Of a stretch of DNA of 64,000 nucleotides, positions 1 to 64,000 are shown one piece after another. The stretch is from Bacillus sp. FJAT-18017 (GTDB lineage Bacteria > Bacillota > Bacilli > Bacillales > Cytobacillaceae), in the NCBI RefSeq assembly GCF_001278805.1, contig NZ_CP012602.1:5051501-5115500 (forward strand). Reading direction: 5' to 3'. Made by a program: the position numbers and the translations under genes. Under the pieces are notes generated by a model that had not been told where the DNA came from, did no database searches, and saw only the letters and a program-made list of their open reading frames with translations. Every line of letters begins with the position of its first letter. The first letter of the stretch is position 1.

Positions 1-778
1 GGGCAGTTGGTTTCATAAGAATATTGTCAGGAATTTGAACTTTTCCAATATCATGCAAAAGACAAGCATAATTAAAGGTTTTTAATTCCTCTTTGGAAAA
101 CTTCCCAGTTTCTTTTGCAAGAATTTGGGCATAAATAGCTACCCTTTCGCTATGGCCCCTCGTATAGGGATCCTTTAATTCAAGTGTTGAGATTACACCC
201 TTGACTATTCCGATTAACTGGAGGTCATAGGAGGACTTTACAGCGTTCACATATGCCTGGAATCTGCTCATGATAATAAAGGAGAATATCGAAAGAACGC
301 CAACCATCAGAAGCCCAAAAAGGGCATAAGCTGATTTAAGCATAGCTCCAAGAATTAAATATTTTGCAATGAATCCAAGTAATACAGTAAAAAAGAAAGG
401 AGTGCTGACAAAAATAGGAGCCAGGAGTAGCCAAAAAATTTCTACAGGATTCCCACTTCTTAAATTTTCATCGCTCCCAACAAAAGTTAAGATATCATTA
501 AATAGTGTTAGCAATGTATATGTTATAAAATATAGATACTTAACAGAGTAGGACCGTCCTGTCCTGAAAAGATACCATGCTACCGGAATGAGCATAAATA
601 GAAAGATGTAAATCGTATATCCCATCACATCATCTATCTCATAGTCACTTCCCATTTCCGGCATAAAAATGTCATAAAACAAGTCGAACCCTAAGGAAAT
701 TATATAAAATAGGGCTATAAACCATTTTAGTGATCGCTCTTCCTCGTTTAAAATACTTCTGTTTATATGTTTTTGCAT
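1..778 (-). CDS. HD-GYP domain c-di-GMP phosphodiesterase with 7TM-like sensor (partial, C-terminus outside window)
   Basis: The reverse strand stays open from an ATG at 778 to the window edge. The N-terminal ~170 residues are hydrophobic with about six membrane segments. The end visible here carries the HD-GYP hallmark LLHDIGKVQIPDNILMKPT, preceded by the usual TRGHSERVAIYA metal-ligand motif, so the product probably hydrolyses cyclic di-GMP at the membrane. I chose the ATG at 778 because GAGG lies 7 nt upstream; the ATG at 784 is too close to it. The membrane domain is recognisably homologous to that of the next gene upstream (955-2190). A TATAAT lies in the spacer between the two genes, so this gene may have its own promoter. 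HD-GYP identity is firm; the signal sensed is unknown. Confidence 0.85.
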   Translation of the reverse strand, partial: MQKHINRSILNEEERSLKWFIALFYIISLGFDLFYDIFMPEMGSDYEIDDVMGYTIYIFLFMLIPVAWYLFRTGRSYSVKYLYFITYTLLTLFNDILTFVGSDENLRSGNPVEIFWLLLAPIFVSTPFFFTVLLGFIAKYLILGAMLKSAYALFGLLMVGVLSIFSFIIMSRFQAYVNAVKSSYDLQLIGIVKGVISTLELKDPYTRGHSERVAIYAQILAKETGKFSKEELKTFNYACLLHDIGKVQIPDNILMKPTA

Positions 779-954
779 TGCCATACCTCGTCGCTTAATC
801 GGATTGTCTAGATGTTAATCTTTAGAGTTTTTGCCAAAAATTAAGACTCCCTCTTACATTATAAATCAATTTCGACTCTAAAATATAGGTCAATCAAATC
901 AAAATATGTATATCGAGAGGAAAATAAGTTGATTTTCCACCAATTAACTACAAA

Positions 955-2190
955 TTACTCCTTTGGCAGAAAAATATTAATGGTAGTTCCCTTACCCACT
1001 TCACTATGAATCTTGATTTCCCCATTATGATCAAGGACAATTTGGTTTGTTACCATTAAACCAAGTCCAGTACCATCTGCTTTAGTTGTAAAAAACGGAA
1101 TAAACAACTTTTCTAAATGTTCCTGCGGGATTCCGCAGCCATGGTCAGTAACGGTAAGTACAACTCTATCCTTACTGTCCGCACTAATCTGAATCCGTAC
1201 TTCTCCAGTTTCCACCATCGACTCTACTGCATTCTTCACCAGATTAATCACAAGTTGCTTTAATTGTTTCTCATCGCCCTTAATGTTTATAGGCAAGGGC
1301 TCGTATTCCTTAATCAACTTAATGTTTGTTCCAATTGCAATTTGCTCACAGATTGAAATTGCATAATCAACAATTTCCACCAAATTGACCTGGGTATTAA
1401 TTTCGCGTTTCGGCTTTCCAAGAATCATTAAGTCATCGACAATTGTTCCAATACGATCAACTTCTTGTTTCATAATTGGAGTGTAATCACTTTTACTCAA
1501 AGGGGATTCTTGCTGTAACTGAATGAATCCCTTTAAAGAAGTAAGCGGATTTCGAATTTCATGGGCAATCCCCGTTGCCATTTGCCCGAGATTTATTAAT
1601 TTCTCTTTCTGATTCATCTCATCATTAATGGCAATTAGAGCATTAATATACGAATTTATACGAGTTAAAATGATATACGAAATAACAGAGATGAGAAGAA
1701 GTAAAATTAACGGCAGTAGGACATCGGTTGTTTGTAAAGCAAGACCGGTTATCAGGTATTTGACCATAATGCCTATTGTAACTGTCCAATAATAGATTTT
1801 ATTAATAAATATTGGTGCAAAAAAGATAAACACAACTTCTGTAAAGTTGCCAGCACGAAACGACTCATTCGTGTTGTAATAGATTAATAGATTGTTAATC
1901 ATATCTAGCAGATTATAAGTTATAAAGAAAAAATATTTAATTGTATATAACTTGCTTTTTTTATAGAGACCAAAACAGATTGGCAGTAACAACAGTCCGA
2001 TCAAATGGTACCAAAGTCCTAATCCATCATTAAGTGATGCACCCAATTCAACCTTTTGCATAGGAATATAGATTAAAAAGTAAAAAGCATCATATCCTAT
2101 AAAAATGATATAAAAAAGCCAAATTGAGAGTTTGAGGGCTTTAATTTCTTCTTTATCAATTCTACCTAGCGCATTGGCTGTAAGAGGCAT
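955..2190 (-). CDS. Membrane sensor histidine kinase, sporulation-kinase type
   Basis: Predicted protein of 411 residues. About six to seven membrane segments in residues 20-185 are followed by a HisKA domain with H-box [14 protein letters not shown] (His ~210) and a HATPase domain with N-box [10 protein letters not shown]1 DHGCGIP and G2 GTGLGL motifs. The ATG at 2190 has AAGGAG 9 nt upstream and replaces a longer in-frame start at 2292 that has no ribosome binding site. There is no response regulator next to it, as for the Kin family that feeds Spo0F, so it is probably an orphan phosphorelay kinase. Its sensor domain matches that of the neighbouring HD-GYP protein. The exact Kin orthologue cannot be assigned. 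Confidence 0.85.
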
Positions 2191-2523
2191 ATCAATTTTC
2201 TCCTTGAACAAATGAATATTATTCCATCTTATTTTATCATCTTTTAAATAATATACTATGAATGTTTTACAAAAATCGTGTTCATTCGACATTTTCCCAA
2301 CATTTAGTTAGACGTTTACGGATATAAAAAGTCACACTTTCAAAAAAAAGATTCGACCAGCCAATAAGGGAATCGGGTAAACAGAGTTTTATTGACCATT
2401 ACCTTTTCCTTGTCCTATTTTTTCTATCGGGAGGAAGATTTCCTAATAAGAGGCTCCCGAATGATATTTTGTGTTTTCATCGATCTCACAGGCTCGCTCT
2501 CCAATTTCATATTCTTTAAAATA

Positions 2524-2555
2524 AAAAAGGCTCTGCATCCATTTGCAGAAACCTC
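2524..2555 (-). terminator. Intrinsic terminator of the KinB-like kinase gene
   Basis: On the reverse strand an imperfect stem with CTGCA/TGCAG core is followed by TTTTTTATTTT immediately after the stop codon at 2561. Confidence 0.6.
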
Positions 2556-2560
2556 TTCCC

Positions 2561-3856
2561 TCATCCTTTAAGTATGCTTAGCCTTTTCGTTTCGGGAACA
2601 AGGACCGTTTTCTTGACCGGAAGCTTAAGCATTACTTCCGTGCCCCTTCCCTCTTCACTTTTAAACTGTATGTTCCCTTTCATTGCTTGTATGATGCCTA
2701 TTGCTACTGTTGTTCCAAGGCCTGTTCCTCTGTCTTTCGTTGTGTAAAAGAGAGTGCCGATTCTGGAAAGCTGTTCCTCAGTCATTCCCCGGCCGTTATC
2801 ACGGATGCCTATTCTCGCCTGGCCATCCTCCAAATCGAGTGAAAGAATTACCTTCCCTCCCTGGGGGGTAGCTTCAATTGCATTTTTCACAAGATTGACG
2901 ATGGCCTGTTTCACCTGGCTACGGTCAGTGGCATAGTATAATTCGTTGACTGAAAGTTTCCCTTCAATTATGACACCCTCTTTTGCGGCCAGCGGTTCTA
3001 GCAGGACAATAATCTCCTCCAGCAATTTTTTATAATTGAATTCCTCGATTTTATTAAATTCAGGCTTTGCGAAACTCAGGTAGTTACTAATAATCATTTC
3101 CGCCCGGCCCACTTCACTTAACGTAAGTGTAAGGTAATCACGATCTTTCCCATCAGCCTCTTTATGCATAAGCTGGATAAACCCCTTCACAACAGTCAAA
3201 GGATTTCTTACCTCATGGGCAAAAGATCCAGCGAGGTCGGCCATTGTATTCAGTTTCTCTGTGCGGATTATCTCTTCTCTCATTTGCTGTCTTTCTATTA
3301 TTTCCTCGATTAATCGGGCTGCAACTGCCAATGCCAGGACATGGAACAAAGCGCCTATTAAAAGTTCCCTGTAGAGATGCCCGGTATCAAAGCTTCCCAT
3401 TACCAACCCATCGAATAAAACAAAGGCTATAAACGCAGCCGTTGTTGAACATACACCTATTAGTATAGAGAACTTTACTCGGCGTTCGGGTTTTAACATC
3501 CAAAACTTTCGCGAAAACAGGATTGGCACTATCATTACGCACATACTCCCTATATAGGCGTAGATAGCCCAATCACCCCCAATAAAGCCTCTTGTAATCA
3601 AAATAACAAATAACACAGCAGATCCAGGAATAGGGCCTGCATATAAAGTAGTCAGGACTAACGGTACAAACCTCAAATCCCAATAAAGACCATGTGAGTA
3701 ATTTGAAAAGGCGATACTTAAAAATGCCGCACCGCACTGGAGCAACGTGAAAACCAAATTATTTTTCTTTATTTTACATCCGTCGGTCATGATGCTGAAA
3801 AGAAAAACAGGTGCGAATATTATTAATATGTGGAGCAGCAATTTTTCTGCAATCAT
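2561..3856 (-). CDS. KinB-like orphan sensor histidine kinase
   Basis: 431 residues, close to the length of B. subtilis KinB. Six hydrophobic segments occupy residues 5-185. HisKA follows with AHEVRNPLTVVKGF (phospho-acceptor His ~214), then HATPase with NLVKNAIEA, DNGRGM and GTGLGT boxes. The membrane-only sensor architecture and the conserved HEVRNPLTVV motif are typical of KinB-type kinases, which phosphorylate Spo0F to start sporulation. No response regulator is adjacent. Upstream, two TGTCGTA sequences resemble imperfect Spo0A boxes, but this is weak. The gene ends in its own terminator. Kinase function is secure; the KinB orthology is an inference. Confidence 0.82.
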   Translation of the reverse strand: MIAEKLLLHILIIFAPVFLFSIMTDGCKIKKNNLVFTLLQCGAAFLSIAFSNYSHGLYWDLRFVPLVLTTLYAGPIPGSAVLFVILITRGFIGGDWAIYAYIGSMCVMIVPILFSRKFWMLKPERRVKFSILIGVCSTTAAFIAFVLFDGLVMGSFDTGHLYRELLIGALFHVLALAVAARLIEEIIERQQMREEIIRTEKLNTMADLAGSFAHEVRNPLTVVKGFIQLMHKEADGKDRDYLTLTLSEVGRAEMIISNYLSFAKPEFNKIEEFNYKKLLEEIIVLLEPLAAKEGVIIEGKLSVNELYYATDRSQVKQAIVNLVKNAIEATPQGGKVILSLDLEDGQARIGIRDNGRGMTEEQLSRIGTLFYTTKDRGTGLGTTVAIGIIQAMKGNIQFKSEEGRGTEVMLKLPVKKTVLVPETKRLSILKG

Positions 3857-4084
3857 TCATGCACCTAATCTCTTTCGATAGTTTCCTTCCCCTATTATTA
3901 TTTTACGACATAACCCCACGTCTTCGAACCGTTTGCACACGTGTTTCGTACGACAATTAACAGCTATATCCTTCAAAAAACGACACTGTTCTTCCTCTCT
4001 ACGTCTATCTTTGTCCGAAAATGGATCCATAGACTATTTAGCTCATCTCATTCCCTAGCAGGACTCCCCTTACTAGCTATAGGC

Positions 4085-4114
4085 AAAAAAAATTGCCAGG
4101 AACCTCCCGGCAAT
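4085..4114 (-). terminator. Terminator after the yfiBC-type exporter operon
   Basis: Reverse-strand hairpin ATTGCC...GGCAAT with a long run of T, located just after the stop at 4118. Confidence 0.75.
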
Positions 4115-4117
4115 CCA

Positions 4118-5929
4118 TCAACTTTTATTATTTTGCAATTCATAATAATAGCCCTTTTGCTTTAAAAGAGATTCGTGGCTCCCTTGTTCTGCAATTTCGC
4201 CATTATTTAGAACAAGAATCTTATCTGCGTTACGAATCGTATTCAGGCGATGAGCAATTACGAAGCTTGTTCTCCCTGCCATTAGCCTGCCTAGTGCTTC
4301 CTGAATTGTTAGCTCGGTTATTGTGTCAATCGAGCTGGTCGCTTCATCTAGAATTAGGATAGTCGGATTTGCAAGGATTGCCCTCGCTATGGATAGGAGC
4401 TGTTTCTGTCCCTGCGATATACCGCTGCCGTCCTGTTTAAGATGAGTGTTATATTCCTCTGGCATTTTCATAATAAACGAATGGGCATTGGCAGCCTTTG
4501 CCGCTGCAATGACCTCATCATCAGCGGCATCCAGCCTGCCGTAGCGGATATTTTCCAAAATCGGGCCTTCAAAAAGGAAGGAATCCTGGAGTACGAAGCC
4601 CATATGGCTCCTCAGGCTCTTCCTTTTTACAAGGGCGGTATTGTGCCCGTCAATAAGAATCATCCCATTGTCCGGATCATAAAACCGGGACAATAAATTA
4701 ATAATCGTCGATTTCCCTGCACCCGTTGGCCCAACGAGCGCTACCATCTGGCCCGCTTCTGCTAGGAAAGAAATATTCCTGACTGTATTTCCTTCCTTTT
4801 CATAGGAAAATGACACTTCGCGAAACTCAACTTTACCTTTAACCTTTTCCAGTTCAATTGCCTCTGTTTCATCCGTTGATTCGGGATCCTCCGCAAGGAT
4901 TTCAAATACCCGCTCAGCGCCGGCAACTGCTGAAAGAAGCGTATTAAATTGGTTGGCGAGATCGTTCAGCGGCCGTGTAAACTGGCGGGAGTATTCAGCA
5001 AAGACAATGATGACTCCAATTGTAATCATCCCTTTAAGTGCGAAAATCCCGCCAACCGCTGCAATTATTGTAAAGCTGACGTTGTTCAAAACGTTCATCA
5101 GCTTCGGAATAAAACCGGAAAATGTCTGAGCCCAAAACCCGGATTGCCTTAGGCGTCCGTTTTTCTCAATAAACTCATCAATCACCTTTTGTTCCTGCGA
5201 GAATGTCTTGACAATTCTCTGCCCCGAGATGGTTTCCTCAATAAATCCATTCAACTCACCAAGATTGCGCTGCTGGCTTTTGAAAAGCACTCCAGTGCGA
5301 TTCGTGATCCATTTCATCCCCATAAACATGAGCGGAACGATAATTAAGGAAATGACCGTCAAAAGAGGGCTAAGCCAAAGCATGACTGAAATCGTCCCAA
5401 CAAGCATAAGGATGCTTGAAAATACCTGAATAACCGAACTGTTGAGAGTGGTACTGACATTTTCAATATCATTAGTCACGCGGCTCATCAATTCACCTGA
5501 TTGCCGTTTATCAAAAAAAGAAATCGGAAGTCGGTGCAAATGGGTAAACAAATCGGTTCTTAACCTGGAAACTGTATTTTGGGCTATTCCAATCATAATA
5601 TAGCCTTGCAGAAAAACTGCGGCAGAATACAGCACGTACACAATAAGGATTCCTATTAAAAGAGCAAATAACCCTTCCGTTTCCTTTGTGACAATATAGT
5701 GGTCAACCGTCCTTCCAATTAGTACCGGGCCGAGGAGCGATAAGCCTGTGCTTAGGATGACTAGAAACAATACTGTAATAATGCCGCCTTTTTTAACTGA
5801 AAGATAATCCCAAAGCTTTTTGACTGTTGCTGTCCAGTTCTTTGCCTTTTCAGCCTTTTTTCGGGAAGGCCCCTTCGTCTCAATCACAGGCGTTGGATAC
5901 ATGAACGGCTTAGTTAATACCTTCAGCAT
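4118..5929 (-). CDS. yfiC: Heterodimeric ABC exporter subunit, YfiC-like (fused TMD-NBD)
   Basis: 603 residues: an N-terminal cytosolic stretch, six membrane segments (~55-330) and a nucleotide-binding domain with Walker A GPTGAGKS, Walker B ILILDEATSS with the catalytic Glu, and H-loop IAHRLNT. The signature is ISQGQ instead of LSGGQ, as expected of one half of an asymmetric exporter. The ATG at 5929 follows GAGGAG and overlaps the end of the partner gene by 20 nt, implying translational coupling. Length and pairing match B. subtilis YfiB/YfiC, exporters of the multidrug/lipid type; the substrate is unknown. Confidence 0.88.
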   Translation of the reverse strand: MLKVLTKPFMYPTPVIETKGPSRKKAEKAKNWTATVKKLWDYLSVKKGGIITVLFLVILSTGLSLLGPVLIGRTVDHYIVTKETEGLFALLIGILIVYVLYSAAVFLQGYIMIGIAQNTVSRLRTDLFTHLHRLPISFFDKRQSGELMSRVTNDIENVSTTLNSSVIQVFSSILMLVGTISVMLWLSPLLTVISLIIVPLMFMGMKWITNRTGVLFKSQQRNLGELNGFIEETISGQRIVKTFSQEQKVIDEFIEKNGRLRQSGFWAQTFSGFIPKLMNVLNNVSFTIIAAVGGIFALKGMITIGVIIVFAEYSRQFTRPLNDLANQFNTLLSAVAGAERVFEILAEDPESTDETEAIELEKVKGKVEFREVSFSYEKEGNTVRNISFLAEAGQMVALVGPTGAGKSTIINLLSRFYDPDNGMILIDGHNTALVKRKSLRSHMGFVLQDSFLFEGPILENIRYGRLDAADDEVIAAAKAANAHSFIMKMPEEYNTHLKQDGSGISQGQKQLLSIARAILANPTILILDEATSSIDTITELTIQEALGRLMAGRTSFVIAHRLNTIRNADKILVLNNGEIAEQGSHESLLKQKGYYYELQNNKS

Positions 5930-7655
5930 ATACTCGCTTCTCCTCTTCCTGCTGTGTCTCATAGATTTTTCTATATAGTGGCTCAGTCCGGAGCAAATCG
6001 GCATGAGCACCGGTAGCCTTTATCTTTCCTTCTTCCAAAAGAAGGATGATATCCGCATTAACAGCCGTAGATATCTTTTGTGTAACAATCAAGGTTGTGC
6101 ATTTGTAGTTCCTTAATGCCTTCAGCAGCTTTGATTCTGTTTTCATATCAAGCGCACTGGTACTGTCATCCAGCAGCAGGATTCTCGGCTTGCGTACAAG
6201 CGCTCTCGCAATCGATATCCGCTGCTTCTGTCCCCCCGAAAGATTAACCCCTTTTTGGCCGATTCGCGAATCGTAGCCCTGCGGGAATTTTCCAATCGAC
6301 TCATGAATTTGTGCACTCTCAGCAGCCTCGATAATTTCCTCCATTGTTGCGCCTTCCTTACCCCATGAGATATTCTCGGCAACCGTTCCCGTGAACAATA
6401 GGACGTCCTGAGGCACATAGCCAATTTTCCTCCTAAGCTCTTCAAGCTTCAGATCACGAATGTCCTTCCCATCAAGCAGAATTCGTCCGGCACTCACATC
6501 ATAGAGCCTTGGAATCAGCTGAAAGAGGGAGGTCTTGCCTGAACCTGTCGCTCCCAGAATCGCAACCGTCGATCCCGCTTTGGCGGTAAACGAGATATTT
6601 TCAAGGACCGGAATACTTGTACCAGGATATTGAAAGGAAACCGAGTCAAATTCAACCTGGCCTTGAGAAGCTTTATCTTTAATGCTCTCTGCATCTGCCG
6701 TTTCCACCAGGTCCACTTCTGTATCAAAAACTTCAACAACCCTCTGTACGGATGCCCTTGCACGGGAGAAAATCATGACAATCATCGAGACAACGCCCAG
6801 TGCACCTGTAATCCGCGTCCCATAATTTATAATCGCGACCACTTCGCCAACCTTTGTCTCCCCCGCGTTAACCTCAAAACTGCCAAACCAGAGCACTGCG
6901 AGGATGCCGGCATTCATAAACAGCATAAGCACCGGGGTTGTGTATTCAATTAGTCGAAAAGCGGATACTGTTTTTTCCCTCAATCGATCATTCGCTTCCG
7001 CAAACCGGCCAACCTCATGTTTCCCACGTAAAAATGCTTTGATCAAGCGCATGGATGTTAAGTTTTCCCTAAGAACAGAATTGACCCGGTCAAGGTTTTT
7101 CTGCATCGCCAGGAAGAATCCTCGGGCTTTCGTCATTGCCCATCCGAGAAAAATCACAAGGAACGGCGTGACCCCCGCAAGAATTAGGCCAAGCTTAACA
7201 TCAACAACAAGAGCCATTATCAGGCCTCCGAAAATGAGCAAAGGGGCTCTCATCATGATTCGCAGACTCATGAACACAGTATTTTGAATCATCGTGACAT
7301 CGTTCGTCATTCTTGTAACGAGCGATGAAGTGGAAAAGCGATCAAAATTTGAGAAAGAAAAAGATTGTACTTTTTCAAAAAGGGCCTTCCGAAGGTCATA
7401 GCCATAGCTTTGGCTCGCATGCCCTGCGTAAAAGGAGTTCAAAATCCCCGCACCAAAGGCGAGAGCGGATACTCCAAGCATGACCAAACCCCAGGTTGTA
7501 ACAACTCCTGTATCCTTTTTCATAATCCCTTCATCAATAATTTTCGCCATAAGAAGTGGCTGCCATAACTCAACGACAAGTTCGACGAGCATAAGTAAAA
7601 TTGCAATCACCATATGTAAGCGGTAGGGCTTTAAATAAGAAACTATCTTTGACAC
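5910..7655 (-). CDS. yfiB: Heterodimeric ABC exporter subunit, YfiB-like, degenerate ATPase site
   Basis: 581 residues with six membrane segments followed by a nucleotide-binding domain (Walker A GATGSGKT, signature LSGGQ). The Walker B region reads LLLDDSTSALD, with Asp in place of the catalytic Glu, and the switch His is replaced (IVTQKIS). The partner gene has the reciprocal pattern, so one composite site is hydrolytic and the other degenerate, as in BmrCD/TM287-288-type exporters. It starts with GTG at 7655 behind AGGTGG. First gene of a two-gene operon. The transported compound cannot be read from sequence. Confidence 0.88.
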   Translation of the reverse strand: MSKIVSYLKPYRLHMVIAILLMLVELVVELWQPLLMAKIIDEGIMKKDTGVVTTWGLVMLGVSALAFGAGILNSFYAGHASQSYGYDLRKALFEKVQSFSFSNFDRFSTSSLVTRMTNDVTMIQNTVFMSLRIMMRAPLLIFGGLIMALVVDVKLGLILAGVTPFLVIFLGWAMTKARGFFLAMQKNLDRVNSVLRENLTSMRLIKAFLRGKHEVGRFAEANDRLREKTVSAFRLIEYTTPVLMLFMNAGILAVLWFGSFEVNAGETKVGEVVAIINYGTRITGALGVVSMIVMIFSRARASVQRVVEVFDTEVDLVETADAESIKDKASQGQVEFDSVSFQYPGTSIPVLENISFTAKAGSTVAILGATGSGKTSLFQLIPRLYDVSAGRILLDGKDIRDLKLEELRRKIGYVPQDVLLFTGTVAENISWGKEGATMEEIIEAAESAQIHESIGKFPQGYDSRIGQKGVNLSGGQKQRISIARALVRKPRILLLDDSTSALDMKTESKLLKALRNYKCTTLIVTQKISTAVNADIILLLEEGKIKATGAHADLLRTEPLYRKIYETQQEEEKRVYAEGIN

Positions 7656-7801
7656 AGTTCCACCTGCCTCATCCTCTGTTGTCTAACTCCAATGCCTTGC
7701 ACTAGCAATGCTTCGATTATCTAAATATTCTTGTTTTCCATCATACTTCACTTTTATTAATAAATAAATTGATTTGCAGTATTTGTTAATAAAAATTCTA
7801 T

Positions 7802-7830
7802 TTGACAAATCGATGACTTGGGTGTATTAT
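7802..7830 (+). promoter_or_regulatory. Strong sigma-A promoter for a non-coding transcript
   Basis: TTGACA at 7802-7807, a 17-nt spacer, then TATTAT at 7825-7830; transcription is predicted to start near 7838. No protein-coding gene follows on this strand before a strong terminator. Confidence 0.7.
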
Positions 7831-7837
7831 AATAAAT

Positions 7838-8163
7838 TGTTCGTCATTTTTAAGTAACTTGAATTCGTGCGGATTGCAATGTAATACAGACTGGCATTCT
7901 GCTTTTGTTTTTCTATAAGGGCTTATTCACACTGGCGCGGCTTCGGAGCCGTAAGGATGTAAGAGAGGTAGGGCTTACGTCGTTTGAGTTTTAAACAACC
8001 AGGTGGAATATTGAACCGCGGCAAATGATTGTTTACATTGAACAATCTCAACTTAGATTATTACCTTGCAACAGGCTGCAAGTTACTTCAAAAAGAGCTG
8101 GCGTTTAACAGCCAGCTTCTAATATACGATAAAAGGCAGGGGGATGAATCCCCCTGCCTTTTC
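7838..8163 (+). ncRNA. Candidate structured non-coding RNA of unknown family
   Basis: A sigma-A promoter and a strong terminator bracket about 325 nt with no plausible ORF; the few ATG/GTG triplets run into stops within a few codons. The segment folds on paper. A closing 10-bp stem joins 7852-7861 to 8079-8088, continued by 7874-7886 with 8059-8071. Inside are perfect or near-perfect hairpins at 7938-7951 (TCGG loop), 7956-7981 (purine-rich AGAGGTAGGG loop) and 8027-8047, and a further hairpin follows at 8096-8117. A closed, multi-branched architecture suggests a functional RNA. It does not match my recollection of 6S, SRP, tmRNA, RNase P or any riboswitch. Its 3' end could be at ~8120 or at the 8131-8163 terminator. 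Confidence 0.55.
8131..8163. terminator. Bidirectional terminator between the ncRNA and the stress-protein gene
   Basis: AAAAGGCAGGGGG and its complement flank a 6-nt loop, with A/T tracts on both sides, so it can serve the forward RNA and the reverse gene ending at 8178. Confidence 0.85.
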
Positions 8164-8177
8164 CAATTTAATTATTG

Positions 8178-9353
8178 TTAACGCTTCGAGGAATCTCGTC
8201 CTTCCCCTTTAAAGCGATCATCAAAGCTGTCACGGTTTTTGTTCGTTTCTCTTAAGGTGTCGTCTGTTCCTCTAAATGGGTCGTTGCTGACCAGCGAATC
8301 CCCATAGTTTTCACCAAGTTGCGCATTCGGTGTATTTAAGGATGGATCACTGTTAAGCTCATTGTTATAATCCACATCTAAGCTTTCATTTTTACCAACG
8401 GTTGAATTCCCGCCTGGTCCACCAGTACCACCGATAATAGTGTTATCATCAGTTCCGAACGCAGCTCCAGCTGTATTTTGGTTTATCGCTGATGGGTCGG
8501 ATGTGCCTGTATCGGCATTATCCAACGAGGTGTTGCTTCCAAGGAATTTGTTGTCCCCTGAACCGCCTGTGCCATAATCGTGATGCTGATCGTTTTGAAG
8601 GGAACCACCAGTGTTAAGACCACCTTCAAATCCGTTCATCATCCCGGTATCTCCTGTATCTGCTTGCCTGGAGCCGCCCATTGTCGCGCCGCCATGCAGA
8701 AGGCCGCTAGTGGATGTGTCCGAACTATTCATCGGCCCCTGGTTCTTGCGGGTTGTATCATCGGGTGAATGAAGGTTTCCACCAAGGGTATCGCGGTTTG
8801 CATCAACCGTGCCTGTACCGAACTCATTACGAGTCCCCAGATCAGGGTCGTCCATCGTCGTGCTTCCTGACCAATCATTGCTATTGCGTGTCACAGACCC
8901 GTCAGTTGTGTTAAAACCCCTTCCTTCTTCGTCTACAAGAACAAGGATTTTCCCGGCCTTAACATCACTTTCGTAGCGATTCGCTTCATCCTCAGGAATA
9001 CCCATGCCAATTAGTGCACCAGCCAAACCTCCGGCACCCGCTCCAACCGCCGCTCCGGTCAAGGTTGCCGCTATTGGCCCCGCCGCAAGTATTGGCCCAA
9101 CTCCAGGAATCGCAAGTGCACCGACACCAGCCAGGAACCCAGCCAGTCCGCCAAGAACTCCTCCTGTAGCTGCTCCTGTCGCCATGCCTTCTTCTGTCTT
9201 CGTACCTGTTTCTTCATGTATGTCTTCGACGTCGTCTCTGTCTTTTGCAATTACTGAGATTGAATCCCTGTCATAACCTTGTGATTTCAATTCTTCAATA
9301 GCTTGTACAGCTTCATCTCCGTTGTTATAAACCCCAACAATTCTCTTATCCAT
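8178..9353 (-). CDS. General stress protein 17M-like (YflT domain) with long low-complexity tail
   Basis: 391 residues. Residues 1-55 form the YflT/GsiB-17M-type domain beginning MDKRIVGVYNNGDEAVQAI. Residues ~65-130 are a glycine-zipper-like hydrophobic segment rich in GxxxG (GAAVGAGAGGLAGALIGMG). Residues ~145-391 are a Gly/Asn/Asp/Ser/Thr-rich, probably disordered tail. The ATG at 9353 has an ideal AAAGGAGG. A sigma-B-like promoter at 9391-9416 sets the transcript start near 9383, which rules out the in-frame start at 9401. Most family members are short, so the long hydrophilic tail is unusual. The biochemical role is unknown; a function in general stress tolerance is inferred from family and promoter. 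Confidence 0.8.
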   Translation of the reverse strand: MDKRIVGVYNNGDEAVQAIEELKSQGYDRDSISVIAKDRDDVEDIHEETGTKTEEGMATGAATGGVLGGLAGFLAGVGALAIPGVGPILAAGPIAATLTGAAVGAGAGGLAGALIGMGIPEDEANRYESDVKAGKILVLVDEEGRGFNTTDGSVTRNSNDWSGSTTMDDPDLGTRNEFGTGTVDANRDTLGGNLHSPDDTTRKNQGPMNSSDTSTSGLLHGGATMGGSRQADTGDTGMMNGFEGGLNTGGSLQNDQHHDYGTGGSGDNKFLGSNTSLDNADTGTSDPSAINQNTAGAAFGTDDNTIIGGTGGPGGNSTVGKNESLDVDYNNELNSDPSLNTPNAQLGENYGDSLVSNDPFRGTDDTLRETNKNRDSFDDRFKGEGRDSSKR

Positions 9354-9390
9354 TTGATCTTCCTCCTTTAAAGGTTGATACAAAGAATAA

Positions 9391-9416
9391 ATACCCGACA
9401 TGCCTGTCCACTAATC
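9391..9416 (-). promoter_or_regulatory. Sigma-B-like promoter of the general stress protein gene
   Basis: On the reverse strand GATTAG (-35-like, consensus GTTTAA) is followed after 14 nt by a perfect GGGTAT (-10). This gives a leader of about 30 nt before the ATG at 9353. Confidence 0.6.
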
Positions 9417-9538
9417 CTCCATAAAATTACAATTACATTTCAAATCTTTTTGCATAGGAAGTATTAAGGCGCATCTCCCAGTTATTAAAAGAAAGGCTAT
9501 GTTAACAACTCTGTTGATTTCCGTGGCTCGCCGTCCAT

Positions 9539-9866
9539 CATCGAGCTTTTGACGACAGGAACAATCCTTAAATCAGGGCTTACCATCCTTCATCAAGCTT
9601 ATGAAGACGGGAACACTCCTTAAAATCAGGGCTTGCCTTCCTTCATCAAGCTTATGAAGACGGGAACACTCCTTAAAATCAGGGCTTACCTTCCTTCATT
9701 GAGCTTATGAAGACGGGAACACTCCTTAAATACAGGGCTTACCTTCCTTCATTGAGCTTATGAAGACGGGAACACTCCTTAAATTCAGGGCTTACCTTCC
9801 TTCATTGAGCTTATGAAGACGGGAACACTCCTTAAATTCAGGGCTTACCTTCCTTCATAGGCTTAT
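9539..9866. repeat. Six tandem 53-bp non-coding repeats plus partial copy
   Basis: Unit starts fall at 9539 (diverged), 9591, 9644, 9697, 9750, 9803 and 9856 (partial), an exact 53-bp period from the second copy. Each unit junction holds the small hairpin CTTCAT-n7-ATGAAG. The period is not a multiple of three, so it does not encode peptide repeats. The array is flanked by imperfect inverted repeats built from GTTAACA and GTTGATT (near 9500 and 9870). The remainder of the 9417-10151 interval shows no gene. Confidence 0.9.
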
Positions 9867-10109
9867 TCTAATCAACTCTGTTAACCAACATTTCTATAAC
9901 AAGCCAAAAGAAAAAGGTTCCCGTATTCTCCTTTTATAAAGGAAAGAGTAACAGGCTATTATGGATTATTATCGACATGGGCTTCCAACCAATTGGGTTG
10001 TGTTTTGCAGTTGAAGTGTTTACCAGCAGGAACCATTACACCTATTCAGAAAAAGAGCACCTGCTATTTACACAGATGCCAATCGGTGTCACTATTTATC
10101 GAACCTTCG

Positions 10110-10129
10110 TTAATCAAACGTTTGATTAA
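10110..10129. promoter_or_regulatory. 20-bp perfect palindrome, copy 1
   Basis: TTAATCAAACGTTTGATTAA is perfectly self-complementary and recurs at 37214-37233. It looks like a TetR-type operator, or an AT-rich hairpin 22 nt past the stop of the gene at 10152. No T tract supports terminator function. Confidence 0.5.
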
Positions 10130-10151
10130 ACATTCATAACACTATGGTCTA

Positions 10152-10610
10152 TCAAGGTTTTGCTCTTGTCGAAGCTTTCATCAAATAAATCCGTCGATGA
10201 ATTAAGTTCAATGCTTCGGAAAAAACGAGCCCCATTGCAATCGCACCGGAAAGCAGGAATGCCCTTCCCGCCAAGTTCATTGCATTGTAATAGTCAATTT
10301 CAACAAAATGGCGCATCGCATCATAGGATATTCCGCCTGGTACGAGCGGAATGATTCCAGCTACGCTAAAGACAATGACAGGAGTGCGGTAGAATTTTGC
10401 AAGTGTATGGCTGATAACACCAACTATAAACGCTGCTGCAAATGTAGCACCGGCAGCATCCCCTGTATTCAGCTCAATCAGGAAATAAATAAGCCAGCCA
10501 ATCATTCCAACCACCCCGCATTTTATCAATGAGTTACGCGGAGCATTAAACAGGATGCCAAACGCAGCCGTGGCTAGAAAACTTGTAATAAGCTGTTCGA
10601 ATACTTCCAC
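10152..10610 (-). CDS. ThrE-type exporter small subunit (YjjB/DUF3815 family)
   Basis: 152 residues with four to five hydrophobic segments and the family-typical IIPLVPGG motif followed by a conserved amphipathic region. GTG start at 10610 behind AAAGGAGG, 9 nt spacing. It lies 39 bp downstream of the gene for its larger partner. In the two-component ThrE-like systems (YjjP/YjjB in E. coli) the two proteins together form an exporter of small organic or amino acids. The substrate here could be threonine/serine or a dicarboxylate and cannot be told from sequence. Confidence 0.8.
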   Translation of the reverse strand: MEVFEQLITSFLATAAFGILFNAPRNSLIKCGVVGMIGWLIYFLIELNTGDAAGATFAAAFIVGVISHTLAKFYRTPVIVFSVAGIIPLVPGGISYDAMRHFVEIDYYNAMNLAGRAFLLSGAIAMGLVFSEALNLIHRRIYLMKASTRAKP

Positions 10611-10649
10611 ATTTTCCGTCCTCCTTTAGTAGCATTAATTGACCTGTCT

Positions 10650-11417
10650 TTAAGATAAGTAAATAAGGACGACCGCAATCCCAGCCCCTATCGCAAAGGC
10701 TGTCAGTAAAGCCTCGGCCCCTTTTGACAGCCCCGCTACGAGGTGTCCTGAAATTAAATCACGCACCGCATTCGTTAAAAGCAGCCCTGGCACGAGCGGC
10801 ATAACTGAACCGATAATTATCTTATCCAGCTCGCGCCCCAGTCCTGTTGAAACAAATAAAAGAGAAATAAGTCCAATCACGAATGATGCAGAGAATTCAC
10901 CGAAAAACTTTATAGGCACGATTTTATGGAGAAAATGGGCAGTTAATAAGCCAAGCGCTCCGGCTGCCATTGCCGCAAAAAAGTCGAACCAGACTCCCTT
11001 GAACATAATCATAAAACATCCGCTTGCCAGTGAAGCAGCAGCTACCTGAATAGATAATGGAAAAGTATGCCCCACTATTTCAATTTCCTCCAGCTCTTTC
11101 TCTGCTTGCTCAAGGTTTATCTTTCCTTCATGTATACTTCTCGAAATCGAATTGACCAGGGCCACCTTATTCAAATCCGTCGATCGCTCCGATATCCTAA
11201 TCAACTTAGTTATTCCGGATTCATTGCCCTCAACCGTAAAGAAAATACCGGTGGGCGTAACATATGAATGAGATTTGTTTATGCCAAACGACATGGCAAT
11301 CCTCGTCATTGTATCTTCAACCCTGTACGTCTCCGCTCCGCTTTGCAGCATAATCCGCCCGGCATGAAGACAAAGATCCATCACTTTGTACACTTCTTTA
11401 TGCTGTTGGTTTTCCAT
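10650..11417 (-). CDS. ThrE-type exporter large subunit (YjjP/DUF1212 family)
   Basis: 255 residues. A soluble N-terminal ~110 residues carries the family motif LQSGAETYRVEDT and is followed by about five membrane segments including VMPLVPGLLLTNAVRDL, a duplicate-like counterpart of the IIPLVPGG motif in the partner. ATG at 11417 behind GAGAGGG. It forms a two-gene operon with the smaller subunit at 10152-10610. Together they should act as a threonine/serine- or dicarboxylate-type exporter in the cytoplasmic membrane. Confidence 0.82.
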   Translation of the reverse strand: MENQQHKEVYKVMDLCLHAGRIMLQSGAETYRVEDTMTRIAMSFGINKSHSYVTPTGIFFTVEGNESGITKLIRISERSTDLNKVALVNSISRSIHEGKINLEQAEKELEEIEIVGHTFPLSIQVAAASLASGCFMIMFKGVWFDFFAAMAAGALGLLTAHFLHKIVPIKFFGEFSASFVIGLISLLFVSTGLGRELDKIIIGSVMPLVPGLLLTNAVRDLISGHLVAGLSKGAEALLTAFAIGAGIAVVLIYLS

Positions 11418-11627
11418 ATAATTTCCCTCTCAAGCCGTTTAAAAAGATAGATTACACACCATTATAATCCTTTTAGCCGCATTCCAAAAACTAATCGTGT
11501 AAAATTCGCTTTAAATTTTCCCTCACACCCTCCTTACTTTGTAAATTCTTATATACACCCGCACAGAAAGGCTAAAAGTTACAACTTTATGAACAACCAT
11601 TCGTTTTCACAAATCCTCCAAAACTGG

Positions 11628-11670
11628 TGTGATGTTAATCACATTTTTCGTGCTAATATCTGACTATCAT
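11628..11670 (+). promoter_or_regulatory. FNR-activated (class II) promoter of narK
   Basis: A perfect FNR half-site pair TGTGA-TGTTAA-TCACA lies at 11628-11643 and a -10 TATCAT at 11665-11670. With a start near 11677 the FNR site is centred at -41.5, the classic activating position in anaerobically induced Bacillus promoters. The rest of the 11418-11725 spacer shows no gene. Confidence 0.85.
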
Positions 11671-11725
11671 TAAGATTGTTAATACAGACGTAGTGATAAC
11701 TCGTCTTGGATGGAGGGAGATTTTC

Positions 11726-13018
11726 ATGGCAAGAATTACGAATTGGAATCCCGAGGATGAACAGTTCTGGAAAAAAGAAGGAAAGAAACACGCAACCCGT
11801 AATTTATGGATATCAGTACCATCCCTTATGCTCGCATTCATCGTCTGGCAAATCTGGTCAGTTGTGGCTGTCCGGCTGAACGATATCGGTTTTCATTTCA
11901 CAAACGAACAATTGTTTACACTTGCAGCATTGCCTGGATTAGTGGGTGCAACTTTGCGTTTTATCTATACGTTTGCGGTAGGATCAATTGGAGGAAGAAA
12001 CTGGACCGTCATCTCAACAGGCGTTCTCGCCATCCCGGCGATTGGTATCGGGTTTGCTGTCCAGAATCCTGAAACACCATACAGCATCATGCTCCTTTTG
12101 GCAGCATTATGCGGACTTGGAGGCGGTAGCTTTTCATCCTCAAATGCCAACATTTCATTTTTCTTCCCTAAAAAAGAAAAAGGAACAGCGCTTGGAATTA
12201 ACGGCGGCCTTGGCAATATGGGGGTATCCGTCGTCCAATTCGTAACACCGCTTATAATCGCCTCCGGTACTTTTGCACTTGTTGGCGACAATCAAGTAAT
12301 GGCAGATGGTACAAAGGTATATTTACAAAATGCTGCTTTTATCTGGGTCATTCCAATCATTATCATGACAATTGCTGCTTATTTCGGGATGGATAACCTC
12401 CCAACGGCGAAGCAATCGGTTCCTGATCAATTTGTTATTGTTAAACGCAAACATACATGGATTATGACTGTCTTGTATGTCGCAACATTTGGTTCATTCA
12501 TTGGAAATGCCGCAGCGTTCCCGCTGTTGTTGAAATCGCAGTTCCCTGAGCATGTTTCGCTCGCCTTTTTAGGTGCATTGCTTGCGGCATCTGCCCGTCC
12601 GGTTGGCGGCTGGATTGCCGACAAGCTAGGTGGCGCGAAAGTGACAGCCTATGTACTGGTTTTTCAGGCACTAGGCTCAGGAGGAGTAATCTATTTCCTT
12701 GCAGATAAGCAATTCTCTGGTTTCCTCGCTTCATTCCTGGTGCTATTCCTTGCTTCAGGTATCGGTTCAGGCTCAACATTCCAAATGATTCCTGCCATTT
12801 TCATCCCTAAGGAAGCTGCTCCTGTTCTTGGCTTTACCGCTGCATTCGCAGCTTACGGGTCGTTTTTCATTCCAAAATTATTCGGATGGTCAGTTGAAAC
12901 AACAGGCTCTTATGCAACAGCTTTTTACTTCTTCATCGCGTTCTATGTTGTATCACTTGCCTTGAATTGGTACTATTACCAAAGAAAGAGCGCAGTTGCC
13001 GCTCAAAAGGCAGCGTAA
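11726..13018 (+). CDS. narK: Nitrate/nitrite transporter, NarK family (MFS)
   Basis: 430 residues, twelve membrane segments. The protein carries NarK/NNP family signatures: a glycine-rich stretch GLGGGSFSSSNANISFFFP in TM5 and a second nitrate-signature-like run GGLGNMGVSV. It should exchange nitrate and nitrite across the membrane during nitrate respiration. The ATG at 11726 has GGAGGGAG; an upstream in-frame ATG at 11693 lacks one. It is preceded by an FNR-type class II promoter and followed by its own terminator, as for B. subtilis narK. No nitrate reductase gene is in the window. Confidence 0.92.
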   Translation: MARITNWNPEDEQFWKKEGKKHATRNLWISVPSLMLAFIVWQIWSVVAVRLNDIGFHFTNEQLFTLAALPGLVGATLRFIYTFAVGSIGGRNWTVISTGVLAIPAIGIGFAVQNPETPYSIMLLLAALCGLGGGSFSSSNANISFFFPKKEKGTALGINGGLGNMGVSVVQFVTPLIIASGTFALVGDNQVMADGTKVYLQNAAFIWVIPIIIMTIAAYFGMDNLPTAKQSVPDQFVIVKRKHTWIMTVLYVATFGSFIGNAAAFPLLLKSQFPEHVSLAFLGALLAASARPVGGWIADKLGGAKVTAYVLVFQALGSGGVIYFLADKQFSGFLASFLVLFLASGIGSGSTFQMIPAIFIPKEAAPVLGFTAAFAAYGSFFIPKLFGWSVETTGSYATAFYFFIAFYVVSLALNWYYYQRKSAVAAQKAA

Positions 13019-13033
13019 GATTGGAAGCCAAAA

Positions 13034-13062
13034 TCCCTTCACCAAATGTGAGGGGGTTTTTT
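13034..13062 (+). terminator. narK terminator
   Basis: CCCTTCAC / GTGAGGGG stem with a 5-nt loop followed by TTTTTT. Confidence 0.8.
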
Positions 13063-13154
13063 GTATTTAAAAAACCCTATCTTTTTCTATTCCAACCTAT
13101 ATCTGATACTATATTTAGGGTAACGAAATATATACCCGAGAGGTCACGAAAGAA

Positions 13155-14378
13155 GTGATGAGCTTGAAAGAGCATTCTATGTTAAAACGGAATTTGGCCA
13201 TCATGTGGTTTTCCAATTTCTTTATTGGCGGGAGCCTGACCATGGTCATGCCTTTCATTTCTCTTTATATTGAGAGCTTCGGAGTTTCTTCCGAGGAATA
13301 TGTACAGCACTGGTCGGGGATAACTTTCGCGGCCACATTTGTGACTGCATTCTTGTTTTCTCCTGTATTAGGCCGGCTCGGCGACAGGTTTGGGCGAAAA
13401 AGAATTCTTTTGATGCTTGGTTTGGGAATGTCTCTTTCCCTCTTTTTAATGGGCATGGTAACCACTGTTTGGCAGCTTCTTGCACTCCGCTTATTCATGG
13501 GTTTTTTTGCCGGAAGCATTCCAATCACCCAGGCCTTTATCTCAACACAGACACCAAAGGAAATAGCAGGAAAAGTGTTGGGCACCTTACAAACCGGAAA
13601 CATCACCGGTACACTGCTCGGCCCCATGATCGGCGGTTTTCTTGCCGACTCTATTGGCTATGCTGATACCTTTAGAGGTACGTCGGCAATCATTCTCATT
13701 TCGGTCCTTTTAATTACAATGGTGAAAGAATTCAGGGTTGATATAAAGTTTGATGAAAAAATTAATTATAGCCGCCTTGACGTTGTGCAGCTCATCATAA
13801 GGAATCCGGCGCTTACCGCTGTCCTGTTTATTTCAATGCTCATCCAAATTGCCTTATTCAGCATCCAGCCTATTCTTGCCCTTTTTGTCAGTGACATTCA
13901 CGGGCCCGAAAATCTCGCTTTCTTTTCAGGTCTAGCCTTTTCGGCAGCAGGCTTCGGCAATTTATTTATGGCAAGGAAATGGGGCGAACTAGCCGACAAA
14001 ATAGGGTATATAAAAATCCTGATCTTTCTTCTGCTCGCCGGAGGAGTCCTGTATATTCCTGGTATGTTTGTAACCGAGGTCTGGCAGCTAATTTTAATCC
14101 GCTTTGGCCTAGGTGTTACCATCGGAGGGATTATCCCAGTGAGAATGGCTTATATCCGCCAGGAAGCTCCCGTGTCTATCCAAGGTGAAGTTTTGGGCTA
14201 TAACCAAAGCCTCCGTTTCCTCGGAAACATTATAGGACCAATTCTGGGCGGCTTCCTTGCGGCTAGCTACGGCTTCCCTTCAGTATTCCTTGTAACAAGC
14301 ATCCTTCTTCTCCTAAGCGGGTTCACCTTGCTTGTGGTCACAAGAAAAATGCATCACTCAAAAAACGAGGTACATTAA
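13155..14378 (+). CDS. MFS drug-efflux transporter (DHA1, MdtG/YkuC-like)
   Basis: 407 residues with twelve membrane segments, a cytoplasmic loop 2-3 motif LGRLGDRFGRKRILLMLG and a TM5 antiporter-type motif GNITGTLLGPMIGG, both typical of proton-coupled drug/H+ antiporters. Several starts are possible: GTG at 13155, ATG at 13158 and ATG at 13179, none with a strong ribosome binding site. It is a single-gene unit between two terminators. The substrate is unknown; multidrug or sugar efflux is the family expectation. Confidence 0.82.
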   Translation: MMSLKEHSMLKRNLAIMWFSNFFIGGSLTMVMPFISLYIESFGVSSEEYVQHWSGITFAATFVTAFLFSPVLGRLGDRFGRKRILLMLGLGMSLSLFLMGMVTTVWQLLALRLFMGFFAGSIPITQAFISTQTPKEIAGKVLGTLQTGNITGTLLGPMIGGFLADSIGYADTFRGTSAIILISVLLITMVKEFRVDIKFDEKINYSRLDVVQLIIRNPALTAVLFISMLIQIALFSIQPILALFVSDIHGPENLAFFSGLAFSAAGFGNLFMARKWGELADKIGYIKILIFLLLAGGVLYIPGMFVTEVWQLILIRFGLGVTIGGIIPVRMAYIRQEAPVSIQGEVLGYNQSLRFLGNIIGPILGGFLAASYGFPSVFLVTSILLLLSGFTLLVVTRKMHHSKNEVH

Positions 14379-14419
14379 TATATTCCCCTGATAAATTTTT
14401 CTCGTACAGTTAAAAACTG

Positions 14420-14456
14420 AACCGGCGGCCATAAGCTTTGGGCCGCCGGTTTTTTC
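14420..14456 (+). terminator. Terminator of the MFS gene
   Basis: AACCGGCGGCC stem with a 10-nt loop and TTTTTT tail. Confidence 0.9.
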
Positions 14457-14561
14457 ATTACTTCTCAGTTTACCTATAAGACTGGAGGGTAAAATGTCCA
14501 AATACATATAATTTGCTCACCAACAGAAAATAGGGACACTAAGTTTGGGAGGGTGCAAGTT

Positions 14562-15359
14562 TTGGAAGTTAAACCTTTAATTGAAATTGAAAATCTAGCA
14601 CAGAAAAAACTTAAAATCTATAACCAAAGTATAAATCATTACTTGCTTAGGGCCATGCTCGCCAGCATGTTCATCGGCTTCGGCGTCATCGTTGCGTTTA
14701 AAACAGGGAATTACTTCTACATGGAAAACTCTCCACTAACCTATCCGATGGCCGCACTCACATTCGGAGCAGCCATTATCCTGATCGCTTATGGCGGCGG
14801 TGATTTATTTACAGGCAACACCTTTTATTATACATATGCCGCCCTTCGCAGAAAGATGGCATGGCTCGATGTCCTTAAGCTATGGGTTACCAGCTATGCC
14901 GGGAATATTCTTGGCGCCGCGGCGTTTGCATTTCTTATTTGGTCTACCGGACTTTTTGCCGATTCCTCCGTCAATCAATATTTACTTGACGTTGTTGAGA
15001 AAAAAATGCACGTCCCCACAGATGAACTGTTTTTCCGGGGAATTCTTTGTAACTGGCTCGTTTGTCTTGCCTTCTTCATCCCAACCACTTTAAAAGGCGA
15101 TGGACCCAAATTATTCACAATGATGTTGTTTGTCTTTTGCTTCTTTATTTCTGGATATGAACACAGCATCGCGAATATGTGCACATTTGCAATTGCACTC
15201 GTCCTCAATCATCCTGGCACAATTTCATGGGATGGAGTTTTCCATAACCTAATCCCAGTTACAATTGGCAATTTGATTGGCGGTGCCATTTTTATGGCTG
15301 CGATGTATTACTATGTAAATAAACCCTTCATCCAAGAATACGAGGAAGAAGAAAAATAG
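14562..15359 (+). CDS. Formate/nitrite transporter (FNT) channel
   Basis: 265 residues with six membrane segments. FNT hallmarks are visible: the GGGDLFTGN segment in the first half and the CNWLVCLA segment in the second. These pentameric channels pass formate or nitrite with protons. The TTG at 14562 is placed 8 nt after GGGAGGG and is preferred to the GTG at 14553, which overlaps that site. Proximity to narK fits a nitrite role, but formate (FocA/YrhG-like) cannot be excluded. It has its own terminator. Confidence 0.88.
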   Translation: MEVKPLIEIENLAQKKLKIYNQSINHYLLRAMLASMFIGFGVIVAFKTGNYFYMENSPLTYPMAALTFGAAIILIAYGGGDLFTGNTFYYTYAALRRKMAWLDVLKLWVTSYAGNILGAAAFAFLIWSTGLFADSSVNQYLLDVVEKKMHVPTDELFFRGILCNWLVCLAFFIPTTLKGDGPKLFTMMLFVFCFFISGYEHSIANMCTFAIALVLNHPGTISWDGVFHNLIPVTIGNLIGGAIFMAAMYYYVNKPFIQEYEEEEK

Positions 15360-15387
15360 GCAGAGCCACGAGGTCTCTGCCTTTTTT
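15359..15387 (+). terminator. FNT gene terminator
   Basis: GGCAGAG / CTCTGCC stem followed by TTTTTT, starting at the stop codon. Confidence 0.85.
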
Positions 15388-15436
15388 AACACAAGCAGTT
15401 TTAGTTATCTGCGAAATCCAGCTCCACCAGGAAAGT

Positions 15437-15545
15437 TTCCGAGTTTAACCACCGCAAGGACACAATGGAATGCTTCCCAGAATAATCATCGCAGGGACAC
15501 AAAGGACAGCTCCCGTGAATAATCATCGCAGAGACAGGCGACCTT
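15437..15545. repeat. About 2.5 diverged copies of a ~37-bp repeat
   Basis: CCACCGCAAGGACACA, CATCGCAGGGACACAAAGGA and CATCGCAGAGACAGG recur at ~37-38 bp spacing, the units being separated by AATAAT. A GACAGGC/GCCTGTC hairpin follows. No coding potential. Confidence 0.6.
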
Positions 15546-15589
15546 TGCCTGTCGCGAGGCGGTTTTCGCTTGTCACAAGGCCCCTAAAC

Positions 15590-16945
15590 CTATCCGATAA
15601 TAATTCGTTCCTTCGCATAATGGAACTTCTCTTTCTTCGGTTTCCCTCTCACAATAAACAAGAACGAAAAGATTCCAATCCTGCCGATAAACATAAGGAT
15701 CATGATGATCCATTTTCCAGCAGTACTCAGCTCAGGTGTAATACCGAGCGAAAGCCCCGTCGTTCCAAAAGCTGATGACACTTCAAACAATATTTGCTTC
15801 AAGGAAAAGGCTGGTTCTATAAAAGAGAGCAATATGACGGACAAGCCGCAAATCAGGAAAGCAGTCATGATAACGATAAATGACTTCACAACGTCTTCTG
15901 GCATAACTTCCCGTTTGAACACTTTAATATTCGTTTGCCCTTTTGCATAAGAGATAATTGCCAAAATTGCTATTGCAAAGGTTGTTGTCCGAATCCCCCC
16001 GCCAACACTGCTTGGGGATGCCCCAATAAACATAAGCAAACTAAGAAGCAGATGGGTCGGCGAAGAAAATTGATTAATATCAATTGTAGCAAGACCTGCA
16101 CTCCTGGTTGTTGATGAATGGAAAGCAGAGTAAAAAAACGCCTCATGCCAGGTCATGTCCTTATACAGATGATTGAATTCAAACAAATAAATAAACAAGG
16201 TACCGAAAACGAGCAAAGCCGCAAAGGTTGTAACCGCAATTTTTGTAAAAAGGGTAAACCTGAACGGGAACCTGCCTCTATGTCTCAAGTATTCCCTGAA
16301 TTCAAGCAAAACAGGGAACCCTATCGCCCCGACAACTATCAGAAGCATATTAACTATCTGAACAAAATAATCATTTGCAAAAGGAATCAATGACTGTCCT
16401 GTAATATCAAAACCCGCATTTGTCGTCGCACTTACAGACGCAAAGAAACCCTGCCTGAAGGCTTCCTGCCAAGTTGGGAAGTAGTCGAGAAAGTGAACCC
16501 CAAGGACTATCGAGCCAATAATTTCGACCGCAAAGAATAAAAGTAGGATTTCACGCATGAGATACACTATTCCAGAAAGCGCGGACTGATTCTGGTCTGC
16601 CATGATCAGCATCCGTTCCCTCAAGCCAATTTTTTTACCGAGAATCAGCCAAATAAAGGTTCCGAGCGTCATGACTCCGATTCCGCCAACTTGCAGGATG
16701 AGGGCAAGGATAAATGTTCCCGGATAGCTTAATACCTCATGGATTGGAACAGTTGCCAGCCCAGTCACACTGACAGCACTGACTGCTGTAAAAAGAGCAT
16801 CAATAAAAGAAAGCTCCGCTGAGTCCTTCAAGGTAATCGGCATTAATAGCAAAAAGGTTGAGATAATAATCGCAGTCAAATAATAAAGAACAATAATTTG
16901 CACAGATGAAAGTCTGTCGGTTACTTGATCAAATTTTGTTTTCAT
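15590..16945 (-). CDS. Ktr/Trk potassium uptake channel subunit (KtrB/KtrD type)
   Basis: 451 residues containing four pseudo-repeats of M1-P-M2 segments with selectivity-filter-like glycines: SVTGLAT, TTNAGFD, TRSAGLA and GTTGLSL. This is the translocating subunit for K+ (or Na+-coupled K+) uptake, normally gated by a cytosolic RCK protein KtrA/KtrC, which is absent nearby as is usual for KtrD loci. The ATG at 16945 has AAGAGG 5 nt upstream. A short (GAAAT)3 microsatellite lies at 16980-16994 in the leader/promoter region. Confidence 0.9.
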   Translation of the reverse strand: MKTKFDQVTDRLSSVQIIVLYYLTAIIISTFLLLMPITLKDSAELSFIDALFTAVSAVSVTGLATVPIHEVLSYPGTFILALILQVGGIGVMTLGTFIWLILGKKIGLRERMLIMADQNQSALSGIVYLMREILLLFFAVEIIGSIVLGVHFLDYFPTWQEAFRQGFFASVSATTNAGFDITGQSLIPFANDYFVQIVNMLLIVVGAIGFPVLLEFREYLRHRGRFPFRFTLFTKIAVTTFAALLVFGTLFIYLFEFNHLYKDMTWHEAFFYSAFHSSTTRSAGLATIDINQFSSPTHLLLSLLMFIGASPSSVGGGIRTTTFAIAILAIISYAKGQTNIKVFKREVMPEDVVKSFIVIMTAFLICGLSVILLSFIEPAFSLKQILFEVSSAFGTTGLSLGITPELSTAGKWIIMILMFIGRIGIFSFLFIVRGKPKKEKFHYAKERIIIG

Positions 16946-17044
16946 AAAAACCTCTTGCATGTGACATAGGATTTTTTTTGAAATGAAATGAAATGAAACT
17001 TACATTTCCATCTTCAGATGATATCACTATATACCCTTTTTCAC

Positions 17045-17082
17045 AAAAAAACATCACCTCCCCTAAATAGGAGGGTGATGTT
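17045..17082 (-). terminator. Terminator of the TPR/GTPase-like gene
   Basis: Reverse-strand AACATCACCCTCC...GGGAGGTGATGTT hairpin followed by a run of T, 4 nt after the stop at 17087. Confidence 0.9.
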
Positions 17083-17086
17083 GGGT

Positions 17087-19807
17087 TTAAAATAATTTTT
17101 CCCCTGTCATGTCAAGCCACTCAAGCTGCCTTAACCTGATAGTGAACAATGACATAGGGTCATGGAATTTTTCGGGATTCTTCTTCATGTCAGCTGCCAA
17201 CCCTCTGCTGTCGGCCAATTTATCTTCCGTGTCCGAGAGAGTTTCTGCAAGGACGGTACGCGGGTTCTTAAAGAACAGCGAAATATCATTGCCAATTGCT
17301 TTTTCAAACATGTCAAATTGTAAGAAGAACCTGCTATTGACTTGCCTTGCCGCATCGGTATAATCCTCGCCTTCAACAAATGCTTTATAACGGTTATAAA
17401 GCATGGCATTATTTTGAGGCAATGCTCCCAACAATTTACCCGCGCCCTTTAAAAGAATTTGCGATGGGGTCCGGCGCAGCAGCACATTTACCTTATCAAG
17501 TTGATATCTGGTTCCCATCCTGTCAATATCCCGTTTCCAATCCTCGAGTATCCTGAAATCGCAATCCAGCTTAATCCAATTGTTTCCGTAAAGCGAATTG
17601 AAGCTTTCACTCATTTCATCAAAAAATTCCTGAATAACATCCAATTCCCCGCCGATTTCTTCAATCCAGCCAGCTAGCGAGGACCTTAACTTCGGCAAAA
17701 GTGTATCATTCAAATAAACATTCAATCTTCTGTTCATTTCATCATTCATCTCAAAATGAACGGTGCGGAAATCACTCGTTTCCTTTAAAAAGTCAGCCGA
17801 CCCCTTAAGCAGTGCCGGAATGTCAACCAGCGCTTCAGCTTTTGCTTCATCAATGATTTGACGGTAAGATTTCCGGACCTTTTCAATCCTTTCCGCTTCA
17901 ATGTCATCCAACTGGTTCATTGCTCCTGTCAATTTGGCTGACATTTGCTCCCGATTCTCTATAATCTCCTGTATACCTGTTTCCTGTTCCATTCTTTGTA
18001 ACAGAAGATGGTCAAGCGTTTTTCTAATCAGAAGCAGCAATTTATCTGTCCGGTTGCCGAGAATGCTTCGTTCCGGAGTTCCTATGACGGCCGCCTTAAC
18101 TATGCTCTCAAAAAGCCTATCCTTGTTCGGAGCCGGGCCCACTTTAATGACTTCGGATTCCGGAAAGGAGTTTTTCAGCACCATAGCCGCTTGTTCGAAC
18201 TCATTCGGGTCAGGTTCACCTTGTTGAGTAAGCAAGAAATGGACTGGAAGTCCTGGTGCCTGCTCCCGGATACGAGCAAGCGCAATCCGTTCCGGTGTTG
18301 TCAGCAAAGCCGCTGAATCTACCGCAAAGAAAAGGCTATCTGCCAAATGTATATACTCCAAATCCTCGAATCCTACATCCTCACCTGAAAACTCAGGCAG
18401 GTCAATAAGTGAAAGCCCAGAATCCCGGAGAAATGGAATCGGCATTGAAAATGTAAATATCCCATTACTTGAATTTTCCTCTTCTACTTCTTCAAGTACA
18501 TCCCCTTTAACAATTCCCTCATCTGTCACAAGACCAATTGCTGCTTCGTCCTGATAGTGAAAAGCGAATGTCTTGCGGGAGCCACCGGCTTCTTCTGGAT
18601 ATGATTCCCCCAGAATCATACGGAGTGCCCAAGCTTTTCCGCTCCCTTCCATGCCAGCTGTCACGATATGCCTGGTCCTGAAATTAGCAAGCTCCCCTGC
18701 AATCCATTCAAGTCTCGGACCAATCTTTAAACCTCGTGATTGTGCCCATGAAGCTATTTCAGAGAGAAGGGCCAGACCTTCAGCAAAATCATTCTCTGTC
18801 CGGCTGGAATAAGTCAATGCCTTTTCTGCTGTTTCTATCGAATTCTGTGATATACCCGCTGGGAACTTCCCACTCCAGGCAAGCAGTGCCGAGGCAGCCA
18901 GCCCCAGCGTGGTCGGATCTGCTATCGCAAGCCAGTTGCTTAATAGCGGCGGCATGATTGGAGCAAGTGATGAAATTGAATAATTCCCCGAAGTCGTGAA
19001 ATCGAGATAAGCCTCTTTGTAAAGAATCGATAACTCAGGCCAAATACCAGACGGAACATCTTCTAATTCTCCAAGCAGCTGATCCCAGCCTGTAATCCAG
19101 GAAAAATAGCTTTCTCGTCCCTTGTAACTCCTCCAGAGTTCAACCGCAAGCAGACCAAACTGCTTTTGATCAACTTCATAAAGGGTTTTCAAGACATGTT
19201 TGAAATAGGATGGTTCCCGGTTTACAGTTACTCCTCGTTCAACATATCCAGTAAGGACACCAGCCCAATCCGCCGACTTAATTCTCACCGTTTCATCAAC
19301 AGCCAATTCCGTTGCACTATCCCAATCCTCTCTGCCCTCAAAAAACTTTCGTGCCAGGATGGTGGCATCCGGATAATCTGGGTTTTCCTCAATTAATCCC
19401 TTAATAGTTTGGGAAGCTGCATCTTCTTTTCCTCTTTCAATGTAAAGCGAGAAAAGCTGGAGCGCCACTTCCGCCCGTAAGGTCCGGTTCTCGGAACTAA
19501 CCGACTTGTAAAAGTCCTCTGCTTTAGCGAGCTGCCCAAGTTCATAATAAGCATCGCCTGTATTTTTTATAGCCCATTGCCCAAGTGCCCCATCTATACC
19601 CTCCCATTTAAAAATGGCAGATTCATAGTCACGGAATGAAAAGTATACTTCCCCCTGAGCAAATCGAATTTCCGGAAGCCCAGCTTCCCCCTTCTGAATT
19701 GCGGCGAGAAACGCTTCTGCCAGTACAGCTGCGGGGTAGCCCCCTTCATGCCCTTCCATCAAGCGTTCATAATACATCTTTTCAATCAGCATTTTTTCAA
19801 GATTCAT
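17087..19807 (-). CDS. Large TPR protein with degenerate dynamin-like GTPase domain
   Basis: 906 residues, no signal peptide or clear membrane segment. Residues ~40-190 resemble TPR helices (e.g. AIKNTGDAYYELGQLAKAEDFY). Residues ~380-590 have a P-loop GTPase layout: GMEGSGKA at ~385 (the Mg-binding Ser/Thr is Ala), LIDLPEFSGED in place of the DxxG switch, and LLTQQGEPD in place of TKxD. A long helical region with coiled-coil character follows (~630-760), then a conserved-looking C-terminus. The layout recalls bacterial dynamin-like proteins with an added TPR arm, but the nucleotide motifs are eroded, so it may bind without hydrolysing. Monocistronic with its own terminator. Function unknown. 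Confidence 0.75.
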   Translation of the reverse strand: MNLEKMLIEKMYYERLMEGHEGGYPAAVLAEAFLAAIQKGEAGLPEIRFAQGEVYFSFRDYESAIFKWEGIDGALGQWAIKNTGDAYYELGQLAKAEDFYKSVSSENRTLRAEVALQLFSLYIERGKEDAASQTIKGLIEENPDYPDATILARKFFEGREDWDSATELAVDETVRIKSADWAGVLTGYVERGVTVNREPSYFKHVLKTLYEVDQKQFGLLAVELWRSYKGRESYFSWITGWDQLLGELEDVPSGIWPELSILYKEAYLDFTTSGNYSISSLAPIMPPLLSNWLAIADPTTLGLAASALLAWSGKFPAGISQNSIETAEKALTYSSRTENDFAEGLALLSEIASWAQSRGLKIGPRLEWIAGELANFRTRHIVTAGMEGSGKAWALRMILGESYPEEAGGSRKTFAFHYQDEAAIGLVTDEGIVKGDVLEEVEEENSSNGIFTFSMPIPFLRDSGLSLIDLPEFSGEDVGFEDLEYIHLADSLFFAVDSAALLTTPERIALARIREQAPGLPVHFLLTQQGEPDPNEFEQAAMVLKNSFPESEVIKVGPAPNKDRLFESIVKAAVIGTPERSILGNRTDKLLLLIRKTLDHLLLQRMEQETGIQEIIENREQMSAKLTGAMNQLDDIEAERIEKVRKSYRQIIDEAKAEALVDIPALLKGSADFLKETSDFRTVHFEMNDEMNRRLNVYLNDTLLPKLRSSLAGWIEEIGGELDVIQEFFDEMSESFNSLYGNNWIKLDCDFRILEDWKRDIDRMGTRYQLDKVNVLLRRTPSQILLKGAGKLLGALPQNNAMLYNRYKAFVEGEDYTDAARQVNSRFFLQFDMFEKAIGNDISLFFKNPRTVLAETLSDTEDKLADSRGLAADMKKNPEKFHDPMSLFTIRLRQLEWLDMTGEKLF

Positions 19808-20169
19808 AACCGCTGCCCCCTGAATACGTGCGTCGTTTTAGTTTGTTCTGATTACTTATTTAACTATTTTTGTACTCTTCAACCCTATTCTAACAGAGTT
19901 CGCAATAGAGTACTCATTTCTGCCTAATAGAAGTACGAAATTAAGTAAGTCTTTCTGCCCGTCCTCAAATGTTAGAAAGAAACTAAACAGCCATCAGTAA
20001 TCACGGGCGGCCTTTCCAACTTCGAAAAATCCGACTCATTAGCATTGTTAAGGAAACTGATGCAAACCCACTTTCTCTGACTTATGAATGGGCGGATGCC
20101 GTGTCAAAAGTGACTTACCAACATAGAGTATAGGGACTTTGCCCATTACAAACAAAGGAGAAATGCCCA
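19808..20169. promoter_or_regulatory. Intergenic region with candidate sporulation-type -10
   Basis: No gene seen. On the forward strand CATAGAGTA at 20122-20130 fits the sigma-K -10 pattern CATAnnnTA upstream of the Q-rich protein; the -35 match is poor. Confidence 0.3.
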
Positions 20170-20526
20170 ATGTATCCATATGGTTACTTTCCACAGCAAA
20201 TCCAGCAACAACCAGTTTTCGCATCACAACAACCTCAATACCAGTATGACACGTTCATCCAGCAGCCTCAGGAGTTCACAGAATTTGAAATGCAGCAATT
20301 TGATCCAGACCGCCAACGTCCGCAAGAGCTTGAGAGAAGGATTACTCAGCTTGAAAGGCGGGCTACACAAATCGAGCGTGAAAATGAGCGCCAATCCAGG
20401 GAAATTACCCGGCTGAATAATCAACTCGATCGGACCCAACGCCGCCTTCAGCGCGTAAATCAACGCCTTCGCACCCTTGAAAACAGATTCAACATCCCGT
20501 TTGTCCCATTTGATGGAGAATTTTAA
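20170..20526 (+). CDS. Q/Y-rich coiled-coil protein, possible spore-coat-associated protein
   Basis: 118 residues. Residues 1-45 are rich in Gln, Tyr, Pro and Phe (MYPYGYFPQQIQQQPVF). Residues ~50-108 form an Arg/Glu/Gln-rich heptad coiled coil (ELERRITQLERRATQIER), ending in a short FVPFDGEF tail. The ATG follows AAAGGAG. No catalytic domain. Composition and a possible sigma-K-type -10 suggest a spore coat or coat-assembly protein, but I do not recognise a named family. Confidence 0.7.
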   Translation: MYPYGYFPQQIQQQPVFASQQPQYQYDTFIQQPQEFTEFEMQQFDPDRQRPQELERRITQLERRATQIERENERQSREITRLNNQLDRTQRRLQRVNQRLRTLENRFNIPFVPFDGEF

Positions 20527-20531
20527 TATTA

Positions 20532-20575
20532 CCCGGGCCTGAATTATTAGGCCTGGGCATTCAATTTATTTTTCA
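20532..20575 (+). terminator. Probable terminator after the coiled-coil gene
   Basis: CCCGGGCCT / AGGCCTGGG stem with an 8-nt loop; only a weak T-rich tail follows. Confidence 0.5.
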
Positions 20576-20667
20576 TTTATACCCCAAACCCCACACAATG
20601 AAAGTACTATTTTAAAACACCATACTTAATTGCAGCATCAGAATGATATATGTTACTTTCTCCCTAG

Positions 20668-20814
20668 CGAGGAATACTCGAAGACTCCCAGCAGTACCTG
20701 AGAAATAACGGACTCCATATTGTTATCACAGAAGGAAACAGCACTTTTTTACAAGCAACTCCTAACTCACTAGCCATCCAAAAATTCTCGTGCGTTAATG
20801 GAGGTAATTTCTAG
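20668..20814 (+). other. Open frame without start, possible gene remnant
   Basis: In the otherwise empty 20576-20924 interval a 48-codon frame with protein-like sequence (ILEDSQQYLRNNGLHIVITE) ends in TAG. It is preceded by an in-frame TAG and has no start codon or ribosome binding site. Possibly the relic of a small gene. Confidence 0.25.
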
Positions 20815-20924
20815 TTCTGTGAGTGCCATAAGCAGCAATGAGAAACTCTCTTGCTACCAAAAAAGATTATCCCCCTGTATGCCGGGAATAATAGAAGTGG
20901 ATATTCATTGGAGGAGGTGGAAGG

Positions 20925-22511
20925 TTGCTTTATCTCGGAAAGGAACATGACCCTAGAAAAAACAGAAAATTAATCTCGGACCTGTCAGCAGGAAGCCCGA
21001 ATATCTCAGAGGCGGTTGCGCATACCGAAAAACTTTTTGAAAACATGAGTGTGGGCGTCAGGGATATTATTAGACAGAAATCTTTTTCTTCTAGGCTGAA
21101 ACAATTTTTCAACCGAATGCCTGTCCTTTTTTTCGCAAAGCAAGCTGGCATATCGGATGAATCAACAACTCTGGTCGGACCTGATGGACATGCCTTTCCA
21201 TCTTGGAAACCAATTCTCGATGAGGAATACACTCACCTGATGTCAGTCATTGATACTGAAGTGAATGTCTCCGACTTCGGCGCTGTCGGGGATGGTGTTA
21301 CAGATAACACAGAAGCATTTAAAAAGGCCATCGGCAAAGGAAGGGTAATTGTACGGATACCAAAAGGAACATTCGTCACTCAAGAGATTCGCCTTCCATC
21401 CTGGACCTGCCTGATTGGCGAAGGAAAAGGCCAAACTATTCTTAAACTCCATGACAAGGCACCAAAATCATCACAGCTAGTTACAAATTCTTCCCATTGG
21501 AAAGGAAATCGCAACATCTTCGTTAAAGGCATGAGCCTTGACTGGAATATTGAAAGGCTGGGGAATATCCCTAAAACAGCAGCAGGCAATAATTTTTCCA
21601 GCTGTTTGCTCTTTGCGAATGTAACGTTTGGCTGGGTAATGGATGTGGAGGGAATCAACCCTGGACTTCATTGCTTTGATGTATCCTCGACCATTTATAA
21701 TTATTCCGGTGATGGGTACCGGGCACGAGGAGGAAGCAACTATATCTGGCTGGACGGACTGAACGGATACGGCTTCGGGGATGACGGCGTAACAACCCAT
21801 CATAGCGATAATATACTAATTTCCAACTGCCATATGTGCGATCCAAGCGGACGCTCGCATAAAAAAGGGTTTTCTAATTCAAATGGATTTGAAGCCGATG
21901 ACGGATCCAGGAATGTTTGGCTCGTTAACAACTCGTCAACACGCTGCTTTGGCGGGGTTGAAATAAAAGCGCATCATAATTCCTCGGCCGCATCAAACGT
22001 CCATATCATCGGCCACTTATCGGTCAACGATAACCGTTCCTTCAATTTTCGCCATATAGGGCACCACAAAAGCACCGATCCAATTTCTAAAACAGCTTTT
22101 AATATCCGTGCGACAAACCTTGTATCTATCGCACCAATCCATACCGATTTGTATGTGGGTTCAAAACCGCGGGCACTGGTCGTTTCCGCATACCGGAATG
22201 TAGCAATTAATCAGTTTACCGCAATCGGGGACCCGGATTATGACTATGGTGGCGAACCAGTGATGGCGATTCAGTACAGGTCTCGGAATGTTGTACTTGA
22301 TAATATTTCAGTAAGTAATTTCCGCACTGCCTGTGCAGATGTGAAGGTATTCGGGGGTGACAACTGCGCTGATTCCGTAGCGGTTCGAAACCTAACAGTC
22401 AGAGATTCCGCTAAACAAGCTGTCCAGATTGGCAAAGGCGTTAGCCAAGTAAGAATTGGCAGGGTACTTGCGCTCGGAAGCAGCCAATCACATAATGAAA
22501 AAAAGGCATAG
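20925..22511 (+). CDS. Cytosolic right-handed beta-helix protein (Pectate_lyase_3 domain)
   Basis: 528 residues. After a ~100-residue polar N-terminus the Pectate_lyase_3 entry motif VSDFGAVGDGVTDNTEAF begins at about residue 115. Parallel beta-helix-like repeats follow to the end, with clustered Asp/His (GFGDDGVTTHHSDN) where a carbohydrate-active site would lie. No signal peptide is visible, which is odd for a polysaccharide lyase or glycosidase. It starts with TTG at 20925 behind GGAGGAGG. It could act on cell-wall or spore polysaccharide, or be a structural helix; no named orthologue recognised. Confidence 0.75.
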   Translation: MLYLGKEHDPRKNRKLISDLSAGSPNISEAVAHTEKLFENMSVGVRDIIRQKSFSSRLKQFFNRMPVLFFAKQAGISDESTTLVGPDGHAFPSWKPILDEEYTHLMSVIDTEVNVSDFGAVGDGVTDNTEAFKKAIGKGRVIVRIPKGTFVTQEIRLPSWTCLIGEGKGQTILKLHDKAPKSSQLVTNSSHWKGNRNIFVKGMSLDWNIERLGNIPKTAAGNNFSSCLLFANVTFGWVMDVEGINPGLHCFDVSSTIYNYSGDGYRARGGSNYIWLDGLNGYGFGDDGVTTHHSDNILISNCHMCDPSGRSHKKGFSNSNGFEADDGSRNVWLVNNSSTRCFGGVEIKAHHNSSAASNVHIIGHLSVNDNRSFNFRHIGHHKSTDPISKTAFNIRATNLVSIAPIHTDLYVGSKPRALVVSAYRNVAINQFTAIGDPDYDYGGEPVMAIQYRSRNVVLDNISVSNFRTACADVKVFGGDNCADSVAVRNLTVRDSAKQAVQIGKGVSQVRIGRVLALGSSQSHNEKKA

Positions 22512-22596
22512 CTGGTCCGCTCCTGCGCTTTGGGCAAATTGATTTGGACACTTTGGACCCAAGTTATGTTTTTCCGGAACGGCAAGTCTTTAACTT

Positions 22597-22627
22597 AAGA
22601 GGGGTGGATGCAGGCATCCCCCCTCTT
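22597..22627 (+). terminator. Hairpin after the beta-helix gene
   Basis: Perfect AAGAGGGGGGATG-type stem (AAGAGGGGTGGATG / CATCCCCCCTCTT) with a CAGG loop; no T tract follows, so termination may be inefficient. Confidence 0.5.
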
Positions 22628-22794
22628 CTCCCAACTCTCTTAAATAAATTTATCTTGAAAACTCCATTTTCCCATGAAAACTCGCATTTAAATCCCTAAA
22701 TACCCCCCCATTTATAGATACCCTTCAGGTATTCTCCTATGGTAGTATAAGGAATACACCAACAAAAGGTATGGAAATTTTTACAGGGGGACCT

Positions 22795-24435
22795 ATGAAC
22801 AAAAAGTTTTACCTTTCTAGCATTATAGCCATCATCGCCCTAATTATCGGAACAAACTATCTATTTACCCTGTTCGGGGCTTCAAATCAAGTTATGACGC
22901 TTAGTCTCGCAAAGGATACTCTATTAACAACAATTATAGGCATTCTTATTTACCTTCTCTTAAAAAAAACAAGAGAACTCAATCGAGCCAGACTAGGGGA
23001 ACAACAACTTTCCACCCTTATCAACTCGATGGTTGATTTCGTGAATTTCAAGGATGGAAAAGGAAGATGGATTGAAGTTAATGAATATGGACTTGAGTTG
23101 TTCCAACTTACCGGAGTAGATTATCGAGGCAAAAAGGATTCAGAACTGGCACCATTTTCGAGGGATTATGGCGATGCACTCCGTTATTGTGAAATTTCGG
23201 ATGAAGAAGCCTGGACCAATCGGAAGATAACTAGAGTTGAAGAAATCCTTGAAACACCCTCTGGAGTTAAAAGGATATTTGACACCATTAAAATACCCCT
23301 GTTTTATCCGGATGGAGAACGTAAAGGACTTGTCATTATCGGCCGTGATATTACTGAAAATAGAATGCTCATTAATTTGCTTGAGGATAGCAGGCAGCAG
23401 TATAAATCCTTGTTTGAATATAACCCGGATATCGTTTACATGACTGATTTAACAGGAATGTTTACTAACGTCAATTCACGCTTTAAGGAAGTAACCGGCT
23501 ATGAACCAGCCGATATTATCGGTAAACGTATTCTAGATTTGATGCCGAATGCGGATAAAAGAATGCTTGGCCGTTATCTTTCAGCGGTCGTGATTCATAA
23601 GGAGCCACAAACCATTGAACTCGAAATAACTACGAGTACGGGATCCACCATTATCGTGGAGTGCACCTCGATGCCAATCATCATAAACGGAAACACCACA
23701 GGATTAATTGGATATGGCAAAAACGTTACCAAGTTGAGAGAAACCGAGGAGCAGCTCCGGCGCTCCGAAAAGCTTTCCGTTGTCGGAGAAATGTCTGCAA
23801 GTGTAGCACATGAAATACGGAATCCGCTGACATCGCTGATTGGGTTTGTACAGCTCTTGCAATCCGAGGATGAAAAGCATCAGTCCTACTATGCAATCAT
23901 GAAAAACGAACTCAATCGAATCAACTCGATTGTGGGGGAGCTGCTCTTATTAGCAAAGCCACAGGAAATAAAATTCCAGCATTCAAATTTATATCTGATT
24001 TTGCACGATGTCATCACATTGCTTGAAACAGAAGCTGCCTTTTATAATGTACAGCTCGAGTACACCATCGGAAGGCAGGAATTATTTCTGGATTGCGAGC
24101 GAAACCAGCTTAAACAATTGTTTATCAATGTGATCAAAAACGCAATTGAAGCCTCACATCCAGGCGGAAAAGTAAAAGTGTGGGCAACAAGAACGGGGCA
24201 CGGAACCGTAACTGTCACCATAACTGATACAGGAATTGGAATCTCCAAGAATAGACTTGAGAAAATAGGCCAGCCGTTCTATTCCTCTAAGGAAAAAGGA
24301 ACCGGACTTGGCCTAACCGTCAGCTTTAAAATAGTTGAATCACATCGCGGGAAGATGGAATTTTCGAGCGAAATCAACAAAGGGACAAAAGTGCTAATTG
24401 AATTACCTATCGAAAAAACCTCCCCTGCAGCATAA
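22795..24435 (+). CDS. PAS-PAS sensor histidine kinase, sporulation-kinase type
   Basis: 546 residues: two N-terminal membrane helices (~10-30 and ~40-58), two PAS domains (~75-190 and ~200-315), HisKA with [18 protein letters not shown] (His ~340) and HATPase with NVIKNAIEAS, DTGIGIS and GTGLGL. The ATG at 22795 follows CAGGGGG; an upstream in-frame ATG at 22771 has a worse site. No partner response regulator is adjacent, and the H-box matches Kin-type kinases, so Spo0F is the likely acceptor. The PAS ligand is unknown. Confidence 0.85.
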   Translation: MNKKFYLSSIIAIIALIIGTNYLFTLFGASNQVMTLSLAKDTLLTTIIGILIYLLLKKTRELNRARLGEQQLSTLINSMVDFVNFKDGKGRWIEVNEYGLELFQLTGVDYRGKKDSELAPFSRDYGDALRYCEISDEEAWTNRKITRVEEILETPSGVKRIFDTIKIPLFYPDGERKGLVIIGRDITENRMLINLLEDSRQQYKSLFEYNPDIVYMTDLTGMFTNVNSRFKEVTGYEPADIIGKRILDLMPNADKRMLGRYLSAVVIHKEPQTIELEITTSTGSTIIVECTSMPIIINGNTTGLIGYGKNVTKLRETEEQLRRSEKLSVVGEMSASVAHEIRNPLTSLIGFVQLLQSEDEKHQSYYAIMKNELNRINSIVGELLLLAKPQEIKFQHSNLYLILHDVITLLETEAAFYNVQLEYTIGRQELFLDCERNQLKQLFINVIKNAIEASHPGGKVKVWATRTGHGTVTVTITDTGIGISKNRLEKIGQPFYSSKEKGTGLGLTVSFKIVESHRGKMEFSSEINKGTKVLIELPIEKTSPAA

Positions 24436-24466
24436 TCTCCTGCAAGTTTAGCCAAGACGTATTGAG

Positions 24467-24499
24467 GGACCCGGAACCATACCGGGTCCTTTTACTTTT
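24467..24499. terminator. Terminator shared by converging genes
   Basis: GGACCCGG / CCGGGTCC stem with a 7-nt loop and TTTTACTTTT on the forward side; it overlaps the stop of the convergent DUF1836 gene at 24492. Confidence 0.8.
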
Positions 24500-25067
24500 C
24501 TCCAGAATTCTTCTCCAATAGTTCGTCTGCGATCTTTTCGGCAACACGCCGGTACATATTGCTCATATGAACAAGAGACGCAATCAGCAGAACTTTTCGA
24601 TTGATATCTTCAGAGTTTGTTTCACATTTATCGTTAACAGCAGCATATCGTTTGGCCAATTCACCCATAAAGTCTCCAGTGTTCGTCTCACAAAGGTCGA
24701 GGTAGATTGAATAAAAACCGCTTAGATCCAGTTCGCCTCGTACTGCCTGATTATTAATGCCCTCTAACACACCTTTAATATCATTGATTGATAGAGCACC
24801 CTTCAGCTGATAAATCATGCTGATCATAACCAGGTGGTCCCTGGTATATTTTTTCTTTTTTACAGGAAAGAACAAATCCCCTTTTGCGTAGTTGTTTATC
24901 ATAGTCTTAGTCAGGATCTTTTCATCCTCATTCCGCTTTGTATCTGCATATTTGTTTTCAAAGAGCTGAATAACCTGATCCATGTACAAGTCTATTCCCG
25001 GCATTTCGTCTAGTCTTAATTGTTTATCTAGTCCAAGCTTGGCCACTAATTCCTCAATTTCTTTCAT
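24492..25067 (-). CDS. DUF1836 family protein (putative DNA-binding)
   Basis: 191 residues beginning MKEIEELVAKLGLDKQL. The central region with ILTKTMINNYAKGDLFFPVK and YTRDHLVMISMIYQLK is the DUF1836 core and resembles the winged-helix/MerR-type fold, so a transcription regulatory role is plausible but unproven. The ATG at 25067 follows GGAGGTAACA. The start region is a perfect 28-bp tandem duplication, giving a second ribosome binding site and ATG upstream but out of frame. Confidence 0.75.
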   Translation of the reverse strand: MKEIEELVAKLGLDKQLRLDEMPGIDLYMDQVIQLFENKYADTKRNEDEKILTKTMINNYAKGDLFFPVKKKKYTRDHLVMISMIYQLKGALSINDIKGVLEGINNQAVRGELDLSGFYSIYLDLCETNTGDFMGELAKRYAAVNDKCETNSEDINRKVLLIASLVHMSNMYRRVAEKIADELLEKNSGEK

Positions 25068-25095
25068 TGTTACCTCCATCATTAATTTCTTTCAT
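25054..25095 (-). other. Duplication-derived 13-codon upstream ORF
   Basis: The upstream copy of the duplicated start (GGAGGTAACAATG) opens a frame of 13 codons. It ends in TGA at 25056-25054, just inside the DUF1836 gene and overlapping its true start. It may be translated and could couple or depress translation of the main gene. Confidence 0.45.
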
Positions 25096-25111
25096 TGTTA
25101 CCTCCATCATT
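25056..25111. repeat. Perfect 28-bp tandem duplication
   Basis: 25056-25083 and 25084-25111 are identical. The unit contains the Shine-Dalgarno sequence and first codons of the DUF1836 gene. 28 is not divisible by three, so the copies are in different frames. Confidence 0.95.
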
Positions 25112-25233
25112 TAAATGTTTTGCCTATAGTATACAGGAAAATACCTTTCTCATAAACATTGACTACATATTGCTATATGTGTATTATCATAAGTAGTTAT
25201 TAAAACTACATTACAAATTACCGAGGTGTATTT

Positions 25234-25881
25234 ATGAATACTTATGTTCGCGAACCTGTTAATGGATTTACCCATTTAGCCGGTGCCCTTCTTTCATTTG
25301 CCGGGCTTTTAGCAATGGTCATCAAGGCTTCACTCGCTGGAATGTCTGGAGTTGCCATTACAGCAGTAATCATTTTCGGTGTTAGCATGATTTTGCTTTA
25401 TTCCGCTTCCGCTACTTACCATTTGGTCATCGCGAAAGATAAAGTAATTGCATTCTTGCGCCGTCTTGACCATTCCATGATTTTCATTTTAATCGCCGGA
25501 ACGTATACCCCTTATTGCCTAATATCTCTAAATGGGCGTGCCGGTTGGATCCTCTTTGGCATTGTTTCCACAGCAGCACTTGGCGGTATTATTTTCAAAA
25601 TGGTCTGGTTCGACTGCCCGCGCTGGCTTTCGACCTCCCTTTATATTATTCTCGGCTGGATGGTAGTATTTGTGGCTCCATTACTATCCGGAAACCTTCA
25701 TTGGGCAGGTTTATTCCTGCTGATTCTTGGGGGGATTTTTTATACAATTGGCGGCATCATTTATGGTGCGAAGCCTGAATTCCTCCGGACAAAGCATATG
25801 GGCTTTCATGAGATATTCCACATTTTTATCCTGCTTGGGAGTTTAGCCCACTTCCTGAGCGTTTATCTATTTGTCTTATAA
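25234..25881 (+). CDS. yplQ: Hemolysin III family membrane protein (YplQ)
   Basis: 215 residues with seven membrane segments. The hemolysin III/PAQR motifs are present: an N-terminal E-P-V-N-G-F-T-H, SATYHL, LDHSMIFILIAGTYTP and, near the C-terminus, GFHEIFHIF with the conserved His residues. PAQR-fold proteins of this group are thought to be membrane receptors or hydrolases; the haemolysin name is historical. ATG at 25234 after GAGGTG. Monocistronic, with a short imperfect hairpin and T run after the stop. Confidence 0.85.
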   Translation: MNTYVREPVNGFTHLAGALLSFAGLLAMVIKASLAGMSGVAITAVIIFGVSMILLYSASATYHLVIAKDKVIAFLRRLDHSMIFILIAGTYTPYCLISLNGRAGWILFGIVSTAALGGIIFKMVWFDCPRWLSTSLYIILGWMVVFVAPLLSGNLHWAGLFLLILGGIFYTIGGIIYGAKPEFLRTKHMGFHEIFHIFILLGSLAHFLSVYLFVL

Positions 25882-25953
25882 TGAAATTTCACCAACCACT
25901 TCGATAACGGGGTGGGTTTTTCACTTATTTTTCCTTCCCTATTCCTATCATCA

Positions 25954-25983
25954 TTGACCATGTTAGGTTTCTTAACATATAAT
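25954..25983 (+). promoter_or_regulatory. tnrA promoter with TnrA box in the spacer
   Basis: TTGACC (25954-25959), 18-nt spacer, TATAAT (25978-25983). A perfect TnrA/GlnR box TGTTA-n7-TAACA lies at 25961-25977, entirely within the spacer, a position expected to repress this promoter. Confidence 0.8.
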
Positions 25984-26034
25984 GTATTAAATTATTAAAG
26001 TCAGAACATTTGAGTTCTTCAAGGGGGAGTCAGG

Positions 26035-26364
26035 GTGGGGACTGGAGCGTTTTCCTACAAGGATAAAAAGGTTATTTCCATCGGAGTGGTCAAGGAATTA
26101 ACAGGGCTTTCCGAACGGCAAATTCGTTATTACGAAGAAAGAAAGCTTATTTTTCCGGATCGGACTTCTGGAGGAAGCCGAAAATACTCCTTCTCCGATG
26201 TGGAATTGCTTGTAGAAATTGCTGAAAAAATCGAAGACGGCGTGCAAACTTATGAAATACGCCAGGAAATAAAACGAAAGAAAGCGGATTCCGAAAAGAA
26301 TATACGCAGGAAAATGATTCAAGGCCAGATTAATGCACATTTTGGATTAAAAAATAACCAATAA
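26035..26364 (+). CDS. tnrA: Global nitrogen regulator TnrA (MerR family)
   Basis: 109 residues. The MerR helix-turn-helix spans residues ~14-80 ([37 protein letters not shown]). The C-terminus ends NAHFGLKNN, matching the short glutamine-synthetase-binding tail (NAHF) of B. subtilis TnrA rather than the longer GlnR tail. TnrA binds TGTNA-n7-TNACA sites under nitrogen limitation and is sequestered by feedback-inhibited GlnA. GTG start at 26035 behind AAGGGGGAG. A TnrA box lies in its own promoter and another before amtB. Confidence 0.93.
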
Positions 26365-26372
26365 GAAATATA

Positions 26373-26389
26373 TGTTAGGTTTTCTAACA
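26373..26389 (+). promoter_or_regulatory. TnrA box upstream of amtB
   Basis: TGTTA-GGTTTTC-TAACA, a perfect TnrA consensus centred at 26381. A weak -10-like AATATC lies ~40 nt downstream, consistent with activation from about -50. Confidence 0.82.
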
Positions 26390-26466
26390 TGATTATAGAA
26401 TCCTATCTCCATCCATGCGAAAATATCTCTACAAAGAGGGAAATCAAAGTGGAGGGAGATTTTTTA

Positions 26467-27780
26467 ATGGATCTATTATTTTTAATCAATAGCTTGTGGG
26501 TTATGGTAGGCGCTGTTTTGGTCATTTTGATGCTTGGCGGTTTCATCCTCCTTGAGACTGGTTCAACCCGGATGAAGAACGCTGGCCATATTGCCGGAAA
26601 AACAATTTTAACATTCGGTATTTCCTCGCTTGCATTCTGGGTGATAGGCTATGGACTTATTTTTGGTGAAGGTAATGCATTTGTTGGATTTTCGGATTTT
26701 TTCTATTCTGGTTATGATATTAAAGGCATTAACCTTTCGGGTCCTGTTTTCTTTTTATTTCAGCTAGCCTTTGCCGGTATTTCATTAACAATCGCTTTCG
26801 GCGGCTTTGCTGAACGGGCAAAATTATCTGTTTATCTTGTTTTCGCTCTCCTTTTTTCAATTCTAGTTTACCCTGTTATCGCCCACTGGATTTGGGGCGG
26901 GGGCTGGCTTGCCGAACACGGCAAGCAGGATTTTGCAGGTTCTACGGTTGTTCATCTGACAGGTGCAATGGCTGCCCTTGCCGGAACAATCTTGCTAAAA
27001 CCCAGAATTGGAAAGTACAACAAAGATGGCTCCTCCAATAACATTGAGGGACATAATCAGGTGTTTACCGCCTTTAGCGTCCTCCTCCTTTGGGTAGGCT
27101 GGTTCGGCTTTAATGCAGGCAGCACGGTTTCCGTTGATGCCGGGTTCTTTGGGTTTGTTGCACTCAATACAAATCTGGCAGCTGCCGCAGGTGTTGTCGC
27201 GGCTCTCATAATCTCCTGGGTGGTCACCGGCAAAGCTGATGTGCCAATGATGTTGAACGGAGCATTGGCTGGACTTGTAGCTATAACAGCATCGTGTGCA
27301 TTCGTTGATACATGGGCAGCAGTGGTAATTGGCTTTATCGCAGGTATTCTTGTATTCTATAGCATCCGTTTCTTTGAATACAGAAAAATTGATGATCCCA
27401 TTTTTGCCCTTTCTGTCCATGGGGCTTCAGGAGTTTGGGGAACTCTTTCAACTGGATTTTTTGCAACCGAAGAACTTGCGAGCGTCGGCAGACCCGGCCT
27501 CTTATATGGTGGAGGCCTTGAACAGCTTGGCGTTCAGGCACTTGGTGTTCTCGCCTCTGGCTCATTTGCCTTCGCCGTTTCTTTCGCGATACTTTACGTT
27601 ATGAAACTGGCGATGAAAGGCCTGCGTGTAACGGAGGAGGAAGAAATTATCGGTCTCGATATAAGTGAACATGGAAGCTATGGTTATCCAGAGCTTCTGA
27701 AAGCCGAAACGAAGCAGGAAGATGCGATTTTTAATCAAAAAAAACATGCCGCAACAGGAACTTTTGCTTCCCAGGAGTGA
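26467..27780 (+). CDS. amtB: Ammonium transporter AmtB/NrgA
   Basis: 437 residues and eleven membrane segments. The Amt signature is present around residues 140-175 (WIWGGGWLAEHG, VHLTGAMAALAGT) together with conserved pore His regions (GASGVWGTLSTG). It conducts ammonium under nitrogen limitation. The ATG at 26467 follows GGAGGGAG; an upstream in-frame ATG at 26389 overlaps the TnrA box. It should be TnrA-activated. The usual PII gene (glnK/nrgB) does not follow; a dnaQ-like pseudogene does. Confidence 0.93.
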   Translation: MDLLFLINSLWVMVGAVLVILMLGGFILLETGSTRMKNAGHIAGKTILTFGISSLAFWVIGYGLIFGEGNAFVGFSDFFYSGYDIKGINLSGPVFFLFQLAFAGISLTIAFGGFAERAKLSVYLVFALLFSILVYPVIAHWIWGGGWLAEHGKQDFAGSTVVHLTGAMAALAGTILLKPRIGKYNKDGSSNNIEGHNQVFTAFSVLLLWVGWFGFNAGSTVSVDAGFFGFVALNTNLAAAAGVVAALIISWVVTGKADVPMMLNGALAGLVAITASCAFVDTWAAVVIGFIAGILVFYSIRFFEYRKIDDPIFALSVHGASGVWGTLSTGFFATEELASVGRPGLLYGGGLEQLGVQALGVLASGSFAFAVSFAILYVMKLAMKGLRVTEEEEIIGLDISEHGSYGYPELLKAETKQEDAIFNQKKHAATGTFASQE

Positions 27781-27864
27781 GTACCCCAAAAGATTCATAT
27801 ACCGAGGGCTTAACTGAGGTGGTTTTCCAAAATGTGATGGCAATGTTATGGCAAGCAACCCAAT

Positions 27865-28340
27865 GTGGTGCCATTCACTGGCTCGCTTGCAGAACCAGGT
27901 TGGATATTGGACAGAGGAAGCATCCCGGCCGTCATTGTTAATCTAACTGGCATTACGAATGAAGATGTAGCACATCCACCCCTTCATGCTGATATGCTGG
28001 TTGATTTTTATAAGTTTGTCAGAAGCAACTTCCTGATTACCCATCATTCACAGCATGAGCAAGCTTTCATGAAACAGACGGCCAGGGAATCGCAAAAAAT
28101 ATCCTTTCACCACCGAATTATTGATGCTTCTTTTTTAATTGCCTATTCAATCTTGCCTACAAGCAAACTACACTTGAGGATATATCCAAGTTGTGCGGAG
28201 TTGAGCCAGCAGGCCGACATCATGCACTAGGCGACGCCATGCTGGCAGCCCAGGTTTAGTCCTATTACCCTGAAAAGGGAATCGGTGCTGGATATAGCAT
28301 CTTGAACGACATCTACTCAGAGCTTTCAAAATTGAGATAA
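27865..28340 (+). pseudogene. Decayed DnaQ-like 3'-5' exonuclease
   Basis: Three pieces read as one DnaQ/RNase T-fold protein. An open segment contains PAVIVNLTGITNEDV and RSNFLITHHSQHEQAFM. After a frameshift near 28170 it continues LEDISKLCGVEPAGRHHALG and DAMLAAQV (the HxAxxD ExoIII motif). An in-frame TAG then interrupts it before YYPEKGIGAGYS and a natural TAA at 28340. The N-terminus with the DxE motif is missing. Clearly non-functional. Confidence 0.8.
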
Positions 28341-28536
28341 ACAACCTTAAAGTGAAGTTTTCAATTTGTTCCTACCCTTAGACCCGACTAAAGAAAATGA
28401 GTGCATGATTCCGTCCGCTTTCTTGTTGGAAAATGCAACCTGATAGGGAGCGCTTACATGATTGATAAATAAGCTTTCCCCCTCTTCTAAGGTATTTTTA
28501 AAGAGGAGCAATTTTTCAAATTGTCTAAAAAAGATG

Positions 28537-28566
28537 TTGACACCTTCCCGAATTCTCTGATAGATT
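28537..28566 (+). promoter_or_regulatory. Promoter of the T-box/brnQ transcript
   Basis: TTGACA at 28537-28542 and TAGATT at 28561-28566 with an 18-nt spacer, directly before the T-box leader. Confidence 0.6.
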
Positions 28567-28589
28567 ATGTTTAAATTATTTTTAAAAAA

Positions 28590-28858
28590 TAAAATTGATG
28601 ACGAGAAGAGTAAGCTAGGAAGACTGTTCCCCAGAGAGCCGGCAGATGGTGAAAGCCGGTGTCCAGTGCCTATCCGAAAATCATCTCCGAGATGCAAAGC
28701 TGAAGTAAAAGTAAGCTTTGACGGGATTTCCGCCGTTACAAGGAAGACGTATGTTTGTACGTTGACTGAGCGCCGCAATCATCTTTGATGTTGCGGAATA
28801 AGGGTGGTAACGCGAGTTCATTAACTCGTCCCTGTATAACGGGGGCGGGTTTTTTATT
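28590..28858 (+). ncRNA. T-box riboswitch (isoleucine AUC specifier) controlling brnQ
   Basis: The leader holds the T-box sequence AGGGTGGTAACGCGAG at 28801-28816, a distal stem I loop region (GATGGTGAAAGCCGG) and a GC-rich terminator ending in TTTTTT at ~28857. The specifier region reads CCGAAAATCATC, giving AUC (28680-28682), an isoleucine codon. Uncharged tRNA-Ile should stabilise the antiterminator and allow transcription of brnQ. Confidence 0.88.
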
Positions 28859-28929
28859 TTTCAAAATAATTTCCGCATTGTGTACAGTCACAGTGCACTA
28901 CTTCTAAAAAGAAAGGGAGAATTAGAGAA

Positions 28930-30258
28930 ATGAAAAAGTTTGACACGTTGTTTATTGGCTTTATGTTGTTTTCTATGTTTTTTGGAGCAGGCAATCTAAT
29001 TTTCCCTCCTTTCCTTGGGGCTCTTTCCGGTACATCCTACTGGCTTGCGATGGCTGGATTTGTACTTACCGCTGTTGGCCTTCCACTCCTTGTCATCCTT
29101 GCAGTTGCACGGGTTAAAGGCGGTGCAGCAGAAATGGGAAATCGTGTTCATCCAGTCTTCAGTGCGGTTTTCATTGCAGTCGTTTATCTTTCTATCGGTC
29201 CATTCCTTGCGATTCCGCGAAATGCATCCGTTGCGTTTGAAATGGGCGTTTTGCCGTTCGCACCAGATACAATGAATCAAACAGTCGCTTTATTCGTATA
29301 CTCGGCATTATTCTTCCTTGTTGCCTTTTTCACTGCATTAAACCAAGACAAGATGCAAAAATATATGGGTCGCTGGATCACTCCCGTATTGCTTGTATCC
29401 ATCGTCGTCCTTTGTGTAGTAGGCTTCGTCAAGCTCGATGGTTCCCTTCTTGCTCCATCTGGCGGCTATGATACCGGGGCATTTTTCAAAGGCTTCCTTG
29501 AAGGGTATAACACAATGGATGCTCTAGCTTCCCTTACCTTCGGGATTGTAATCATCACTGCTGTCAAACAGCATGGTGTGAAAGACGAAAAGCAGCTTAC
29601 TAGCTATTTGATGAAAGCTGCAGTCATTGCAGGTTCATTGCTTGCTCTGGTATATGTATCGATTGGTTGGGTAGGCGCGAGAATGGGCGAGAGCGGTCCA
29701 TTCGAATCAGGTGCTGAGCTTCTCGCTACCGCCTCGACTCTAATTTTGGGCAAACCAGGAACAGCACTTCTCGGTTTGATCTTCACCCTAGCCTGCTTCA
29801 CAACAGTTGTCGGTCTAACTTCGGCCTGTGGTGAGTATTTCTCTAAGGTTATTCCAAAGGCAAGCTACAAAGCTGTCGTTACAGCTATCACCTTGATTGG
29901 ATTCATCCTTTCCAATGCAGGTCTTGCACAAATTCTGAAGGTATCAGTACCATTTTTGGTTACTGCTTATCCGTTAACTATTGTCCTTGTTACACTAAGC
30001 TTCTTCCATCGTTATTTCCGGAATCCACGCATGGTGTACGGAACATCGATGTTACTAACTGGCGTGTTCGCGGCTATTAGCGGGCTTACCACATTCGGCC
30101 TTGACCTTGGCCCACTGGTGACTTTTAGGAATGCATTGCCTTTTGCATCAGCTGGTATGGACTGGGTTGTTCCAGCTATTGTTGGCGCTTTGATTGGCCT
30201 AGCCTTTAGCGGAAAAAAAGAACCGGCCACTTTGCCGCAAAACCTGAAAACTTCATAA
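28930..30258 (+). CDS. brnQ: Branched-chain amino acid:cation symporter BrnQ
   Basis: 442 residues with twelve membrane segments. It begins with the family signature FIGFMLFSMFFGAGNLIFPP and contains FGIVIITAVKQHG, FTTVVGLTSACGEYF and other LIV transporter blocks. It imports Leu, Ile and Val with a cation. ATG at 28930 behind AAAGGGAG. An Ile-type T-box in the leader ties expression to uncharged tRNA-Ile. Monocistronic between the T-box and a bidirectional terminator. Confidence 0.93.
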   Translation: MKKFDTLFIGFMLFSMFFGAGNLIFPPFLGALSGTSYWLAMAGFVLTAVGLPLLVILAVARVKGGAAEMGNRVHPVFSAVFIAVVYLSIGPFLAIPRNASVAFEMGVLPFAPDTMNQTVALFVYSALFFLVAFFTALNQDKMQKYMGRWITPVLLVSIVVLCVVGFVKLDGSLLAPSGGYDTGAFFKGFLEGYNTMDALASLTFGIVIITAVKQHGVKDEKQLTSYLMKAAVIAGSLLALVYVSIGWVGARMGESGPFESGAELLATASTLILGKPGTALLGLIFTLACFTTVVGLTSACGEYFSKVIPKASYKAVVTAITLIGFILSNAGLAQILKVSVPFLVTAYPLTIVLVTLSFFHRYFRNPRMVYGTSMLLTGVFAAISGLTTFGLDLGPLVTFRNALPFASAGMDWVVPAIVGALIGLAFSGKKEPATLPQNLKTS

Positions 30259-30267
30259 GAAAGCAAC

Positions 30268-30302
30268 AAGGCTGGCTCCCTATAAAGGTGCCAGCCTTTT
30301 CT
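30268..30302. terminator. Bidirectional terminator between brnQ and the flavodoxin gene
   Basis: AAGGCTGGC / GCCAGCCTT stem plus TTTT; the convergent gene stops at 30304. Confidence 0.85.
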
Positions 30303-30303
30303 C

Positions 30304-30783
30304 TTATTTGTTCATCTTTCGTGCAAAAGCCTCAATTTTTCCCCTATCGAGTCCATCTTTATCTTCCTTCAGTCCTAAGATTGATTTGACAATAATAGCC
30401 TCAAGGAGGTTAAGCTCTTGGATATGGATCTGATAGCCTAAAATATCAGCAGCTGCCGCTTGTATCATCAGCTCTTTCGGATACGCCTGCTGAAGCTCCT
30501 TTTCCCGCTCCTTCTGGTCTGGATGCGCCCCACAAATGAATAAGCCAAGCTTTTTTCTCAGAAGCTCTTGCCTGTTCTTAACAATGTAACGGGACATCGT
30601 CTTTTGGATTTTTCCAAAGTAAATGGATCCGCCCAGAATTACTGCATCAAAGCCGGCCAAAGGGGGAATATTATCATCTGATAGCTTCACAGCGACCACT
30701 TCCCCATTAAGACTCTCAGCAAGAATCGATGCTGCATGGGCCACTGTTCCATGTTTTGATTCATAAAGGATCAATGTTTTCAC
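30304..30783 (-). CDS. Flavodoxin-domain protein (HemG-like)
   Basis: 159 residues. The flavodoxin fold is marked by the FMN phosphate loop ILYESKHGTVAHAA at the N-terminus and the DAVILGGSIYFGKIQKTM segment. It resembles menaquinone-dependent protoporphyrinogen oxidase (HemG) type flavodoxins of Firmicutes more than electron-carrier flavodoxins, but the substrate is uncertain. Start overlaps the upstream membrane-protein gene by 4 nt, so the two are co-translated. Confidence 0.8.
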   Translation of the reverse strand: MKTLILYESKHGTVAHAASILAESLNGEVVAVKLSDDNIPPLAGFDAVILGGSIYFGKIQKTMSRYIVKNRQELLRKKLGLFICGAHPDQKEREKELQQAYPKELMIQAAAADILGYQIHIQELNLLEAIIVKSILGLKEDKDGLDRGKIEAFARKMNK

Positions 30784-31658
30784 ACGAAATCACCTTCCAC
30801 TTCCTTTACATTGTAAAGGACAAGATACAAGCAAAACGCAATCAACAAAGTAATCACAGCAAATATGCCCGTCTCAGCAAGGCTGGTTGTCACTCCAGCT
30901 AAAAACATCCTAACAGCCATCGCTGTAACAGCGGTCGACAGTGTCAAAACTTTAATAATAATTATAGGTCCAAGCAAATATCCTGCCGGTCTTCGTTTCA
31001 GTAACATCCATCCTGCAACTATTCCGATAGGAACCACAAAACCCAGGTCAAGTGCCTGGATGACGAGGGTGGTGTAATGGTCAAGTCCTACCGGTACCAC
31101 CTTCCGAGTCAGTGAGGGTACAATCCTGCCAAACCACATCAATCCGATTGCAATCCCCAGAAAAATCAATACACCGCCTAAAAACCGAACCGGCATCGTT
31201 TCCTTAAAACGCGCGGCCAGTGCGTTGGTGTTGAAGGAAGTCAATATTAGAGTAAAAGCAAAGAAGCTTGTAGACATAAGAAGTACATAGATGAGGAAGA
31301 ATGGATTATAAGCCGAAAGAAAGGAGTACGAAGCATAGGTGTAAAGAAAATAGCCAAGGGTGCCTGCAAGTAACAGCCTTCCCTTCAAAAGCCCCTTATT
31401 CGAAAGAAAAAGGGAAACAATCAAAAGCGGGATTCCCAGAACAAGTGTGACAATATCTTGGGCAATCTCCTGTTCTGCCCCCGAAACAGAATCATGTTTG
31501 TACAAACCTTTTCCATAAAGATCAATTATCTCACCGGATACGGTTTTATACGGATGAGGCCCCGCACCTTCACTTGAAAATATTCCCCAGGCTGAAGCAA
31601 GAGCAGCTAACAAAATAATAAAGATAGTCAACCATGCAATCAGACGGTTACCTTTCAT
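30780..31658 (-). CDS. Uncharacterised multi-pass membrane protein
   Basis: 292 residues, eight predicted membrane segments with an extracytoplasmic loop of ~45 residues after TM1 (YKTVSGEIIDLYGKGLYKHD). No domain recognised with certainty. The ATG at 31658 follows GGGGTG; the in-frame start at 31673 is less well placed. Four-nt overlap with the flavodoxin gene suggests a functional pair, perhaps a membrane redox module, though no heme or quinone ligands are evident. Confidence 0.65.
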   Translation of the reverse strand: MKGNRLIAWLTIFIILLAALASAWGIFSSEGAGPHPYKTVSGEIIDLYGKGLYKHDSVSGAEQEIAQDIVTLVLGIPLLIVSLFLSNKGLLKGRLLLAGTLGYFLYTYASYSFLSAYNPFFLIYVLLMSTSFFAFTLILTSFNTNALAARFKETMPVRFLGGVLIFLGIAIGLMWFGRIVPSLTRKVVPVGLDHYTTLVIQALDLGFVVPIGIVAGWMLLKRRPAGYLLGPIIIIKVLTLSTAVTAMAVRMFLAGVTTSLAETGIFAVITLLIAFCLYLVLYNVKEVEGDFV

Positions 31659-31758
31659 CACTTTACACCCCATTTATATATACATTCACCATCATTCTAG
31701 CTGATTGGCTTTAATTGTTTACAGAAGAGTTTGTCAATTCGGTGAAGAGTATCGCGCA

Positions 31759-31807
31759 ATAAAAAAGTCCTTGCAAAGGTTCCAGAAAGGAACCTTCACA
31801 AGGACTT
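31759..31807 (-). terminator. Terminator of the amino acid permease gene
   Basis: Long stem AAGTCCTTG..AAGGTTCC / GGAACCTT..CAAGGACTT with a reverse-strand TTTTTT tail. Confidence 0.9.
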
Positions 31808-31829
31808 AAATAGATGAGTTATTTTTGAG

Positions 31830-33206
31830 TTATTTTTTCACTATAAAATAGCCAGCCGCCATAATCGCAAACCAAATAGGTGCAACCAGCAAGGCCACAG
31901 AAGTTCCCTCAATAAAGCCCATTGAAATGACAACAACAGCTAGCAGTGCGAGCGCGAGATAAGATGATGCCGGATGGAAAGGCATCCTGAAGAGCTTGCT
32001 GCCGCCTGTTAACTTACGGAATTTTATATGCGTCAAGAGAATGATTGTCCAACTTGTCACCGCAGCAATTGTCGCAATCGACATAATGTAGGAGAAGACT
32101 TTCTCTGGCACAACGTAATTCAAGTACACAGCGATAAGAAGAATCGCTGACGTGAATAAGATTCCTCTTGCCGGAATGCCATGTTTATTGAGCTTTCCGA
32201 AAAACTTCGGGCCATTTCCTTGGTCCGCAAGGCTGAATAGCATTCTGCCTGTCCCATACATGCCGCTGTTGAACGCCGAAAGAGCGGCCGTCAGGACAAC
32301 AAAGTTTATGACATCCGCCGCGGCAGGCATGCCGATTTTATCAAAAATAAGCACAAACGGGCTGCCTTCTGTACCAATTTTGTTCCATGGATACAGGGTC
32401 ATGATGACACCTAGCGCGCCAATGTAAAAAATCAAAATCCTCCAGATAACGTTATTGATAGCTGATGGAATGGTCTTCTTCGGATTCTCTGCTTCACCCG
32501 CTGTCAGCCCGATCAATTCAATTCCTCCGAATGAGAACATGACCATGACAAGAGAAAGAACAACTCCCGTTAGACCTTCGGGCATGAAGCCTCCATGGGC
32601 CCAGAGATTATCGAAACCAACTGGATTTCCCCCATTACCAAAACCAAACAAGATAATGCCGAGCCCGGCTACGATTAAGCCGATAATAGCAAGGACCTTA
32701 ATCATGGCAAACCAGAATTCAAATTCTCCAAATGCTTTTACATTGATTAAATTAATGGCGGTCATTAGCGCCAGCACAACCAGAGCAGTCACCCAAGATG
32801 GAATGTCAGGGAACCAATACTGGATGTAGGCGCCGACAACCGTAATTTCGGCCATCCCGACAACAACCCAATTGAACCAGTACGTCCAGCCGGTAACGTA
32901 GCCGGCAAACCTCCCTAGATACTTGTTAGCATATTCACTAAATGAGCCTGAAACAGGATTGGCAATAGCCATTTCCCCCAGTGCTCTCATAATCAGAAAG
33001 ATAACCAAACCACCCACAGCATAGGATAGCAGGATGGCGGGGCCGCCTAGTTCTATTGTCGAGCTGGATCCGTAGAAAAGTCCAACTCCAATCGCCCCGC
33101 CAAGAGCAATCAACTGAATATGGCGATTACTTAATCCTCGCTTCAATTGATCCTCATTTTTCCCGGGTGGGTTTGAAGGGCTATTCATGTTTGTTGTTTC
33201 ATCCAT
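31830..33206 (-). CDS. Amino acid permease, APC superfamily (AAT family)
   Basis: 458 residues, twelve membrane segments. The AAT family start is clear: LKRGLSNRHIQLIALGGAIG then GPAILLSYAVGG and FWFAMIKVLAII. Close to the B. subtilis YbxG/AapA/ProY group of proton-coupled permeases for neutral amino acids or proline. The ATG at 33206 sits 8 nt after AGGGG; the upstream in-frame GTG at 33215 has poor spacing. Monocistronic. Substrate not assignable. Confidence 0.87.
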   Translation of the reverse strand: MDETTNMNSPSNPPGKNEDQLKRGLSNRHIQLIALGGAIGVGLFYGSSSTIELGGPAILLSYAVGGLVIFLIMRALGEMAIANPVSGSFSEYANKYLGRFAGYVTGWTYWFNWVVVGMAEITVVGAYIQYWFPDIPSWVTALVVLALMTAINLINVKAFGEFEFWFAMIKVLAIIGLIVAGLGIILFGFGNGGNPVGFDNLWAHGGFMPEGLTGVVLSLVMVMFSFGGIELIGLTAGEAENPKKTIPSAINNVIWRILIFYIGALGVIMTLYPWNKIGTEGSPFVLIFDKIGMPAAADVINFVVLTAALSAFNSGMYGTGRMLFSLADQGNGPKFFGKLNKHGIPARGILFTSAILLIAVYLNYVVPEKVFSYIMSIATIAAVTSWTIILLTHIKFRKLTGGSKLFRMPFHPASSYLALALLAVVVISMGFIEGTSVALLVAPIWFAIMAAGYFIVKK

Positions 33207-33457
33207 TTGTTGCACCCCTAAACACTTATACTTTTACGCTTTTATGCGCTAAAACATCATTTTGTTATCATATCTTAAAATGAGTATTTTGCCTATTCTT
33301 TTACCCGCTTTTCTCGAAAAAATGTGTCATTCTGGGAATTGCAATTTTCTGTTAAATATATAAGACTTCCAACTGTTCAGGTTATTACCATTCATACTTA
33401 AGCATGAAAGCCGGAAACTAAAGGGGTGTCACATTTAAATCAAAGGGGGCTATTCGT

Positions 33458-34447
33458 TTGATAAAGAAAACAATAGGTCTAGCAATGGCCGCACTTCTTG
33501 TATTCGGCCTTGCTGCCTGCAACAATAATGGGAACGACAATGCAACTGATCATGGAACGGGCGCATACAATGTTCGGAACAATGGGGACAGGGACGACAA
33601 CAATGACTTCTTCGGAATGGATAATGAAGGGCTATTAACCGAGGAATGGGACCCAGGTCATAACGATGATGACCGTGAAGGACGTTCAGGCACTTTTGGA
33701 AATGACAGGAGAGATGGAAAGCAAAACGAGAAACAAAACGACAATGGAAACTGGTTTGGCCGCAATGATTTATCCAGCATCCAAACATCCATGTCGAGTA
33801 GAAATTACCCTCACACACAACCAGTTTTGATCCGTCCAGCAGAATACCAATTTGTACGGATGGACGATCAAAACCGCGCAATAAACCAACAAGGGCAAAA
33901 CCAACAGCAAATACCCGGGGCAATGCCTCCGGTAACGAATCAGGGACAGCTGCCAGGTGCCGGACAACAGGGGCAGGGCTTTTACCCACAACTGGGACAG
34001 CAACAAGGTACAGCTCAATTACCACAGCAACAAACAACGAATCGCCAGCAGCCTGCTGCAGCACCTGGAATTAGCCAAATGGCCAAACAAGTAATTGACT
34101 TAACGAACGTCCAGCGCCAGCAAAATGGGCTCCCGCCATTACAGGCTGATACACAGCTAAGCGGTGTTGCCCAAAGAAAATCTTTAGACATGGCACAATA
34201 CAATTACTTTTCCCATACAAGCCCAACATATGGGTCACCGTTTGATATGATGCGCGACTTCGGCGTTTCGTACCGGACTGCAGGTGAAAATATCGCTGTA
34301 GGACAGCGTTCTGCTCAAGAAGTCGTACAAGCTTGGATGAACTCTGAAGGACACCGCCGAAACATTTTGAACAGGGAATTCACCCATATCGGGGTAGGGT
34401 TCCTGCAAAACAGCAACCACTGGACACAAATGTTCATCGGGAAATAA
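33458..34447 (+). CDS. Lipoprotein with CAP/SCP domain (YkwD-like)
   Basis: 329 residues. An N-terminal signal with lipobox LAAC (residues ~18-21) is followed by an Asn/Asp/Gln/Gly-rich linker of ~180 residues. The C-terminal CAP domain starts VIDLTNVQRQQNGLPPL, with FSHTSPTYGSPFDMM, AGENIAVG and HRRNILNREFTHIGVGF, carrying the conserved CAP His/Glu residues. It is anchored outside the membrane; SafA/YkwD-type CAP proteins are linked to spores and cell envelope but have no settled enzymatic role. TTG start at 33458 behind AAAGGGGG. Confidence 0.87.
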   Translation: MIKKTIGLAMAALLVFGLAACNNNGNDNATDHGTGAYNVRNNGDRDDNNDFFGMDNEGLLTEEWDPGHNDDDREGRSGTFGNDRRDGKQNEKQNDNGNWFGRNDLSSIQTSMSSRNYPHTQPVLIRPAEYQFVRMDDQNRAINQQGQNQQQIPGAMPPVTNQGQLPGAGQQGQGFYPQLGQQQGTAQLPQQQTTNRQQPAAAPGISQMAKQVIDLTNVQRQQNGLPPLQADTQLSGVAQRKSLDMAQYNYFSHTSPTYGSPFDMMRDFGVSYRTAGENIAVGQRSAQEVVQAWMNSEGHRRNILNREFTHIGVGFLQNSNHWTQMFIGK

Positions 34448-34479
34448 AACAGCGGTTGCGCGTTAATTGGCAAAGAAGC

Positions 34480-34515
34480 TGAAAAGCCGGTTCCTTCTTG
34501 GAACTCGGCTCTTAT
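34480..34515 (+). terminator. Probable terminator after the CAP lipoprotein gene
   Basis: AGCCGGTTCC / GGAACTCGGCT imperfect stem followed by a short T-rich tail. The remainder of 34516-34750 shows no gene. Confidence 0.55.
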
Positions 34516-34750
34516 TACTGCCTGCTCCTCTTCGATTTCCTCTACCTAGCTGCATTTTGTTGTGTTACTTTTTTAGCTCCGTACACCAGCGCTTGGCACA
34601 TATAGCTCCCATTTTTTAAAAGGTAAACGTATGCTTCTCATCTCATATTCTTTAAAACCGGCAGCTTTTAAAGAGTATAAACCCTTCTATACGGAATGAA
34701 CTTTTTTCCTGTATATAGTATGCTAAGTGTGTGATGAAGGGGGCGTTTTT

Positions 34751-35470
34751 ATGTGGCTGCTATTTAGTATTCAACTCGGCACTGCCGTTTTGTTCCTTTT
34801 TCTTGGATGGGGTTTAAGGCGGGGAGCGTACTGGCTAATATCAGGCTTTTCAATCAGGCCTAAGGAGGAACAAACCCAGCTTATCGAACGGGGCTACCCA
34901 CAGAGAACAGGCAGCCTGCTAATAGGGACCGCAATCGGAATGATTGTTTTGCTTCCGCTAATTTTTACGTCATTTCCATATGCGATTGAAGTCAATTTTG
35001 GCTTCATGCTGGTTTTCCTGCTTGGAGGGTTCATATATCTCTCACGCTACGAGGTCCCACAAAAGCGAAAAAAGAGCTATATTATTAGCATAAGCATTGG
35101 ATCAGTGACGATTATTTTAATCGGGATACTGATGTTTTTGGGCTATCAGGATCCGAAGCTAATTTTAAAAGAAGAAAGCTTTGAAGTTACTGGAATGTAC
35201 GGGGATTCATGGACATACGCGGAAATAGAAGCAGTCAGCCTCCTCGATGACATGCCAGAAGTAACCTGGAAGGTGAACGGATTTGGCCTGGAAACCGTTG
35301 CAAAAGGAAAATTCAAGGTAACCGGCTATGGGACGAGTCTGCTGTTCATTCAAAAGGGGGTACCTCCTTACCTTCATATAAAAACAAAAGATGAGGATAT
35401 ATTTATTAACGCCCAGAGTGCCTCCAAGACCCGAGCCTGGGAGAAAAAGCTTACAGGCAGGATTCAATGA
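34751..35470 (+). CDS. DUF3784-like membrane protein with C-terminal PH-like domain
   Basis: 239 residues. Four membrane segments within residues 1-135 include the DUF3784-like stretch YWLISGFSIRPKEEQTQLIE. A soluble C-terminal ~105 residues beginning FEVTGMYGDSWTYAEIEAV resembles bacterial PH domains. The ATG at 34751 has AAGGGGG with good spacing; the in-frame start at 34727 does not. Function unknown, a membrane-anchored lipid or protein-binding role is a guess. Confidence 0.65.
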   Translation: MWLLFSIQLGTAVLFLFLGWGLRRGAYWLISGFSIRPKEEQTQLIERGYPQRTGSLLIGTAIGMIVLLPLIFTSFPYAIEVNFGFMLVFLLGGFIYLSRYEVPQKRKKSYIISISIGSVTIILIGILMFLGYQDPKLILKEESFEVTGMYGDSWTYAEIEAVSLLDDMPEVTWKVNGFGLETVAKGKFKVTGYGTSLLFIQKGVPPYLHIKTKDEDIFINAQSASKTRAWEKKLTGRIQ

Positions 35471-35536
35471 TGATGAAGGTTAGGCAGGTTTCCATTGGTA
35501 AATAACAAATTATTATAATAGTTTTTGGAGGAAAAT

Positions 35537-36112
35537 ATGACGACACTAGGATTTATCCGGCATGGAAGCACAGCCTGGAATAAGGAAGGCCGGATACAGG
35601 GAAGCTCCGATATTCCGCTCGATCAGGGAGGACTTAACGAAGCTGGCCTGCTTGCAGAAAGGCTTTCAAGCGAAAAATGGGATTATCTTTACGCAAGCCC
35701 TCTCCTTCGAGCAAGGAAAACAGCTGAAGTGATTGCCGGCAGGCTGGGAATTGGAGAAATCCATTTTGATTCCCGGCTGCGTGAGGTAAGCTTCGGACAG
35801 ATTGAAGGTACAATTGAATCGGAGAGAGTTGCCAAGTGGGGCACTGAGTGGCGTAACCTCGATTTAGGATTTGAAAAAAATGAGGATGTGCTGGAACGCG
35901 GATTTGCCGCATTGGCTGATATACAGGGGGCCCATCCTGGCAAAAATGTACTGATTGTCAGCCATGGTGCATTTATCCGGAGAGTCCTTTTAGAATTGGT
36001 GCCTGGCCTGGAAAAGACCGCACGGCTTAATAACACTGCCGTTACGATTGTCACCCAATCAGATGAAATTTGGGAGTGTGGCTTGTATAATTGCACGAAG
36101 CACTTGAGATAA
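35537..36112 (+). CDS. Histidine phosphatase family protein (phosphoglycerate-mutase-like)
   Basis: 191 residues. The catalytic RHG motif is at residues 7-9 (LGFIRHGSTAWN), with YASPLLRARKTAEVI, the acidic REVSFGQIEG and the second His in VLIVSHGAFIRR. These are the complete active-site residues of the histidine phosphatase superfamily. Probably a broad-specificity phosphatase like PhoE or YhfR rather than a mutase. The ATG at 35537 follows GGAGG. Single gene with a strong terminator. Confidence 0.87.
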   Translation: MTTLGFIRHGSTAWNKEGRIQGSSDIPLDQGGLNEAGLLAERLSSEKWDYLYASPLLRARKTAEVIAGRLGIGEIHFDSRLREVSFGQIEGTIESERVAKWGTEWRNLDLGFEKNEDVLERGFAALADIQGAHPGKNVLIVSHGAFIRRVLLELVPGLEKTARLNNTAVTIVTQSDEIWECGLYNCTKHLR

Positions 36113-36116
36113 GAAT

Positions 36117-36147
36117 GAGGCAGAATCAATTGTGATTCTGCCTCATT
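36117..36147. terminator. Terminator between converging genes
   Basis: GAGGCAGAATC / GTGATTCTGCCTC hairpin lying between the stop of the phosphatase gene and the stop of the reverse-strand small ORF at 36150. Confidence 0.75.
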
Positions 36148-36149
36148 TG

Positions 36150-36368
36150 TTACTTGATGCGAATTTTCTCCTTCGACTCAATCCAGTCCGGATAAAAAGA
36201 GAGTTCCAATGATAGCGGATTGGCAAAGCCTTTCACTTGAGCGAGACTAAAATCCCATATAGATGGTATTATGTAATGGCAATGGCAAACCAATGACCAC
36301 TGTCCACTTACTTTGTCACCCTTGACCCATGACCAACTAATGCAATGGCGGCTGAATGCTAAACTCAT
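36150..36368 (-). CDS. Small hypothetical ORF (72 aa), possibly second half of a frameshifted gene
   Basis: 72 residues with protein-like C-terminus (LSLELSFYPDWIESKEKIRI) ending 3 nt before a terminator-like hairpin, which supports a real gene end. Its ATG overlaps the 3' end of the next ORF upstream (36337-36522) in another frame and has only a distant GGAG. It may be a coupled small gene or the shifted tail of a single broken gene. No family recognised. Confidence 0.4.
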   Translation of the reverse strand: MSLAFSRHCISWSWVKGDKVSGQWSLVCHCHYIIPSIWDFSLAQVKGFANPLSLELSFYPDWIESKEKIRIK

Positions 36369-36522
36369 AGTTTAATTCCTGCTCCTTCCGTGTGGCCCTC
36401 TTCTGTTTTAAGAAGGGGGCCTTTTTGAGGAAAAAGGGCAGAGCTGCGCAAAAATACAGACCCAAAAAAGTAACGGGTAAAAGTACAGCTAGGAAAGTTA
36501 ATTTCTCCTTTCGCTCCACCAC
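36337..36522 (-). CDS. Small single-span membrane ORF (61 aa)
   Basis: 61 residues with one hydrophobic segment (FLAVLLPVTFLGLYFCAALP) followed by a basic tail. GTG start with AAAGGTG just upstream. Overlaps the 36150-36368 ORF by 32 nt in a different frame. Could be genuine or the front half of a frameshifted gene. Confidence 0.4.
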   Translation of the reverse strand: MVERKEKLTFLAVLLPVTFLGLYFCAALPFFLKKAPFLKQKRATRKEQELNYEFSIQPPLH

Positions 36523-36668
36523 CTTTATCGTGCTCGGTTCTAATTGTTGAATTGTCAGTGAAGCTTAATGTATGTTTTATTGCATTAAAAATATCGTACT
36601 ACTTTTAGCAACTTTACATATGGCTTCCCCGTCTAATAGGTAAGAAAACTTCATCCGGGGGGATGAGC

Positions 36669-37118
36669 ATGGATAAGCTTTTAAAAAATGTAACAGTTGT
36701 GCTGACGTTTATGGCAGCGTTATACGGGGTATTGTCGATCATTCCCTTTGGGCCGCCTGTATTGTCTGTTTCTGCTGGGGAGCAAAGTGTTTCAGCAGCA
36801 CAGGGGTCCTTTTGCTGGGAAGGCTATATTAGAGCGAGATGCGAGGATACTCCATCACCGCCAGAATTGGTAAAGCTGCACAACCTTAAACCAATCGTCG
36901 TGTCCCCTGGTGAAGAAATAAAGATCGCATTTAAAAAAATCCCTATAGAAGATACAGTAGGAATCAGCCGCTGGGTCAGTGATATTGGAGCAGTAGCCGC
37001 GTCCCTGAATGGAAATATCCTTACTGCTCCCGACGAAAAAGGGATTTACGTCTATAGTATGTATGGAAGCTGGGAAAAAGGTTCTTCCGGATATGCGTTT
37101 GTGATAGAAGTGAAATAA
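36669..37118 (+). CDS. Uncharacterised exported protein
   Basis: 149 residues. The N-terminus has a hydrophobic signal/anchor segment (VTVVLTFMAALYGVLSII). The mature part carries a Cys pair (SFCWEGYIRARCEDTPSPP) and a beta-rich ~90-residue domain ending GSWEKGSSGYAFVIEVK, with an Ig-like or cupredoxin-like feel but no clear family. The ATG at 36669 lies 6 nt after GGGGGG and is better placed than the one at 36663. Possibly a disulfide-containing extracytoplasmic protein. A short hairpin and T run follow at 37124-37163. Confidence 0.6.
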   Translation: MDKLLKNVTVVLTFMAALYGVLSIIPFGPPVLSVSAGEQSVSAAQGSFCWEGYIRARCEDTPSPPELVKLHNLKPIVVSPGEEIKIAFKKIPIEDTVGISRWVSDIGAVAASLNGNILTAPDEKGIYVYSMYGSWEKGSSGYAFVIEVK

Positions 37119-37213
37119 CACTATAAACAGTCTTTTCCGAACTTAACGGGAGAGGCTTTTTATTTTTTTGAGTAATCGATTCCTTTTTCACTTCTTTTTT
37201 TAGTAAAAAATTA

Positions 37214-37233
37214 TTAATCAAACGTTTGATTAA
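37214..37233. promoter_or_regulatory. 20-bp perfect palindrome, copy 2
   Basis: TTAATCAAACGTTTGATTAA, identical to 10110-10129. It lies between the exported-protein gene and the end of benE. Confidence 0.5.
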
Positions 37234-37319
37234 ATAGTGTTTAACCCAATGCTGGTGCAGGTTTCGAACAATTTCGAAACGAAAGCTATAACTCCCTTAC
37301 CTCCAAGAAACACCTTTAA

Positions 37320-38537
37320 CTATTTCTCCACTGTTTTAGCAATAATCGCCCCAACTATCAATCCCCATACCGGAGCACTGATATGAAAAAACGATACATT
37401 TGATAAGGCAATCAGGAAAGCAAACAACGCACTTAAGCGGAATTTCTCACTGGAAAAACCCATCTGCAAACTGGAAAGGAGCACGCCTAACAGTGAAAAG
37501 CCTGCCAATATTGCAATAAAGGCCTGCGGCAAGGCTTGAATGAAGGGCACAATTTTCCACGAGAACACACCAAAGAATAAGGTTAATATTCCTGAAACTA
37601 CTGAAGCCATATATCTCTTTTGTTTTTCTCCTGCCTCCGGATTGGAACAGATCGCAGTCATCATTCCTGCAATGTTTGCACTTTGGCCGCCGAAAAAGCT
37701 AGCTATTATCGAGAAAATCCCGCTAAAAGAAACCACTTTTCGTATTGGCGTTTTGAATTTCGAACTCTCAAGGGCACCTATCCCGGTTGCTACATCATTG
37801 CTCAAAATAAGCATAGCAAGAGGCAATGCAAGCGTGATGAAACCTAGCCATGTAAATTCCGGAACCTGCAGAGATGGTAAAGCAAAGGAAAGCCCATTTG
37901 ATGATATAGTGATATCTTCGGTTAACAACATGGCAATAAATGCAACCATAACCGCAACCACAACTGCCGGAATACGTTTTGACATTCTCGTGCTAACAAA
38001 GAATCCAACTAATGCTAAACCGCCTACCATAGGCAGGCCCTTAACTCCCTCGACAAGCTGGACGACATAATTGGTCACTAGCCCAGCAAGCATTGCAGCA
38101 ATCACTTCTTTGGGTACCCACCTGATAATTTTGGTGAAGAGGCCTGAAACGCCGATTAACAAAATTATCAGGCCTGACATTACATAGCCACCTATGAGCT
38201 GAGAATATGTAAAATGTGCTGTTACTGTTGCCAAAAAGGCAACCCCTGAAATTGAATGGCCTCCAGTGATGGGAACTTTAAACCAAAGGGGCATGACAAT
38301 CCCATATAGTCCGCCAAAAACATATACAGCGAACATCCAATTAATCGTTTGCTCACTGGTAAAATTACCCGCCGTCGCTGCTTGTAAAATAATCAATGCA
38401 GGCCCTGTCATTACTAAAGTAGAAGAGATGAGCCCCGCTGAAACCGCTTGGCCCGTTAAATCCTGAAAAGCCGTCTTTTTTTTATTCCCTCTAAATGAAT
38501 CGTCTCGAATATCTACACGCCGTCTTGGCTCCCCCAT
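37320..38537 (-). CDS. benE: Benzoate/H+ symporter family transporter (BenE)
   Basis: 405 residues with about twelve membrane segments. BenE family blocks are visible: SAGLISSTLVMTGPALIILQ, VPITGGHSISGVAFLATV, a long central FSGIFSIIASFFGGQSANIAGMM-like region, and the C-terminal FAFLIALSNVSFFHISAPVWGL. The family imports aromatic carboxylates in some bacteria, but purine or other substrates are also possible because it shares the NCS2/SulP-type fold. The ATG at 38537 has GGGGG 5 nt upstream. No catabolic genes are adjacent. Confidence 0.85.
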   Translation of the reverse strand: MGEPRRRVDIRDDSFRGNKKKTAFQDLTGQAVSAGLISSTLVMTGPALIILQAATAGNFTSEQTINWMFAVYVFGGLYGIVMPLWFKVPITGGHSISGVAFLATVTAHFTYSQLIGGYVMSGLIILLIGVSGLFTKIIRWVPKEVIAAMLAGLVTNYVVQLVEGVKGLPMVGGLALVGFFVSTRMSKRIPAVVVAVMVAFIAMLLTEDITISSNGLSFALPSLQVPEFTWLGFITLALPLAMLILSNDVATGIGALESSKFKTPIRKVVSFSGIFSIIASFFGGQSANIAGMMTAICSNPEAGEKQKRYMASVVSGILTLFFGVFSWKIVPFIQALPQAFIAILAGFSLLGVLLSSLQMGFSSEKFRLSALFAFLIALSNVSFFHISAPVWGLIVGAIIAKTVEK

Positions 38538-38727
38538 GTTTGCCCCCATATGTTAGATAAGTTTGTAGCATTAAACACTTTTTTATCTACTGCCTATATT
38601 AGCGAAGTTTGGATTAAAAACAATAAATTTAGCAAATTTAGTAAGAGCTTTTCAGTCCAAACCCCGCATACATTGGAAGGCATTTGCCAAAAATAACTCT
38701 ATGCTAATTGTGATGGAGGGAATAGGG

Positions 38728-38847
38728 ATGGACAATACACATGAATTTGTGGAAAAGCTTCATGAGAAGCAACGGAAAGATGAAGAAAATAAAAAACGTC
38801 AGGGAAAGGGAAATCCAAGCAGGGAGCTCCCGAATAAACAGCACTGA
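38728..38847 (+). CDS. Small DUF4023-like protein (39 aa)
   Basis: MDNTHEFVEKLHEKQRKDEE starts this highly charged 39-residue protein ending PNKQH. GGAGGG lies well placed upstream of the ATG. The sequence agrees with the short DUF4023 family found across Bacillaceae. Function unknown; it is too short for routine gene callers. Confidence 0.75.
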   Translation: MDNTHEFVEKLHEKQRKDEENKKRQGKGNPSRELPNKQH

Positions 38848-38916
38848 GTAGAATTAAAAAGTAATAGCTAAGTTCGAAAATTTAAAAATTCCCGTTATAT
38901 CAGTAAGAGCCAACCA

Positions 38917-38956
38917 AAAAGGCTTTGCAGCCGTTAGCTGCAAAGCCTTTTTTAAT
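38917..38956. terminator. Terminator at the end of the CNNM/CorC gene
   Basis: AAGGCTTTGCAG / CTGCAAAGCCTT stem with a 7-nt loop and A/T tracts on both sides. Confidence 0.88.
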
Positions 38957-40280
38957 CTTCATCCTCTTCAGCTTCGAGAACTTCTGCCCGGACTTTTGTA
39001 ATCCGGCGGTCGTTCATATCCTCGACCGTAAACAGAACATTTCCATGCTGAACTGTATGCTGCTCTAGCTCACTTGGAATATAACCAAGATGTCCAATGA
39101 TGAAACCACTCAGCGTATCGTACTCCTGAATTGGCAAGTCAATCTTAAGCAGATTTTCCACTTCATACAAATTGGTTGTACCGTCAATCATGTATGTCCG
39201 TTCATCAATCATCTTAATTTCTTCTTCTTCATTGCCAGGCTCATCATATTCGTCAAAAATGTTCCCGACAATTTCTTCAATGACATCCTCAATTGTAACA
39301 ATGCCATCTGTACCGCCATATTCGTCAATCGCGATTGCCATATGGACATTGTTTGTTTGCATGTCCCTAAAAAGATGATCGATGCGCTGGGATTCCAGGA
39401 CATAGAACGGATCCCTCAACAGATTCTTCATGTTGAAGGCATCTTCCCCTCTGTTTTCAACAAACTGAATCAAATCCTTTGCATGGAGAATCCCGACAAT
39501 GTTATCAATATGCTCCTCGTAAACCGGAAAACGGGTGTATCCTTCTTCATTCACAACACGGACTGTTTCTAACAGAGTAGAGTCAATCGGCAATGCGACG
39601 ATATTTGTTCTATGCGTCATGATATCTGAAACTGTCTTGTTATCCAACTCAAAAATATTATTAATCATGACACGTTCTTCTTCCTGGATGGTTCCTTTTT
39701 CCTTACCGACATCAACCATCATCCGGATTTCTTCCTCTGTCACATTCTCTTCCTCGGCATTTGGATCAATTCCAAACACACGGACAACACTGTTCATCGA
39801 TAGAGTCAGAAATTTAACAAACGGCTTGGTCACCTTTGATAGAACCGTCAACGGAGTTACCGCAAAAAATGCTATAGGTTCAGCTTTTTGCATTGCAATC
39901 TGCTTTGGTACAAGTTCACCCAGGACGAGGGTAAAATAAGAAATAACAAGCGTAATAACGACGAGGGATAAGGATTCTAGAACACCCCGGTCAAACGGGA
40001 CTCCTACTTCATAAAGCCAGGCAGCAAGCCTGCCAGCAAAACTTTGTCCGGCGAAAGCACTCGCCATGAATCCTGCAAGGGTAATCCCTATTTGAATCGT
40101 TGCTAGGAATCGACTCGGCTGAGACAATAATTTTTCCAGTGCTTTTGCCTTTTTATTTCCGCCTTCAGCCATAATTTTAATCTTATTATCATTCAAGGAG
40201 ATGAGTGCAATTTCGGATGCTGCAAAAAATGCATTCAGAATGATAAGTATAACTAGCACCAGTATTTCCGTTAACAACAA
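38952..40280 (-). CDS. Hemolysin-family CNNM/CorC-type transporter (DUF21-CBS-CorC)
   Basis: 442 residues. A DUF21 membrane domain (~1-190, four segments, containing GELVPKQIAMQKAEPIAF) is followed by two CBS domains (~205-330, with TRFPVYEEHIDNIVGILHAKD and IDEYGGTDGIVTIEDVIEEI) and a CorC/HlyC C-terminal domain (~345-430). This family exports or regulates Mg2+ or Co2+, as B. subtilis YhdP/YugS. It starts with TTG at 40280, 7 nt after GGGAG. Monocistronic. Confidence 0.88.
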   Translation of the reverse strand: MLLTEILVLVILIILNAFFAASEIALISLNDNKIKIMAEGGNKKAKALEKLLSQPSRFLATIQIGITLAGFMASAFAGQSFAGRLAAWLYEVGVPFDRGVLESLSLVVITLVISYFTLVLGELVPKQIAMQKAEPIAFFAVTPLTVLSKVTKPFVKFLTLSMNSVVRVFGIDPNAEEENVTEEEIRMMVDVGKEKGTIQEEERVMINNIFELDNKTVSDIMTHRTNIVALPIDSTLLETVRVVNEEGYTRFPVYEEHIDNIVGILHAKDLIQFVENRGEDAFNMKNLLRDPFYVLESQRIDHLFRDMQTNNVHMAIAIDEYGGTDGIVTIEDVIEEIVGNIFDEYDEPGNEEEEIKMIDERTYMIDGTTNLYEVENLLKIDLPIQEYDTLSGFIIGHLGYIPSELEQHTVQHGNVLFTVEDMNDRRITKVRAEVLEAEEDED

Positions 40281-40457
40281 AGACCAGCTCCCAAGTATGG
40301 AAAGTAACCAGGCTTCAGAAATGAAGCCTTTTCTTATCAGTTATCGTATGTTATTCCATTATTATGCAGGATAACCCCTCCCACCAATGGAAGGTTCACT
40401 TTTATATTGTATCGTATTTTCTATGAATAGTCTTGTCAAACAATAATAATCACTCTA

Positions 40458-41123
40458 CTATCGCTGTACCTCTTTGGCATTTCCTACCTTAAAAACGGAT
40501 TTTCTTTCCCTTTTGAAGCTAGGTATAAATCGCTTTTTATAAATCATCGCTATCAGATTTAACAGCTTTTGCGGCAGTTTTTTGGGAAACCAGCCATGTT
40601 TATACAGGAAAGAATGGGCCATTTTCAAGTCTTCCCATTGTTTACACTGCTTGGTCTGTCGAAACCGCGCCACATCGATTATCTTTATTTTTCCGCTAAA
40701 GGTTATAAAAATATTCTTTAAATGGATATCTGAAGGGTTAAGCCCGCGCTGCCGGGCCTGGGAAAGTGCATAATCTATTCCGGTTATTTTTTCTTCCTTA
40801 ATATGAATACCTTTAATCAGGCATTCAAAGAGAGTAACCCCTGCTATATAGTCAATGACAATGTAATTGGTACCGGTTTCGTATAGTTTTGGAAAGTATT
40901 CCAGTCCTTCCAGAAGGCGATAAATTTCTGCCTCTTCATTGGCAATGTGGACAAAGGAGGGATAATATACCTTCAGCACTTTGTCAGTTTTTCCGACCCT
41001 AAACACACAGGCACTGCGTCCTGCCCCAACAAAGGTAAGATTTTCATCCTGATTTAGGATGGCAATTTTCATGCCTCTTTTTTTATACGTCACACTTTGA
41101 GCCAGTTCCTGATATAATCTCAT
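40458..41123 (-). CDS. Protein-kinase-like protein, YrzF type
   Basis: 221 residues with a small kinase fold: Gly-loop VGAGRSACVFRV, catalytic-Lys region VLKVYYP, a catalytic-loop equivalent LNPSDIHLKNIFIT (Asp and Asn retained, no HRD His), and IIDVARF where DFG would be. It is shorter than Hanks kinases and lacks a large C-lobe, as in the YrzF/YbdM-like and spore-coat CotS-like kinases. The ATG at 41123 is 8 nt after AAAGGTG. It lies next to an epimerase and glycosyltransferase remnants, so a role in spore-surface modification is possible. Confidence 0.75.
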   Translation of the reverse strand: MRLYQELAQSVTYKKRGMKIAILNQDENLTFVGAGRSACVFRVGKTDKVLKVYYPSFVHIANEEAEIYRLLEGLEYFPKLYETGTNYIVIDYIAGVTLFECLIKGIHIKEEKITGIDYALSQARQRGLNPSDIHLKNIFITFSGKIKIIDVARFRQTKQCKQWEDLKMAHSFLYKHGWFPKKLPQKLLNLIAMIYKKRFIPSFKRERKSVFKVGNAKEVQR

Positions 41124-41321
41124 ATCTCTCACACCTTTATTGAAGACTGGCGTTTATGGCCGATAGTCTATTTTATTCACAAGCAGGAAAAGGTGCCTTT
41201 AAGCATCATGATTTCACAAGGGAATAAGAGACTATTTCTTTATTTTATACTTTCCTGAACTAAATAGCATCCGTCCAAAACTACATCAAGCCCAAAAGTA
41301 GTTTCCAGCTCTTTAAAAATA

Positions 41322-41349
41322 TAAAAACTGATACCAATTCGGTATCAGT
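41322..41349 (-). terminator. Reverse-strand terminator of the decayed polysaccharide locus
   Basis: CTGATACC / GGTATCAG stem with a TTTTTATA tail on the reverse strand, downstream of the glycosyltransferase remnant. Confidence 0.7.
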
Positions 41350-41409
41350 CATTACTTTATCCCGCTCACCAACAACCAGGAGATTAATTTCTTAAAGATT
41401 GAAGCTCAC

Positions 41410-41545
41410 TTATTCAATATGCTTTTTTAAGTGATTCTTCGTCATTGAAATCCAGCCGTATTTTTCCAATCTAAGAAAAAGTGATGTAACAACCGGTTTA
41501 CCGGCTGAAATAAACTCAGAGAACTTAATCGGATATGTGCTTTTT
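41410..41545 (-). pseudogene. C-terminal remnant of a family-4-type glycosyltransferase
   Basis: The reverse strand reads YPIKFSEFISAGKPVVTSLF and, after a few residues, EKYGWISMTKNHLKKHIE, then TAA. The P-I-K-F-x-E-[FY]-x-A-G-K-P-V-V block is the donor-binding motif of GT4 enzymes such as TuaH. Upstream the frame is broken by a TGA, and another protein-like piece (YHAYEQQAAEAINVLKNSV) lies at ~41545-41640 in a second frame. Confidence 0.65.
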
Positions 41546-41683
41546 CAGTCATTCAGACACTTCCGCCGCTACCGAATTTTTTAAAACATTAATAGCCTCT
41601 GCCGCCTGCTGCTCATACGCATGGTATTTATAAACGTACTAACAAGATTTTCCATAAGTAATCCCTATACTTTACCTCTTATC

Positions 41684-42595
41684 TTATGATTTTAAAGACT
41701 CGATGGTTTCTTCTATTCCCTCGATTAATGAAACTCTCGGGAACCAGTGAAGCACTTCAAGGGCTTTCTGATTTAGGAGACAACTATTCCGTATATCGCC
41801 AGCCCGTTCTGGCAACTGGACGATTTCCGGGCGGTTATCTGTTAGCAGGGAAAGGAGAAAAATAAGATCATTAATAGACTTTGTTGTATTGGAACTAATA
41901 TTAATCGTTTGATAATCACCATGATGAATAGCCTGAAGATTGGCAGCAGCTACATCCTTAACAAAAACAAAATCTCTCCGCTGGTTGCCGTCGCCATACA
42001 TTGTCAAGGGCCGGTTAAGCATAAAACTATCCAAAAAACTCCGAATTACTCCCGCTTCCCCTTTAATGCTTTGCCTTGGCCCATATACATTCGCATACCG
42101 TAAAATCGTATAATTTAAGTTAAATAGCTTTGAGTAAAGTTGGATATACGTCTCTCCTGTTAATTTTGACAGCCCATAGAATGACTCCGGAGCAAGTGGA
42201 TGGTTTTCATCAATTGGGATATACTTCGGTGCTCCATATACTGCTGCAGATGATGAATAAATGATTTTTTTCACCTGGTATTTTTGGCAGCAGTCTAAAA
42301 GTTTGATGGTCCCATTAATATTTTGCCTGCAATCATCAAAGGGATTGTCGATCGATTTCTTCACGGAAACTTGAGCTGCAAAATGTATGACAATCTCCGG
42401 TTTTTCTGTCAAAAATACGTTCTCTAAGCCGGAATCGTTCAAATCCATTGCGTAATAGGCAATACCTCCTGGCACATTCCTCTCCATACCGGAAGAAAAA
42501 TTATCAACGACAGCAACTTGGTAGTTCTCCACTAGCAGCATATCGACAACATGGGATCCAATAAAGCCTCCTCCACCTGTTACTAGTACCTTCAA
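41684..42595 (-). CDS. NAD-dependent sugar epimerase (GalE/YtcB-like extended SDR)
   Basis: 303 residues. The N-terminal Rossmann motif is VTGGGGFIGSHVVD, with HFAAQVSV, the catalytic Ser region SSSAAVYG and YGLSKLTGE (YxxxK). NYTILRYANVYGPRQ and GDGNQRRDFVFVKD are also typical of UDP-glucose 4-epimerase-like SDRs. It is intact, starts with TTG at 42595 and has AAAGGCGG 7 nt upstream. It sits inside a locus whose glycosyltransferase neighbours are all broken. It resembles B. subtilis YtcB of the spore-coat polysaccharide region, but the exact sugar is unknown. Confidence 0.83.
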   Translation of the reverse strand: MKVLVTGGGGFIGSHVVDMLLVENYQVAVVDNFSSGMERNVPGGIAYYAMDLNDSGLENVFLTEKPEIVIHFAAQVSVKKSIDNPFDDCRQNINGTIKLLDCCQKYQVKKIIYSSSAAVYGAPKYIPIDENHPLAPESFYGLSKLTGETYIQLYSKLFNLNYTILRYANVYGPRQSIKGEAGVIRSFLDSFMLNRPLTMYGDGNQRRDFVFVKDVAAANLQAIHHGDYQTINISSNTTKSINDLIFLLSLLTDNRPEIVQLPERAGDIRNSCLLNQKALEVLHWFPRVSLIEGIEETIESLKS

Positions 42596-42949
42596 ATTAT
42601 TTCCGCCTTTCTATTATGAAGGAATTTAACATATCGCCCCCTGGCTATAGGCTGAGGGCCAATTTCGCATTGATTTTTTTAGATAAATAAAAAACAATTC
42701 TTTATACCCTATGTCAGATAGGGTGTTTTTGTAAGGGCAGATTTACCTGTTAGATTAAGCTAGGGGCTGTTTAACAGTTTCCAAAATTTTTCCAACGGAT
42801 TTATAGAGAGGGTTACTGATTCTAAGAAGGGAGATATAACCAAACACACACGACCATTATTTGGTAAAATTCAAAATTTTTTTAATCTAAAATTCAACTT
42901 CACTACAAAGCTGCAAAAGTGTTCTAACTCCAAAAACAGTTGCCAGTTG

Positions 42950-43476
42950 CTGTACCTTATAAATAAATGACACCTGCCTTGGCAAAGTTTAAGGCAAGAT
43001 GCTGTGGCCGTTGAAAGAGGGGGATATCCCAGTCGATTAAGGTAGGAACATGATTATGATTTTTCAGGTTGATTTCTTATGATTGGGTCCAGCTCCCCAA
43101 ACATGGCTTTTTGAAAAGACGAGGAAGCCTTCACTCTATCAATACAAGCGTTGCTCCTCCCAGGGTATCCGCAGTTTCTTTAATCGCCCCTTCCCCCTTA
43201 CCCGGTTTATATATTGAAAGTAATTCGTCCTCTTTAAAGTAAACTAAATAAGACTTGTATGTTTAACCCCCACATTCAGGCAGGTGCCCAGCGGCATTTC
43301 TTTCGGTAAATGCACGATTTTACAACGGGGATATCAGCAATTAATTCTGTGTCTAATTCATTTATACCGTGCATGACAAGGATAAGCTCTTTCACTTCAT
43401 AATCCTGCCTATTGAAATTACTGTATAGAGTATCCAGAAATCCCGGACGTTTAGTGCAGTTAATAACCGAAACCAT
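42950..43476 (-). pseudogene. Decayed glycosyltransferase genes (GT2 and GT4 fragments)
   Basis: Order on the reverse strand: a normal start (ATG at 43476 behind GGAGG) with MVSVINCTKRPGFLDTLYSN, a GT2-like N-terminus. A shifted frame follows with VHLPKEMPLGTCLNVGVKHT, then VYFKEDELLSIYKPGKGEGA to TADTLGGATLVLIE in another frame. Finally PTLIDWDIPLFQRPQHLALN near 42970-43050, a GT4 N-terminal motif, ends in a stop. Frameshifts, stops and missing DxD sequence show decay. The remaining 42596-42949 interval has no recognisable gene. Confidence 0.7.
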
Positions 43477-43538
43477 TTTATCGCCTCCATACTACTATCG
43501 ATATGAATGGGCTAGCTAAGAAATGCCAACGGAAACCA

Positions 43539-43568
43539 TTGACGGGAACTTATGATAGGGTCTATAAT
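43539..43568 (+). promoter_or_regulatory. Sigma-A promoter of queT
   Basis: TTGACG at 43539-43544 and TATAAT at 43563-43568, 18-nt spacer, immediately before the preQ1 riboswitch. Confidence 0.8.
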
Positions 43569-43586
43569 GGTACCTTCGGGCAAAAC

Positions 43587-43627
43587 CGCGTGGTTCGAGA
43601 ACCTCCCACGATAAAAAACTAAGGAGA
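43587..43627 (+). ncRNA. PreQ1-I riboswitch controlling queT
   Basis: CGTGGTTCGAGAACCTCCCA then CGATAAAAAACTAAGGAG fits the preQ1-I aptamer: P1 hairpin CGTGG/CCACG, a C-rich loop, and the A-rich 3' tail whose end contains the Shine-Dalgarno AAGGAG. Ligand binding should hide that site and shut off translation. Confidence 0.9.
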
Positions 43628-43635
43628 GAGACGTT

Positions 43636-44124
43636 ATGAATATTAGAACACTTGCAGTAAACGGTATTATTGCTGCTTTGTACATTGCTGTGACCATGTT
43701 GATCCAGCCTCTGGCATTCTCAGCCGTTCAATTCCGGGTTTCCGAGATGTTCAACCATCTCATTGTATTCAACAAGAAGTACTTCTTTGGCATTATTCTT
43801 GGTGTATTCCTGGCGAACCTTTTCTTTTCAACGCTTGGTGTACTTGACCTTATATTTGGCTTTGGCCAATCCGTCATTGCACTCCTGATTACCATTTTTG
43901 CTTCCCGCTATGTAAAAGGGATTTGGGCAAGAATGGCAATTAACACAACAGTTTTCACGGTAACCATGTTTCTGATTGCCTGGGAGCTGAACATTGCGCT
44001 CGATTTCCCGTTTTTGTATACATGGCTTACGGTGGCTATCGGTGAATTTGTCGTTCTCGCTGTTGGCGCTCCTATCATGTATGCTATCCATAAACGTGTC
44101 AATTTTGAAAAACTTGTTGGATAA
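43636..44124 (+). CDS. queT: Queuosine precursor transporter QueT
   Basis: 162 residues, five to six membrane segments. Begins MNIRTLAVNGIIAALYIAVT with the QueT family core QFRVSEMFNHLIVFNKKYFF and ends in a short basic tail. It is the substrate-binding (S) component of an ECF-type uptake system for preQ1/preQ0-type queuosine precursors. ATG at 43636, ribosome binding site inside the preQ1-I riboswitch. Monocistronic with a strong terminator. Confidence 0.93.
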   Translation: MNIRTLAVNGIIAALYIAVTMLIQPLAFSAVQFRVSEMFNHLIVFNKKYFFGIILGVFLANLFFSTLGVLDLIFGFGQSVIALLITIFASRYVKGIWARMAINTTVFTVTMFLIAWELNIALDFPFLYTWLTVAIGEFVVLAVGAPIMYAIHKRVNFEKLVG

Positions 44125-44128
44125 AGTT

Positions 44129-44163
44129 AAGACCAAATCGCAAATGCGGTTTGGTCTTTTTTA
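44129..44163 (+). terminator. queT terminator
   Basis: AAGACCAAATCGC / GCGGTTTGGTCTT stem, AAAT loop, TTTTTT tail. Confidence 0.92.
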
Positions 44164-44462
44164 TGGCAATGACTCTGTTGATATCCGCTCCCCAACGGGA
44201 ATCACAAAGAATTTTAGTACATCCATAATTTTTTCATTTTCTTACAATTAAGGTTTGTGATTTCCATCCATACCCATTATAACTTCCATTATTGGCCTGT
44301 TCTTCGCATTTCTGTAGATAAGTCTGGGTTCCATCATACCGCTTATTATATTGCACTTTCTCATTGATTATATCGGTAAGCTAGACGATGGAGAGGAAAC
44401 TGATTCAGCATCCGAACACATTGCCTGAGCGCATGCGAAAGCCCCTTTGAGGGCTTTCGCAG
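44164..44462. other. Intergenic region with short peptide relics and a GC-rich hairpin
   Basis: A forward frame reads SIIPLIILHFLIDYIGKLDD after an in-frame TAG, possibly the end of a lost small membrane protein. At 44435-44460 GCGAAAGCCC/GGGCTTTCGC forms a perfect stem next to the stop of the ybaN-like gene without a T tract. Confidence 0.4.
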
Positions 44463-44867
44463 TCACGCTTCCTGGCTATTGTTTTCGGGTCTAGCCGTTT
44501 TTATTTTTGTGAAAAAATAATAGTATTTGTAAATGACTACAATTGCAAGGAAAACCCTTAGTATTAAGCTGTCAGTAAGAAAAAAAGGAATAGCGATCAT
44601 ACAGTCGGCGAAAATCAGAAGGACTGCCTTTTGTTTTGCTGTCATTTCCCGCTTCTTTACAAAACCTTCGAGATGTTCCTTATAAATCCTGGTACCCTTG
44701 AACCAAATCTCAAACTTTTCAGAACCCCGCATAAAGCAGTAGGACGCAAGTAAGAGCAAGGGGGTGGTCGGGATTACTGGAAGAAATATACCAATTATAC
44801 CTAGGCCCAGTGAAAGGAAGCCGGCCAGAATAAATGCCAGCCGTACCGTTTTTCTTAAAATATCCAC
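44463..44867 (-). CDS. YbaN family (DUF454) inner membrane protein
   Basis: 134 residues with three to four membrane segments. The DUF454 signature is clear: GIIGIFLPVIPTTPLLLLAS then SYCFMRGSEKFEIWF and a basic loop with KREMTAKQKAVLL. Function is unknown in this family; E. coli YbaN is the reference. GTG start at 44867 just after AGGGGG. It lies 25 bp downstream of galM on the same strand and may be co-transcribed. Confidence 0.83.
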   Translation of the reverse strand: MDILRKTVRLAFILAGFLSLGLGIIGIFLPVIPTTPLLLLASYCFMRGSEKFEIWFKGTRIYKEHLEGFVKKREMTAKQKAVLLIFADCMIAIPFFLTDSLILRVFLAIVVIYKYYYFFTKIKTARPENNSQEA

Positions 44868-44891
44868 CGCCCCCTGCTCTTTCCAATAAAA

Positions 44892-45935
44892 CTATTTCGT
44901 TTTAAAGGAGTATTTTGTATAAGAATAATACTCTTCTCCCTTTTCAAGTACTATAGAAGGAAAATCCGGATGATTGATGGCATCTGGATGCTTTTGTGTT
45001 TCAAGGCAGACAGCAAGATAAGGCTGCGGCTTCACTCCTCCATTTAGGGTAAAATCGCCCTCAAGCTGGTTGGAGGTATAAACTACAACTGCCGGTTGGT
45101 TTGTTTCCACCTCCAGTATACGCCCGCTTTCAGGACAAGTTAGCGAGATGCCTTTGGAGCCCGATAGCACAAATGGGTGGTCGTACCCTCGGCCAGCAAG
45201 TAGATTTTGCTCATGGTTCGACACTGTCCCGTCACCTATCTTCCTTCCCATCCTAAAATCAAAGGCTGTACCCTGGGAATCAAGAGTTTTGCCTGTCGGA
45301 ATCAAATCACTGCCAAGTTCAAGGAACCCATCAGAGTCAATTTGCAAAATGTGGTCCAGTATAGTTGATTTAAAATTGCCGCTCAAGTTGAAGTAACTAT
45401 GATTAGTCAAATTAATAAGAGTTTTCTTATCGGTCGTTGCATAATACTCACTAATCAATTCATTGTTTTCAGTAATTGTATAAGCTGTCCTGAATGAAAC
45501 CGTTCCAGGGTAGCCTTCCTCATTTTCCGGGCTTACATATGTAAATTCGATTTTTGCATTCTCACCCGCCCGGCTTGTTTTGGCCGTCCAGACAACCTTA
45601 TCGAGACCTTTTAACCCGCCATGCAGATGATTTTGGCCATCGTTTTGGGCAAGTTGATAGTCCTTGCCATCGAGTGAAAACCTTCCTTTGTTTATCCGTC
45701 CGGCAACCCTTCCGACAACCGATCCAAAATAAGGAGAGTGCTCGATATACTCCTCAATTGACGCAAAGCCAAGGACCACATTTTCAGGTGTTCCCTCTTT
45801 GCCTGGTACATTTAGTTCATTGATAATACAGCCATAATCGAGGCATGTCACACTCATGCCATTATTATTTGTTAGTTTATAAGCATGGACCTCTTGCCCG
45901 CCTGTTTCCCCAAAAAATTTTTTCGTGATTTCCAA
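44892..45935 (-). CDS. galM: Aldose 1-epimerase (galactose mutarotase)
   Basis: 347 residues. Mutarotase motifs are in order: SPYFGSVVGRVAGRINKG, the NHLHGG active-site segment, the catalytic His in TNHSYFNLSG, and the C-terminal acidic catalytic region AVCLETQKHPDAINHP. It interconverts alpha- and beta-aldoses ahead of sugar catabolism. Starts with TTG at 45935 after GAGGAG. No galKT genes are adjacent. The downstream ybaN-like gene follows at 24 nt. Confidence 0.9.
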   Translation of the reverse strand: MEITKKFFGETGGQEVHAYKLTNNNGMSVTCLDYGCIINELNVPGKEGTPENVVLGFASIEEYIEHSPYFGSVVGRVAGRINKGRFSLDGKDYQLAQNDGQNHLHGGLKGLDKVVWTAKTSRAGENAKIEFTYVSPENEEGYPGTVSFRTAYTITENNELISEYYATTDKKTLINLTNHSYFNLSGNFKSTILDHILQIDSDGFLELGSDLIPTGKTLDSQGTAFDFRMGRKIGDGTVSNHEQNLLAGRGYDHPFVLSGSKGISLTCPESGRILEVETNQPAVVVYTSNQLEGDFTLNGGVKPQPYLAVCLETQKHPDAINHPDFPSIVLEKGEEYYSYTKYSFKTK

Positions 45936-46133
45936 TTCTCCATCTCCTCACCGTATTATTATCACCATCCCTTTTTTAATCAGGATGGTATTATCCCTAG
46001 GCCTTTATACTATTTATAATAAACTAAAAACAAGCCTATTTCCTTTTATACACTTTGATGCTTCTTATTAAGTAAAAAGCATGCCTTTTTAAACTATTTA
46101 GTTCTCGTTAAATCACACAGTAAATAGCACACA

Positions 46134-46165
46134 AAAAGCATGCCTATTAAACAGGCATGCTTTTT
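46134..46165 (-). terminator. Terminator overlapping the end of the GGDEF-EAL gene
   Basis: AAAAAGCATGCCT / AGGCATGCTTTTT stem includes the last codons and stop (46147) of the gene. A third half-copy AAAAAGCATGCC lies at 46075. Confidence 0.8.
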
Positions 46166-48357
46166 GGGAGCAATTCTTGAACAGAAGCAGCAGGTTTGGG
46201 TTGACTGAATAAAAACCCCTGGCCTACAGTACAGCCGCTGGCAACGAGGTAATCAACTTGTTCTTGTCTCTCAATGCCCTCAGCAATAACATGGAAGCCC
46301 ATATGGAGGCCCATATTAAGAATCGTTTTCACCATTGCTCCTCCATCTTCTTCGGTGGAAATGTCATCAATGAACGATTTGTCAATTTTCACTGTATCAA
46401 TTGGAAGATGCTTTAAGTTGCTTAACGATGAATACCCCGTACCAAAGTCATCAAGGGCCAGCTTTACACCAAGCTGATGTAGCTCATTCAAGATATAAAT
46501 TGAGCGGTCAATATTTCTCATAACACTTTCGGTTATTTCAAGTTCCAAGGAACTTGGGTCCATTTCTGTCTCTTCAAGGATTTTTTTAACAGATTCGAGG
46601 AAATTGTCATCCTGAAATTGCCTGACCGAAATATTAACCGAAATCGACATAGGCAAATACCCCTGTCTTCGCCATAGAGTGTGTTGTTCACAGGCCTTCC
46701 TTAATACCCAATTGCCGATCGGAACAATAAGGCCAGTTTCTTCGGCAAGCGGGATAAATTCAGATGGCGGAATCATCCCTCTTATCGGGTGCTTCCATCT
46801 AATCAGCGCTTCAAGCCCAATAATATTGCCGGTACTCAACTCTACCTGTGGCTGGAAAAACAAAGCCAGCTGCTCCTGCTCCAACGCTTTCCTAAGCCCT
46901 GTTTCTAATTCCATCTTCCGTGAGGACAAACCCTGAAGGCGTGAGGTATAGAATTGATAGTTATTCTTGCCTCGGTCTTTGGCCAGGTACATCGCTGTAT
47001 CGGCATTTTTTATCAACGTCTCCCCGTCCTTGCCGTCTATTGGATACATGCTGATTCCAATACTTGGGGTTACATAGAATTCTTCGCCGTTAATCTTGAA
47101 AGGCTCGGAAAATTCATTCAGGATTTTCCTGGCTATTTGAACGGTTTTTTCACGATCTATATTTCTTAGGAAAATAGTAAACTCATCTCCACCCTGGCGC
47201 GAAACAACCCCCGCCTCCGCAACGGTATGAGCAAGCCTTGATGCAACACCCTGCAAAAGCATATCTCCTACCGAATGGCCTTTTGTATCATTAATTATTT
47301 TGAACCTATCAAGGTCCAGAAATAAGACGGATATTGCCTGGCTTGGATTATGCTGCAGTGCTTCAATTAATTGAGTCCGGAATCTATAGCGATTCGGAAG
47401 GCCGGTAAGGCTATCAAAATACGCCATTTGTTGGATTGTCTCTTCCGTCTTCTTGCGTTCGGAAATATCCCTTCCAACTATTTGACGCGCAGCCCTGCCT
47501 TCAAAAAATATTGGCATTGATATCATTTCAATACTAATTTCTTCACCATTCAACCGTTCAGTCTTAAACTCAATACTGATTTTTGTATCGGGTTCATCAA
47601 TTGAAAGCGCTCTGTATCTTAACTCGTTTAATACAGATTCTGGTATTAACCTTGAAAGAGGCCTGCCGATCAGCTGCTTTGGGGAATTGTATCCAAACAC
47701 TATAGCACCTGTCTCATTAATATAATCAATATGGCTTCTGCTATATACCGCAATGATGTCAGGGGACATTTCGACGAGTGTCCTATAACGGTTTTCACTC
47801 TCCATTCGCTCTGTAATATCAAAAAGAACAGAACTGAAGTCGATAAGTTTGCCATCTTCATTAGTCGGGATTCCCCTGTCCTGTATCCAGCGGATTTCCC
47901 CATCAGAACGGATAATCCGATAAATACTAGTGATAGCTTTACCCTTTTCAAGAGCGGATTCCCTTTCCTTTAAAACAACAAGATCCTCAGGATGGATAAC
48001 TTTTTTCCATAATTCATGATCTTCATAAAAATCGCTCAAGGAATACCCGTATAGTTTTTCAATTCCCGGTGTAATCATCAAATGGTTTGACTTCATATCG
48101 TGTGACCATATAGCGACATCAAGTGTTTCAAAAATATTCTTAAGCCTTTGCCGGTTCTTTTTCAGCTCTGCTGTCGTCAGGTCAATACCATTTATGACCC
48201 CAAGAATCAACACACCGGCAATAGCCAGCAACAGAGCATGGACAATTTTTTCATTCACAGAAAAAAGTATGGAACTAGTTTCAGCAATCAACCCCACGAT
48301 AATTGCCGAAATTAATAATAGTTTCCTAGTGTCCCTGAAAATTGCTTTTAACCTCAT
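46147..48357 (-). CDS. PAS-PAS-GGDEF-EAL bifunctional cyclic di-GMP protein
   Basis: 736 residues. Two N-terminal membrane helices (~8-55) precede two PAS domains (~65-185 and ~190-305), a GGDEF domain (~310-470) with intact [10 protein letters not shown], and an EAL domain (~485-730) with [32 protein letters not shown] and KIDKSFI. Both catalytic sites look complete, so it could make or degrade c-di-GMP; in such fusions one activity usually dominates. The ATG at 48357 follows GAGGGG; an in-frame ATG at 48387 is less likely. Monocistronic. Confidence 0.9.
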
Positions 48358-48461
48358 TGTTTCCCCTCGATTGCCATTTATCGACATTTTAATCTATGTG
48401 TTAAACATACCAAATATGAACCTTCTTCACAATGAAGTTTTTATCGTCCTGGCTATAGAAA

Positions 48462-48492
48462 AAAATAACTGCATGCCTAAAGACATGCAGCA
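48462..48492 (-). terminator. Terminator of the candidate selenoprotein gene
   Basis: CTGCATG / CATGCAG stem with TTATTTTTTT on the reverse strand, 7 nt after the stop at 48499. Confidence 0.85.
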
Positions 48493-48498
48493 GTTTGG

Positions 48499-48999
48499 TT
48501 ATTGGCCAGTTACTTTACTAGCGGCGTAAGGAATAATCTCAGCGATTTGATCACCAAAAGGGTCCAGCTGCTGAGATTCGAGAACATTTCCTTTCTTATC
48601 AAGGATAGCGAAACCCCTAAGAGATTTAGGGCCACTAGGGTCTTTTAATTCTGCCTTTTCGATCAATACAAGGTATTTGTCAGAAAGAAGGGTATAATCA
48701 AGCCCCAGGTCTTCCTTCATTTCCTTGTGATCCTCAGGTGAAGACGCACTCAAAGCATATACATCCCCAGGAAACTGATTAAATAATTCTTTGTTCTTCT
48801 GCAGCTCGACCAGCTGCGATTTACAATAGTCTCAGGTATTGCCTGTAAAAAAGAATACGAGCGTAGGCTTGTCCTTCTTTTCAAGTGATACCTCTTTGCC
48901 TTGGTCATCAAGTATAGCTTTGTTCCCTGAGCAGCCTGCCAGGGTAAAAACAACTGCCAATATTACGTAAAAACCCACATAAAGGCTGCGTTTCTTCAT
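48499..48999 (-). CDS. Thioredoxin-fold redoxin lipoprotein with in-frame TGA at the active site (candidate selenoprotein)
   Basis: One uninterrupted frame of 167 codons apart from a single TGA at 48834-48832. The protein has a lipoprotein signal with lipobox LAGC (Cys at residue 23), then KPTLVFFFTGNT, TGA at codon 56, DYCKSQLVELQKN, SASSPEDHKEMKEDLGLDYT and LRGFAILDKKGN, a redoxin/AhpC-TSA layout. The TGA replaces the first Cys of a CxxC motif, the usual place of selenocysteine in UxxC redoxins. The coding sequence after it is undamaged. It has AAAGGTG upstream, a -10 TATAAT at 49055-49060 and its own terminator. If TGA is read as stop only a 55-residue signal fragment forms. Needs selABCD elsewhere in the genome; otherwise it is a nonsense mutant. 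Confidence 0.75.
48801..48817 (-). promoter_or_regulatory. Candidate bacterial SECIS hairpin
   Basis: Reverse strand GCAGCT-GGTCG-AGCTGC: a perfect 6-bp stem with a 5-nt loop. The loop begins 20 nt after the TGA and starts with GG, as required of bacterial SECIS elements. Its GGTC matches the GGUC of the E. coli fdhF loop as I remember it. Confidence 0.6.
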
Positions 49000-49216
49000 T
49001 TTTTCCCACACCTTTCACCAATTCATCGATAAACCCTCATTGGGGATTTACCTTATTATATCCCACCTAATACCCATTGGAGTATTAAATTTATTTGAAA
49101 CATAAAACAAGCCACACATTGCTGCAATATTTATAACGACACCTGGAACATTGCTCCACCCTCAAATATTTAGCCCCGCTATCCTTTGTCCAAGAGCTGT
49201 ACTGCAGGAGAGAGTC

Positions 49217-49828
49217 CTATAAAGAGTAACGGTATATCAAAAACCGTTCATTAATATTTTTTTCAGCAAGCCCGGGCAAGGGGACATCCTGAACCATTTC
49301 AAACGGTGTTTGGTATTCAAGAAAATGAACATAGTCACCAGAAGGATAATATAAAATTAAATCAATAGTCCGAGGAACCTCTTCCGCGGAGGCCAGGATA
49401 TTTTGGATAACTTTTATAAAAATGGCGACTGTAAAAGGGTTGAAAAAATAAAACCTGTTCTCTTCAGGCTGCACTATATATTCCTCTGCAAGCCCACAGT
49501 GGAAACGGACCCTGTCTCTACGCTTTTTATACTTAGTAAGATATCCGTTTAAATTCTCCACTGCATCATGATAGAAGACCTCATTAAATTCAACACCTAT
49601 TGCAGTAGTATTAAACAAATAGTTTACATAAAACGGGAGCCTTCCTTTTCCGCTCCCAAAGTCAACGACCACATCGCTCTTAATTAACTGATACTCCGAG
49701 AAAAGTATATCAAGCGCATTATAGGGGGTCGGCTCATAAGGATGGTAATGGATTGATTTCAAAAACCCTTTCTGATTGCCGACAGTTTTTATATTCATTA
49801 ATGTATCCGTATACCGTTCATCGTCCAA
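49217..49828 (-). CDS. Class I SAM-dependent methyltransferase
   Basis: 203 residues. Motif I is VVDFGSGKGRLPFYV, followed by an acidic loop GVEFNEVFY and a motif IV-like NRFYFFNPF, all consistent with a Rossmann methyltransferase. The N-terminal YEPTPYNALDILFSEY segment is typical of a Bacillaceae family of unknown substrate. The start is uncertain: TTG at 49828 has a distant GGAAGG, and ATG at 49798 is an alternative. Monocistronic. Confidence 0.75.
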   Translation of the reverse strand: MDDERYTDTLMNIKTVGNQKGFLKSIHYHPYEPTPYNALDILFSEYQLIKSDVVVDFGSGKGRLPFYVNYLFNTTAIGVEFNEVFYHDAVENLNGYLTKYKKRRDRVRFHCGLAEEYIVQPEENRFYFFNPFTVAIFIKVIQNILASAEEVPRTIDLILYYPSGDYVHFLEYQTPFEMVQDVPLPGLAEKNINERFLIYRYSL

Positions 49829-49849
49829 TTAGCTCTCAAACCTTCCTAT

Positions 49850-49905
49850 AAGAAAAGCGCAAGCGCCTTGCCAGCGTAAAGGCAGCCCCCCAAGCGTTCA
49901 CTGCC
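49850..49905. repeat. Short dispersed Bacillaceae-type hairpin repeat
   Basis: AGAAAAGCGCAAGCGCCTTG is a motif often seen between Bacillus genes; it contains a GCGC-rich self-complementary core. Only one copy was seen here. Confidence 0.4.
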
Positions 49906-49950
49906 TTCACCGTCTCATACTAATACTATAGCAAATCCATACGCAGTCAC

Positions 49951-50697
49951 CTATTTCAATGTCCGGGTCAAGAAAGCCTTTGTCCGTTCATTGCGAGGAT
50001 TTGTAAAAATTTCATCGGGGTGTCCTGACTCAATAATTTCGCCATTATCCATGAAAATAACCTTATTGGCAACTTCGCGGGCAAAACCCATTTCATGAGT
50101 GACAACGATCATCGTCATGTGCTCCTCTGCAAGCTTTTTCATAACTTGCAGAACCTCACCTGTCAACTCGGGGTCTAATGCAGATGTTGGCTCATCAAAG
50201 AGGAGGATATCAGGATCCATCATCAGAGCCCGGGCTATCGCAACCCTTTGCTTTTGACCGCCGGAAAGTTTGGCAGGGTAAGCATTGGCATGGCCTGTGA
50301 GGCCGATTTTTCCTAGCAGTTCGGTACTTCGATGCTGTAAATCCCCAAGCTGTTCATTCTTTACTAACTTCGGTGCAAGCTCAAGATTTTCCTTAACCGT
50401 TAGATGAGGAAACAGGTTAAAATGCTGGAATACCATACCCATCTTTGCGGTAATTCGTTTTGTTTCCTGTGGCTTCGGATAGATTCCATCCCTGGCCAGA
50501 AAATCGCCTTCTACCTGAATTGACCCGCCATCGATTTTCTCTAAATGGACAAGGCTTCTAAGCATAGTACTTTTTCCCGAACCTGAAGGGCCGATTACGG
50601 CAACAACATCATTTTTACTAACCTCGAACGAGATTTTCTTAAGGACATCAAGCGCCCCGTAAGATTTTTTAAGATTGGAGACTTCGATAATGGCCAT
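49951..50697 (-). CDS. Polar amino acid ABC transporter ATPase (GlnQ/TcyC-like)
   Basis: 248 residues: Walker [11 protein letters not shown]-loop [10 protein letters not shown], signature [13 protein letters not shown], Walker [15 protein letters not shown] and H-loop VVTHEMGF. The sequence [18 protein letters not shown] region is typical of the PAAT family. Third gene of a binding protein-permease-ATPase operon. Substrate likely glutamine, cystine or arginine class. Confidence 0.9.
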
Positions 50698-50708
50698 ATT
50701 CAGCCCTC

Positions 50709-51368
50709 CTATTCAAACGTAAATCGGCGTTCAATCCACTTAAAGAAAGCAGTAAGCACCAGAGTCATAATTAAATAAATCACGCCAGCCACGAAGAATG
50801 GCACGATAGTAAAATCACGGTTAACAGCAGTCTGGGCGAAATGCAGCAATTCCGGTACTGCTACCGCATAAAGCAGGGCTGTATCCTTTACCAGTGTTAT
50901 GGATTCGTTGGCTACGGACGGAAGTGCAATCCTGAACATTTGCGGAAGGACAACCCTCGTTGTAGTTTGCCATTTGCTGAGTCCCAGTACTTGGGCTGCT
51001 TCGAATTGTCCTTTGTCAATGGCGAGCAGGCCACCCCGGAAGATTTCCGCAAAATATGCGGCATAATTAAGCACAAAGCCCAAGCTTGCCGCGACAAAGC
51101 GGTCGAGTACAAGATATTCCCCCACCACAGGAATCATCGGTAATCCAAAACATATAAACAAAAGCTGCAAAAGAAGCGGTGTTCCGCGCATAACATATAT
51201 GTAGCCCTGAGCCAGCCAGGATAATGGCCTAAAACTGCTTCTAACTGCTAGTGTAAGTAGAAATCCCAGCGGAATTGACAAGATGATCGCAATGAAAAAA
51301 AGCAGAACGGTCATCTGGGCGCCTTCAAGCATCGGGCCAAGGATTTCTAGAATATAGTCAAGTGTCAT
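50709..51368 (-). CDS. Polar amino acid ABC transporter permease
   Basis: 219 residues, five membrane segments. It carries the HisMQ-type start ([20 protein letters not shown]), the [14 protein letters not shown] block and the EAA loop [21 protein letters not shown]. The ATG at 51368 lies 8 nt after GGAGG. Eleven bp before the ATPase gene, so co-transcribed; an attenuator hairpin lies between it and the upstream binding-protein gene. Confidence 0.9.
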
Positions 51369-51410
51369 AAGGATTTCCTCCATTTAGCAAGTGCCAATGC
51401 AAGCGTAACA

Positions 51411-51441
51411 AAACAGGGTTTCCTGAGGAAATCCTGTTTTG
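51411..51441 (-). terminator. Intra-operon attenuator between binding protein and permease genes
   Basis: AAACAGG..TTTCCT / AGGAAA..CCTGTTT stem with a T-rich reverse-strand tail. Such a partial terminator commonly raises binding-protein output over the membrane subunits. Confidence 0.7.
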
Positions 51442-51461
51442 CCCACTGTTCTTATTACGTA

Positions 51462-52241
51462 TTATTTTAGTACTTTATCTTCGCCAAACCATTTCTTTGA
51501 AATGTCAGCGGCTGTGCCATCTTCATTCATCTCATCAAGCGCTTTTTGCAATTTTTCGAGCAGCTCTTCATTGCCTTTTTTCACGCCAACACCATATTCC
51601 TCTGGAGCAAGTGATTCTTCAAGCACCTTAAAGGATTCCTCTTCCTTCTCCATATAATAGTTAATGACTACTTCATCAATAATTACCGCATCAAGGCGGC
51701 CGCTTTTTAAATCATTCAAAGCCATAACATTATCAGAGAACTCGGTTACTTCCCTAATCTTCCCACTGATTGGGTTTGCTTCAAGAGCGTCTTTTGCTGA
51801 AGAAAGGGACTGCAAGCCAACTATCTTACCTTCGAGATCTGAAAGCTTTTCCAACTTTGAGTCAGCCTTTGTCACGACCACCTGCGCGTTTTTCAAATAC
51901 GGCTTTGTAAAAAGAACTTTTTGCTTCCGTTCGTCTGTGATAGTATACCCATTCCAAATTAGGTCAATCCTGCCGCTTGAAAGCTCGGACTCTTTTGTTT
52001 TCCAGTCAATCGGCTGGAATTTCACTTCAAGACCCATCTTGTCTGCGGCTGCTTTGGCGTAATCAATATCGAAACCGACAATCTCATTGTTTTCATCACG
52101 GAAACCCATTGGAGCAAATTTATCATCAATGCCCACTATCAACGTATCATCAGATTCCTTCCCAGAAGTAGAACTGCCTGAACATGCTGCCAGGACTATA
52201 AATAAAGCTGAAATTAAAAGCATCATAGCTGTACGTTTCAT
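51462..52241 (-). CDS. Amino acid ABC transporter substrate-binding lipoprotein
   Basis: 259 residues. Signal peptide with lipobox LAAC (MKRTAMMLLISALFIVLAAC), then SBP family 3 blocks: IVGIDDKFAPMGFRDENNEI, GFDIDYAKAAADKMG, DLIWNGYTITDERKQKV and the GVGVKKGNEELLEKL C-terminus. The NGYTIT..R pattern is typical of GlnH/TcyA/ArtP proteins. The ATG at 52241 lies 8 nt after AAAGGATGG. First gene of the three-gene operon; the specific amino acid is not clear. Confidence 0.9.
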   Translation of the reverse strand: MKRTAMMLLISALFIVLAACSGSSTSGKESDDTLIVGIDDKFAPMGFRDENNEIVGFDIDYAKAAADKMGLEVKFQPIDWKTKESELSSGRIDLIWNGYTITDERKQKVLFTKPYLKNAQVVVTKADSKLEKLSDLEGKIVGLQSLSSAKDALEANPISGKIREVTEFSDNVMALNDLKSGRLDAVIIDEVVINYYMEKEEESFKVLEESLAPEEYGVGVKKGNEELLEKLQKALDEMNEDGTAADISKKWFGEDKVLK

Positions 52242-52426
52242 TTTGTATACCATCCTTTAATAGATTATTTTAATAGATTTAAAAATCCTTTAGTACGTTA
52301 CCGTATTATCACACTATCAGATTATAACACTAAAATTCATAGTGGACAATACCCCAGCATATGTTCAGAAAATTTTCTGCTTAAGGCTTCTTTTTCAGCT
52401 AAAATGAGCTTCTTGATCCATAAATT

Positions 52427-52474
52427 AAACCAGCACTTTCCTCGGGATTTTCCGTAGGGAGGTGCTGGTTTTGT
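52427..52474. terminator. Terminator of the MFS gene
   Basis: AAACCAGCAC..TTTCC / GTGCTGGTTTT hairpin just past the stop at 52488. Confidence 0.8.
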
Positions 52475-52487
52475 TTATTTTAAAAAT

Positions 52488-53714
52488 TTAGACGCTATGT
52501 TTAGCTTTCTTCAGTAAAAAGGCAAAGAGAGCAACGACCGGCAGCAGCAGTAGGCCCGAAACGATAAGAGAAAGCTCCATCGTGGCCTTGTATGCAATAT
52601 ACCCGATGATTGGACCGCTAATGATTTGTCCGAAAGCATCCAACTGGCCATAGGTTGAAAGAACGGTTGCTCTTACACTAGATTCAATGTTTTCATTTAG
52701 CCATGCACTATATATTGGCCCATTTGTGGTTCTAAGAATATAGAATAATAGATAGGAAGAAAAAGCTGTCCCATAATGGCCCGCCATTGCAAATACAATA
52801 ATACTTAAGGCCATGACCGCATTAATAACAACAAGCAGCCAGACCTTTTGAAGCTGCCCAGTTTTCTCGAGCCTTCTCTTTATGTATTCAACCGCAAGAA
52901 TACTTGCAATAAGGGCGGTCCCGTTAATCAAACCGACCCAGACAATCGGCTTAACATTTATATCCGGAAGTGTTACATCCTGCAGGATATGGGCAATCCA
53001 AAGCCGGTCTAGCCCTTCACTATACAATCCATAGAAAAAGGTAATACACGCCATAACAATTAGAAACTGGCTTTTTTTCATAAAACGAATGCCTGCCGCA
53101 AAGGTGGAGGCCATTTGCTGAAAGTAGCTTCCCGCTTCTGATGCCAGGGTTGGTTTAAAGCCGGTTTCAGGCATATATATAAGCAGGAATAGGCCTAATA
53201 AAATAAAAAGAATGCCACCCACAATCATCGGCAGGTTAATAATATACGCACCTATCGCCGTACTAAGGACGATGGCAATCAAGGCACCAACTTGCCGGAC
53301 TTGCGCTCCTTTTAAAAATAACCCCGTCAATTCTTTTCCGCCAACCTCATCCGATATCCACGCTTCAAACGCACCGCTTGTAAACGTGTATCCTATACCC
53401 CAAATAACCTGGCATAGAAGAATGACCATAAATACCGGCACAAGTCCTTCTATCAGGAAACCCATTCCGATTAGAATGACCCCGATAATCACAGATAATT
53501 TCCTGCTCTTTAAGTCAGCCAGGATTCCAGTTGGAATTTCAAAAATAAAACAGGATAATTCGAGTGCGGTGCCTACTATGACCAGCTGCCATGGTGAAAA
53601 GCCAGCTGCCTCAAACCTGTACACCTCATTTACGGTAAAGACCATCTCAAATAAAAACGCAGTGATTCCAGCATACAAAAAATATACTGTTTGTGCAGGC
53701 AGTTTTCTTGCCAT
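52488..53714 (-). CDS. MFS transporter
   Basis: 408 residues, twelve membrane segments. The loop 2-3 region reads FEIPTGILADLKSRKLSVII, a permissive version of the MFS signature, and TM4-5 contains the GIGYTFTSGAFEAWISDE stretch shared by a subgroup of Firmicutes MFS exporters. ATG behind GGGGG. Single gene; efflux is more likely than uptake but the substrate is unknown. Confidence 0.8.
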   Translation of the reverse strand: MARKLPAQTVYFLYAGITAFLFEMVFTVNEVYRFEAAGFSPWQLVIVGTALELSCFIFEIPTGILADLKSRKLSVIIGVILIGMGFLIEGLVPVFMVILLCQVIWGIGYTFTSGAFEAWISDEVGGKELTGLFLKGAQVRQVGALIAIVLSTAIGAYIINLPMIVGGILFILLGLFLLIYMPETGFKPTLASEAGSYFQQMASTFAAGIRFMKKSQFLIVMACITFFYGLYSEGLDRLWIAHILQDVTLPDINVKPIVWVGLINGTALIASILAVEYIKRRLEKTGQLQKVWLLVVINAVMALSIIVFAMAGHYGTAFSSYLLFYILRTTNGPIYSAWLNENIESSVRATVLSTYGQLDAFGQIISGPIIGYIAYKATMELSLIVSGLLLLPVVALFAFLLKKAKHSV

Positions 53715-54417
53715 GCATGTTCCCCCAAATCCCCTTAGTATTCTTTTCTTTCTGCTAGAATACCAAAAGCCGCCAAAAGTAACTATCAGAAATTTAATTT
53801 GTCGTTAATCGGATGAAATGGATTTTAAAATTGAGACTTCACTGTGATTTGTCTTTATTTACCTGTTTAGATACACATCTATGCGTGGCTCCAAGATTAT
53901 CAAAGGTGCTTATTAAAAGAAACAAAAATTGACTGATGAATTGGCATACGTCTTTTCTTTATTTATCAAGGTTTCTACAAATACCATTGACATCATTCTA
54001 TGGGGACAATAAATTTGTACAATTAAAAAGAGGGTCAAAGCTTCTGTCATTTGCAGTGCTGTTTTGATTACAATTTTCTTTATAGCTAGTCGATAAAAGC
54101 TGCTGATACCCGCATGTAGAATCAAGAGGATCCGCCCTTATCGGTTAGGCGAGCACGTTAAGCTCCCAAGCTGATAAATAGACGGAAGAATTCCGCTTAA
54201 TTAGTTAATGGCATTAAAAATTGCTTAAATAGGCGGAGAGATTCTGCCTATTGACCTCGAGACATATCAATACGGGTACGGGTGCTTTTGCTTTGCATAA
54301 CCGGAAATTCTCCCCTTATATACACCCCCATTCAAGCTCCTTTATACATATAACAGGAAAATCTCCGCTTATTTTTACATTAACTGGTTACTTGATTTTT
54401 TATGGATTCCTATTAAA
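53715..54417. repeat. Gene-free interval with five degenerate GGA-TCCGCTTATT repeats
   Basis: No convincing gene. From 54130 to 54385 five diverged motifs recur every ~50-70 bp: GGATCCGCCCTTATC, GGAAGAATTCCGCTTAATT, GGAGAGATTCTGCCTATTG, GGAAATTCTCCCCTTATAT and GGAAAATCTCCGCTTATTT. They look like relics of a dispersed Bacillaceae intergenic repeat. Confidence 0.55.
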
Positions 54418-54450
54418 GAAACCCGCCAAGCGGCGAGTTTCTCCTTTTTA
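54418..54450. terminator. Terminator near the end of the APC permease gene
   Basis: GAAACCCGCC-AAGC-GGCGAGTTTC stem with one mismatch; T tracts on both strands. Confidence 0.65.
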
Positions 54451-54524
54451 TAATGAATGCCCAACAACGGTCATTTCGGCACATATTTTAAGAAAAGCAC
54501 CTTAAAGCGGAAACCTTCAGGCCA

Positions 54525-55961
54525 TTAGGTTTCTTCATTATCTATCTTCCGAGTCAGTTCAGCAGAGGCCTCGGTCAACAATTCGCCCTGATAATTGCGG
54601 CTTTTGGTGCCTGTTTTTTCTTCTCCTCGAGTTTGAGCTTTTTTTCTCGATCTTATCAATACATAAACGGATGAAAAAAAGATAACCATGATAAGTCCTG
54701 AAATAAGACCTGCTTCCTGCCCCGGGATAAAAGGCATGCAAAGGAGTATGACTACAATTGCCACCAGAGCGATCCAGGAGGTGTACGGGAATCCGGGCAT
54801 TTGGCATATCCCATTGGGCGGGCAGCCGTTCCGTTTACGAAACTTTATATGGCTGGCCATAATGACACCGTAGGTAAAGAGCAGGGCAAATCCCCCTGTT
54901 GTGATTAGGACAAGATAAACTCTGGGAAACAGAAGTCCAAAACCAAGGCCAAGCAGCATGGCTACTCCTGAAAACAATATTCCCCGATAAGGGACATCCT
55001 TCTTATCTATCAGGAATTTTGGAGCATGTCCTTCATCCGTGAGCGAACGAATCATTCTTCCAAGCCCAAAAATTGCTGCCAGCATAGCCGAAAGAATTGC
55101 CGTAATCAAGACAATATTAAGTGCTCGCCCAGCCCATCCGATACCCCATCGTTCCAGCGAAGCAACCATCGGTGAGACATTTTCATTTAAGGCAGAAGTC
55201 GGGATAAGCGGCAGCAAGACTGCGGCATAAACAACATATAGACCAACCAGAGCAATAACGGTGTAGCGAATTGCTTTTGGTATAGTCTTTGCAGGGTCCC
55301 TTGTTTCAGACGCAGCCAGGCCTATAATTTCAAAACCTGCATATGCAAACACGACCAGCAGCATACTTCCAGCCAATCCGCCTAACCCTCCCGGCATTAG
55401 CGGCTCTCGTACAAGTTCCCCCGCCCCTACAGCTGGAGTTCCAGGGAAAAGCCCGAAAATCAGCATTAAGGCGGTAACAATAAAAAACACGATGGCTAAT
55501 AATTTTATTGAGGAAAGGCCGCTTGTCAGTTTTCCAATTTTATCTGCACCCAAAAGATTTACAAGCGTGACACCAATAATGATTGCTCCTCCCAGGAGGC
55601 CAATTGATACATTTGGATACCATTCACGGACAAGAATGGAAATCGCGGCTGCTTCACTCGACATTGACAGAATCGTCCCAGTCCAATATAGCCAGCCAAC
55701 CACAAACCCTGTCCCCGCCCCAAGTTCCCTTGCGGCAAATGTACTGAATGAGCCAACGTTTGGGGCAGCCACAGTCATTTCCGACAAAGCGTATAAAATG
55801 ATAAAAATCAATGCTCCCGCAACAATATAAGAGATTAAAATTGAAGGGCCAGCCGCATTAATTGCTACAGAGGAACCGAGGAAAAACGATCCCCCAATGA
55901 CACTCCCCAGCGCCATCATCGTAAGCTGTACTGCAGAAAGCCCTTTTTGCGTTTTTTGCAT
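54525..55961 (-). CDS. Amino acid/polyamine permease (APC superfamily)
   Basis: 478 residues, twelve membrane segments plus a charged ~45-residue C-terminal tail. The N-terminal helix 1 block reads LTMMALGSVIGGSFFLGSSV and helix 6 FAYAGFEIIGLAASETRDP. Related to YbxG/AapA-type permeases but distinct from the gene at 31830. The ATG at 55961 follows GGGGGAAAG. Monocistronic; substrate unknown. Confidence 0.85.
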   Translation of the reverse strand: MQKTQKGLSAVQLTMMALGSVIGGSFFLGSSVAINAAGPSILISYIVAGALIFIILYALSEMTVAAPNVGSFSTFAARELGAGTGFVVGWLYWTGTILSMSSEAAAISILVREWYPNVSIGLLGGAIIIGVTLVNLLGADKIGKLTSGLSSIKLLAIVFFIVTALMLIFGLFPGTPAVGAGELVREPLMPGGLGGLAGSMLLVVFAYAGFEIIGLAASETRDPAKTIPKAIRYTVIALVGLYVVYAAVLLPLIPTSALNENVSPMVASLERWGIGWAGRALNIVLITAILSAMLAAIFGLGRMIRSLTDEGHAPKFLIDKKDVPYRGILFSGVAMLLGLGFGLLFPRVYLVLITTGGFALLFTYGVIMASHIKFRKRNGCPPNGICQMPGFPYTSWIALVAIVVILLCMPFIPGQEAGLISGLIMVIFFSSVYVLIRSRKKAQTRGEEKTGTKSRNYQGELLTEASAELTRKIDNEET

Positions 55962-56077
55962 ATTTCTTTCCCCCAACCTTTTTATATGTCAGGGATATTA
56001 TTTGCCTAAAGAGGAAAAATGATTCGGCTATGGCTACTCCATCCAATTGTGCAGAGGCCTGTAATCTCTTATAAAAA

Positions 56078-56108
56078 AAGAAAGGACGGCAACTTGCCAT
56101 CCTTTCTT
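56078..56108 (-). terminator. Terminator of the Spx-like gene
   Basis: AAGAAAGGATGGCAA / TTGCCGTCCTTTCTT-type stem with a TTTT tail on the reverse strand. Confidence 0.75.
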
Positions 56109-56124
56109 CCTGGATCATTGATTT

Positions 56125-56547
56125 TTACATTCCGACGCTTTGGCTTTCAATCGCATCAGCCATCTGATGTGTTTCATGGCGAATGATAGTCCGGACACTC
56201 CTGGGAAGGAACCTGCGAATTTCTTCCTCGTTATAGCCGACGTTCATCTTTTTTTCATCTTTTATAATCGGCCTTCGAAGCATACCCGGGTTATTCTTGA
56301 TAATTTTATACAACTCCTGGAGCTGGAGAGACTCCAAATTCACATTCAAACTCTTGTAAGTTTTCGAATTTATCGAGATGATTTCATCCGTTCCTTCCTC
56401 CGTCATTGAGAGAATTCCCTTAATCTCATCTGTTGTCAATGGTTCGGAGAAAATGTTTCGTTCAATATATTCCACATTGTGCTCTTCAAGCCAAGCCTTC
56501 GCTTTCCGGCATGACGTACAACTAGGTGACGTATACAAGTTAACCAT
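56125..56547 (-). CDS. Spx/ArsC-family transcriptional regulator (Spx paralogue)
   Basis: 140 residues, ~10 longer than B. subtilis Spx. The N-terminus [20 protein letters not shown] has the redox switch Cxx[17 protein letters not shown] and [13 protein letters not shown] match the RNA polymerase alpha-CTD binding half with the conserved RPI region. Spx-type proteins bind the alpha subunit to control thiol-stress genes and are ClpXP substrates. The ATG at 56547 is used with GGGAG; a GTG lies two codons upstream. A strong sigma-A promoter is at 56617-56646. It could be Spx itself or an MgsR/Spx2-like second copy. Confidence 0.87.
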
Positions 56548-56616
56548 ATACACAAAACTCCCTAACGTTATAGTTTATTTGTATATCTTCAATTGGAGTA
56601 TTTTTAATTAAAATTA

Positions 56617-56646
56617 ATTATACAGCTCTCCAAAAATGTATGTCAA
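56617..56646 (-). promoter_or_regulatory. Sigma-A promoter of the Spx-like gene
   Basis: Reverse-strand TTGACA (56646-56641), 18-nt spacer, TATAAT (56622-56617): both hexamers perfect. Confidence 0.88.
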
Positions 56647-56647
56647 A

Positions 56648-58471
56648 TTACAGGGTACCATTTGGCTTTCCAGTAAGAATCATCATAAACTCCTCGCCAG
56701 ATATGGTTTCTTTTTCAAGAAGATATTTTGTCAGTTCATGCAGTTTATCCTGGTTTTCTTCAAGGATTTGTTTTGCCCTTTGATAGCATGACTTAATAAT
56801 TTTCAGAACTTCAGTATCAATTTTTGAAGCTGTTTCCGGGGAAACTAGCAAGGTTGTGTCCCCGCCTAAATATGGATTATTGACTGTTTCAAGCGCCATC
56901 ATTCCAAATTCATCGCTCATTCCATATCGGGTGACCATTGCACGCGCAATTTTTGTTGCTTGTTCAATATCATTTGAAGCTCCTGATGTAATGGAATTGA
57001 AAATTAGTTCCTCAGCAGCCCTGCCACCCATGAAGGTCGTGATTTTGTCTATAGCTTGTTCCTTGCTGAGCAAGACACGCTCACCTTCGTCAATCTGCAT
57101 TGTATAACCAAGTGCACCGGAAGTCCTTGGAATAATCGTAATCTTATGGACTGGCGCGGAGTGGCTTTGTTTGGCAGCGACCAGGGCATGGCCAATTTCA
57201 TGGTAGGAAATGATTAACTTATCCTTCATCGAAATCATGGCATTTTTGCGCTGATAACCAGCAATTACTACCTCTACCGACTCCTCAAGGTCGCTTTGGT
57301 TGATCATTTTTCTGCCAAAGCGAACAGCACGCAGGGCAGCTTCATTTATAATGTTGGCAAGATCTGCTCCAGATGCACCAGCAGTTGCTCTGGCAATTGC
57401 ATTAAAATTAATGTCTTCTCCCAGTTTTACCTTTTTAGCATGAACGTCAAGAATTGCCTCCCGGCCAGGCAAATCAGGTAATTCAACGGGGACACGCCTG
57501 TCAAAACGGCCCGGTCGGAGCAGTGCCTTATCAAGTGTTTCCGGACGGTTTGTCGCCGCGAGGATAACTACGCCTTTATCCGCATCAAAACCATCCATTT
57601 CAGTCAAAAGCTGATTCAATGTCTGCTCGCGTTCATCGTTTCCGCCCATTCCGCCAGAGTTTCTGCTTTTCCCAATTGTATCGATTTCGTCAATAAAAAC
57701 GATGCAAGGGGCCTTAGCCTGGGCCTGCTTAAATAGATCTCTCACTCTGGCAGCACCCATACCAACAAACATCTCAACAAACTCCGAGCCGGAAATTGAG
57801 AAGAACGGTACTTTTGACTCTCCAGCCACTGCTTTCGCAAGCAGGGTTTTTCCTGTTCCCGGGGGTCCCACCAGCAAGGCACCCTTCGGAATATTGGCCC
57901 CAATTTCCTTATATTTTTTCGGATTATCAAGGAAGTCGACAATTTCCTTCAATGCTTCTTTTGCCTCTTCCTGTCCCGCTACATCAGCAAAGGATTTGCC
58001 GGTCTCTGCTTCCACATAGACCTTTGCATTGCTTTTGCCAAATGTCATTGCTCCTCCGCCCATTTTCCCTTGCATCTTACGCATAAAGAATTGGGCAATT
58101 GCGATAAAAATTGCAAATGGCAATATCCAGGTTAATAGGAAGTTCATTAAAGGTGAAGTTTCTTTCGGTATTACCTGTGTAAACTTCACATCTGCCTCAT
58201 ACAGACGATTGACTAGCTCCGGGTCATCCACCCGTCCTGTCACATATGTCCGCTCGTCATCAGGTACTTTATAGCCAATTTGCTTTTCCTGAATTTCTAC
58301 AGTTGTTACGTCTCCTTTTTCAACTTGTGAAAGGAATGTCCCATAATCAACCTGTTTTATTTTCCGTTCCATAATGACTGGAAAAATAAACGCATTTAAT
58401 AACAACACTATCATAGTTGAAACAAGCACATAGTAAACAAGTGGCTTTTTCGGGTTTTTTTGAACCTTCAT
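56648..58471 (-). CDS. ftsH: FtsH-family membrane ATP-dependent zinc protease (paralogue)
   Basis: 607 residues: two membrane helices (~12-30, ~108-128) flank a short periplasmic FtsH_ext domain. The AAA domain follows (~145-390) with Walker A GPPGTGKT, pore loop FVGMGAAR, Walker [30 protein letters not shown] and an arginine finger. The M41 protease comes next with zinc motif HEIGH (HExGH), and the third ligand region [11 protein letters not shown]. It is shorter than B. subtilis FtsH (637) and lacks the long acidic tail. It follows a MarR gene by 21 bp rather than hprT/tilS, so it is probably a second, specialised FtsH. Confidence 0.9.
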
Positions 58472-58492
58472 TAATCAATCCCCTTTTGGTCT

Positions 58493-58936
58493 TTACTGTT
58501 TATTGACATTTTCGAGAATTTCATTCAGTTTCGTCATTCCATTGATAATCACAAACAGAGTTTCTTCTGGTACTCCGTTAATCGACGTGGATATTTTTTC
58601 TAGTAACATCTTGTCCATTTCCTCAACTGCGATAATTCCTTTGTCAGTTAGAGCTACTTTAACAACTCTTTCGTCACTTCGATCCCTGACTCGTTCCAGG
58701 TAGCCCAGCCCCTCTAGCTTTTTGCACATTGTTGAAATATTGGTACCAGCCATATTTAAACATTGAGCAAGACTTCCAATTGTATGGGAGCCATGCTGCT
58801 TTATTTCGACTAGAATTCTAACTTGCACTATAGTTAAGTCAAGATTTTCACAAAGAGAAAGTGTAAGGATGTTCGTATGTTCACCTATTTTTCTTGTATA
58901 GTCCCACAAGAGATTTTTAAATTCGATGACATCCAT
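58493..58936 (-). CDS. MarR family transcriptional regulator
   Basis: 147 residues. Winged helix-turn-helix with LTIVQVRILVEIKQHGSHTI, GSLAQCLNMAGTNISTMCKKLE and the wing RVRDRSDERVVKVALTDKG. ATG at 58936 behind GGAGGGG. It precedes the ftsH paralogue on the same strand by 21 bp, so it very likely regulates that operon, and an operator-like palindrome lies in its own promoter region. Confidence 0.87.
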   Translation of the reverse strand: MDVIEFKNLLWDYTRKIGEHTNILTLSLCENLDLTIVQVRILVEIKQHGSHTIGSLAQCLNMAGTNISTMCKKLEGLGYLERVRDRSDERVVKVALTDKGIIAVEEMDKMLLEKISTSINGVPEETLFVIINGMTKLNEILENVNKQ

Positions 58937-58966
58937 AGTTCCCCTCCGTTACATATAAATATAGAA

Positions 58967-58983
58967 ATATATGATTCATATAT
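58967..58983. promoter_or_regulatory. Candidate MarR operator
   Basis: ATATATGA-T-TCATATAT, an odd-centred perfect 17-bp inverted repeat in the AT-rich promoter region 31 bp upstream of the marR start. Confidence 0.6.
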
Positions 58984-59037
58984 ATTATATATTATATTAT
59001 TTTAGCATAATTATCAAACTGGAACACTTATATAAAT

Positions 59038-59070
59038 GAAAGAGGCCCCAGCTTCAACTGGGACCCCTGC
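59038..59070 (-). terminator. Terminator of the pot operon
   Basis: Reverse-strand GGGGTCCCAG / CTGGGGCCTC hairpin followed by TTTC just after potD. Confidence 0.7.
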
Positions 59071-59076
59071 CAATTC

Positions 59077-60150
59077 CTATTTCCGGTGCATTTTAAATAG
59101 CAAAAATAGCTCATTATAATAAGCAAGGTTCTTTTGCCCAAGATTTTCATACACTTCAAGCTTTTCCGTCAGCTCGGCTGGAGGATAGAACCGCTCATCC
59201 TCAGTCATTTCCTCCGGCATTAGCTTAATAGCTTCCTTGTTCGGCGTCGAATAGCTTACCCACTCTGTATTTTGGGCGGAAACCTCAGCATCAAGCATGA
59301 AATTGATAAACTGGTGGGCACCCTCTATATTTTTGGCGGTTTTGGGAATGACCATGTTATCAAACCACAGATTGGACCCTTCGCTTGGAACAACATAATC
59401 AAGGTTTTCATTTTCAGACATGATATCAGCAGCATCGCCCGACCATACAAGTCCGATGCTTGCTTCCTCGTTAGCAAGCAGGATTTTAATTTCGTCTCCA
59501 ACTATGGCCTTTATATTCGGAGTAAGTTTATCAAGCTTTTGTTTGGCCTGTTGCAAATGCTCCTTATCGATATCATTCAGGGAAAACCCCAAGCTGTTAA
59601 GCCCCATTCCCATGACCTCACGAGCGCCATCCACAAGCAGGATTTCGTTTTTCAACTCAGGATCCCATAAGTCATTCCAGCTTGTGAATTTTCTCCCATC
59701 AAGCATCGAGGGGTTATAGACAATCCCGACTGTACCCCAAAAATATGGAACAGAATACGCATTACCCGGGTCGAATGGAAGGTCCATAAATCGCTCATCA
59801 ATATTTTTCAGGTTTGGTATCTTGCTGTGGTCAAGTGGTATCAGCAAGTCCTCCTGTCGCATTTTATCAATCATATACTCCGATGGGACTGCTACATCAT
59901 AAGACGTGCCGCCCTGCTGGACTTTTGTCATCATTGCTTCGTTTGAATCAAAGGTTTCATAAACCACACTGATGCCCGTCTCTTCCTCGAAGCGCTCAAT
60001 CAGCTCCGGGTCAATATAATCACCCCAGTTATAGACAGTCAGTGTATTGTCCCCTGAATAGCCTTCCGCAGAATTCAATTGCGAGATTATTGCCAACAAA
60101 ATCACCGAAGCGCTAATAACCCCAACAAATACTCTTACTAGCTGCTTCAT
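59077..60150 (-). CDS. potD: Spermidine/putrescine-binding protein PotD
   Basis: 357 residues. N-terminal hydrophobic signal without a clear lipobox Cys, then the SBP_bac family core LTVYNWGDYIDPELIERFEE, ATGISVVYETFDSNEAM-like region, SYDVAVPSEYMIDKM, and VYNPSMLDGRKFTSWNDLW, all typical of PotD. It binds polyamines outside the membrane for PotABC. Start overlaps potC by 4 nt (ATGA). Last gene of the operon. The missing lipobox is slightly unusual; the signal may act as an uncleaved anchor. Confidence 0.92.
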   Translation of the reverse strand: MKQLVRVFVGVISASVILLAIISQLNSAEGYSGDNTLTVYNWGDYIDPELIERFEEETGISVVYETFDSNEAMMTKVQQGGTSYDVAVPSEYMIDKMRQEDLLIPLDHSKIPNLKNIDERFMDLPFDPGNAYSVPYFWGTVGIVYNPSMLDGRKFTSWNDLWDPELKNEILLVDGAREVMGMGLNSLGFSLNDIDKEHLQQAKQKLDKLTPNIKAIVGDEIKILLANEEASIGLVWSGDAADIMSENENLDYVVPSEGSNLWFDNMVIPKTAKNIEGAHQFINFMLDAEVSAQNTEWVSYSTPNKEAIKLMPEEMTEDERFYPPAELTEKLEVYENLGQKNLAYYNELFLLFKMHRK

Positions 60151-60950
60151 TGCTTCACCCCCATCGAAGTCGGCTTATGGCGCTGATTGATGAAGTAATA
60201 GATAACAACAAGAATTGTTGTAAACAGGAATAAAAGTGTCGATAAAGCATTGATGTTCAACGACACCCCTCGGCGTGCCAATGAGTAAATCTCAACCGAC
60301 AGTGTACTGAAACCATTGCCTGTTACGAAAAATGTCACCGCAAAGTCATCAAGCGAATAGGTCAGAGCCATGAAAAAACCAGCCATGATTCCAGGGGCAA
60401 TGTACGGCAGAATTACCTTCACCAACACATCCTTGCTGCTCGCTCCCAGGTCCTTTGCAGCATCGACTAGTGACGGACTCATTTCAGAAAGCTTTGGAAG
60501 AACCATTAGTACGACAATCGGAACACTAAATGCAATGTGCGAAAGCAAAACTGAGTAAAACCCAAGTTTATATCCCGAAATTGTAAACAAAATCAAAAAT
60601 GATGCCCCAATAATGACATCCGGGCTGACAATCAAGACATTGTTTAATGAAAGAAATGTATTCTTTGCAGACCGCTTCCGCATGGAATGAATCCCAAGTG
60701 CACCGACAACCCCAATAATTGTCGCAAAAAGTGCTGATAAGAGCGCTACAACCAACGTGTTCAGTACAATAATCAACAGTCTTGTATCACCGAACAATTC
60801 CTTATACCAATCCAGTGTGAATCCTTCGAAATCATACATAGTTCCGCCACTGTTAAAAGAATAAAAAATCAAAAAGAAAATCGGCGCGTAGAGAATGGCA
60901 AATACAAGAGCCAGAAATGACTTCGCCAAAGCGGATGATTTATTTTCCAT
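60147..60950 (-). CDS. potC: Spermidine/putrescine ABC permease PotC
   Basis: 267 residues, six membrane segments with the EAA-type loop DAAKDLGASSKDVLVKVILPYI. Begins with a short cytosolic stretch and LVFAILYAPIFFLIFYSFNSG. Forms the channel with PotB. Overlaps potB by 11 nt and potD by 4 nt, indicating tight translational coupling. Confidence 0.93.
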   Translation of the reverse strand: MENKSSALAKSFLALVFAILYAPIFFLIFYSFNSGGTMYDFEGFTLDWYKELFGDTRLLIIVLNTLVVALLSALFATIIGVVGALGIHSMRKRSAKNTFLSLNNVLIVSPDVIIGASFLILFTISGYKLGFYSVLLSHIAFSVPIVVLMVLPKLSEMSPSLVDAAKDLGASSKDVLVKVILPYIAPGIMAGFFMALTYSLDDFAVTFFVTGNGFSTLSVEIYSLARRGVSLNINALSTLLFLFTTILVVIYYFINQRHKPTSMGVKQ

Positions 60951-61755
60951 TCAACACACCCCGCTTACCTTTACCTGTCAGGGCCATAAACCCAAACATG
61001 GCAATAATCAGGAACACTGCTATAACCGACCCCATTCCCCAATCTTGGGTAACAAGAAAATGCTGCTCAATTGCTGTTCCAAGTGTAATTACCCTGTTCC
61101 CTGCAATAAGCCTTGTCAGCATGAACAGGGATAGTGCAGGAATGAAAACAACCTGGCAGCCCGATTTTACACCTTCAATTGAAAGCGGAAAAATAACCCT
61201 GCTAAACGTCGTCCATTTGGAAGCACCAAGGTCATTGGCCGCATCGATCAGCGCGGGGTTTAGTTCATTCAATGAATTGAAAATCGGCAAAATCATAAAT
61301 GGAATGAAAATATATACAGAAACAAATACGAAGCTGAAGTCCGTGAACAGGATTTGCTGCGTTCCAATTCCGATTGCTTCAAGAAAGGCATTTGTCATTC
61401 CATACGTCCCGAAAATACCAAGGAACGCATATGCCTTAAGAAGCAGATTGATCCAGGATGGGACGATAATCAGCAAAAGCCATAGCTGTTTATGCCGTGT
61501 TTTCGTCAGCAAATATGCAGTCGGATACGATACTAGCAAAGAGAAAAATGTAATTAAAAATGCATACCAAAAGGAACTCAATGTCATCTTTAAATAGACA
61601 GGAGTGAAGAATTTCTGGTAGTTTGCCAATGAAAAATCGCCATCAACATTTAGAAAAGAATAATAGACAACCAATACAATTGGTGCGATAACAAAGAAAA
61701 CCATCCAGAGCGAGTAGGGAAGCATGTACAACTGGCGATTCAGCTTCTGGTTCAT
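60940..61755 (-). CDS. potB: Spermidine/putrescine ABC permease PotB
   Basis: 271 residues, six membrane segments and EAA loop [22 protein letters not shown]. The extracellular loop near [20 protein letters not shown] is typical of PotB. Start codon overlaps the potA stop by 4 nt (ATGA). Works with PotC as the membrane channel. Confidence 0.93.
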
Positions 61756-62852
61756 CGCTCTTCCCCATCCTTATACCTTTCCAGCCTGCGGTCAAATTCT
61801 TCTTCTGTCTCACCCAGCCTCATGACATGAATGGCTTCGGGATCGAAGTAAAGCCCTATTTCATCACCAACTGCTGCCTTTTTCGTAGAGTGAACCAGCC
61901 ACTCATTGCCTTCCTTATCATAGCAGCTTAATTCATAATGAACGCCACGGAACAATTGAGAATCAACCCGGACCTGGAGTTTGCCCTTATCAGTTGCGGT
62001 AATTTCCAGATCCTCCGGGCGGATAACAATCTCGACTGGCTCATTTGGGTGCAACCCCTGGTCAACACATTCAAACTGCTTGCCAGTAAACTCGACTAGG
62101 TAATCTCTTGTCATTGTGCCCTGAACAATATTCGATTCGCCAATAAAATCTGCGACAAATTGATTTATAGGTTCATCATAAATATCGGTAGGTGTACCGC
62201 TTTGCTGAATCTTCCCCTTATTAATGACAAAAATCTCATCCGACATCGCAAGGGCTTCTTCCTGATCATGCGTAACAAAAATAAACGTAATCCCGAGCCT
62301 TCTTTGCAGTTCGCGAAGCTCGTATTGCATTTCAGTTCTCAGCTTCAGGTCCAGTGCCGACAATGGCTCGTCAAGGAGGATAACCTCAGGCTCGTTAACA
62401 ATTGCCCGTGCGATGGCAACCCGCTGCCGCTGACCGCCAGACATCTCTCTGATTTCCCTGTTTTCATAACCCGCAAGATTAACAAACTCCAGTGCTTCTT
62501 TCACCTTCGCAGTAATTTCCGCATTTTTCATTTTTTTAATCCGAAGCCCAAATGCTATATTTTCAAACACATTCAAATGTGGAAAAAGAGCATAATCCTG
62601 AAAGACCGTATTCACCTGCCGCTTATTGGCAGGAACGTCATTTATCCGTCTTTCATTGAAGTAAATATCCCCTTGTGAGGCTTCCGTAAATCCGGCAATC
62701 AGTCTTAGGATTGTCGTCTTTCCACAACCGGAAGGGCCAAGCAGTGTGTAAAATTTCCCCCGTTCAATTTCAAAGCTGACATTATCAAGGACTGGCGGAT
62801 CGTTATCATATTGCTTCGTCACGTTCTTGAACTGGATAATAGTTGAATTCAT
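61752..62852 (-). CDS. potA: Spermidine/putrescine ABC ATPase PotA
   Basis: 366 residues. ATPase domain with Walker [11 protein letters not shown]-loop [11 protein letters not shown], signature [15 protein letters not shown], Walker [13 protein letters not shown] and H-loop [11 protein letters not shown]-terminal TOBE domain (~280-355) holds the regulatory region. The ATG at 62852 lies 6 nt after AAAGGAGG. First gene of potABCD. No dedicated regulator is adjacent. Confidence 0.94.
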
Positions 62853-63204
62853 GTGCAACCTCCTTTTGTTAAGTTTTTATAGAACATGGTAAAAACACCA
62901 ATTGAATTGATGATGAACAGTGATGGAACTCCTTCAATTTATTACTATACTATTAATATAAAAAAATTAAAGAGAAGAAACGATATATTGACAAAATGCG
63001 ATATGGAAAGTGTAGTTAATTTTTCGTTTTATCTACTATATAGGTTAAGCTTTCCGGTAATTTCCGCTCCATAAAGGGAGGTTTTAAGAATCAATGGCGC
63101 AGGTCTCCTCTGGCTGTTCCAAAGCACTTCGTTTCCGGTTGTTCAAGGGTATCTTGTAGTAATTCGGGGAGCATAAATGGGGTTATTCTCGTCTGGGCAT
63201 TTTA
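62853..63204. other. Upstream region of the pot operon, no gene seen
   Basis: AT-rich from 62870 to 63050; presumably contains the pot promoter on the reverse strand. No ORF with a ribosome binding site and no obvious riboswitch was found. Confidence 0.5.
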
Positions 63205-63239
63205 TTGAAAAAGAGCCCTTCATCATCAAAGGACTCTTC
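63205..63239 (-). terminator. Terminator of the LLM oxidoreductase gene
   Basis: AGAGTCCTTT / AAGGGCTCTT stem with TTTTT on the reverse strand. Confidence 0.75.
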
Positions 63240-63298
63240 TCGTAAATTTTCTTTATTATATAGAACACATGCATTTTTTCTGTTTAATTTAGACCTGC

Positions 63299-64000
63299 TT
63301 ATCTTCCATCGACAACTTCTTTTAAGATTTCATAGGATCTGATTTGCTTACCTCTATCGTACATGTAGGTCACAGCCATTATCTCATCAACGTTGTACTT
63401 ATCCTGAAAACTTTGGAACTGACTACGGATGGTTTCTTTACCCCCCACAAACGAAACACTGGTCATCGACAAGGCCATTTCCTTCTCTTGTGGACTCCAG
63501 ATTGCCTCTATATCTTCAATAGGGGGCTGAAGCGGCGTTTGCGAACCCCGGACAACATTCAGGAAAAACTGCAGCAAAGTAGTTGACTCCCGCTCTGCCT
63601 CTTCATCACTTTCAGCTGCAATGACATTCAAACATACCATCATATACGGTTTGTCCAGATAAGCCGACGGCTGGAACCGATTTCGGTAAATTTGAATTGC
63701 TTCCGCCATATGGCGTGGCGCAAAATGGGATGCAAAAACGTAAGGAAGTCCCAGGCTTGCAGCCAGATAAGCGGAATCAGTCGATGATCCTAAAATGTAG
63801 ATTGGAATTTGGGTTCCGGCTCCTGGATAGGCCTTGACATAGCCTTGCTGTTCATCAGAGCCAAAATAATTAAGAAGGCTTTTCACATCCTCAGGAAATG
63901 TATAGACCGAGTCATGTTTTGATCGCCTCAATGCACTAGCTGTAAGCATATCAGTACCAGGCGCGCGGCCAAGTCCAAGGTCAAGTCGGTCTCCATAAAT
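63299..64000 (-). CDS. LLM class flavin-dependent oxidoreductase (partial, N-terminus outside window)
   Basis: The frame runs open from the right edge ([18 protein letters not shown]..) to a stop at 63299, 233 residues visible. Luciferase-like monooxygenase motifs are [14 protein letters not shown] and [20 protein letters not shown] then [12 protein letters not shown], typical of the MsnO8/YhbW-like FMN- or F420-dependent subgroup. The C-terminal [19 protein letters not shown] is family-typical. Oxidises a small substrate with reduced flavin; substrate unknown. The true start lies beyond 64000. Confidence 0.88.

Follow-up and report, generated by a model that had tools for sequence, protein, structure and literature searches.

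The window analysed here, a stretch of 64,000 nucleotides (G000:C1:5051501-5115500) from the single-contig, 5.27 Mb genome of Bacillus sp. FJAT-18017, carries on its reverse strand a redoxin-type reading frame interrupted by one TGA, which we read as a selenocysteine (Sec) codon. The features of the locus are as follows.

48499..48999, minus strand: coding sequence of the putative Sec redoxin lipoprotein, 166 residues counting the TGA as Sec, ATG at 48999, TAA at 48501-48499
49011..49016, minus strand: possible ribosome-binding site GAAAGG, 11 nt before the ATG, inferred from the sequence
48931..48942, minus strand: lipobox L-A-G-C, residues 20-23, read from the sequence, with lipidation of Cys23 predicted
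48832..48834, minus strand: predicted Sec codon TGA (residue 56), which opens the UxxC motif, present in 30/30 clade-1 and 20/20 clade-2 sequences
48823..48825, minus strand: Cys59 codon, which closes the UxxC motif; in alignment, peroxiredoxins have their peroxidatic Cys here
48801..48817, minus strand: candidate SECIS hairpin, 6-bp stem GCAGCT/AGCTGC and 5-nt loop GGTCG, the stem starting 14 nt and the loop 20 nt after the TGA
48616..48618, minus strand: Arg128 codon, which lines up with the Arg conserved in peroxiredoxins and is invariant in the 36-sequence alignment A4
48468..48491, minus strand: intrinsic terminator-like hairpin 3' of the stop codon, from the sequence

Re-reading the sequence bore out the complete ATG-to-TAA frame (48999-48499, minus strand) of the preliminary description, with its LAGC lipobox, its terminator and its single in-frame TGA at 48834-48832; it translates as MKKRSLYVGFYVILAVVFTLAGC...FFFTGNT*DYCKSQL..., giving U-D-Y-C (UDYC) at residues 56-59. 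A hydrophobic N-terminus precedes the lipobox, whose Cys23 is invariant in the 26/26 clade-1 proteins aligned, and the product is very probably an extracytoplasmic lipoprotein. The expectation that standard tools would split the gene into two fragments needed revision for the first of them: 48750-48953 lies in a different frame, and the N-terminal fragment is instead 48832-49011, which is in frame, 59 aa long and starts from GTG.

The TGA is shared with close and more distant relatives. A search of 193 genomes of the family found a match in 109, and 102 of these carried the TGA; the other seven (G001, G115, G125, G140, G162, G164 and G192) gave only weak stop-free hits of at most 33 bits, which were classed by score. 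Within the 102, the match in G062 is partial and that in G069 has a further in-frame TAG (G069:C219:38196-38585, in an assembly that is 87% complete). In G149, all that is left of the clade-1 kind is a stop-free C-terminal remnant of 38 residues. The order Bacillales was searched with the clade-1 profile at E <= 1e-15, a stricter threshold than that of the family search; 65 of 397 genomes matched, exactly one TGA was present in 68/69 matches, and the 64 genomes concerned were spread over 29 of 136 genera. The sole TGA-less match, in G391, is an ordinary CPVC redoxin. All 50 distinct sequences compared from the two clades keep the codon (50/50), as do the genomes of the same genus (8/8, source genome included); Bacillus sp. 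EB01, Bacillus sp. FJAT-27225, Neobacillus notoginsengisoli and Bacillus sp. FJAT-27445 are four named relatives that have it. TGT or TGC in close strains had been proposed as a sign of a mutation peculiar to this one; TGA was found instead in 8/8 same-genus and 102/109 matching family genomes, and the codon is therefore not one strain's mutation or a sequencing error. Compared with the relative at locus L023, dN/dS was 0.031 before the TGA and 0.031 after it; with the six other relatives tried, dS after the TGA was not computable, which we take as saturation.

The hairpin GCAGCT-GGTCG-AGCTGC was also found as first described, at 48817-48801 with its loop 20 nt after the TGA. It lies within all the limits for bacterial SECIS elements (bSECIS) given in section 5 of PMC13188914: a loop of 3-9 nt (here GGUCG, 5 nt), a stem of 4-16 bp (6 bp), a TGA-to-loop distance of 16-37 nt (20 nt), a G within the first two loop positions and a minimum free energy of at most -7.5 (-12 kcal/mol). 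The folding score of the 48-nt segment (-12 kcal/mol, z -2.14, equalled by 6/200 shuffles) is modest alone; we consider the hairpin more than chance because of the conserved TGA and the conservation of synonymous sites. Among the 30 distinct clade-1 sequences, codons +6 to +10 after the TGA are CAG (30/30), CTG (30/30), GTC (30/30), GAG (28/28) and CTG (30/30), where the codon usage of these genes predicts 0.58, 0.23, 0.30, 0.32 and 0.23, respectively. Codon +1 is GAC in 29/30, codons +4 and +5 are AAA (29/29) and TCG (26/30), and from +11 onward the codons are mostly mixed. Synonymous sites are thus frozen over the hairpin and relax from codon +11. Across 46 distinct sequences drawn from both clades, pairing is kept in 98.6% of stem cells, and one stem pair varies (G-C 32, A-U 11, G-U 3); change on both sides is confined to this 1/6 of the stem pairs, and the outermost pair is absent in 4/46 sequences. 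A shuffled control equalled the number of both-side-changing pairs in 498/500 shuffles, and matched the number of both-side-changing cells and the covariation score in 0/500 each.

The machinery for Sec insertion, which the preliminary description had suggested looking for, is present in the same genome with all four components: tRNA-Sec (65.2 bits, cut-off 47; called independently by ARAGORN as tRNA-SeC(tca)), SelB (362.8 bits, cut-off 242.25), SelA (572.9 bits, cut-off 267.9) and SelD (401.2 bits). It should be noted that selD (G000:C1:2484086-2485012, L018), which adjoins selA, has an in-frame TGA itself (KAGUGCK). tRNA-Sec was detected in 172/193 family and 179/397 order genomes, and in 102/102 and 63/64, respectively, of those with the TGA (Fisher p 3.5e-8 and 4.7e-24, not corrected for shared ancestry). 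None of the 21 family genomes without tRNA-Sec had a TGA match. The one TGA genome of the order that lacks it, G224, has a best tRNA-Sec score of 43.4 bits, below the cut-off, and a SelA of 555 bits, so that an assembly gap or a divergent tRNA is likely.

A search at class level gave 22 matches in 19/398 genomes, 13 with the TGA and 9 without; the sequences were resolved for all but G721, G730 and G740 (no stop) and G701 (one TGA). Homologues with Cys at codon 56 had been sought, and one full-length stop-free form was found, in the distant genome G654 (L146): it is lipoprotein-like and has C-S-A-C at the Sec site, and no SelA match was found in its genome. Other stop-free matches were set aside as CPVC/CGVC redoxins (G235, G677 and the second match of G238) or AhpC-like proteins (G880, G656). 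In a partly resolved tree of 77 rows, the Cys form groups on long branches with the Sec proteins of G592 (99/89) and G585 (100/98). In a profile search of protein databases, 108 proteins passed. Twenty-one of these are long proteins that include the active site and have W at the Sec position, presumably because the TGA was translated by a code-4 gene caller on short contigs. A further 86 are pieces of 90-115 aa, too short to show the Sec position, and the 11 whose starts were inspected all begin after the TGA. P0029, P0031 and others are C-terminal pieces named 'redoxin domain-containing protein', for example in Mesobacillus maritimus and Cytobacillus sp. NJ13. The remaining protein, P0108, is a CPYC redoxin and only distantly related. 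The subfamily, as far as these sequences represent it, is nearly Sec-only. Together, the machinery, the conservation of the TGA, the fit of the hairpin to SECIS limits and the distant Cys form in a genome with no SelA match support the selenoprotein first proposed, and 48999-48499 on the minus strand is almost certainly a functional selenoprotein gene, a conclusion drawn by comparison rather than from chemistry.

The window protein matches PF00578 (64.1 bits, cut-off 26), and structure comparison gave a peroxiredoxin-like fold with AhpE, Bcp and PrxQ among the best matches. The canonical active site of peroxiredoxins is PxxxTxxC (PxxxT/SxxC plus Arg), and their conserved Arg has a catalytic role. 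Alignment to these proteins refines the earlier placement of the TGA at the first position of a CxxC motif: UDYC reads as stated, with Sec56 taking the place of the Thr/Ser in TxxC and Cys59 that of the peroxidatic residue. Cys59 and Arg128 therefore align with the classical site, which is not intact because it has Sec in place of Thr/Ser and Thr52 in place of Pro. The window protein differs from AhpE, Bcp and PrxQ in these two residues and in being a predicted exported lipoprotein.

Selenoproteins of this general kind are already known. The label 'Prx-like thiol:disulfide oxidoreductase' (PF00578, UxxC/UxxU) stands in tables of PMC13188914 and PMC9312934, and in PMC5029168 it covers 28 organisms and 32 selenoproteins; the same tables hold a related label, 'Redoxin family protein' (PF08534, UxxC). 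With PF00578 above its gathering score and a UxxC motif, the window protein fits the first label in its UxxC form, its activity being predicted. Compared by domain, motif and label, the window subfamily differs from these proteins in being a Bacillales lipoprotein, almost exclusively Sec-containing and with a SECIS of its own. Two NCBIfam models share a redoxin-type domain with the window protein, with matches that span the active-site region: NF053656 (TUGYCR motif thioredoxin fold (seleno)protein) scores 18.1 bits (cut-off 100), and NF040769 (SelL-related redox protein) 18.2 bits (cut-off 120). Six relatives scored at most 18.8 bits (NF053656) and 36.6 bits (NF040769), and neither they nor the window protein reached the cut-off of any NCBIfam model scanned. 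For the ResA model NF002854 (cut-off 170 bits), the window protein was not listed and the relatives had 16.8-23 bits in the 4/6 cases listed. No recognisable description of the lipoprotein was found among open-licence papers; subscription papers lay outside this scope and may hold one. Because no NCBIfam cut-off was reached and no description recognised, we take the Bacillales lipoproteins as an apparently undescribed subfamily within a known kind.

At the window locus, the upstream neighbours are presumably an amino-acid ABC transporter together with a methyltransferase-like gene; the downstream neighbour, separated from the Sec redoxin gene by the terminator, is presumably of the GGDEF/EAL type. 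Neighbourhoods were compared over 117 loci, including repeats of one genome, with the counts that follow given by genome. In families f36, f3, f43 and f46, CtaG and SCO genes lie upstream on the same strand in 17/17 matching genomes of the order search; SCO adjoins the Sec redoxin gene in all but two of them, where a YtkA-like gene stands between. The Pfam assignments come from L109 (CtaG and SCO) and from L112 and L113 (YtkA), and the remaining loci are tblastn matches to these. The tree, which includes 12 of the 17 SCO-linked genomes, places their members as a grade rather than a single clade. In family f47, a cupredoxin-domain gene is directly downstream in 4/4 genomes fetched, of 10 matching. 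No CtaG or SCO gene was detected within the flanks (mostly 1.5 to 4 kb) of the window locus, of its genus, of the other clade-1 and clade-2 loci or of any further locus compared, and no shared client gene was seen in the neighbourhoods of clades 1 and 2. CsoR-like and HMA-DsbD genes, and one that we take to be of the CDF type, occur near a few clade-1 copies and are too scattered to use. At L125:880-2685 on the minus strand (G012), for instance, a protein with HMA and DsbD-like membrane domains is encoded near a clade-1 Sec redoxin, its cupredoxin match being below the cut-off.

The occurrence of the Sec redoxin gene after ctaG-sco in 17/17 genomes suggests a role in the reduction of copper-site cysteines. 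TlpA of Bradyrhizobium reduces ScoI and COX II, according to PMC6696091, and PMC9145763 states that TlpA has no homologue in B. subtilis, that its work presumably falls to other oxidoreductases and that B. halodurans has ctaG next to sco. Like TlpA, the reductant of ScoI and CoxB, and like ResA, the window protein would be a membrane-anchored extracytoplasmic redoxin, and SCO, a client of TlpA, is encoded beside the Sec redoxin in the four related families. It differs from both in having Sec instead of Cys and in being nearer by sequence to peroxiredoxins; the functional likeness is a proposal.

Our reading of the locus, which we hold to be probable as a whole, is that of a Sec-decoded, exported and lipidated Prx-like thiol-disulfide reductant. 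UGA at codon 56 would be decoded as Sec by SelB and tRNA-Sec under the hairpin, and the product would be exported, lipidated at Cys23 and anchored on the outer face of the membrane, where its peroxiredoxin-like domain would present the Sec56-x-x-Cys59 pair and Arg128. Sec56, as the presumed nucleophile, would attack an oxidised extracytoplasmic thiol (disulfide or sulfenate), Cys59, as the presumed resolving thiol, would convert the intermediate to a Se-S bond, and a membrane reductant may then reopen this bond. Sequence comparison supports the Sec coding, the SECIS, the lipobox, the peroxiredoxin fold and the UxxC with its Arg. As with TlpA, the likely substrates in the related families would be SCO and, in cytochrome oxidase subunit II, the CuA cysteines; the chances of a copper-site client in these SCO-linked families seem to us evenly balanced. 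For the window's own protein such a client is borrowed from them by analogy, because no CtaG or SCO gene was detected in the flanks of the window, clade-1 or clade-2 loci, and is correspondingly tentative.

An alternative is that the selenoprotein is a lipid-anchored peroxidase, in which Sec56 or Cys59 attacks H2O2 or a lipid peroxide, after which a Se-S bond forms between the two. The fold, whose best structural matches include AhpE, Bcp and PrxQ, is consistent with this, and a Cys at the peroxidatic position and an invariant Arg128 would suit a peroxidase too. However, Sec replaces the Thr/Ser of TxxC, Thr52 occupies the Pro position and copper-site assembly genes adjoin in four related families. 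We consider a peroxidase rather unlikely and lean moderately towards a thiol-disulfide reductant. Leaky readthrough of the TGA, with a near-cognate tRNA inserting the residue, or a genuine stop that separates two polypeptides, would be in keeping with the internal start codons downstream of the TGA and with the C-terminal pieces stored in public databases as proteins; nevertheless, the TGA is conserved together with a SECIS that fits published constraints, its matches are nearly restricted to genomes with tRNA-Sec and Cys takes the Sec position in a genome with no SelA match, and we reject this explanation as very improbable. A pseudogene disabled by mutation or sequencing error, which the end of the standard reading at the TGA, the additional TAG in G069 and the remnant in G149 might suggest, is refuted by the TGA in 102 family genomes and 29/136 genera of the order, the low dN/dS after the TGA (0.031 versus L023) and the frozen synonymous sites of the hairpin, and is the least credible of all.

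The thiol-disulfide reductant remains our preferred reading. The selenoprotein subfamily occurs in 102/193 family and, at the stricter threshold, 64/397 order genomes, partly stored as shortened 'redoxin domain' pieces. The ctaG-sco link offers a testable answer to a question raised by PMC9145763, namely which reductant serves the CuA and Sco cysteines in bacteria that lack TlpA. Many Bacillales may, we suggest with reserve, use a dedicated selenol-based membrane reductant in TlpA's place, keeping the copper-binding cysteines of SCO and oxidase subunit II reduced; if this is true, selenium would be a direct input to the assembly of the aerobic respiratory oxidase.

The Sec redoxin genes also form a compact natural SECIS set for bacilli. 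A SECIS model, R1, run on 150 of 3176 first-look candidates in the source genome, gave 68.2 bits for the window gene and 53.6 bits for a paralogue; it missed the TGA of SelD and is thus uninformative on other selenoproteins. Nine other hits (14.3-22.4 bits) were rejected, four because a TGA was missing where it was expected and five because no frame gave a plausible selenoprotein. The paralogue (G000:C1:4145709-4146140; L057:4962-5474, plus strand) is 31% identical and has one TGA, a UTHC motif and the SECIS stem GCAACT/AGTTGC. A second frame with an in-frame TGA, set in a motif that resembles those of redoxins (RGTWUPNCQKQL), is present at L116 (G253), within 8.5 kb around a Sec redoxin gene, and possibly encodes a selenoprotein of the CPxC-redoxin kind.
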